From: Clostridiales bacterium
GTDB taxonomy: Bacteria > Bacillota > Proteinivoracia > UBA4975 > PWLI01
Reading direction: 5' to 3'
Length of the DNA stretch: 34,334 bases
NCBI GenBank assembly: GCA_003559415.1
Contig: PWLI01000008.1
Location: 1-34,334 of the forward strand
Under the pieces are notes generated by a model that was given only the letters and a program-made list of their open reading frames with translations, did no database searches and was not told the DNA's origin. A program made the translations under genes and the position numbers. Below, piece after piece: positions 1 through 34,334 of this stretch. Positions within the stretch are counted from its first letter, which is position 1, and each line of letters starts with the position of its first letter.

Positions 1-440
1 CCTACGTACAGGTAGACGAAAAAACCATCGGCTCGCCCAAATTTCCCAAGGCGGACATAGTTATAGCCCTCAGTCCCCGGTCGGTGGAACGAACTGCCCG
101 CTATGTTGATGAGAGAACGACCTTTGTGTATGACAGCTCGTTGATTGCCACCGAAAAAACTGACGACCCCGATGTGGAAGTAGTTGACCTGCCCCAAAAT
201 GCCGGCAACATCATTGGCATCCCCGCCAATGACATTGCAAAGGTTGAACTTCATCCCCGGGTTTTCAATGTCATGATTCTCGGCGCGGTGATCAAAGCCA
301 CCGGTGTTGTGACTGAGGAGAGAATAAAGCAGGCAGTGCAAGATAAGTTCGGCAGCAAATTCGAAGAAAACCCTGAACTGAAAGACCTTAACTTCCGGGC
401 GCTGGAAAAGGGCATGAGCCTGGTTGAGCGGGTTGTTTAG
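1..440 (+). CDS. 2-oxoacid:ferredoxin oxidoreductase, gamma subunit (5' truncated by window)
   Basis: Frame open from window start (YVQVDEKTIGSPKFPKADIVIALSPRSVERT...NIIGIPANDIAKVELHPRVFNVMILGAVIKATGVV); typical Por/Kor gamma C-terminal part; followed directly by a ferredoxin subunit. Confidence 0.85.
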   Translation, partial: YVQVDEKTIGSPKFPKADIVIALSPRSVERTARYVDERTTFVYDSSLIATEKTDDPDVEVVDLPQNAGNIIGIPANDIAKVELHPRVFNVMILGAVIKATGVVTEERIKQAVQDKFGSKFEENPELKDLNFRALEKGMSLVERVV

Positions 441-443
441 GAG

Positions 444-716
444 GTGAGCGCTGTGGCGATAAAAACAATGAAACCCATCTCCCAGCAGGGGAAAAAGGGA
501 AACTTTCACATGTTTGCCGACCTGTGCAAGGGTTGTGGCCTATGCATACACAAGTGTCCGGTAAATATCATTGTCTGGTCGGAGGAGTTGGGAGTCTATG
601 GCACCCCGGCGGTAAAAACATCGGACCAGGACAAGTGCATCGCCTGCAAGATTTGTGAAGCGGTCTGTCCCGATACGGCTATTGTGATTGAGAAGCATGA
701 AACCAAGAAAGACTGA
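444..716 (+). CDS. 2-oxoacid:ferredoxin oxidoreductase, delta (2x[4Fe-4S] ferredoxin) subunit
   Basis: Two CxxCxxCxxxCP motifs (CKGCGLCIHKCP, CIACKICEAVCP). Start may be GTG 453, which sits better behind GGAGG. Confidence 0.88.
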   Translation: MSAVAIKTMKPISQQGKKGNFHMFADLCKGCGLCIHKCPVNIIVWSEELGVYGTPAVKTSDQDKCIACKICEAVCPDTAIVIEKHETKKD

Positions 717-722
717 AACAAG

Positions 723-756
723 GGCGGCAGCGACAGCTGCCGCCTCTGCTTTGCTG
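723..756 (+). terminator. Strong hairpin after the oxidoreductase operon (GGCGGCAGC-gaca-GCTGCCGCC), weak T tract
   Basis: 9-bp perfect stem 723-731/736-744; a second small hairpin TTTGCTG/CAGCAAA follows at 750-775. Confidence 0.5.
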
Positions 757-830
757 TTAAATTTCTCGCAGCAAAGGGGCTGTTGTGTGATAACATAGGG
801 GGAGAGTTTATTCTTTCAGCATGAGGGGGC

Positions 831-2528
831 TTGATGATGGAGCAATATAGAAAAACCATTGCCGGGGCCATTGCCGAAACCGGCGTAATCGATCCAGCAG
901 AAGCGGAGCTTTTGCTGGAGTTTCCACCAGATGCCAGCATGGGAGACTTTGCCTTCCCTTGTTTTACCCTGGCACGCCGGCTGAAACAGCCTCCCCATTC
1001 CATTGCTGAGACCCTGGCTGCCAAACTTGACGGTGTCCACCTGTTCAGCAAAGTTACATCGGTTGGGCCATATGTAAACTTCACAATCAGCCGTCCGCTG
1101 TTGGCGCAAGAGGTGTTGAGCTCTGTGCTGGGGGAAGAAGTTGAGTATGGACACAGCGATACAGGCAACGGCAAGGTTGTGGTTATTGATTTTTCATCGC
1201 CAAACATTGCCAAGCCCTTTTCCGTTGGCCACCTCCGTTCCACTGTTATCGGCGGAGCTCTGGGCAGGATTTATAAGAGCCAGGGCTATGAAGTTGTTGG
1301 CATTAACCACCTGGGCGACTGGGGCACCCAGTTTGGCAAGTTAATCGCTGCATTCAAGAGGTGGGGCAGCCGGGAACAACTCAGGGCACAACCGGTCAGT
1401 CATTTGCTTGAAATCTATGTCAAGTTCCATCGGGAAGCAGAGAAGGAACCTGCCCTGGAAGAAGAGGGGCGCTTGTGGTTTAAGCGGTTGGAGGAAGGAA
1501 ATGAAGACGCCCGGCTGCTGTGGGAGCAGTTCCGGGATTTGAGTCTGGAAGAGTTTAGAAGAATTTACAGCCTCTTGTCTGTGGAGTTTGAGCATTTCCA
1601 TGGTGAGAGCTTTTATAATGACAAGCTAAATGAAGCAATTAAGGTGCTGGAAAACAAGGGTTTGATCAAGGAAAGCCAGGGGGCGCTTGTAGTTGATTTA
1701 GGAGAAGAGATGCCGCCCTGCATGCTTAAAAAGCAGGATGGAGCCACACTGTATGCCACCCGGGAAATAGCTGCTGCCATCTATCGTTACGGCCAGTACC
1801 AGTTTGAAAAGATGCTGTACGTGGTGGGCGCCGATCAATCGCTGCATTTTAAGCAGGTTTTTGCCGTGTTGGAACTGATGGGTTTTGAATGGGCTGAAAA
1901 ATGTGAACATGTGCCCTTTGGGTTGATCAGGTTTGAAGACGGGAAAATGTCCACCCGGCAGGGGAAAGTTGTGTTGCTGGAAGAAGTGCTCAACAAAGCT
2001 ATTGACCTGAGCCTGGACATCATCAAACAGAAAAATCCGGGACTGGAGCAAAAAGAAAAAGTCGCCAGGCAGATAGGAATCGGTGCAGTGATTTTTGCAG
2101 ACCTGGCCAATGACAGAATTAAAGACGTGGAATTTGAATGGGAAAAAGTCCTGGACTTTTCTGGAGATACGGCGCCGTATATTCAATACGCCCACGCCAG
2201 GATATGCAGCATATTGAGGAAAGAGCAGCCATGGGAGAAAACCGTGCCCGGGGAAATATATTCTTCTCCGGAAGAAGAAAGGTTGCTGGTCAGCCTGTCC
2301 CGCTTCCCGGCGGCAGTGAGCCGCTCTTTGGAACTTAACAAGCCCTCGGTGCTGGCCCGCTACCTCTTGGATTTGGCCCGGGACTTTAACCACTTTTACC
2401 ACAATTGTCCGGTGCTGCAGGCAGAAGCAGGGCTCCGCAACGCCCGGTTGTTGCTGGCCATGGCAGTCCGGGTTGTGCTGGCCAGGGGCTTGAGACTTTT
2501 GGGAATTGCTGCGCCGGAAGAGATGTAG
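831..2528 (+). CDS. argS: Arginyl-tRNA synthetase
   Basis: 565 aa; DFSSPNIAKPFSVGHLRSTVIGGALGRIYKSQGYEV; C-terminal anticodon-binding domain. Confidence 0.96.
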   Translation: MMMEQYRKTIAGAIAETGVIDPAEAELLLEFPPDASMGDFAFPCFTLARRLKQPPHSIAETLAAKLDGVHLFSKVTSVGPYVNFTISRPLLAQEVLSSVLGEEVEYGHSDTGNGKVVVIDFSSPNIAKPFSVGHLRSTVIGGALGRIYKSQGYEVVGINHLGDWGTQFGKLIAAFKRWGSREQLRAQPVSHLLEIYVKFHREAEKEPALEEEGRLWFKRLEEGNEDARLLWEQFRDLSLEEFRRIYSLLSVEFEHFHGESFYNDKLNEAIKVLENKGLIKESQGALVVDLGEEMPPCMLKKQDGATLYATREIAAAIYRYGQYQFEKMLYVVGADQSLHFKQVFAVLELMGFEWAEKCEHVPFGLIRFEDGKMSTRQGKVVLLEEVLNKAIDLSLDIIKQKNPGLEQKEKVARQIGIGAVIFADLANDRIKDVEFEWEKVLDFSGDTAPYIQYAHARICSILRKEQPWEKTVPGEIYSSPEEERLLVSLSRFPAAVSRSLELNKPSVLARYLLDLARDFNHFYHNCPVLQAEAGLRNARLLLAMAVRVVLARGLRLLGIAAPEEM

Positions 2529-2549
2529 GCTGCCCCGGGCAATGGGCAT

Positions 2550-2578
2550 TTGAAACCCGGCCGGTTGTTATGTATAAT
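2550..2578 (+). promoter_or_regulatory. SigA promoter for guaB: TTGAAA-N17-TATAAT
   Basis: -35 at 2550-2555, -10 at 2573-2578, 17-bp spacer, upstream of guaB. Confidence 0.7.
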
Positions 2579-2609
2579 TAATCAAATATCTACAAGGCGG
2601 GTGATTTGA

Positions 2610-4064
<1,455 letters not shown>

Positions 4065-4076
4065 ACAATCAATGGG

Positions 4077-4111
4077 CCGGGTATTCAATTGCCTTAACCC
4101 GGCTTTTTTTT
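4077..4111 (+). terminator. Rho-independent terminator of guaB
   Basis: GCCGGGT...AACCCGGC followed by TTTTTTTT. Confidence 0.8.
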
Positions 4112-4118
4112 GTATAAT
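4089..4118 (+). promoter_or_regulatory. Candidate SigA promoter nested in guaB terminator: TTGCCT-N18-TATAAT
   Basis: -35 in terminator loop, -10 (4113-4118) directly after T tract; upstream of the decarboxylase gene. Confidence 0.5.
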
Positions 4119-4135
4119 AAGGAAAAAGGAGAAAG

Positions 4136-5473
4136 ATGAATAAAGGAATTCTCAGGCGCAAGCTGGAAGAAGTTGTAAGGGCCGACAAACACCGGTTTCA
4201 CATGCCGGGGCACAAAGGCCGCATGCATTGGCCTGTTTCCGGCGAAAAGGATGTTACCGAGCTGCCGGGACTGGATAACCTTCACAGGCCGTCGGGAACG
4301 CTGGCTGCATCCCAATCCCGGGTTGCAGCGATTTACCAGGTCGCAAGAAGTTTCTTTTTGGTCAATGGCAGCAGCGTTGGGATTATGGCTGCCATGGCCA
4401 CAGCCCTTGCACCGGGTGAAAAGGTTCTAATAGAGCGCACTTGTCACAAGGCAGTCATTTCCGGGCTGGTACATTCAGGGGCAATGCCTGTTTTTGTAGA
4501 GCAGGAGTTTTGCCAAGACAGACAGGCCTGGCTGCCTCCCACAGTGCAGGCAGTTAAGGATGGACTGGCGGCTCAAGGAATAAAGGCCGCCGTTTTTACA
4601 AACCCCTGCTACATGGGATTGGTGCCGGACATGGACTCAATCGCTGGGTTGTGTCGGAAAGCAGCAGTGCCCCTGATTGTTGACGAGGCTCATGGGGCCC
4701 ACCTCAAGTTTGGCAGAAAGGTGGGGTTGCCGCCAAGCGCCATAGATGCTGGGGCGGACATTGTTGTCCAGAGTCCCCATAAAACGCTGAACGCCATGAC
4801 TCAGGCAGCTTGGGCCCATGTGCTGACACCGGATCTGGCAGAGGAGTTTCAGCGCAACCTCAACACTTTTCACACCACCAGTCCCAGCTATATTTTGCTT
4901 GCTTCACTGGAACAGGCGGCTTTGGAGGTTGAAGCCTGGGGCGAGGTGTCGCTCAACCGCCTGGCAAAATTGAGCCGCCTGCTGCGAAACAGCCTCTCGC
5001 GGGTGGGGCTCAGGCCCTGGGACTCCCGGGGAACTGATTGGACAAAAGTGGTGTTTCGCCAACCCTTGGGTGCAAAAAGATACCTGCAAGGCAAGGGCAT
5101 CTATCATGAAGCAGTTTTTCATGGGAACATGTTGTTTATGCTGACAATGTCAGACGCCTGGGACTGCAGCTCGCTGAGATTTCTAATCGGCCAGTTGCCG
5201 GGCCTGGCCAAGCTTCCCCCTGTGGTGCGGAAACCATTGCATGTCCCCCCGTTGCCGGAAGTGGAGCATGCCCCCCGGGATGTCTGGAAAAGAGAGGGCA
5301 CCAAGGTTGCCATTGCCAAAGCAGGGGGACGGATTGCCCGACAAATAGTAGCGCCATATCCCCCGGGCACAATGGTTGTTGTGCCGGGACAAAAAATCAG
5401 CGGCGAACTGTCAGATTACCTGGTTTGGCTGCATAGCAGGGGAGTGATTCCCGATTGGATAGAAGTTCTATAG
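4136..5473 (+). CDS. Orn/Lys/Arg decarboxylase family protein (YaaO/SpeA-like, PLP fold I)
   Basis: HRFHMPGHKGR N-terminus, SPHKTLNAMTQ PLP-lysine motif; located before tmk as in Firmicutes. Confidence 0.9.
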   Translation: MNKGILRRKLEEVVRADKHRFHMPGHKGRMHWPVSGEKDVTELPGLDNLHRPSGTLAASQSRVAAIYQVARSFFLVNGSSVGIMAAMATALAPGEKVLIERTCHKAVISGLVHSGAMPVFVEQEFCQDRQAWLPPTVQAVKDGLAAQGIKAAVFTNPCYMGLVPDMDSIAGLCRKAAVPLIVDEAHGAHLKFGRKVGLPPSAIDAGADIVVQSPHKTLNAMTQAAWAHVLTPDLAEEFQRNLNTFHTTSPSYILLASLEQAALEVEAWGEVSLNRLAKLSRLLRNSLSRVGLRPWDSRGTDWTKVVFRQPLGAKRYLQGKGIYHEAVFHGNMLFMLTMSDAWDCSSLRFLIGQLPGLAKLPPVVRKPLHVPPLPEVEHAPRDVWKREGTKVAIAKAGGRIARQIVAPYPPGTMVVVPGQKISGELSDYLVWLHSRGVIPDWIEVL

Positions 5474-6102
5474 GAAGCCAGGGGCTGTTTATAGCTTTTG
5501 AAGGGCTGGACGGGTGCGGTAAGACCACCCAGGCAAAATTGTTGATTCAATACCTTTTGCAAAGAAATATCCCCCACCGGCATGTTCGCGAGCCCGGCGG
5601 CACCGAAGTGGGGGACAAGATCAGGCAGCTGTTGCTGAGCCCGGAGACCCGGCTTAACACCTGGGGAGAGGCAATGCTTTATGCCACTGCCAGGGCTCAG
5701 CTGGTTCAGGACGTTATATCTCCCTCGCTGGCCAAGGGTGAAGTGGTGGTATGTGACCGCTACCTTTTTTCCAGCCTTGCCTACCAGGGTTATGGGCTGG
5801 GGCTGGATGTGGAATTGGTGCGAACCATAAACATGAAAGCCGTTGGCGGCCTGATTCCCCACATTTCTTTTCTTTTGGACATCCCGGTGGAGACATGGTC
5901 GCAGCGACAATCTTCCAAGCAACATTTGGACAGAATTGAAAGACGGGATGCAGATTACTACCAACGGGTCAGAGATGGTTACCAGAAGTTGGCCCGGGAA
6001 CATGGGCTTGTGGTGCTCAACGGCCAACATTCGGAACAGAAACTGTACAGCCAGATTTTGGAGAAAATAGAAGCTTACATCAAGGGAGGGAGATACAATT
6101 GA
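5455..6102 (+). CDS. tmk: Thymidylate kinase
   Basis: FIAFEGLDGCGKTTQAK P-loop; REPGGTEVGDKIR; CDRYLFSSLAYQG. Confidence 0.95.
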   Translation: MDRSSIGSQGLFIAFEGLDGCGKTTQAKLLIQYLLQRNIPHRHVREPGGTEVGDKIRQLLLSPETRLNTWGEAMLYATARAQLVQDVISPSLAKGEVVVCDRYLFSSLAYQGYGLGLDVELVRTINMKAVGGLIPHISFLLDIPVETWSQRQSSKQHLDRIERRDADYYQRVRDGYQKLAREHGLVVLNGQHSEQKLYSQILEKIEAYIKGGRYN

Positions 6103-6431
6103 AGAAACTGGTTATTGCTGTCATCCAGGACAAGGATAGTGTCAAGCTGATGGAGTCCCTGGTTGACAAGGGGTTTCGTGCCACCAAGCTGGCAAGCACC
6201 GGCGGTTTCCTCAAAGCCGGGAACACAACCATGCTGATTGGTGTGGACAAAAACCAGGTCAATGAAGTTGTGGAAGTGATAAAGAGCGTTTGCCAGTCCA
6301 GAGAGAAAATGGTTACCACCATGTCTCCCATAGGAGGCGCTGTGGAATCCTACGTGCCCTATCCGGTGGAAGTCGTGGTGGGTGGAGCAACAATATTTGT
6401 ATTGGACGTAGAGCGTTTCGAGCAAGTCTAA
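6099..6431 (+). CDS. darA: PII-like cyclic-di-AMP receptor (YaaQ/DarA/PstA family)
   Basis: 110 aa MKKLVIAVIQDKDSVKLMESLVDKGFRATKLASTGGFLKAGNTTMLIGV; between tmk and holB. Confidence 0.92.
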   Translation: MKKLVIAVIQDKDSVKLMESLVDKGFRATKLASTGGFLKAGNTTMLIGVDKNQVNEVVEVIKSVCQSREKMVTTMSPIGGAVESYVPYPVEVVVGGATIFVLDVERFEQV

Positions 6432-6433
6432 CC

Positions 6434-7387
6434 ATGGACAACACTTTCCGGCATTTTTACGGCAATCAAAGGGCAGTAAGGCTTTTGTCTGCGGCAATTG
6501 ACCGGGGGCAACTTTCTCATGCCTACCTGCTTGCCGGGCCGCCGGGAAGCGGGAAAAAAACATTTGCCCGGGCTGTTGCCGGCAAAATGTTTTGCATTGA
6601 AAGCTGTGGAAAATGTCAACACTGCAGATTGTTGGGAAAAGATATTCATCCGGATTTTCGTGTTTTTGCCAGCCAGGGCTTTGTTCGTCTGGAGCTGGCC
6701 CGGGAATTTAAGACATTTATTCAGATCCCACCCAGCGACGCTCCGCAGAAAATAGCCGTGCTGGAAAACTGTCATCGCTTGACAACTGAAGCGGCCAACA
6801 GCCTGCTGAACATCTTGGAAGATCCGCCAGACCATGTGGTTTGCTTTTTAACGGCGGAAAGCCCCGAGGCAGTGCTGCCAACAATTCTCTCCCGGTCTCA
6901 GCTGGTACAGCTCTCTCCCTTGCCTGAAGCGAAAATAGTCCAACATTTGCTGGACAATGGTGTCGAAAAGGGGCGGGCAGAGATACTGGCGGCCTGTTCC
7001 GGCGGGTTGCTGGGGCAAGCGTTGGAGATGAATGAGCGCGAAGACTTTTTCCCCACACGGCAACAGTGGGCCGAGACAGTGGTTGAGATTTTAAAGGGAG
7101 AAACAGACCCTCTTAAAGCAGCGGAAAAATGGAACGAAGATGTGGAACAGGTTTTGGAATTTTTGACAGCTTGGTTTAGGGACTTGCAATTGATGAGCCT
7201 GACTCCTGATTACGTTGCCGTTAACAGAGACCTGGCTTGTCAATTGGAAGCGGCCAGCATGTTGTGCCCCGGTGAGCGGGCATTTGATATTCTGAAACAC
7301 TGTGTCCGGGCCAGGGAGAGGATGTTGGCCAATTGCAACGTCCGGCTGGTTCTGGACAGTCTAATGCTAAGGATGTGGAAGGATTAA
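6434..7387 (+). CDS. holB: DNA polymerase III subunit delta'
   Basis: MDNTFRHFYGNQRAVRLLSAAIDRGQLSHAYLLAGPPGSGKKTFA; NSLLNILEDPP; start ATG 6434 chosen over the longer ORF. Confidence 0.92.
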   Translation: MDNTFRHFYGNQRAVRLLSAAIDRGQLSHAYLLAGPPGSGKKTFARAVAGKMFCIESCGKCQHCRLLGKDIHPDFRVFASQGFVRLELAREFKTFIQIPPSDAPQKIAVLENCHRLTTEAANSLLNILEDPPDHVVCFLTAESPEAVLPTILSRSQLVQLSPLPEAKIVQHLLDNGVEKGRAEILAACSGGLLGQALEMNEREDFFPTRQQWAETVVEILKGETDPLKAAEKWNEDVEQVLEFLTAWFRDLQLMSLTPDYVAVNRDLACQLEAASMLCPGERAFDILKHCVRARERMLANCNVRLVLDSLMLRMWKD

Positions 7388-8193
7388 TGGGAAAACATGT
7401 CGTAGTAGGTGTTCGCTTCAAAGAGGCCGGCAAAGTTTACTATTTTGACCCCAAGGGCCTGAATCTGTCGGTGGGGGATGCAGTTATAGTTGAAACTGTT
7501 CGTGGTGTGGAATACGGGCAGGTGGCAATCCCTGTAAAAGAGGTTGCCGAGTCGGAGCTGGTGCAGCCGCTTAAAAAGGTTGTTCGCATGGGCAACGAGG
7601 CAGATGCAGCTGCTGTCAAGGAAAACCAGCAAAAGGCGCTTCAGGCCCGCAAGACCTGTGAAGAAAAAATCGCCAAGCACAAACTGGAAATGAAACTGGT
7701 AGATGTGGAATATACCTTCGACAACTCAAAGATAATTTTTTATTTCACCGCTGACGGCCGGGTTGATTTCCGCAACCTGGTCAAGGACCTGGCAGGAGTG
7801 TTCCGCACCCGTATTGAGTTGCGGCAAATAGGGGTCCGGGACGAGGCTAAGATGCTGGGCGGGCTGGGAAGTTGCGGACGCCCCTTGTGTTGCGCGACTT
7901 TTTTGGATGACTTTCAGCCGGTCTCAATCAAGATGGCCAAAGAACAAAACCTTTCACTGAACCCCGCCAAAATATCCGGGGTGTGCGGGAGATTGATGTG
8001 TTGTTTGCGTTATGAGTCTGAACATTATCACTGCGCCAGAAAAGGCCTTCCCGAGCAGGGCAAGACTGTTTCAACAAGCCAGGGAAAGGCCAAGGTGGTA
8101 GACGTAAATATACTGAACCGAAAAATCAAGGTGCAACTTCAGCAAACGGGAACAATAGTGGAGCTTTCCCCAGAGGAGTTGCAACAGGAGTGA
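7387..8193 (+). CDS. ricT: PSP1-domain protein RicT/YaaT
   Basis: GVRFKEAGKVYYFDP; GLGSCGRPLCCATFL; KISGVCGRLMCCLRYE cysteine motifs; TAATG overlap with holB. Confidence 0.93.
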   Translation: MGKHVVVGVRFKEAGKVYYFDPKGLNLSVGDAVIVETVRGVEYGQVAIPVKEVAESELVQPLKKVVRMGNEADAAAVKENQQKALQARKTCEEKIAKHKLEMKLVDVEYTFDNSKIIFYFTADGRVDFRNLVKDLAGVFRTRIELRQIGVRDEAKMLGGLGSCGRPLCCATFLDDFQPVSIKMAKEQNLSLNPAKISGVCGRLMCCLRYESEHYHCARKGLPEQGKTVSTSQGKAKVVDVNILNRKIKVQLQQTGTIVELSPEELQQE

Positions 8194-8495
8194 GTCCCAT
8201 GGATGACCATATAAAGAAGCTGGAAGACAGCCTGGAAGAGTTTTATGTAACCCTCAAGCATTTGACGAAAGAATGTGTTTCCCTCCAAAATGAGCTGGAG
8301 AGGCTGCGGCGGGAAAACAAGTGGCTGCGGGAGCAGCTGCCGGCCAGAAAAGGTGAAGAAATTGTCGTCAAGGAAGGGCAAGATGCCTTGGCCAGGCTCT
8401 ACTATGAAGGATTTCATGTCTGCCACTTGCAGTACGGCAATCTGAGATCTGAAGGCGATTGCCTGTTCTGCATATCCCTGCTCAAGAAACAATAA
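8190..8495 (+). CDS. yabA: Replication initiation control protein YabA
   Basis: Coiled-coil N-terminus plus C-terminal FHVCHLQYGNLRSEGDCLFCISLL Zn motif; order holB-ricT-yabA. Confidence 0.88.
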   Translation: MSPMDDHIKKLEDSLEEFYVTLKHLTKECVSLQNELERLRRENKWLREQLPARKGEEIVVKEGQDALARLYYEGFHVCHLQYGNLRSEGDCLFCISLLKKQ

Positions 8496-8521
8496 GTCCC
8501 CCTGACAGGAGGGTGAGGCTA

Positions 8522-9355
8522 ATGGCAGCGACTCTCTATATTTGCCCCACGCCGTTGGGGAATTTAGAAGACATCACATTGCGGGTGCTCCGCGTGCTTA
8601 AAGAGGCAGATGTTGTGGCGGCGGAGGACACCAGAAGAAGCAGCAAGCTAATGAATTACTATCAGATTAAGACGCCGCTAATCAGCTATCATCAGCACAG
8701 TAATGAAGCCAGGTCAGAGGAAATTGTCGAAATGCTGTTGGCCGGTAAAGTGGTTGCGCTGGTTAGCGATTCAGGCACCCCGGGCATATCTGACCCCGGA
8801 CAGGCCCTGGTGGTTGCTGCTGTGGAAGCAGGCATCGATGTCCAGTCCCTTCCCGGACCTAATGCAGCTGTTACTGCTTTGGCGGCCAGTGGATTCCCCC
8901 TGGCCGGCTTTACGTTTTTGGGGTTTTTGCCGCGAAAAGGATTGAGTAAAGTGGTTGATGAACTGGCCAGTATTTCTCACCCGGTTGTTTTTTACGAGTC
9001 GCCGTACCGTATAGAGAAAACAATAAAAACCCTGGCAGAGGCCATGCCCCTGCGTCAGGTTTTGCTGGGCCGGGAGCTAACCAAGATGCACGAGGAATAC
9101 TTGCGGGGAACTTTGCAGGAAGTGTCTTGCCAAACTGATTGGCATTCCCGGGCAAAGGGTGAATTTACCCTTGTGCTGGGACCATGGGAGCCAGCCAGGC
9201 CTGAGCGTCCCAGCAAAGAACAATTGGAAAAACAGTTGGAAAACCTTGTACACTCGGGGCTTTCTGTCCGGGATGCGTGCCGGGAGCTCAGTCAAATGAC
9301 AGGAGTGTCCCGGAGGGAGATTTACGCCCTTGCCAATAAAAAAAACAGGACCTAA
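8522..9355 (+). CDS. rsmI: 16S rRNA (cytidine1402-2'-O)-methyltransferase
   Basis: TLYICPTPLGNLEDITLRVLRVLKEADVVAAEDTRRS; SDSGTPGISDPG. Confidence 0.95.
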   Translation: MAATLYICPTPLGNLEDITLRVLRVLKEADVVAAEDTRRSSKLMNYYQIKTPLISYHQHSNEARSEEIVEMLLAGKVVALVSDSGTPGISDPGQALVVAAVEAGIDVQSLPGPNAAVTALAASGFPLAGFTFLGFLPRKGLSKVVDELASISHPVVFYESPYRIEKTIKTLAEAMPLRQVLLGRELTKMHEEYLRGTLQEVSCQTDWHSRAKGEFTLVLGPWEPARPERPSKEQLEKQLENLVHSGLSVRDACRELSQMTGVSRREIYALANKKNRT

Positions 9356-9363
9356 GTCCTGTT
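9338..9363 (-). terminator. Terminator hairpin for abrB lying across both convergent gene ends
   Basis: Minus strand AACAGGAC-TTAG-GTCCTGTTTTTTTT; rsmI stop lies in the loop, abrB stop overlaps the stem. Confidence 0.75.
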
Positions 9364-9604
9364 AAGGCTGTACCAGTTCACCTGCACATTTGGGGCAAAT
9401 GTTTTTCCCCTTAAAATACGTAACCGCTTCTGCTTCACCACAAAAGATACAGGCCGGAGAGTACTTCTTGAGGATTATTTTCTCGCCATCTACATAAATT
9501 TCCAAGGCATCCCTTTCCTTGATATCCAGCGTGCGGCGGAGCTCGATGGGCAAAACAATCCTTCCCAACTCATCAACTTTGCGCACAATGCCAGTTGACT
9601 TCAA
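9362..9604 (-). CDS. abrB: AbrB-family transition-state regulator with C-terminal CxxC...CxxC motif
   Basis: MKSTGIVRKVDELGRIVLPIELRRTLDIKERDALEIYVDGEKIILKKY, then CIFCGEAEAVTYFKGKNICPKCAGEL. Confidence 0.93.
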   Translation of the reverse strand: MKSTGIVRKVDELGRIVLPIELRRTLDIKERDALEIYVDGEKIILKKYSPACIFCGEAEAVTYFKGKNICPKCAGELVQP

Positions 9605-9620
9605 AGCCGCCCCCTCCTTT

Positions 9621-9649
9621 TTGATTCATAGAAATTATACCAATATATT
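9621..9649 (+). promoter_or_regulatory. Candidate SigA promoter for the MetRS-like gene: TTGATT-N17-TATATT
   Basis: -35 9621-9626, -10 9644-9649, 17-bp spacer; interleaved with the abrB promoter. Confidence 0.55.
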
Positions 9650-9662
9650 CCATTACGGTCAA
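9634..9662 (-). promoter_or_regulatory. SigA promoter for abrB: TTGACC-N17-TATAAT (minus strand)
   Basis: -35 complement at 9657-9662, -10 complement at 9634-9639, 17-bp spacer. Confidence 0.8.
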
Positions 9663-9687
9663 TCAGCTGCCGGTCAGGAGGTCTACA

Positions 9688-11433
9688 ATGAAACAACATT
9701 TGTTTATGAACATTGTTTGTAAAACAAGCGAAGAATTGCCCCATATGGCAGTACTTGCAGACACTCTTCTGCGTCAGAGCGAAGGAGTGGGTCAAACTGG
9801 TTTCCAGGCGACCTGCTGGGGAGAAGAATCTTTATCTGAAGAGAAAACAAATGAGGCTTCAGCAGTTTTGAACCTCAGGCTTTCTCCGGCTGCTGTGGGT
9901 GAAGCGGGGCAGGTTTTTGCCCAGCTTGTTGACAAGCTGCAAAAACAAAAACTTGTTGACGCTGAGGATTGCCAGGGTTTTGTGTGTAAAAAATGTCAAG
10001 TCTTTGCTTGTGAAAAGTCGGCCCAGTGCCCTGTGTGCCAAGGTGCCATGGAAGAAGGCAGGGGTGTCCGCTGGACTGCGTCCTACCCCGGGTCGCTTGT
10101 GTTTGCCGAACTTCCCGGCGCAAACCTGCTTCCCTCTGACGTGTCTGTTGGCGCCAGCGGCAAAAAGAAGCTGGTACTGGGAAGCATGCTGTGGAATGAG
10201 CGAAAGGAAAAGTCCCTGCCTGCCCCCTGGCTCAAAGGCTTGCTCAACAGTTTGCGGTTGGCTGAATTTGGTGATGAAGGAAGATTCACAAAAAACTGGG
10301 AGGGCTCGTGGATATTTGCTTCCGCCGATTACTGGAATGATTACTTGGAGCCTTGGTGTTGGTTGCTGCAGCAAATGGATGTTGCTCTGCCTGGTGCCTT
10401 CGTTGCTTTCCAACCGCCGAATGTTGTTGACCGAAAAGAGCAGCCGGTTTCGCCGCTTTTGTTGGCCAAAAACTATGGCACAGACGCCATTCGCTATGCC
10501 CTGCTGAGTTTGAAGCCTGTTGCTGGCGAGAGTGTTCTCAATGAGGACAGCATAATACAGCGCATCAACCAAGATTTGGCCAACGAGCTGGGCAACCTTG
10601 TTTCCCGGACAATTTCCATGGTTGAGCGCTATTCCGATGGCCTCATTCCCCGGCCAGACGTGTTGACCCGCACAACGGCAGATTTGGAGTTGCGGGAAGT
10701 GGCACTGGTAACGCCTTCAACCGTCCGTCATCATGTTGTACTGCTGGAACCCCATATGGCTGTTGCCGCAGTGCGTCGGTTGATTGCTCAAACAAACCGG
10801 TTTATTGAAACAACCACTCCATGGCAGCTGGTTACAGGAGCGGCCAACCAGGAAAGGTTGCAGACAGTTCTTTATAGCCTGTGTGAGGCCCTAAGGTTTT
10901 TGGGCTCCGCGTTGGAACCGCTGTTGCCGGAAACGTCAGTAATTATCTATGAACAATTGGGACTGCCCCAGGGATGGAGTTCTGCCCGGGATGAGTACAG
11001 TGAAAAATGGGGAGGGTTGCGGCCAGGAACAAGGATTATGCCCATGCCGCCATTGTTTCCACGGATTGTTCCGGGCAAGTCTTCTCACGAAGAAGACATG
11101 GTGTTGCGGGATGAGCTCAAAAGGGTAAGGATGGTGGTGGCCAGGGTTGTTTCCGCCGAAGTTGTTCCCGGATCCCGGCGCATGGTGCAGTTGGTGCTCT
11201 ATGACGGCACTCAGCGCCGCCAGGTGTTGGCTCCCATCGGAGGGGCCTACCGGGCCTCTGACCTCACAGGGAAAAAGGTAATAATGTTGGCCAACCTGAG
11301 GCCGGTGACTCAGCAGGGCTTGGTAAACGAAGGGGAAGTTCTCTTGCTGGACACTGAAGACGGCATGCAAAAGCTGATAGAGGTTGAGTTAAGCGTTGCT
11401 GAAGGGAGCAGTATTCGTGCCATTTCTGATTGA
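9688..11433 (+). CDS. MetRS-like protein with degenerate catalytic domain (probable pseudo-synthetase): Zn knuckle, anticodon-binding and C-terminal Trbp111-like domains
   Basis: Retains CKKCQVFACEKSAQCPVC, YGTDAIRYALLSLKPVAGESVLNEDSIIQRINQDLANELGNLVSRTISMVERY and a C-terminal tRNA-binding module; HIGH and KMSKS motifs not recognisable; occupies the metS slot between abrB and tatD. Confidence 0.85.
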   Translation: MKQHLFMNIVCKTSEELPHMAVLADTLLRQSEGVGQTGFQATCWGEESLSEEKTNEASAVLNLRLSPAAVGEAGQVFAQLVDKLQKQKLVDAEDCQGFVCKKCQVFACEKSAQCPVCQGAMEEGRGVRWTASYPGSLVFAELPGANLLPSDVSVGASGKKKLVLGSMLWNERKEKSLPAPWLKGLLNSLRLAEFGDEGRFTKNWEGSWIFASADYWNDYLEPWCWLLQQMDVALPGAFVAFQPPNVVDRKEQPVSPLLLAKNYGTDAIRYALLSLKPVAGESVLNEDSIIQRINQDLANELGNLVSRTISMVERYSDGLIPRPDVLTRTTADLELREVALVTPSTVRHHVVLLEPHMAVAAVRRLIAQTNRFIETTTPWQLVTGAANQERLQTVLYSLCEALRFLGSALEPLLPETSVIIYEQLGLPQGWSSARDEYSEKWGGLRPGTRIMPMPPLFPRIVPGKSSHEEDMVLRDELKRVRMVVARVVSAEVVPGSRRMVQLVLYDGTQRRQVLAPIGGAYRASDLTGKKVIMLANLRPVTQQGLVNEGEVLLLDTEDGMQKLIEVELSVAEGSSIRAISD

Positions 11434-12190
11434 CACCCATGTTCACCTTGACCATCCCCGTCTGGCGGGCATATTTGGAGAAGTGTTGAAGCTGGCCAGA
11501 CAGAACAATGTATTGAAGATGATAAATATAGGTCACAATGTTGCGTCCAGCATTGCATCGACAGACTTGGCAGCCAGCAACGATGATATCTTTGCAACGG
11601 TGGGAGTCCATCCCCATTCCGCCAGGGAATGCCTGGAAAAGGGCTGGTTGGCAGATATCGAGAAGATGATCTCCCTGCCCAAGGTGGTTGCCATTGGCGA
11701 AATAGGCCTGGATTATTATTACGACAACTCTCCCCGGGAAGATCAAAAGCAGGTGTTCAGGCTGCAACTGGACATGGCGTGCCGGCATAAACTCCCAGTG
11801 GTAATACATCAAAGGGATGCAGCTTCCGACATGTTGGCAATTCTGCGGGAGTTTACACTGGAATACTCGGGGGTAATGCACTGCTTCTCAGGGTCGGTGG
11901 AAACGGCCCGGGAGTTTTTGTCCCACAATCTTCACATAGGCCTGGGCGGGCCGGTAACGTTCAAAAACGCCAAAAAACCCAAGGCGGTGGCAGCGGCAGT
12001 TCCGCTGGACAAATTGTTGGTGGAAACCGATGCACCATACATGGCGCCCCATCCCCATCGGGGCAAGACAAACCAGCCGGGATATGTGCGGCTGGTGGCA
12101 GAAGAAATAGCCAGAATACGCGGAATATCCCTGGATGAAGTCGCTGTTGCCACAACAAACAATGCCAACAAGCTGTTCCGTATAAGCTGA
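11417..12190 (+). CDS. tatD: TatD family hydrolase (YabD)
   Basis: FLIDTHVHLDHPRL; IGEIGLDYYYDNSPREDQKQVFRLQLDMA; ETDAPYMAPHPHRGKTNQP; GTG start 11417 preceded by GAAGGGA. Confidence 0.94.
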   Translation: MPFLIDTHVHLDHPRLAGIFGEVLKLARQNNVLKMINIGHNVASSIASTDLAASNDDIFATVGVHPHSARECLEKGWLADIEKMISLPKVVAIGEIGLDYYYDNSPREDQKQVFRLQLDMACRHKLPVVIHQRDAASDMLAILREFTLEYSGVMHCFSGSVETAREFLSHNLHIGLGGPVTFKNAKKPKAVAAAVPLDKLLVETDAPYMAPHPHRGKTNQPGYVRLVAEEIARIRGISLDEVAVATTNNANKLFRIS

Positions 12191-12227
12191 AAATTCAGGC
12201 CACTTCTGCTGTCAGGGGCTTTTTTGA

Positions 12228-12256
12228 TTGACGGAGCCCTGTTTTTAGCTTAAAAT
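12228..12256 (+). promoter_or_regulatory. SigA promoter for the YabE-like gene: TTGACG-N17-TAAAAT
   Basis: -35 12228-12233, -10 12251-12256. Confidence 0.65.
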
Positions 12257-12291
12257 GATGAAAGCCGCTATATAGAAGAGGAGGTTTTACT

Positions 12292-13413
12292 ATGGTACAG
12301 CCTGTGGCCAATCGGCCGCATGTCCTGTCCCTTGCAGCCTTCTTCCTTTTGGCAATTATCCTGACAGCGGTTGTGGTGGGTTATCTCAGTTGGTATAAGT
12401 GGGTTACAGTATTTGTTGACGGACATCCTCATGAGATTGTTACTACTGCTTCCAAAGTGGATGACGTGCTTTCCGGAATGAATGTGCAGTTGCTTTCCCA
12501 GGACTATGTCTTTCCCCCTGGAGAACAACCGTTGTCCCGGGGCATGGGTATAGTTGTAATAAAAGCTCAACCATACATTGTCAATTATGAAGGCAACACC
12601 ACTGAAGTTTGGTCAGTGGGAAGCAAGGTGTCAGATATTCTTGCAGATGCAGGTGTGGAGTACTACAATCATGATCTTGTGGTGCCAGGGGCAGAAACAA
12701 CCGCTGATGCCACCAACCCAATCAGTGTCATTCGGGTGGAATCAGAACTGGTTGAGGAAAAAATTATACTGCCATATGCTACCCGGCATATACCGAACTA
12801 CAGTATGTACCGGGGACAGCAACGGCTGCGCTACCCGGGCCGGGATGGTGTAATCATCAACACCATCGAGATGGTTTACCATGACGGCCAGGTGGCAGAG
12901 CGCAATGTTGTGGACAGCCGGGAGATTGTCAGCAAAAGAGACCGGGAAATCGAAGTTGGCACAATAAGCAGCATAACCAGAGGGAATTATTCCATTCGGC
13001 TGGAAAAGGTTTTGGACGTTGTGGCTACTGGGTACTGTCCGGGGACTCCCGGTTCAGGTTGCCCGATTGATGAACACGGCCACTCCCAGTGTACTGGCCG
13101 TTACAACACCGGCCGCACTGCTGATGGAACCCGGGCAATAGAGGGATCCGGCACGCTGAATGACCCATATATTGTTGCTGTTGATCCCAGGGTTATTCCC
13201 ATGGGCAGCTTGCTTTGGTTGGAGTTCCCCCGCGGCAGGGTTACCACCAGGCATGGGACAATCATCAGAGATGGGTTCGCCATAGCCGCTGACGTAGGCG
13301 GAGCAATTAAGGAAAACCGTATCGATGTACTTTTTGACTCCCATAATGTCGCCTGGTCTTTTGGTCGGCGACAGGTCAGGGTTTTTGTTGTCGAGGATGT
13401 TGAACAGCGGTAA
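12292..13413 (+). CDS. yabE: YabE-like cell-wall protein: TM segment, DUF348/G5-like repeats, C-terminal 3D domain
   Basis: N-terminal TM helix; VDVVATGY...TADGT...VAVDPRVIPMGSLLWLE...AADVGGAIKENRIDVLFDS. Confidence 0.88.
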   Translation: MVQPVANRPHVLSLAAFFLLAIILTAVVVGYLSWYKWVTVFVDGHPHEIVTTASKVDDVLSGMNVQLLSQDYVFPPGEQPLSRGMGIVVIKAQPYIVNYEGNTTEVWSVGSKVSDILADAGVEYYNHDLVVPGAETTADATNPISVIRVESELVEEKIILPYATRHIPNYSMYRGQQRLRYPGRDGVIINTIEMVYHDGQVAERNVVDSREIVSKRDREIEVGTISSITRGNYSIRLEKVLDVVATGYCPGTPGSGCPIDEHGHSQCTGRYNTGRTADGTRAIEGSGTLNDPYIVAVDPRVIPMGSLLWLEFPRGRVTTRHGTIIRDGFAIAADVGGAIKENRIDVLFDSHNVAWSFGRRQVRVFVVEDVEQR

Positions 13414-13474
13414 CTCAGAGCGGGATGGGGAAACCTGTCCCGTTTCAGGTATTGGACACTGGGGAGGACTTCCG

Positions 13475-14038
13475 ATGAAGGAGCTTATAGTGGTGGAGGG
13501 AGAAAAAGACGCCCAGGTTGTGCGCCGTGCGTTTCCTGACGCAGACATTGTTGTGACCGGCGGCTGGCATATCAGTCCGGGCCTGGTCAGGCAGCTGCAG
13601 CTGGCCCAACAGCGGCGGGGTGTAATAGTGCTTACAGACCCTGATCACGCCGGGCGCCAAATCCGCCAGAAACTTGCGGAAAAAGTCCCAGGTTGCAAAC
13701 ACGCCTACCTCTCCCGTCAGCAAGCTGAGCAGAAGGGCAAGACCGGCGTGGAGTATTCTTCTCCCGACACCGTTGCAGAGGTCCTTTCCGCTCTTCGAAC
13801 CCGGGGCAAAAGCCACCAGGAGTTCACAATAGAAGACCTTTATGCCCATGGTTTAATAGGTGTTGTCCAGGCATCCAGACGGCGGCGCCAGTTGGGAGAA
13901 CTGCTGTCTGTTGGCTATGCCAACGGCAAGAACTTTTTGCAGAGGCTGAATGCCCTGGGGGTGACCCGGGAAGAGTTTGACAAGGCATTAAGAAAGTTGG
14001 AAGGCCATGAAAGCAAAGATTCCCGCCAGTCCCAATGA
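13475..14038 (+). CDS. rnmV: Ribonuclease M5 (Toprim)
   Basis: MKELIVVEGEKDAQVVRRAFPDADIVVTGG; VLTDPDHAGRQIR; RBS GGGGAGGA; directly before rsmA. Confidence 0.92.
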   Translation: MKELIVVEGEKDAQVVRRAFPDADIVVTGGWHISPGLVRQLQLAQQRRGVIVLTDPDHAGRQIRQKLAEKVPGCKHAYLSRQQAEQKGKTGVEYSSPDTVAEVLSALRTRGKSHQEFTIEDLYAHGLIGVVQASRRRRQLGELLSVGYANGKNFLQRLNALGVTREEFDKALRKLEGHESKDSRQSQ

Positions 14039-14861
14039 AATCAAGTCGGTGCTTGGCCGCTATGGAATAAGTGCCCGAAAAGCATGGGGGCAAAATTTTC
14101 TTGTCAACCAGGGAGTGCTGGACAAAATCGTTGATGCCGGGCAAATATCTCAACAGGATACCGTGCTGGAAGTGGGTCCTGGGCTGGGATGCCTGACACA
14201 GCGTCTGGCTGAACTGGCTGGCAGGGTTGTTTGTCTGGAGATTGACCCGCACCTGTGTGAATATTTGCGGGAGCAGTTTGACCGGCACAGCAATGTGGAA
14301 ATAGTTCAAACAGATGTGTTGAAAGCAGATTTAAAATCCTTGGTTGGCGGCAGCTACAAGTTGATGGCCAACCTGCCTTACTATATTACCAGCCCCTTTC
14401 TTGCAGGCTTGTTGGAAAAGGGTCCCCAGCCGGATTTGGCAGTTGTGCTGGTCCAGTGGGAAGTGGCCCAACGCCTGGTGGCATTGCCGGGCACCAAGGA
14501 TTACGGGGCGTTGTCGGTGCTGATCCAATACAACACCCGCCCGGAAATCATCTGCAAGGTGCCCCCGGGCAACTTTTACCCTCCGCCCAAGGTCAGTTCT
14601 GCTGTGGTAAGGATGGTCTCACTGGCCGATCCGCCTGTCATTGTCCAGGATGTTGATTTGATGTTTGATGTGGTCAGGGTTGCATTTGGGCAGCGAAGGA
14701 AGATGCTTAAAGGTTTGCTGGCAAGGCACTACTCAATCTCTCCTGCCCAGGTTGAGAAGATAATGCTTGAGGCGCGCTTGCCGGTGGATGTGCGGGGCGA
14801 AAGGCTTTCTGTCCAAGACTTTGCCCGGTTGTCTGACAAAATCAGGGAGGCAGTCCGATGA
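14007..14861 (+). CDS. rsmA: 16S rRNA dimethyladenosine transferase
   Basis: KAWGQNFLVNQGVLDKIV; VLEVGPGLGCLTQRL; NLPYYITSPFL. Confidence 0.96.
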   Translation: MKAKIPASPNEIKSVLGRYGISARKAWGQNFLVNQGVLDKIVDAGQISQQDTVLEVGPGLGCLTQRLAELAGRVVCLEIDPHLCEYLREQFDRHSNVEIVQTDVLKADLKSLVGGSYKLMANLPYYITSPFLAGLLEKGPQPDLAVVLVQWEVAQRLVALPGTKDYGALSVLIQYNTRPEIICKVPPGNFYPPPKVSSAVVRMVSLADPPVIVQDVDLMFDVVRVAFGQRRKMLKGLLARHYSISPAQVEKIMLEARLPVDVRGERLSVQDFARLSDKIREAVR

Positions 14862-15337
14862 AATTTTACAGCCCCAGCCGGGGGCCAATGACGCTGGACG
14901 AGGTTTTTAACGATATAAAATCATATATGGAAAGCTCTGCCGAAGATCATTACCGGCTGATTATCGGCACAGACTCCCAGGTCCGCCACCGTACGGTGTT
15001 TGTGACGGCGGTTATTATCCATCGGTTGGGAAAAGGTGGACGCTATTTTTATGTAAAACGGTACGAAAGGGCAATGGAAAGCATGCGGCAAAGGATCTAC
15101 TACGAAACCTCTTTAAGCCTGGACATCGCCTCCCGGCTTACTGGGGAAATGGCCCACTCGGACATCGGCGAATTGCAGCTGGAAATACATCTGGATATCG
15201 GCCAGAGGGGTGAGACCCGAACGCTGATAAAGGAACTGGTGGGGATGGTTATCGGCAGTGGGTATGCTGCCCGAATAAAGCCTGACTCTTTCGGTGCCTT
15301 CAATGTGGCTGACAAGCATACCAAGATACACAGGTAG
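14858..15337 (+). CDS. YkuK-like (DUF458) RNase H-fold protein
   Basis: LIIGTDSQVRHRTVFVTAVIIHRLGKGGRYFYVKR...RQRIYYETSLSLDIASRL; ATGA overlap with rsmA. Confidence 0.8.
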   Translation: MKFYSPSRGPMTLDEVFNDIKSYMESSAEDHYRLIIGTDSQVRHRTVFVTAVIIHRLGKGGRYFYVKRYERAMESMRQRIYYETSLSLDIASRLTGEMAHSDIGELQLEIHLDIGQRGETRTLIKELVGMVIGSGYAARIKPDSFGAFNVADKHTKIHR

Positions 15338-15383
15338 GTCAGCAGGGCAATATGCAGACGTCAAAAATAATCAGAAATTGCCC

Positions 15384-15412
15384 TTGACAGTCTAAGTTTT
15401 AACTGTTATAAT
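15384..15412 (+). promoter_or_regulatory. veg promoter P1: TTGACA-N17-TATAAT with TGn extended -10
   Basis: Perfect consensus -35, spacer and -10. Confidence 0.92.
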
Positions 15413-15423
15413 TTCCTCTTATA

Positions 15424-15452
15424 TTGACAACAGGGTAAGAGTATGTTACACT
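15424..15452 (+). promoter_or_regulatory. veg promoter P2: TTGACA-N17-TACACT with TGn extended -10
   Basis: Exactly 40 bp downstream of P1; consensus -35 and 17-bp spacer. Confidence 0.8.
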
Positions 15453-15480
15453 TTCCTATAAACTGTTATGGGGTGATTGT

Positions 15481-15744
15481 GTGGCAGATAAAAATACTTT
15501 GGCGTCCATAAAACAAGACTTGGATGAGTACATTGGGCAGCGGATCACCCTCAAAGCCAACCGGGGCCGGAAGAAGTCTATAGAGAGAACCGGGGTTTTG
15601 GAGAAAACGTATCCCTCCCATTTCCTTGTAAAACTTGATGAGGATTTCTTCAACAGAAAAATGTCCTTCTCTTACGCAGACGTTCTGACCAAGACAGTGG
15701 AACTGACATTTGGAGATGAGTGTTACCGTTGCAGCGCTTCTTAG
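15481..15744 (+). CDS. veg: Veg protein
   Basis: IKQDLDEYIGQRITLKANRGRKKSIERTGVLEKTYPSHFLVKL...SFSYADVLTKTVELTF. Confidence 0.93.
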   Translation: MADKNTLASIKQDLDEYIGQRITLKANRGRKKSIERTGVLEKTYPSHFLVKLDEDFFNRKMSFSYADVLTKTVELTFGDECYRCSAS

Positions 15745-15766
15745 CCGCTGCAGCGGTTTTCTTTTT
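15729..15766 (+). terminator. veg terminator
   Basis: TGCAGCG/CGCTGCA stem followed by TTTTCTTTTT. Confidence 0.7.
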
Positions 15767-15860
15767 AATCCACATCTTTGTAAAACGGCCTCCGGCTCTG
15801 AATGAGGGAGGCTGATTTGTTTTTAGTGAGCTCAGCGTGCAAAATGGCTGGATGTGTTTG

Positions 15861-15889
15861 TGGACTACAATATATTGGGGTGATATAAT
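15861..15889 (+). promoter_or_regulatory. nrdJ promoter: TGGACT-N17-TATAAT
   Basis: -10 at 15884-15889 between two NrdR-box-like sites. Confidence 0.65.
15865..15880 (+). promoter_or_regulatory. Candidate NrdR box 1 (CTACAATATATTGGGG)
   Basis: Core ACAATATATTG resembles the NrdR consensus ACAC-ATAT-GTGT type. Confidence 0.65.
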
Positions 15890-15895
15890 TTTAGG

Positions 15896-15911
15896 ACACA
15901 ATATGTTGTAG
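15896..15911 (+). promoter_or_regulatory. Candidate NrdR box 2 (ACACAATATGTTGTAG)
   Basis: Core ACAATATGTTG, offset 31 bp (about three helical turns) from box 1. Confidence 0.7.
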
Positions 15912-15916
15912 GGGGT

Positions 15917-18115
15917 GTGAGTTTGGACCTTTCTGCCAATGCCCGCACTGTGTTGGAAAAGAGGTACTTGATCAAGGAAAATGACAAAGTCATTGAGCAG
16001 CCCGAGGACCTGTTTCGGCGAGTTGCCGCCAACATTGCTGAAGCAGAAACCCTCTATGGCAATGACAACCCGGAAGCGGTGGCTGAAGAGTTTTACCAGT
16101 TGATGGTTTCCATGGACTTCCTTCCCAATTCCCCCACCTTGATGAATGCTGGCCGCGAGTTGCAGCAACTGGCAGCTTGTTTTGTTTTGCCCGTTGAAGA
16201 CTCCATGGAAAGCATTTTTGATTCCATCAAAAATTCTGCACTCATACATAAAAGTGGTGGCGGAACAGGGTTTTCTTTTTCTCGGTTGCGCCCCCACAAT
16301 GACAGGGTCAAATCAACCGGCGGTGTGGCCAGCGGGCCGGTCTCCTTTATGAAGGTTTTCAATGCAGCCACCGAGGCTGTCAAACAGGGCGGAACCCGCC
16401 GGGGAGCCAACATGGGCATATTGCGTGTTGACCACCCGGATATATTGTCCTTCATCACTGCCAAGGAAGATAACAGTGAGCTGACCAACTTCAACATTTC
16501 AGTGGCTGTCACCCAGGAGTTTATGGCCGCTGTTGGCCAGGGGAAAGATTATCCTTTGCTCAACCCCCGTACCGGCGAAGTTGTTGCAACCCTTTCGGCC
16601 AAGATGGTGTTTGAAAAGCTGGTGGATTCAGCCTGGCGGAACGGCGAGCCGGGGATACTGTTTATTGACTATGTAAATGCTGACAACCCCACTCCCCATA
16701 TCGGGGAAATGGAAAGCACCAACCCTTGCGGTGAGCAGCCCCTGCTTCCATATGAAGCATGCAACCTCGGCTCACTGAATGTTGCCAACTTCATTTTAGA
16801 TGGCGACATCGATTATTCCAGGTTGGGCAGGGTTGTAAAAACCGCGGTACATTTTCTTGATAATGTAATTGATATGAGCGACTACCCCTTGCCGGAAATA
16901 ACAGAAATGGTTAAAAACAACAGGAAGATTGGCTTGGGTGTCATGGGCTTCGCCGATGCTTTGCTGGCCATGGGCATTGCCTATGACAGTTCGGAAGCGG
17001 TGGAAAAGGCGAAAGAGATTATGAGTTTTATCCAGCACACCAGCAAAGAGGCTTCAGCTGCTCTGGCGGAAAAAAGAGGGGCATATCCCAATTTTACGGG
17101 AAGCAGGGACCATCAACAGGGAGGCCCGCCGCTGCGCAATGCCACCACCACAACTATTGCCCCCACCGGCACCATCAGCATCATTGCCGGCGTCTCCAGC
17201 GGGATTGAGCCGTTATTTGCAGTTTGTTATCATCGCAATGTCTTGGACAATGACCGTCTGGTGGAGACTCACCCCCGATTTGAAGAATCGGCATGCCAGC
17301 AGGGTTTTTACTCCCAAGAACTTATGGAAAAGGTGGCCCGCCTGGGCACCGTCCGGGGCCTGCCCGAGGTGCCTGAAGACATCCAGAATATATTTGTCAC
17401 TGCCCACGATATTGCTCCCCAGTGGCATGTACAGATTCAGGCAGCATTCCAGCAGCATACCGACAATGCCGTTTCCAAAACAGTTAACTTGCACCATGAC
17501 GCCAGCCGCGAGGATGTGGCCCGGGTTTTTATGCTGGCCCATCAGCTGAAATGCAAGGGGGTTACAGTATACCGGGATGGCAGCCGCGACGGCCAGGTGC
17601 TTACCCTGGGCGAGGACAAGCAGCTCCAGGTTACAGAGCAGGGAATTGTTCCCCGCCCCCGTCCCGAGGTGACCACCGGCAGGACAGAGAAAATCAAGAT
17701 TGGTTGCGGGAACTTGTATATCAGTGTCAACTCCGATGAAATTGGCATCTGTGAAGTGTTTACCAACACAGGCAGGGAAGGTGGATGTGCTTCTCAGTCA
17801 GAAGCTACCAGCCGCCTGGTGTCCATTGCACTGCGTTCAGGAATTTCAGTGGAAAGCATTGTCGAGCAGCTGCGTGGCATTCGCTGCCCCGCCTGCATAA
17901 GGCGCCCGGGAATCAAGGTTACTTCCTGTCCCGATGCAATTGCCAGGGCAATCAAGAAGAACGGTTCACAGGTGTCGTCAGCAGGCATACCCTTGCAACA
18001 GTTTGCCACCGCAGGGTCGACACCTGATGCTGGATGCCCCGAGTGCGGCCAGCCGGTAAAATTTGAAAGCGGCTGCGCCATTTGCCTCAGCTGTGGCTTT
18101 TCCCGTTGCGGATAA
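15917..18115 (+). CDS. nrdJ: Adenosylcobalamin-dependent (class II) ribonucleotide reductase with TSCPD domain and C-terminal Zn ribbon
   Basis: LPNSPTLMNAGRELQQLAACFVLPVEDSMESIF; NPCGEQPLLPYEACNLGSLN; APTGTISIIAG; C-terminal CPECGQPVKFESGCAICLSCG. Confidence 0.95.
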   Translation: MSLDLSANARTVLEKRYLIKENDKVIEQPEDLFRRVAANIAEAETLYGNDNPEAVAEEFYQLMVSMDFLPNSPTLMNAGRELQQLAACFVLPVEDSMESIFDSIKNSALIHKSGGGTGFSFSRLRPHNDRVKSTGGVASGPVSFMKVFNAATEAVKQGGTRRGANMGILRVDHPDILSFITAKEDNSELTNFNISVAVTQEFMAAVGQGKDYPLLNPRTGEVVATLSAKMVFEKLVDSAWRNGEPGILFIDYVNADNPTPHIGEMESTNPCGEQPLLPYEACNLGSLNVANFILDGDIDYSRLGRVVKTAVHFLDNVIDMSDYPLPEITEMVKNNRKIGLGVMGFADALLAMGIAYDSSEAVEKAKEIMSFIQHTSKEASAALAEKRGAYPNFTGSRDHQQGGPPLRNATTTTIAPTGTISIIAGVSSGIEPLFAVCYHRNVLDNDRLVETHPRFEESACQQGFYSQELMEKVARLGTVRGLPEVPEDIQNIFVTAHDIAPQWHVQIQAAFQQHTDNAVSKTVNLHHDASREDVARVFMLAHQLKCKGVTVYRDGSRDGQVLTLGEDKQLQVTEQGIVPRPRPEVTTGRTEKIKIGCGNLYISVNSDEIGICEVFTNTGREGGCASQSEATSRLVSIALRSGISVESIVEQLRGIRCPACIRRPGIKVTSCPDAIARAIKKNGSQVSSAGIPLQQFATAGSTPDAGCPECGQPVKFESGCAICLSCGFSRCG

Positions 18116-18119
18116 ACAT

Positions 18120-18150
18120 TGTCCCTGCCTTTGGCGGGGACATTATTTTA
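18120..18150 (+). terminator. nrdJ terminator
   Basis: TGTCCCTGCC-ttt-GGCGGGGACA then TTATTTTA. Confidence 0.75.
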
Positions 18151-18171
18151 CAAGCCCCTTGACTTGCGTGC

Positions 18172-18196
18172 AGGAATCTCTTTTAAAGTTGAGAAT
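18172..18196 (+). promoter_or_regulatory. Candidate sigma-H promoter upstream of ispE: AGGAATC-N11-TGAGAAT
   Basis: Same spacing as the spoVG-type sigma-H promoter; GCAGGAAT shared with the spoVG upstream region. Confidence 0.45.
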
Positions 18197-18230
18197 TATA
18201 AGAGTATAATCTGCTAGAGGGATGGTTGGT

Positions 18231-19091
18231 ATGCTGGAAGTGCTTGCGCCTGCGAAAATTAATCTTGCCCTGGATGTGCTGCACAAACGAAGTGATGGCT
18301 ACCATGAGATTGAAATGGTTATGCAAACTGTCGATTTGTGGGACAGGTTATATATAGAATTGACATCCAGTGGCATTGTTGAGTTGGACTGCCAGCATCA
18401 CCAGGTCCCACTGGGTGCCGAAAACCTGGCTTGGCAGGCAGCGGAGCTTATGCTCAGGCAATCAGGCTGCGGTTCAGGAGTGAAAATAAGCCTGAACAAG
18501 CGAATCCCTGTTGCCGCCGGACTGGCCGGTGGCAGCGCCAATGCGGCAGCAGTAATCCGGGGGTTGAATCAGTTGCTTGAGCTTGGTTTGAGCCATGATG
18601 AAATGGTTGAGCTGGGTCTGCAACTGGGGGCAGATGTCCCATTCTGTATAAAGGGCGGGACGGCATTGGCCAGGGGCATTGGCCAGGTGTTGCAGGACTT
18701 GACACCGCCGCCACCCCTTTGGGTGGCGCTGTTGACGCCGGAGTTCAGTGTGTCTACCGCGGAAATTTATAATTCCTTTTGCCCGGACCAGGTGGAAACC
18801 AGGCCGGACATCCCAGGGCTGGTAGCGGCGCTGGAAAAAGGGGAAACAGAAAAAATGGTCAATTCCATGGCCAACGTATTGGAAAGTGTAACTTTCCGCA
18901 AGTTGCCAATGCTGGCGGCAATCAAAGAAAAAGCCGTGAACGCCGGCGCCCTGACTGCTCTTATGTCTGGAAGCGGGCCCACTGTCTTTGCCCTGGCAGC
19001 CGATTACCAGAGGGCTGTTGCAATTTCCAACAGCCTTTCTCCCTTGGTGGAGTGTTCTCATGTCGTAAAATTCAGAGGTGAGTGTCAGTGA
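18231..19091 (+). CDS. ispE: 4-diphosphocytidyl-2-C-methyl-D-erythritol kinase (ATG 18222 alternative start)
   Basis: LAPAKINLALDVLHKRSDGYHEIEMVMQTVDL; PVAAGLAGGSANAAAVIRGLN; LMSGSGPTVFAL. Confidence 0.95.
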   Translation: MLEVLAPAKINLALDVLHKRSDGYHEIEMVMQTVDLWDRLYIELTSSGIVELDCQHHQVPLGAENLAWQAAELMLRQSGCGSGVKISLNKRIPVAAGLAGGSANAAAVIRGLNQLLELGLSHDEMVELGLQLGADVPFCIKGGTALARGIGQVLQDLTPPPPLWVALLTPEFSVSTAEIYNSFCPDQVETRPDIPGLVAALEKGETEKMVNSMANVLESVTFRKLPMLAAIKEKAVNAGALTALMSGSGPTVFALAADYQRAVAISNSLSPLVECSHVVKFRGECQ

Positions 19092-19834
19092 AACCACTAA
19101 ACGCCATTGTTTTGGCGGGGGATCAGGAAGAAAGAAAAATAATAAAGGACAGGGTTATAGACAACAAAGCTTTTTTGGAACTCAACGGAAGAGTAATGCT
19201 GGATTATGTTTTGGAGTGTTTGAAAAACACCGGCATGTTTGAGCAAATTGCTGTTGTCGGCCCGGTTGAACGCTTGGCTGAGCATCTTCCCTCCCATATA
19301 AAAATTATTCCTCAACAGGGAACGGTAGTGGAGAATGTGACAAAAGCAGCGGAAGAAATTCCCGGCTGGATGTTGATATGCTCCTCTGACACGCCACTGC
19401 TGACCTCGGAGTCGGTTCGGGATTTTGTTGCCATGTGTGAGGATGCCCAATTGTTTTATCCTCTTGTGTCCAAAGAGGATAACGACAACAAATACCCAGG
19501 GGTGACCAGGACCTACGTTGAATTGAAAGAAGGCACCTTCACAGGCGGCAATATCATCCTTGTACATTCCGAAGCTGTGCCGATTGCGGCGCCTGCTGCC
19601 TTGCAGTTTGTTGAGTCCCGCAAAAGCCCCGTTGCCATGGCCAAGCTGATTGGGCTGGGTACGATGATTAAGCTGCTGACAAAGAGGCTGTCTGTGGCAG
19701 AATTGGAAGAAAAAATGTCTCATATTTTCAAAATCAAGTCACGAGCGGTGGTTTCCCGGTATGCTGAGATAGGCATTGACCTGGACAAGGAAAGTGATTA
19801 TACGTATATTGCATCCCGGCTAAAAGGTCTTTAA
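19082..19834 (+). CDS. MobA-like NTP transferase domain protein
   Basis: NAIVLAGDQEERKIIKDR...NGRVMLDYVLECLKNTGMFEQIAVVGP; SSDTPLLTSESV; between ispE and purR. Confidence 0.78.
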   Translation: MSVKPLNAIVLAGDQEERKIIKDRVIDNKAFLELNGRVMLDYVLECLKNTGMFEQIAVVGPVERLAEHLPSHIKIIPQQGTVVENVTKAAEEIPGWMLICSSDTPLLTSESVRDFVAMCEDAQLFYPLVSKEDNDNKYPGVTRTYVELKEGTFTGGNIILVHSEAVPIAAPAALQFVESRKSPVAMAKLIGLGTMIKLLTKRLSVAELEEKMSHIFKIKSRAVVSRYAEIGIDLDKESDYTYIASRLKGL

Positions 19835-19835
19835 G

Positions 19836-19864
19836 CCCTCCCCCGACGGGGAGGGTTACTCTTG
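19836..19864 (+). terminator. GC-rich hairpin CCCTCCCC-CGAC-GGGGAGGG with weak T tail
   Basis: 8-bp perfect stem directly after the NTP-transferase stop. Confidence 0.5.
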
Positions 19865-19891
19865 CTGAGGGTGTTGTTTCAACGATATAAT
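19862..19891 (+). promoter_or_regulatory. Candidate SigA promoter for purR: TTGCTG-N18-TATAAT
   Basis: -10 at 19886-19891, flanked by an inverted repeat TTTCAAC/GTTGAAA. Confidence 0.5.
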
Positions 19892-19911
19892 AGTTAGTTG
19901 AAAGGGGGGCT

Positions 19912-20730
19912 ATGATGGGCAAGGCAGACAGATTGTCCAGGCTGGCAGCCATTTCTTTAGAGTTGGCAGAGAATCCCGCCCGCATATTTTCGCTGAACTA
20001 TTTCAGCGAGAAATTTAGCCTGGCCAAGTCCACCGTTAGTGAGGACATGGCAGTGATTGACCAGGCTTTTAGGGACAACGGGTTTGGCAGCATTGCTTCT
20101 TTTGCCGGTGCAGCCGGGGGAATTTGCTACCGACCGGCGCCTGACATAAGCCGCTACCATCATGTGCTGGAGCAGTTGTCAGAACAACTGGTGGAGCCGC
20201 GAAGGCAACTGGCAGGGGGGTTTGTTTTTTACTCTGACTTAATTTCCAACCCCTCTGTGGCATCTGCCCTGGGCAGGTTGTTTGCCGGAGTTTTTTCATG
20301 CTGTCAACCAAACTGTGTTCTGACATTGGAAACCAAGGGCATACCCATAGCCCTTTTCACTGCCCACTATTTAAACTGCCCTTTGTTGGTGGCCCGCAGA
20401 AACAACCGTGTTACTGAGGGGCCCACTGTGTCCACCCATTACCTGACCGGTTCTGCCCGCAGGATTGAGACGATGTTTTTGCCCCGGCGCAGCCTGGAAA
20501 AGGACAGCAGGGTGCTGATTATCGATGATTTTATGAAGGCGGGCGGGGCGGCCCGGGGTCTTGCCCAGCTGGCGGGTGAGTTTGAGGCAACTGTGGTGGG
20601 AACGGGCGTGATGGCCGTTACCCGGGAGCCTGAGCAAAAATTGGTGTCTGACTATGTTGCTTTGTTGGAGTTGGACTTGTCACAGGAAGGGCAAACCAAT
20701 GCCCGTATAGTCTGGGGTGATAAAAATTAG
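19912..20730 (+). CDS. purR: Pur operon repressor PurR (wHTH plus PRTase fold)
   Basis: NPARIFSLNYFSEKFSLAKSTVSEDMAVI; VLIIDDFMKAGGAARGL. Confidence 0.93.
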   Translation: MMGKADRLSRLAAISLELAENPARIFSLNYFSEKFSLAKSTVSEDMAVIDQAFRDNGFGSIASFAGAAGGICYRPAPDISRYHHVLEQLSEQLVEPRRQLAGGFVFYSDLISNPSVASALGRLFAGVFSCCQPNCVLTLETKGIPIALFTAHYLNCPLLVARRNNRVTEGPTVSTHYLTGSARRIETMFLPRRSLEKDSRVLIIDDFMKAGGAARGLAQLAGEFEATVVGTGVMAVTREPEQKLVSDYVALLELDLSQEGQTNARIVWGDKN

Positions 20731-21931
20731 CAAGGCGCCAGAGATTGATGATGTGGTTGGTGCGGCTGAGTGCATCCGCGGGGTAGTACGCTCCACGCCC
20801 ATGCGTTATTCTGAAACAGTGAGCAGGATGGCAGGGTTTGAGGTGCGCTTTAAGTTGGAAAACCAACAAAAGACCGGTTCTTTTAAACTGCGGGGTGCTG
20901 CCAACAGAATTATGGGCGGCACAAAGAGCAAGGAGGTAATAGCAGCCTCTGCCGGCAACCACGCCCAGGGGGTGGCTTTTGCTGCTCAACAGGCGGGGTT
21001 GCGGTCAACAATTGTCATGCCTGAGGGGGCACCCCTTACCAAGGCCGAGGCCACCCGGAGTTATGGAGCCACGGTTATCCAACAAGGAAACAGTTATGAC
21101 GACTGTTACCAGCTGGCCCTGGAGATGGCAGAGGCACAGGGCATGGAGTACATCCATGCTTTCGACGACCCCCGGATAATTGCCGGACAGGGGACTATTG
21201 GGCTGGAGATACTGGAACAATTTCCAGAAGTGGAGCAGGTAATTATCCCTGTGGGCGGCGGCGGCCTGGCAGCAGGGATTGCCCTGGCTGTTAAGAGCAA
21301 AAAGCCGGGGGTCAGAATTGTCGGAGTTAAGGCTGCCGGCGCTGATGCGGTGGTTCGCACACTGAAAAGGGGCCAACTTTCTTTCTCGGAACATGTCAGC
21401 ACCATTGCTGATGGAATTGCAGTAAAGCGCCCGGGTCAACTGACCACATCCATGCTAATGGACTTGTTGGACAACATGATTGTCGTTGGTGAAGAAGAGA
21501 TTGCCTCGGCCATGTTGGTGGCCCTGGAAAGGGTGAAAACAGTGGTGGAAGGGGCCGGCGCCGTGGGTTTGGCTGCTGTCATGTACCACAAGGAAAAGCT
21601 GCACAATGGACCTACAGCAGTAGTGATAAGCGGCGGCAATGTGGATGTCAACATGGTGGCCAGGCTGATTGAAAGGGGTTTGGTCAAGACTGGCCGCCTT
21701 GCCCGGTTGCAGATCCGGGTTCCTGATCGCCCCGGCAGCTTGCAGCGGGTGCTAAGCACTGTTTCCGGCAATGGGGCGAATATAATATCCATAGATCATG
21801 ACCGCTTAAAACAGGATTTGCCCCTGCAGTGGACTCAGCTAACGCTGTCTGTGGAAATAAGAAACAGCCAGCATTTGGAACAAATAGTCCAAAGCCTCCA
21901 AGGTCAAAACTTGTCGACAAAAATTGTTTAA
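20717..21931 (+). CDS. ilvA: Threonine ammonia-lyase with C-terminal ACT domain
   Basis: FKLENQQKTGSFKLRGAANRI PLP motif; IPVGGGGLAAGIALA; C-terminal ACT RLQIRVPDRPGSLQRVL. Confidence 0.92.
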   Translation: MIKISKAPEIDDVVGAAECIRGVVRSTPMRYSETVSRMAGFEVRFKLENQQKTGSFKLRGAANRIMGGTKSKEVIAASAGNHAQGVAFAAQQAGLRSTIVMPEGAPLTKAEATRSYGATVIQQGNSYDDCYQLALEMAEAQGMEYIHAFDDPRIIAGQGTIGLEILEQFPEVEQVIIPVGGGGLAAGIALAVKSKKPGVRIVGVKAAGADAVVRTLKRGQLSFSEHVSTIADGIAVKRPGQLTTSMLMDLLDNMIVVGEEEIASAMLVALERVKTVVEGAGAVGLAAVMYHKEKLHNGPTAVVISGGNVDVNMVARLIERGLVKTGRLARLQIRVPDRPGSLQRVLSTVSGNGANIISIDHDRLKQDLPLQWTQLTLSVEIRNSQHLEQIVQSLQGQNLSTKIV

Positions 21932-21948
21932 AAATTTCAGTATCTTGC

Positions 21949-21973
21949 AGGAATTTTTGCCCCGGTGGAGAAG
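21949..21973 (+). promoter_or_regulatory. Sigma-H-like promoter for spoVG: AGGAATT-N11-GGAGAAG
   Basis: Matches the sigma-H layout with one -10 mismatch (GAAG for GAAT); spoVG is the classical sigma-H target. Confidence 0.65.
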
Positions 21974-22015
21974 TAATGAATTGAACTTATTTTACTTCAT
22001 CGAGGTGGTGAAAAC

Positions 22016-22282
22016 TTGCAAATTACTGACATCAGGATCCGGAGGGTAAGTTCTGCAGGTAGGATGAAGGCGGTTGTTTCTGTGACTTTTGACGATCAGT
22101 TTGTTGTTCACGACATCAAGGTAGTGGAAGGCAATAATGGATACTTTGTAGCAATGCCAAGCCGCAAGGGTGCAGACGGGGAGTTCCGGGACGTGGCCCA
22201 CCCCATAAAGACTGAAACCCGAAATATGATTCAAACAGCGATTCTGGACCAGTACAACGCTCAGATTGCTGAAGAAGAGTAG
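22016..22282 (+). CDS. spoVG: SpoVG RNA/DNA-binding regulator (TTG start)
   Basis: [51 protein letters not shown]. Confidence 0.96.
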
Positions 22283-22300
22283 GGAGCCACGCTCCCTTTT
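22282..22300 (+). terminator. spoVG terminator
   Basis: GGGAGC-cac-GCTCCC-TTTT. Confidence 0.65.
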
Positions 22301-22308
22301 ATCATTTC

Positions 22309-22337
22309 TTGACCCTGCAAAAACTATGGGGTATATT
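22309..22337 (+). promoter_or_regulatory. SigA promoter for glmU: TTGACC-N17-TATATT
   Basis: -35 22309-22314, -10 22332-22337. Confidence 0.7.
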
Positions 22338-22372
22338 TTTTTTACAAGGAGCATTTACAAGGAGGTGTTGGA

Positions 22373-23734
22373 ATGGGCAAGTTGGCTGCGGTGGTTTTGG
22401 CTGCCGGGCAGGGAACCCGTATGAAGTCACAGTTGCCAAAGGTTCTCTTCCCCCTGGCAGGCAAGCCTATATTGCAACACGTCGTTGATGTGCTGAACCA
22501 GTCTGAGGTGGAAAAAATCATAGTTGTCACAGGACATGGCAGCCAACAGGTAAGAGATCAGATTCAGGGCGATATAACCTGGCTTGAACAGCATCCGCAG
22601 TTGGGCACAGGGCACGCCCTTTTTCAGGCCTGCCAAGAACTTTCCGGTTACTCAGGAGATGTGCTGGTGCTTTGCGGGGACAGCCCGCTTGTCACAGTTG
22701 AAACAGTAAACAACTTGGCAAAAACCCATAGGGACAGAGCCGCTGAGGCAACGATATTGTCCGCTGTTGTTGATGACCCCACCGGGTATGGCAGGATTGT
22801 CCGGGGAGAGGAAAACAAAGTCCGGGCAATTGTTGAACACAGGGATGCCTCTGAGCAACAACAGGCCATCCGGGAAGTAAACAGCGGGGCCTATTGCTTC
22901 CGCTGGCAGTCTATGGCTGACAAGCTGGTTTCGTTGGACAATGACAACTCCCAGGGAGAATACTATCTGACCGATATCATTTCTTCAGTCAGGCAGTCTG
23001 GCGGCAAGGTCGAGGCTTTGCCCGTTTCTGACAGCTCAGAGGTTATGGGTATAAATGACCGAGTTCAGCTGGCCCAAGCTGAAAAAGAAATGCAAAAGCG
23101 GATAGCCACTGATCTGATGCTTCAGGGTGTGACAATACTTGACCCCGATACTGCCTGGTTTGATGCAAATGTCAGCTTGGGTCAGGACAGCACTGTGCTT
23201 CCCAACACTCACATCAAAGGTAAAACACGGGTTGGAGAGAGGTGCATAATCGGGCCGGACGTTTTTATTGAAGACTGTGTTCTGGGCGATGAAGTTACCA
23301 TCCGCAACTCTGTTGCAGAGGGCTCGTCAATTGGCGATAAAACCACAGTGGGCCCCTACGCATATATCCGGCCAGGATGCGAAATTGGCAGCGGGGTGCG
23401 CATAGGAGACTTTGTTGAACTGAAAAAGACCCGCATCGGCGATGGAAGCAAGGTGCCCCATCTGTCCTATGTGGGAGATGCCCTGGTTGGAAGCGGTGTC
23501 AACATTGGATGCGGAGTGATAACTGCCAATTATGATGGCAAGGAAAAGCATATTACAGAGATTGGTGATGAAGCATTCATTGGATGCAACTCCAACCTGG
23601 TCGCGCCGCTGAGGATAGGCAAATCAGCTTATGTTGCCGCCGGCTCCACTATAACCAGTGATGTGCCTGAGGGCAGTCTGGCCATAGCCAGGAGCCGCCA
23701 GTCAGTGAAAGAGAAGTGGAGGAGAAAAGACTGA
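22373..23734 (+). CDS. glmU: Bifunctional GlcNAc-1-P uridyltransferase/GlcN-1-P acetyltransferase
   Basis: [28 protein letters not shown]; left-handed beta-helix hexapeptide C-terminus. Confidence 0.97.
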
Positions 23735-24684
23735 TGTACTACGATCGCAAGCTAAAGATTTTTTCCTGTACTGCCAATGTTCCACTGGCCAAAAGCATTG
23801 CAGAAAAGATTGAAACCAATCTGGGCGACAGCGAAGTGATTCGTTTCAGTGACGGTGAAGTTTCCATCCGCATAGGGGAAAGCGTCCGGGGATCTGATGT
23901 TTATGTGATTCAACCCACCAGCGCTCCTGGCAATGAAAATCTTATGGAGCTGCTGGTAATGATTGATGCGCTCAAGCGGGCTTCGGCAAAGCGGATTACA
24001 GCTGTAATGCCCTACTATGGTTATGCGCGGCAGGACAGGAAAACCCGGCCCCGGGATCCCATTACTGCAAAGCTGGTTGCCAATTTGCTGACAACTGCTG
24101 GCGCCGACCGCATATTGACTATAGACCTCCATGCCGGCGCTATCCAGGGATTCTTTGACATACCTGTTGACCATATGACGGCGGCTCCCTTGCTGGCTGA
24201 TTACTTCACCAACAAGGGCACCAACGACCTGGTGGTGGTTTCTCCGGATATCGGCGGGGTTACCAGGGCCAGAGACCTGGCTGAACGGTTGAGTGTGCCA
24301 CTTGCGATTATTGACAAGCGCCGCCCACAGGCCAATGTTTCGGAGATTATGAACATTATTGGCGACATTAAGGACAAAAATACCATCATGGTTGACGACA
24401 TAATTGACACAGCGGGGACTATAACGCTGGCTGCCAAGGCTCTTATCGACCGGGGGGCAAAAAAGGTTTATGCTTGTTGCACGCATCCTGTTTTTTCCGG
24501 CCCGGCTATTGATCTGTTGTCCAAGGCGCCCATCAGTGAATTGGTCGTTTGTGACACCATACTGCTGCCGGAAGAGAAACAGCTGCCCAATATAAAGATT
24601 TGTTCGGTGGCAGAACTGTTGGCGGATGCTATTATCCGCATACATGAAGACCTTTCTATCAGCACACTTTTTGACGCTACCTAG
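23734..24684 (+). CDS. prs: Ribose-phosphate pyrophosphokinase
   Basis: [55 protein letters not shown] overlap with glmU. Confidence 0.97.
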
Positions 24685-24687
24685 TAT

Positions 24688-24716
24688 TTGACTTGCCTGG
24701 TGCAAGGGAGTATACT
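24688..24716 (+). promoter_or_regulatory. SigA promoter for rplY: TTGACT-N17-TATACT
   Basis: -35 24688-24693, -10 24711-24716. Confidence 0.7.
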
Positions 24717-24747
24717 GTATTGGAAATTGGCTCGAGGAGGCACATGG

Positions 24748-25401
24748 ATGAAACGATATCAACTAAAAGCCACTAAACGCGCCGAAACCGGCACAAGCAG
24801 CAGCAGGCAACTGCGTCAGCAACTGCATGTCCCGGCGGTGCTTTATGGAAGGGATATGGAGTCGGAACAGATTTCCGTTTCCCAGTCAGAAGTTCTGCAG
24901 ATTATCAACACAGGATCAGCCAACGCACTGATTGACCTTTCGGTAGGAAGGAAAAAGTATACCACCATGCTCAAGGACATTCAGCTCCATCCAATCAAAA
25001 GGGATATAACCCACATAGATTTTTATGTGGTTGCCATGGACAGGCCGATTACCACAACGGTTCCGATTTCAATTGTCGGAGAAGCCGCCGGTGTCAGCGA
25101 AGGTGGAACTGTCCAATACCAGGCCCGGGAAATTGAAGTTAAATGTCTGCCTGGAGATATTCCTGAGCGTATCGAATTTGATGTCAGCGAGCTGGTCATT
25201 GGTGATACCAGGACAGTTGCTGATTTGGAGTTGCCGGAAGATATTGAGCTTCTCACACCAGAATCTGAAGTAGTTGTCACTGTCCTCGCTCCGCGGATGC
25301 CGGAGGAAGAAGAACTTGAAGACGAAGGCGAATTGCCCGAGGGCGAAGAGGCTGCAGAAGAAGGGGAACAAGAAGCTGAGGAAGAGGAAGAGCAAGAATA
25401 A
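24748..25401 (+). CDS. rplY: 50S ribosomal protein L25 / Ctc with long acidic tail
   Basis: MKRYQLKATKRAETGTSSSRQLRQQLHVPAVLYGRD; IDFYVVAMDRPITTTVPI; tail EEEELEDEGELPEGEEAAEEGEQEAEEEEEQE. Confidence 0.93.
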   Translation: MKRYQLKATKRAETGTSSSRQLRQQLHVPAVLYGRDMESEQISVSQSEVLQIINTGSANALIDLSVGRKKYTTMLKDIQLHPIKRDITHIDFYVVAMDRPITTTVPISIVGEAAGVSEGGTVQYQAREIEVKCLPGDIPERIEFDVSELVIGDTRTVADLELPEDIELLTPESEVVVTVLAPRMPEEEELEDEGELPEGEEAAEEGEQEAEEEEEQE

Positions 25402-25403
25402 CA

Positions 25404-25425
25404 GGGCGCATCGCGCTCTTTTTTT
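25404..25425 (+). terminator. rplY terminator
   Basis: GGGCGC-atc-GCGCTC-TTTTTTT. Confidence 0.8.
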
Positions 25426-25453
25426 CTAGCGAGCCACTGGGTGGTGATGATTG

Positions 25454-26035
25454 ATGCCAAAATTGATTGTTGGCTTGGGAAACCCGGGTATGAAATATGC
25501 CGACACGCGGCATAATACCGGGTTTAAAGTCGTCGATGCCCTGGCGGTTGAAATCAATGCCCAAGAAGGCGGCAAGCGCTGGCACGGGGTAACTGCCAAG
25601 GCCGAAGTTGGTGGAGAAACAATCTGGCTGCTCAAGCCCCAAACATATATGAACAGAAGTGGCAAGTCGGTGAGATTGGCAGTGGAACGGCTGGATATTG
25701 CTCTGGACCAGGTGCTGGTAGTCTGCGATGACTTGGCGTTGCCGCTGGGGGTGTTGAGATTCAGAGCCGGCGGGTCCAGTGGAGGCCAGAAGGGTTTGGA
25801 CTCCGTCATCGATTTTCTGGACAGCCAGGATTTTTGCCGCCTGAGGGTTGGCATCGGGGCAGAGAGCAGGCTTAACCCCCGGGAGTTTGTGCTAAAGCCC
25901 TTTGAAGCTGATGAACTGACCGTGCTGGGTAAAGTGATTGCTGAATCCGTTTTCGGCTGCATGACCTGGGTCAAGAAGGGGATTTATGCCGCCATGAACA
26001 AGCACAATGGCAGCGTTGAAAACCTGGAAGAGTAA
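25454..26035 (+). CDS. pth: Peptidyl-tRNA hydrolase
   Basis: MPKLIVGLGNPGMKYADTRHNTGF; LLKPQTYMNRSGKSV; GGSSGGQKGLDSV. Confidence 0.96.
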   Translation: MPKLIVGLGNPGMKYADTRHNTGFKVVDALAVEINAQEGGKRWHGVTAKAEVGGETIWLLKPQTYMNRSGKSVRLAVERLDIALDQVLVVCDDLALPLGVLRFRAGGSSGGQKGLDSVIDFLDSQDFCRLRVGIGAESRLNPREFVLKPFEADELTVLGKVIAESVFGCMTWVKKGIYAAMNKHNGSVENLEE

Positions 26036-26051
26036 CTTGGGGTGAGATTTC

Positions 26052-29000
26052 ATGGGCGGTGACAGTCTAAACAGAATACTTTCCCAAAGTGTTCCGTTGC
26101 AGGAATTAATGCGCAAGCTGAGTCCGGGCGGGCACCAATTTTTGTACGGATTGGGCGGCAGCCAGCGGGCAATGCTGTTAAGTCATCTTGTTCAGCGCGG
26201 AAAAGATGTTTTGTTTGTTGCTTCGGGGATTAAAGAAGCCGAAACAGTGCTGGCGGATTACGAATTCTTTTCCGGTCACAAGGGGTATTTCTACCCTGCC
26301 CGTCCCGTCTTGGTTGAAGGGATAGAGGCTGAAAGCCGGGACACAGACAGCCAGCGGCTTCGGGCAATAGGCAAGTTGACATCTTCTGAGCCCTGCCTGG
26401 TGGTTGCGCCTGTCAGCGCCTTGCTGGAGCTGCTGCCGCCGGTTTCTGTTTTCAGTGAACACAGCGTTTCCATCAGAGTTGGCCAAACCCACGATTTGTC
26501 CCAACTGGCCACAGCTCTTTCTGCATTGGGATACCAAAAGACAGAAGGAGTTGATGGACCCGGCCAGTTCAGCCGGCGGGGAGATATCGTGGACATTTTT
26601 GACCCGGCCCAGCAACACCCCTGGCGCATCCAGTTTTATGATGTTGAAGTGGAGTCGGTGCGGGAATTTGATATTGAAACCCAGCGCTCAAAGACTTCCA
26701 GAAATCACGTGGATGTGGGGCCAGCCCGCATGCTGCCGTTGCCGGAAGAAGTGCTAACCCGCACGCTGGGCAAACTGGACCAGGCCATATCGGAGTCAGG
26801 GAATTTCTTCCGCACTCAGCTGGAGCAGGATCGGGACAGATTTTCAAGCCAGGGTTACTGGCCAGGCTGCCAGAGATATCTTTCATTCATGTATCCAAAC
26901 CCTCAAAGTTTAGTGGAGTACTTCCCTGACGGTTATGTGGCAACAGCGGAAACGCCGGATTTGCTGCGAACAGTTGAACTGCTTTCAGGGGAGTTGATTG
27001 AAAGGCAAAAGCAATTGATAGAGGCGGGAAAATTGCTTCCTTCACTGCGAGCCTACTTTCACAGCTCTGAATTGGTTGCCCGCTGGCAAAAACAAACCAC
27101 CGTACACACCGGTGTGTTAATGCGGTCTCCCGGGCCCTTTGCCTTACAGGAAATGGGCAGCATCCCTTTCCGGCAGGTGCCCAGCTTCTATGGCCAGCAA
27201 CAACTCTTGGTGGAAGAAATACGGGCCTGGCTGCAGAGAGATATAACTATTGTGATTGTTGGAGGAAGCAGGCAGCTGGCAGATGTGCTAAAAGACGAAG
27301 ACATACCCGCTGTGTTGACAGATACTGAAGGGCTGAAGAGTTCGGCAGTGAATATTGTCCAGGGCCAACTCAGTGCCGGGTTTGAACTGCTGGATCAAAA
27401 GCTGGTTGTGCTCAGCATGTCCGAGGTCGCCGGCCGGCGGCAAGCAAGCAGCAGGCCCTCTGGCAAGCAGGGGATGCAGCCGGGCGAGGTTCAGAGCCTG
27501 CAACCAGGGGAGTACGTTGTCCATCTAAACCATGGTATCGGCCAGTTCATCGGCACTGTGACCAGGGAAGTGGCCGGCTCCAAGCGGGATTATCTTTACA
27601 TAAAGTACGCCGGCCAGGACAAGCTGTTTCTGCCCACCGACCAGGTTCAGTACCTGCAGCGGTACATGGGCGGCGGAGACAAGCCTCCCAAGCTGTATTC
27701 CTTGGGCGGTGGAGATTGGCAAAGGGTCAAGACCCGGGTCAGGGAATCAGTGCAAAAAATGGCCTTTGACCTCTTGCAGCTTTATGCAAAAAGGGAAAAA
27801 ACCCAGGGGCACGGCTTTGCGCCGGACACGCCGTGGCAGAGAGAATTGGAAGAAGGCTTCCCCTACCAGGAGACCCCGGATCAATTGCGGGCCATCGAAG
27901 AAGTGAAAAAAGACATGGAAAGTTTCCGGCCCATGGATCGCCTTTTATGTGGGGATGTGGGCTATGGCAAGACAGAAGTGGCTTTGCGGGCGGCGATGAA
28001 GGCGGTAATGGATGACCGCCAGGTGGTGTTGCTGGCGCCAACCACAGTGTTGGCTCAACAGCACTTCCGCACCTTCAGCGAACGCTTTGCCCCCTTCCCC
28101 ATCAAGGTAGAGGTGCTGAGCAGGTTCAGGAGCCCGGCCCGCCAGAAAGAGATTGTCAAGCAACTGAAATCAGGGAATATTGACATAGTGATAGGCACCC
28201 ACCGTTTGCTGCAGCCGGATGTTGAGTTGCTGCGATTGGGCCTGGTGATAGTTGACGAGGAGCAGCGCTTTGGGGTTGAGCACAAAGAAAGCTTAAAAAA
28301 TCTCCGGGCAAATGTTGATGTCCTCTCAATGACGGCAACTCCCATTCCCCGAACGTTGCAAATGGCCCTGATGGGCATCCGGGATCTCAGCACCATTGAC
28401 ACGCCGCCCGAAGGCCGCTACCCGGTGCAGACATATGTGATTGAGTACTCGGATGATGCAGTGGTGTATGCAATCAGCCGCGAATTAGATCGGGGCGGCC
28501 AGGTATATGTTATTTTCAACCGTGTCCAGGGAATTGACGCAACTGCATCCCGCCTCCGCCGATTGTTGCCGGATGCAAATATTGCTGTAATTCACGGGCA
28601 AATGGCTGAAGCACAGATAGAAAGAACAATGCTGAAGTTTCATGAGGGAGAACACCAGGTTTTACTCAGCACGACGATTGTGGAAAATGGCCTGGACATC
28701 CCCAACGTCAACACACTGTTTATTTTTGACGCAGACAGGCTGGGCCTCTCCCAGCTCTACCAGTTGCGGGGCCGGGTAGGCCGGGGCAGGCGTTTGGCCT
28801 ATGCATATTTTACCTACCGTCCCCACAAGGTGCTTACAGAAAAAGCACAAAAGCGGCTGGCTGCCATAAAAGAGTTTACCCAGCTGGGCTCCGGGTACAA
28901 GCTGTCATTAAAAGATTTGGAAATCCGTGGGGCAGGAAACATCCTTGGCCCGGAACAACATGGCTATATTTCTGCCGTAGGCTATGACCTGTATTGCAAA

Positions 29001-29516
29001 TTGTTGGAAGAACAGGTCAACCTGTTGTCTGGCCACAAGCCCGAACCCCGGGCTCAGCCGCCGGAAATTAGCATCAGTTTGCCCGTTGATGCATATGCGC
29101 CCGACAGCTATCTGCCGGAGCAGGACAAGTTCTACCTGTACCGCCGTCTGCGCAGCGCCCAGTTGCTGCCGGAAGTGGATGATATTGAGGATGAGCTGAG
29201 AGACAGATTCGGGCCGCCGCCCCAGCCATTGAACAACCTTCTCAATGTGACCAGGATCAAGGTGCTGGCTGCCCGGGCGGGTGTCGCAGAAATTGATTAC
29301 ACCAGAGACAAGCTCTCGGGACAAAGAATGCTGCAACTTTCTTTCGCGCCAGGGCAAGAGCCTGAAAGTGCAACCCTTCAGAAATTATGGTCTGCGCACA
29401 ACGGGCAGTTTGATTTCCGCCGCCAGAAAGACACTGTGGCCATTTGGAAAATAAACGGAAACATCCTGGAGGAATTGGAACAACTTTTACACCAGTTAAA
29501 AGCGCAACAAGATTGA
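26052..29516 (+). CDS. mfd: Transcription-repair coupling factor
   Basis: 1154 aa; RID module LQPGEYVVHLNHGIGQFIG; MDRLLCGDVGYGKTEVALRAAM; VDEEQRFGVEHKE. Confidence 0.97.
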   Translation: MGGDSLNRILSQSVPLQELMRKLSPGGHQFLYGLGGSQRAMLLSHLVQRGKDVLFVASGIKEAETVLADYEFFSGHKGYFYPARPVLVEGIEAESRDTDSQRLRAIGKLTSSEPCLVVAPVSALLELLPPVSVFSEHSVSIRVGQTHDLSQLATALSALGYQKTEGVDGPGQFSRRGDIVDIFDPAQQHPWRIQFYDVEVESVREFDIETQRSKTSRNHVDVGPARMLPLPEEVLTRTLGKLDQAISESGNFFRTQLEQDRDRFSSQGYWPGCQRYLSFMYPNPQSLVEYFPDGYVATAETPDLLRTVELLSGELIERQKQLIEAGKLLPSLRAYFHSSELVARWQKQTTVHTGVLMRSPGPFALQEMGSIPFRQVPSFYGQQQLLVEEIRAWLQRDITIVIVGGSRQLADVLKDEDIPAVLTDTEGLKSSAVNIVQGQLSAGFELLDQKLVVLSMSEVAGRRQASSRPSGKQGMQPGEVQSLQPGEYVVHLNHGIGQFIGTVTREVAGSKRDYLYIKYAGQDKLFLPTDQVQYLQRYMGGGDKPPKLYSLGGGDWQRVKTRVRESVQKMAFDLLQLYAKREKTQGHGFAPDTPWQRELEEGFPYQETPDQLRAIEEVKKDMESFRPMDRLLCGDVGYGKTEVALRAAMKAVMDDRQVVLLAPTTVLAQQHFRTFSERFAPFPIKVEVLSRFRSPARQKEIVKQLKSGNIDIVIGTHRLLQPDVELLRLGLVIVDEEQRFGVEHKESLKNLRANVDVLSMTATPIPRTLQMALMGIRDLSTIDTPPEGRYPVQTYVIEYSDDAVVYAISRELDRGGQVYVIFNRVQGIDATASRLRRLLPDANIAVIHGQMAEAQIERTMLKFHEGEHQVLLSTTIVENGLDIPNVNTLFIFDADRLGLSQLYQLRGRVGRGRRLAYAYFTYRPHKVLTEKAQKRLAAIKEFTQLGSGYKLSLKDLEIRGAGNILGPEQHGYISAVGYDLYCKLLEEQVNLLSGHKPEPRAQPPEISISLPVDAYAPDSYLPEQDKFYLYRRLRSAQLLPEVDDIEDELRDRFGPPPQPLNNLLNVTRIKVLAARAGVAEIDYTRDKLSGQRMLQLSFAPGQEPESATLQKLWSAHNGQFDFRRQKDTVAIWKINGNILEELEQLLHQLKAQQD

Positions 29517-29541
29517 GTAACACGTGGATATTTGGTAGACT
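29513..29541 (+). promoter_or_regulatory. Candidate SigA promoter for the PrsA-like gene: TTGAGT-N17-TAGACT (TGG extended -10)
   Basis: Overlaps the mfd stop codon; 17-bp spacer. Confidence 0.5.
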
Positions 29542-29574
29542 TATTATCACAGTTCAGACAAGGGAGTGTTTGCT

Positions 29575-30537
29575 ATGGGCAGGGCAATGACCGGTGTTGT
29601 TTTGCTGCTGGGACTAATGCTGCCAGTGGTTGTTTCTGGCTGCACAGAGCAACCGCCGGCAGTGGTGGCAGTGGTCAACGACAGGGAGATTACCTACCAA
29701 GAGTGGGAAGTATACATGAATATGCGGCGCATAGCCGATTCGGAACGGGTATTTGATGAAGATGAGAAGAAGGCAATCCTTGACGAAATGATAACGGACC
29801 TTTTGTTGTACTATGAGGCCGTTGAGCGGGGATTTGAGCCGGATTCTGCACTTGTTGACCGCGATTACCAGCAGTACAGAAATGTAATCAAGGACCATCT
29901 GTTGGAAAAAAGTGAAGTGCGCTACCAGTTGCATCTGCAAGAGTTAAGCCTGAACGAAGAGATGGTGCTGGAATGGGTGGAGAGGTTTAATACTGCCCAG
30001 CAATTGATGAGAGATGTGGGTGCCAGGGTGCTTCCCCCCACTGCAGAGGAAGTAGAGGCCTTTTATGAGCGCCACAAGGAGCAGTTTCGTATCGGTGAGC
30101 GCCGCCATCTTCGGCAAATCCTCATAACAGAAGAATCGCTGGGCGATGAGTATGAAGATGTCGAGGCCATGGCCCAGGACATCTATCAGCGTCTGGGCCA
30201 GGGTAAAGACTTTGCTGCACTGGCAGCTAAATATTCTGCCGACTCCTATAGCAAGGGCCATGGTGGAGACTTGGGCTGGTTTGAGTACGACGACATGTTT
30301 CCGGAGTTGGCCGAGGTGGTTTTTGAAATGGACGCTGGCATTGTCAGCCAGCCAATAGAAACAGAGCATGGGTTGCACCTTGTGGAAGTGTTGGACATAA
30401 AAGCGCCTGACTACCGTCCGGTGGAAGAGGTTTTTGAAAGTATTTCTGAACACCTGTATAAAAACGAGCAGGAGCAACGGACGACAGAATTCATTAACCG
30501 CATCCGCCGCCGGGCAGATATAGACATCCGGTGGTAG
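29575..30537 (+). CDS. PrsA/SurA-like peptidylprolyl isomerase lipoprotein
   Basis: Signal plus lipobox VVSGC; parvulin domain RRHLRQILI...DSYSKGHGGDLGWFEYDDMFPELAEVVFEMDAGIVSQPIETEHGLHLVEV. Confidence 0.9.
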   Translation: MGRAMTGVVLLLGLMLPVVVSGCTEQPPAVVAVVNDREITYQEWEVYMNMRRIADSERVFDEDEKKAILDEMITDLLLYYEAVERGFEPDSALVDRDYQQYRNVIKDHLLEKSEVRYQLHLQELSLNEEMVLEWVERFNTAQQLMRDVGARVLPPTAEEVEAFYERHKEQFRIGERRHLRQILITEESLGDEYEDVEAMAQDIYQRLGQGKDFAALAAKYSADSYSKGHGGDLGWFEYDDMFPELAEVVFEMDAGIVSQPIETEHGLHLVEVLDIKAPDYRPVEEVFESISEHLYKNEQEQRTTEFINRIRRRADIDIRW

Positions 30538-30558
30538 TTCTGCAGGACCCGAAAGCTC

Positions 30559-30581
30559 CCGGGACCCATGGGTCCCGGTTT
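30559..30581 (+). terminator. Hairpin CCGGGACCCATGGGTCCCGG-TTT
   Basis: 20-bp perfect palindrome after prsA-like gene, short T tail. Confidence 0.6.
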
Positions 30582-30635
30582 CTCATGAACATAGGAAAGT
30601 ATTGAAAAATCAGGGCAGACAGTGGAGGGCCGTAA

Positions 30636-32264
30636 ATGAGTGCTGAAAGCAGCCGCTTTCTCAAAGGTGCAGTTGTGTTGACGATAGCAGGCGCCATAGT
30701 GAAAATCCTTGGCGCCATCTACCGCATTCCGCTGTACAGCATCTTGGGCCCAGAGGGCATGGGCCTGTTTCAGGCTGCCTATCCACTCTATTCCATGATG
30801 CTGGCTGTATCCATTGCCGGGGTGCCGGTGGCTGTGTCCAAGCTGGTGGCAGAGAATATTGCCAGGAAAAATTACCTGGGCGCTCATCAGGTGTTTAAAG
30901 TATCGCTGCTTTTGATGTCCATTACCGGGGCCACTGTCACGCTGGTACTGATGCTGGGGGCACGGCATTATGTTGAAAACTACCTGCAGGCTCCCGGAGC
31001 ATTCTACCCGCTGATTGCTATTTCACCTGCCGTTTTCTTCTTTGCCGTCAAGTCTGCCTTTCGGGGGTTTTTTCAGGGCCAGCAAAAGATGATGCCCACC
31101 GGATTTTCCCAGGTAATGGAGCAGCTTATCAGGGTGTTGACGCTGTTTGTGCTGGCCAGCACCTTGGTGGGAGTCAGTCTGGAGTATGGCGCCGCAGGCG
31201 CTGCCTTTGGCTCGGTGACAGGTGCTGCCACCGCTTTGTTGGTGCTGGCAGGCATGTATTGGCGCCAACGGAAGGATTTTTTTACCCTGGCGGCTACCGG
31301 CAACAACAAGCTTGAACCCTTTGGCAGGGTTCTGCGTAACATTATGTGGCTGGCTCTGCCCCTTACCATAAGCAGCATTGTCGTTCCCTTGATCAATGCC
31401 GTGGACTCGACAATTATCATCCCCCGTCTGCAAGTGGCGGGTTTTGCTGAAACCCGGGCGCTGGAATTATTCGGCAACCTTACCGGCGCGGCCATGCCCC
31501 TTGTCGGGTTGCCGACGATAATCACCATGGCCATCGCCGTTTCCCTTATACCGGCCATTTCCAATGCCGACGCTGTGGGAAACAAAGCTCTGGTAGCCAA
31601 ACTCAGCAGCCTTGCCTCCCGAATCGGCATGATTATAGGCCTCCCGGCTACTGTTGGCCTGTTTTTGCTGGCCCAGCCCATCAGTGTGGTGTTGTTTAAT
31701 AATGCAGAAGTGGCACTGCCGCTTCAATGGGCTTCCTTGGCAATAATTTTCCTGACGTTGCAGAAAACCACAACACCGGTGTTGCAAGGACTGGGCAAAA
31801 CGTATCTTCCTGTGCTGCACACTTTCATTGGCCTGTTGTTTAAGGTATCGCTTAACTACACACTGACCGCCATGCCGGGGGTAAATATCCTTGGCCCCGT
31901 AATTGGCACAATAACGTTTTTTGTCATTGCCAGCGGATTAAACTTCGCAGCAGTATACCGCTTGGTGGGCTGGCAAGATTCTTTCTGGCAAGCCCTGGGC
32001 CGGCCGCTGGTCAATGCCTGCCTGATGGGGGCGGCAGTATATGGCACTTATCCCCTGGCTCAATCCGCAGCAGCTTTGGCTGTACAGTCGCTGCGGGGCC
32101 AGGCAACCATCGGACTGGCTGTGGCGATTATTGTCGGTGTTGCAGTCTACGGCTTGGCCTCCTTCTTCTCGGGAGCGGTTACCACCCGTGAACTGGAAAT
32201 GATACCCCGTGTGGGCAAAAAAATTGCTGCTTTTATGAACAAGCTGGGATTGAGGAGGAAGTAA
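30636..32264 (+). CDS. SpoVB/YabM-family MOP flippase (polysaccharide/lipid II transporter)
   Basis: Multi-TM; FLKGAVVLTIAGAIVKILGAIYRIPLYSILGPEGMGLFQAAYPLY. Confidence 0.92.
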   Translation: MSAESSRFLKGAVVLTIAGAIVKILGAIYRIPLYSILGPEGMGLFQAAYPLYSMMLAVSIAGVPVAVSKLVAENIARKNYLGAHQVFKVSLLLMSITGATVTLVLMLGARHYVENYLQAPGAFYPLIAISPAVFFFAVKSAFRGFFQGQQKMMPTGFSQVMEQLIRVLTLFVLASTLVGVSLEYGAAGAAFGSVTGAATALLVLAGMYWRQRKDFFTLAATGNNKLEPFGRVLRNIMWLALPLTISSIVVPLINAVDSTIIIPRLQVAGFAETRALELFGNLTGAAMPLVGLPTIITMAIAVSLIPAISNADAVGNKALVAKLSSLASRIGMIIGLPATVGLFLLAQPISVVLFNNAEVALPLQWASLAIIFLTLQKTTTPVLQGLGKTYLPVLHTFIGLLFKVSLNYTLTAMPGVNILGPVIGTITFFVIASGLNFAAVYRLVGWQDSFWQALGRPLVNACLMGAAVYGTYPLAQSAAALAVQSLRGQATIGLAVAIIVGVAVYGLASFFSGAVTTRELEMIPRVGKKIAAFMNKLGLRRK

Positions 32265-32265
32265 C

Positions 32266-32952
32266 ATGTCCCAATCACTGAGTGCCCAATCCTTGTTTCA
32301 ATTGCCGTGGTGGCAGGAAAAGGGACGTTTGCAGGTGATTTCCGCCAAACAACCAATAACTGCCGACCCTGCGACCTTGCTGGTTGTTGTCGACATTTCT
32401 CCTGACTTGGCAGATGACCTGAAGGAGAAATTGTTGCGTGTGTATCCCCCCCAACACTGGGTGTACGTGCTCAATCCCCGGGGGCAGCTATCAGAAGACA
32501 GCGCCATGGCCCTCGCGGACCTGGAGCCAGGCAGCCAGGTGCCCGGGGCAGTTGTAATCCCTCCACTGGCTGAGCCCAGTGCCGGCGCTCATCTTTCCAA
32601 CCTCCTGGGGCTCATGGCTTTTCTGCGTTCAGCGGACGGTTGCCCCTGGGATCGTGAACAGACCCATGCATCTCTCAGGCCAAACTTGTTGGAGGAAGCC
32701 CAGGAAGCGGCGGAGGCAATTGATTCAGGCAGCACAGAACAACTGGTTGATGAATTGGGAGACGTGCTGCTGCAGGTTGTTTTTCATGCCCAGATTGCCC
32801 AGGAGCGGGGTTGTTTTGAGTTTAATGATATTGTCTTGAACCTTACCGAGAAATTAATCCGCCGCCATCCCCACATTTTTGGACAGGAAAATGCCCAAAC
32901 GCCCGGGGATGTTGAAAAGCTATGGAGGAATGTGAAAAAGAGTGAAAAGTAA
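32266..32952 (+). CDS. mazG: MazG-domain NTP pyrophosphohydrolase with truncated/degenerate YabN-type methylase domain
   Basis: C-terminal CPWDREQTHASLRPNLLEEAQEAAEAID...LVDELGDVLLQVVFHAQIA; N-terminal about 105 aa resembles only the C-terminal half of the tetrapyrrole methylase domain of YabN. Confidence 0.87.
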   Translation: MSQSLSAQSLFQLPWWQEKGRLQVISAKQPITADPATLLVVVDISPDLADDLKEKLLRVYPPQHWVYVLNPRGQLSEDSAMALADLEPGSQVPGAVVIPPLAEPSAGAHLSNLLGLMAFLRSADGCPWDREQTHASLRPNLLEEAQEAAEAIDSGSTEQLVDELGDVLLQVVFHAQIAQERGCFEFNDIVLNLTEKLIRRHPHIFGQENAQTPGDVEKLWRNVKKSEK

Positions 32953-33001
32953 AGTCTAAACTTGGCAAAAGAAAGTAATCAGCTTTTTTTAATTATTGGG
33001 A

Positions 33002-33026
33002 AGGATTTACAAGGCCGACGGAGAAT
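33002..33026 (+). promoter_or_regulatory. Sigma-H-like promoter upstream of hup: AGGATTT-N11-GGAGAAT
   Basis: Full match to the recalled sigma-H consensus and spacing. Confidence 0.65.
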
Positions 33027-33067
33027 AAGAAAATAGCGACAATCAAATAATTTATGGAGGGAATATA

Positions 33068-33340
33068 GTGAATAAAGCAGACCTGATTCATTTGGTTTCC
33101 GAAAAGGCTAATCTGAACAAGAAGGAAAGCGAGTTGGCTGTCAACGCAGTTTTTGATGGGATTGTGGATGCGGTTTCCAAGGGAGAGAAAGTTGCCATAA
33201 TAGGATTCGGTAATTTTGAAAAGCGCCACCGGGCCGCCAAGACTGGCCGCAACCCCAGCACCGGGGAAGAAATTCAAATACCGGCAACCAGTGTGCCTGC
33301 CTTCAAGGCCGGAAAGGCATTTAAAGACCGCCTTAAGTAA
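33068..33340 (+). CDS. hup: HU family DNA-binding protein (GTG start)
   Basis: MNKADLIHLVSEKANLNKKESELAVNAVFDGI...GFGNFEKRHRAAKTGRNPSTGEEIQIPATSVPAFKAGKAFKD. Confidence 0.97.
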   Translation: MNKADLIHLVSEKANLNKKESELAVNAVFDGIVDAVSKGEKVAIIGFGNFEKRHRAAKTGRNPSTGEEIQIPATSVPAFKAGKAFKDRLK

Positions 33341-33347
33341 TTTCTGG

Positions 33348-33372
33348 ACCAGGCCGCCGGCGGCCTGGTTTT
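33348..33372 (+). terminator. hup terminator (22-bp perfect palindrome plus TTTT)
   Basis: ACCAGGCCGCCGGCGGCCTGGTTTT. Confidence 0.65.
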
Positions 33373-33403
33373 CTGTTGATGGCCGGCAGCAAGGGGCGGA
33401 GGG

Positions 33404-33721
33404 ATGATCATGGCTGCTGATACAAGGCGTGTTGACTTTACAAAAAAGCATAAATGGATTACTATACTGATTGTATTCGTTATGCTTTACTTTTCTACGG
33501 TTTTTTATCGCCAACAGCAATCATTGGACCGTCTTGCCCTTGAGGCTGCCCAGTTGGAGGCAGAGTTGCAACGACTGGAACGGGAAAGCAAGCTGATGGA
33601 ACAACAGGTGGAACACCTGGCGGACGACATGTTATATATTGAAAACTTTGCCCGCCGGGAACTGGGACTGGTGCGTGACGGAGAGCGAGTATATATTGTG
33701 TCGCAACGCAACAACGATTGA
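33404..33721 (+). CDS. divIC: Septum formation initiator, DivIC/FtsB family
   Basis: Short TM protein with coiled coil and IENFARRELGLVRDGERVYIV motif. Confidence 0.88.
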   Translation: MIMAADTRRVDFTKKHKWITILIVFVMLYFSTVFYRQQQSLDRLALEAAQLEAELQRLERESKLMEQQVEHLADDMLYIENFARRELGLVRDGERVYIVSQRNND

Positions 33722-33753
33722 CTTTTGAAAATATGGGGAGGATTATCGACAGC

Positions 33754-34125
33754 ATGTCATCATTGCAGGTTGGCCAGGTTGTTACTGGCAAAGTTACAGG
33801 AATAACTGACTTTGGCGTCTTTGTCCTGTTGCCAGACAACAGCACAGGATTGGTTCATATTTCTGAGGTGGCAGACAGCTATGTGAAGGACATAAATGAT
33901 CACCTGGAAAGGAATCAGGAAATACAAGTCAAGGTCATTTCCATGGCTAAGGGAAAGATTGGCCTTTCCATCCGAAAGGCCCAAGAGAAGTCCAGAAACA
34001 ACCAAAAGGTTTTTGAGGATCGTCTGGCCCGGTTTATTAAGGAAAGCGATGAGCGGCTTTCCGATCTGAAGAAGAACACAGAAGGCAAACGGGGTGGGCG
34101 TGGAGGTCGTCGGGCAGGTTTTTGA
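33754..34125 (+). CDS. S1 RNA-binding domain protein (YabR-like)
   Basis: LQVGQVVTGKVTGITDFGVFVLLPDNSTGLVHISEVADSYVKD; ATG 33754 preceded by GGGGAGGA. Confidence 0.9.
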   Translation: MSSLQVGQVVTGKVTGITDFGVFVLLPDNSTGLVHISEVADSYVKDINDHLERNQEIQVKVISMAKGKIGLSIRKAQEKSRNNQKVFEDRLARFIKESDERLSDLKKNTEGKRGGRGGRRAGF

Positions 34126-34157
34126 GCATGGGGGGTTACTTGCTTCTCCCGGGTTTC

Positions 34158-34186
34158 TTGACAGGCAATGGGCTGTGGTGTAGAAT
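34158..34186 (+). promoter_or_regulatory. SigA promoter for tRNA genes: TTGACA-N17-TAGAAT
   Basis: Consensus -35, 17-bp spacer; -10 ends 11 bp before the tRNA. Confidence 0.85.
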
Positions 34187-34197
34187 GATGTCTGTGA

Positions 34198-34273
<76 letters not shown>

Positions 34274-34274
34274 T

Positions 34275-34334
34275 GGGCGAATAGCTCAGCTGGGAGAGCA
34301 CCTGCCTTACAAGCAGGGGGTCACAGGTTCGAGC
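34275..34334 (+). tRNA. tRNA-Val(TAC), 3' truncated by window end
   Basis: GGGCGAATAGCTCAGCTGGGAGAGCACCTGCCTTACAAGCAGGGGGTCACAGGTTCGAGC; anticodon TAC. Confidence 0.93.

Follow-up and report, generated by a model that had tools for sequence, protein, structure and literature searches.

Methionyl-tRNA synthetases fall into two natural types, MetRS1 and MetRS2 (PMC8165550, PMC9071491), and non-catalytic relatives of other aminoacyl-tRNA synthetases have been described. In the animal mitochondrial seryl-tRNA synthetase heterodimer, SLIMP has lost its catalytic pocket and kept the tRNA-recognition part, with the active partner encoded elsewhere (PMC10570016). LeuRS-I of the Sulfolobaceae is a class I relative that persists lineage-wide beside the working enzyme, does not aminoacylate, and has an altered, acidic C-terminal domain; it still makes leucyl-adenylate and binds tRNA-Leu (PMC9437257). 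DALRD3, a vertebrate ArgRS-like anticodon-binding protein without a recognisable catalytic domain, directs METTL2 to tRNA-Arg for methylation (PMC7237682), so that a synthetase anticodon domain confers tRNA specificity and takes no part in catalysis. HisZ is a bacterial non-catalytic relative of class II HisRS that is under selection and regulates HisG, not via tRNA. MetRS is absent from the coverage of a 2022 review of synthetase duplicates (PMC9437257), and the MetRS-like proteins of biosynthetic clusters have been proposed to be catalytically active.

Here, we describe a metS gene that encodes a MetRS1-type protein without its catalytic residues. It lies in a window of 34,334 nucleotides, the whole stretch of DNA analysed, from a Clostridiales bacterium (GTDB lineage Bacteria; Bacillota; Proteinivoracia; UBA4975; PWLI01; assembly GCA_003559415.1, contig PWLI01000008.1). 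The sample comprised eight genomes of the order, of which those with named records are metagenome assemblies. Relative to MetRS1 (family C, with one zinc knuckle and a Trbp111-like C-terminus), the dead metS has the same locus, domain order, anticodon residues and knuckle, but has lost HIGH, KMSKS, the methionine and ATP pockets, CP length, the 3'-end pocket of the OB domain and the T-box leader. Judged by sequence, it shares with SLIMP, LeuRS-I, DALRD3 and HisZ the loss of aminoacylation and continued selection beside a working enzyme. SLIMP differs in being class II, eukaryotic and a true duplicate of its partner, whereas the MetRS2 found here is distantly related to the dead protein and was probably acquired; LeuRS-I retains adenylate formation, whereas the dead metS lacks both signature motifs; and DALRD3 is a vertebrate protein that lacks a recognisable catalytic domain and has a modification partner, no counterpart of which was found here. 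HisZ, which the preliminary description had offered as an analogue, holds as a retained non-catalytic synthetase relative but is a weaker comparison than the other three because it does not work through tRNA. Non-catalytic synthetase relatives are thus known, but the open literature searched yielded no report of a MetRS that is dead in this way. The best explanation of the whole, to which we assign a probability of about 0.6, is that metS was displaced by MetRS2 and has been retained as a non-catalytic protein that would bind CAU tRNAs by the anticodon only.

Loss of catalytic residues from metS

The preliminary description had reported an intact 581-aa ORF, and the frame indeed runs without interruption from an ATG start (9688-11433, plus strand), with a ribosome-binding site, AGGAGG, read directly six bases before the ATG (9676-9681, plus strand). 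The top NCBIfam model for the ORF is methionine--tRNA ligase, with a match confined to residues 181-576, the C-terminal two thirds. Its scores of 218 bits against NF008900 (cut-off 598) and 97.8 bits against TIGR00398 (cut-off 336) fall short of those of an active MetRS.

The dead metS has lost its catalytic residues. Seven full-length dead homologs, the window protein and those of six other genomes, were aligned with 14 active MetRS1 proteins of the same phylum. Residues 1-253 (9688-10446, plus strand) correspond in the alignment and the AF2 model to a remnant of the Rossmann catalytic domain with the CP knuckle and the KMSKS region; compared with active metS, this part is about 50 residues shorter and lacks both ATP motifs. 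HIGH is deleted in all seven dead proteins: at its former site (residues 14-20; 9727-9747, plus strand) the H, G and H columns are gaps, and in the window protein 'LPHMAVLAD' aligns after the missing HxGH. In the former KMSKS loop (residues 242-253, QPPNVVDRKEQP; 10411-10446, plus strand) the catalytic lysines are replaced, the KMSKS position reading NVVDR in the window protein and the second lysine being substituted in 7/7. The methionine pocket, which we take to consist in E. coli MetRS of Y15, D52, W253, Y260 and H301 (E. coli numbering), is likewise dismantled. The equivalents of D52 and Y260 are lost in every dead protein, those of Y15 and H301 are replaced in at least six of the seven, and that of W253 alone persists, in five. 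Since all seven full-length homologs lack the motifs through the same deletions, including the close relatives in which the preliminary description had allowed that the motifs might survive, sequencing error was rejected as the cause of their loss.

Conservation is distributed unevenly over the remaining protein. Among positions invariant in the 14 active enzymes, those retained in all seven dead proteins number 12/116 in the catalytic part, 25/43 in the anticodon domain and 7/22 in the C-terminal part, and identity between the dead proteins is lowest in the catalytic part (39%, versus 62% in the anticodon domain). The stem-contact and anticodon-binding domain (residues 254-460; 10447-11067, plus strand) keeps the CAU-reading residues N303 (10594-10596), R307 (10606-10608) and W379 (10822-10824, all plus strand), which are identical in 7/7, as are the four cysteines of the zinc knuckle, C100-x2-C103...C114-x2-C117 (9985-10038, plus strand). 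The alignment therefore agrees with the preliminary description, which had listed HIGH and KMSKS as lost and the knuckle and anticodon-binding region as kept; its proposal of a full-length MetRS ancestor that has probably lost methionine activation is supported: the genome has a second, canonical MetRS, the ORF is under purifying selection, and close relatives lack the motifs too. Six derived residues (K276, R328, Q380, R474, R486 and E550), located in the anticodon domain and the OB domain, occur in every dead protein; such fixation is what one would expect if a new function arose once and was conserved thereafter.

An AF2 model whose alignment included rows of active MetRS reached pLDDT 81 and pTM 0.70, and bacterial MetRS structures head its PDB matches (TM 0.66 by query, 0.76 by target). 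A control model from the few dead-family rows alone gave pLDDT 41, with only the anticodon helices moderately confident; given this poor control, the overall fold is supported by homology and not independently by the model.

The C-terminal domain (residues 474-581; 11107-11430, plus strand) has the Trbp111/EMAPII-like OB fold, with PF01588 above its cut-off and Trbp111 (1PYB) as the best PDB match. A crystal structure of the Trbp111-tRNA complex shows the 3' CA end captured by this OB domain, with M85, F78, S82, K33 and R75 important, and Trbp111 OB domains are strong dimerisers (PMC11286949). When these positions were mapped onto the dead proteins through the Trbp111 alignment, the M85 equivalent proved to be Met in 14/14 active enzymes versus Glu in 7/7 dead proteins (E550 in the window copy). 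The F78 equivalent is Q, D, E or M, that of K33 is lost in six of the seven, and that of S82 is kept in four; R75 is uninformative because active metS does not conserve it either. The Trbp111-type pocket (K33, F78, S82, M85) is therefore absent as such, 3'-end capture has probably been lost, and a dimer-forming role is possible. The C-terminal module that the preliminary description had called Trbp111-like and tRNA-binding thus stands as a fold, but with its 3'-CA pocket destroyed it should not be labelled tRNA-binding from the fold alone. The net charge of the OB domain is -3 to -8 in six of the seven dead proteins and +1 in the window copy, and the anticodon domain has no overall positive charge; both observations count against the explanation preferred here.

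Descent and neighbourhood of the dead gene

The dead gene is orthologous to metS (MetRS1). It lies in the gene order rsmI-abrB-metS-tatD-yabE-rnmV-ksgA, the same as that around the active metS of the sister family, and it shows both the metS synteny and the single zinc knuckle of the MetRS1 lineage. A tree of the C-terminal part unites the dead proteins in a single clade (100/100), and their grouping with sister-family metS is compatible with the data (p-AU 0.41), though not positively shown. Taken with the identical synteny, this indicates that the dead gene is the original metS, functionally displaced, and not a recent duplicate.

A search for relatives with the same motif loss and location, as the preliminary description had proposed, showed that 8/8 genomes of the order have the gene, always in this position. 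The full frame, with the losses, is present in seven genomes spanning four genera, and the eighth copy (G007) is interrupted by an assembly run of N. Among 250 genomes of the phylum, the dead form was not found outside the order at a strict threshold, and a pattern scan of an 85,000-species collection, with 36 named loci, found it only in six genomes, which match those of this order; independent, unrelated losses would escape either scan. The other metS-type ORFs from the pattern scan mostly have an intact KMSKS.

Upstream, a gene for an AbrB-type regulator (9362-9604, minus strand) lies 83 bp from the start of the dead metS, and downstream tatD (11417-12190, plus strand) overlaps its end by 17 nt. 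Because the gap from abrB to the start is just 83 bp, the ancestral T-box leader of about 210 nt is gone, and no T-box or remnant was found before the dead metS. The interval at 9604-9688 holds a strong sigma-70-like promoter on the minus strand that faces abrB (11/12 matches) and overlaps a weaker promoter facing the dead metS. In one genome (G004, locus L051) abrB was not found between rsmI and the dead gene, and rsmI nearly abuts it. Six relatives have a tRNA1(Val)-type methyltransferase gene ahead of rsmI; in the window, the yabA-rsmI interval (8190-8495) lacks it. Such a TrmN6-like methyltransferase was considered as a partner and rejected as a conserved one, since it occurs in G001-G003 and G005-G007 but is absent from the window. 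No order-specific partner gene was found.

A second synthetase and its T-box

Besides the dead metS, all eight genomes of the order encode the working enzyme, a MetRS2 with the motifs HLGH and KLSTSR. The preliminary description had suggested a search for a second canonical MetRS, and the window genome carries one (locus L001), so that the dead protein is not its only MetRS. Copies from the order are 69-78% identical to that of the window genome; those of G003 and G004 are interrupted by an assembly gap and a contig end, respectively. The order's MetRS2 ends at about 550 aa, without a Trbp111 domain. Its lineage is patchy, with matches at E <= 1e-100 in 9/250 genomes of the phylum, four of them from this order; a fifth genome of the order in that scan has a partial copy that scores below this threshold. 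This spread fits horizontal acquisition, and the enzyme may have entered the order by transfer. Five other genomes with MetRS2 homologs (frames of 542-590 aa) also hold an active metS. The proposition that acquiring MetRS2 always kills metS was rejected, as HIGH and KMSKS are kept in the metS of all five.

The active metS of the sister family, which lies in the gene order given above, has a T-box leader with an AUG specifier 50-62 nt upstream (5/5 genomes). In the order, a T-box instead precedes MetRS2 at seven loci, and the specifier, readable in six, is AUG in each. The Met-specific T-box (L001:866-1076; L054:7499-7708) thus appears to have switched genes, from active metS in the sister family to MetRS2 in the order. 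A species of the sister family (G011) combines MetRS2 with a metS that looks active, plausibly an intermediate state. The history can be read from active metS with its T-box, through both enzymes intact in that species, to MetRS2 with the T-box beside a dead metS.

The presence of both proteins in 8/8 genomes, together with the missing OB domain of MetRS2, invites the explanation that the dead protein is an obligate non-catalytic subunit of MetRS2, dimerising with it and helping to recruit tRNA in the manner of SLIMP with SerRS2alpha or Arc1p with yeast MetRS. Ablation of the active site in one SerRS subunit is a precedent (PMC10570016), and the strong dimerisation of Trbp111 OB domains (PMC11286949) would suit such a role. 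We nevertheless regard it as unlikely. The five other genomes pair an active metS with MetRS2 homologs of comparable length, which argues that this MetRS2 needs no dead partner, and the destroyed 3'-CA pocket and the CAU anticodon shared by both proteins speak against an Arc1p-like hand-over.

A third MetRS-like protein of 637 aa is encoded in G003 (L072:325-2238, minus strand), alone within the order. It has HFGH, reads KKASSSS in place of KMSKS, scores low against MetRS models and is possibly a biosynthetic MetRS-like protein.

Selection and the role of the retained protein

The dead metS is under ordinary purifying selection like its neighbours. Its dN/dS, taken from the two genome pairs whose dS is unsaturated (0.64 and about 1.09), is 0.113 and 0.096, and that of rsmI, tatD and ksgA is 0.09-0.14. 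By parts, and against an active reference that is one sister-family pair only, the other active pairs being saturated, dN/dS is 0.155 and 0.155 versus 0.014 in the catalytic part, 0.076 and 0.055 versus 0.064 in the anticodon part, and 0.094 and 0.073 versus 0.050 in the OB part. Constraint on the catalytic part has thus fallen about elevenfold, and that on the anticodon domain has hardly changed. The preliminary description had supposed that selection to bind tRNA was retained and had named dN/dS across relatives as a check; the values agree with retained selection, are not those of a pseudogene, and point to the anticodon end only.

These values also bear on a further alternative, in which the protein has no role in tRNA biology: on the precedent of HisZ and HisG (PMC9437257), its MetRS fold would have been turned into a regulatory or scaffolding subunit, and the anticodon domain would be a conserved protein surface. 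The lost OB tRNA pocket would suit it, as would the residues newly fixed in that domain and in the anticodon domain. Against it, all seven proteins keep N303, R307 and W379 although most other positions invariant in MetRS have changed, and the anticodon domain has the same dN/dS as in the active enzyme; we consider this explanation improbable. The domain could have been kept for reasons of fold or dimerisation, though the invariance of exactly these three residues argues against it. A cryptic or altered enzyme, with a remodelled Rossmann domain that still activates an amino acid or catalyses something new, is very improbable. The catalytic part is still selected and its zinc knuckle invariant, but residues 1-253 hold no invariant polar cluster beyond D25, R29, D196 and the cysteines, about 50 residues and both ATP motifs are missing, and this is the least conserved part of the protein. 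A decaying pseudogene or assembly artefact, suggested by the faster evolution of the catalytic part and by the metagenomic origin of the named genomes, is scarcely credible, because the ORF is intact in seven genomes of four genera with the eighth cut by an assembly gap, the ribosome-binding site is good, the deletions are common to all members, and dN/dS is about 0.1 as in rsmI, tatD and ksgA, neither a value near 1 nor frame damage being seen.

Displacement of metS followed by retention for CAU-tRNA binding, our preferred reading, would have begun when an ancestor of the order gained a second MetRS, of the MetRS2 type and with a Met-specific T-box, which took over tRNA charging. The original metS would have stayed in its operon, lost the T-box leader, and shed HIGH, KMSKS, the pockets for methionine and ATP and, in the OB domain, the one for the tRNA 3' end; the non-catalytic protein would then have been retained under ordinary purifying selection. 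We propose, as the most economical mechanism, that it uses its intact anticodon domain to grip tRNAs with a CAU anticodon (tRNA-Met of the initiator and/or elongator kind), with the acceptor end left free. It may act as an adaptor, in the way that DALRD3 does for tRNA-Arg methylation, as a holder or as a sensor, keeping these tRNAs for a partner or presenting them to it. The collapsed catalytic domain, the zinc knuckle and the OB domain may serve as protein-contact surfaces. Such a role is favoured over an Arc1p-like hand-over because MetRS2 would compete for the same CAU anticodon.

The CAU tRNAs found are the usual set, with one initiator, one elongator and one Ile2-like tRNA, assigned by eye; an orphan tRNA for the dead protein was therefore rejected. 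The window carries the initiator tRNA-fMet(CAU) at 34198-34273, with a C1-A72 mismatch and a GGG/CCC anticodon stem, and a second partial tRNA follows directly at the contig end.

We tentatively suggest that the order possesses a dedicated CAU-anticodon-binding protein, derived from a displaced MetRS and undescribed in bacteria, that presents or reserves initiator or elongator tRNA-Met for a partner; on the same tentative reading, the processes served by such a handling factor could be modification, formylation, initiation control or starvation sensing. The reading predicts CAU-specific tRNA binding that is independent of the 3' end. Evolution has here separated the anticodon-reading from the charging job of a central translation enzyme, and if the reading is true, tRNA-Met, initiator or elongator, would be subject to a further layer of regulation in these bacteria.
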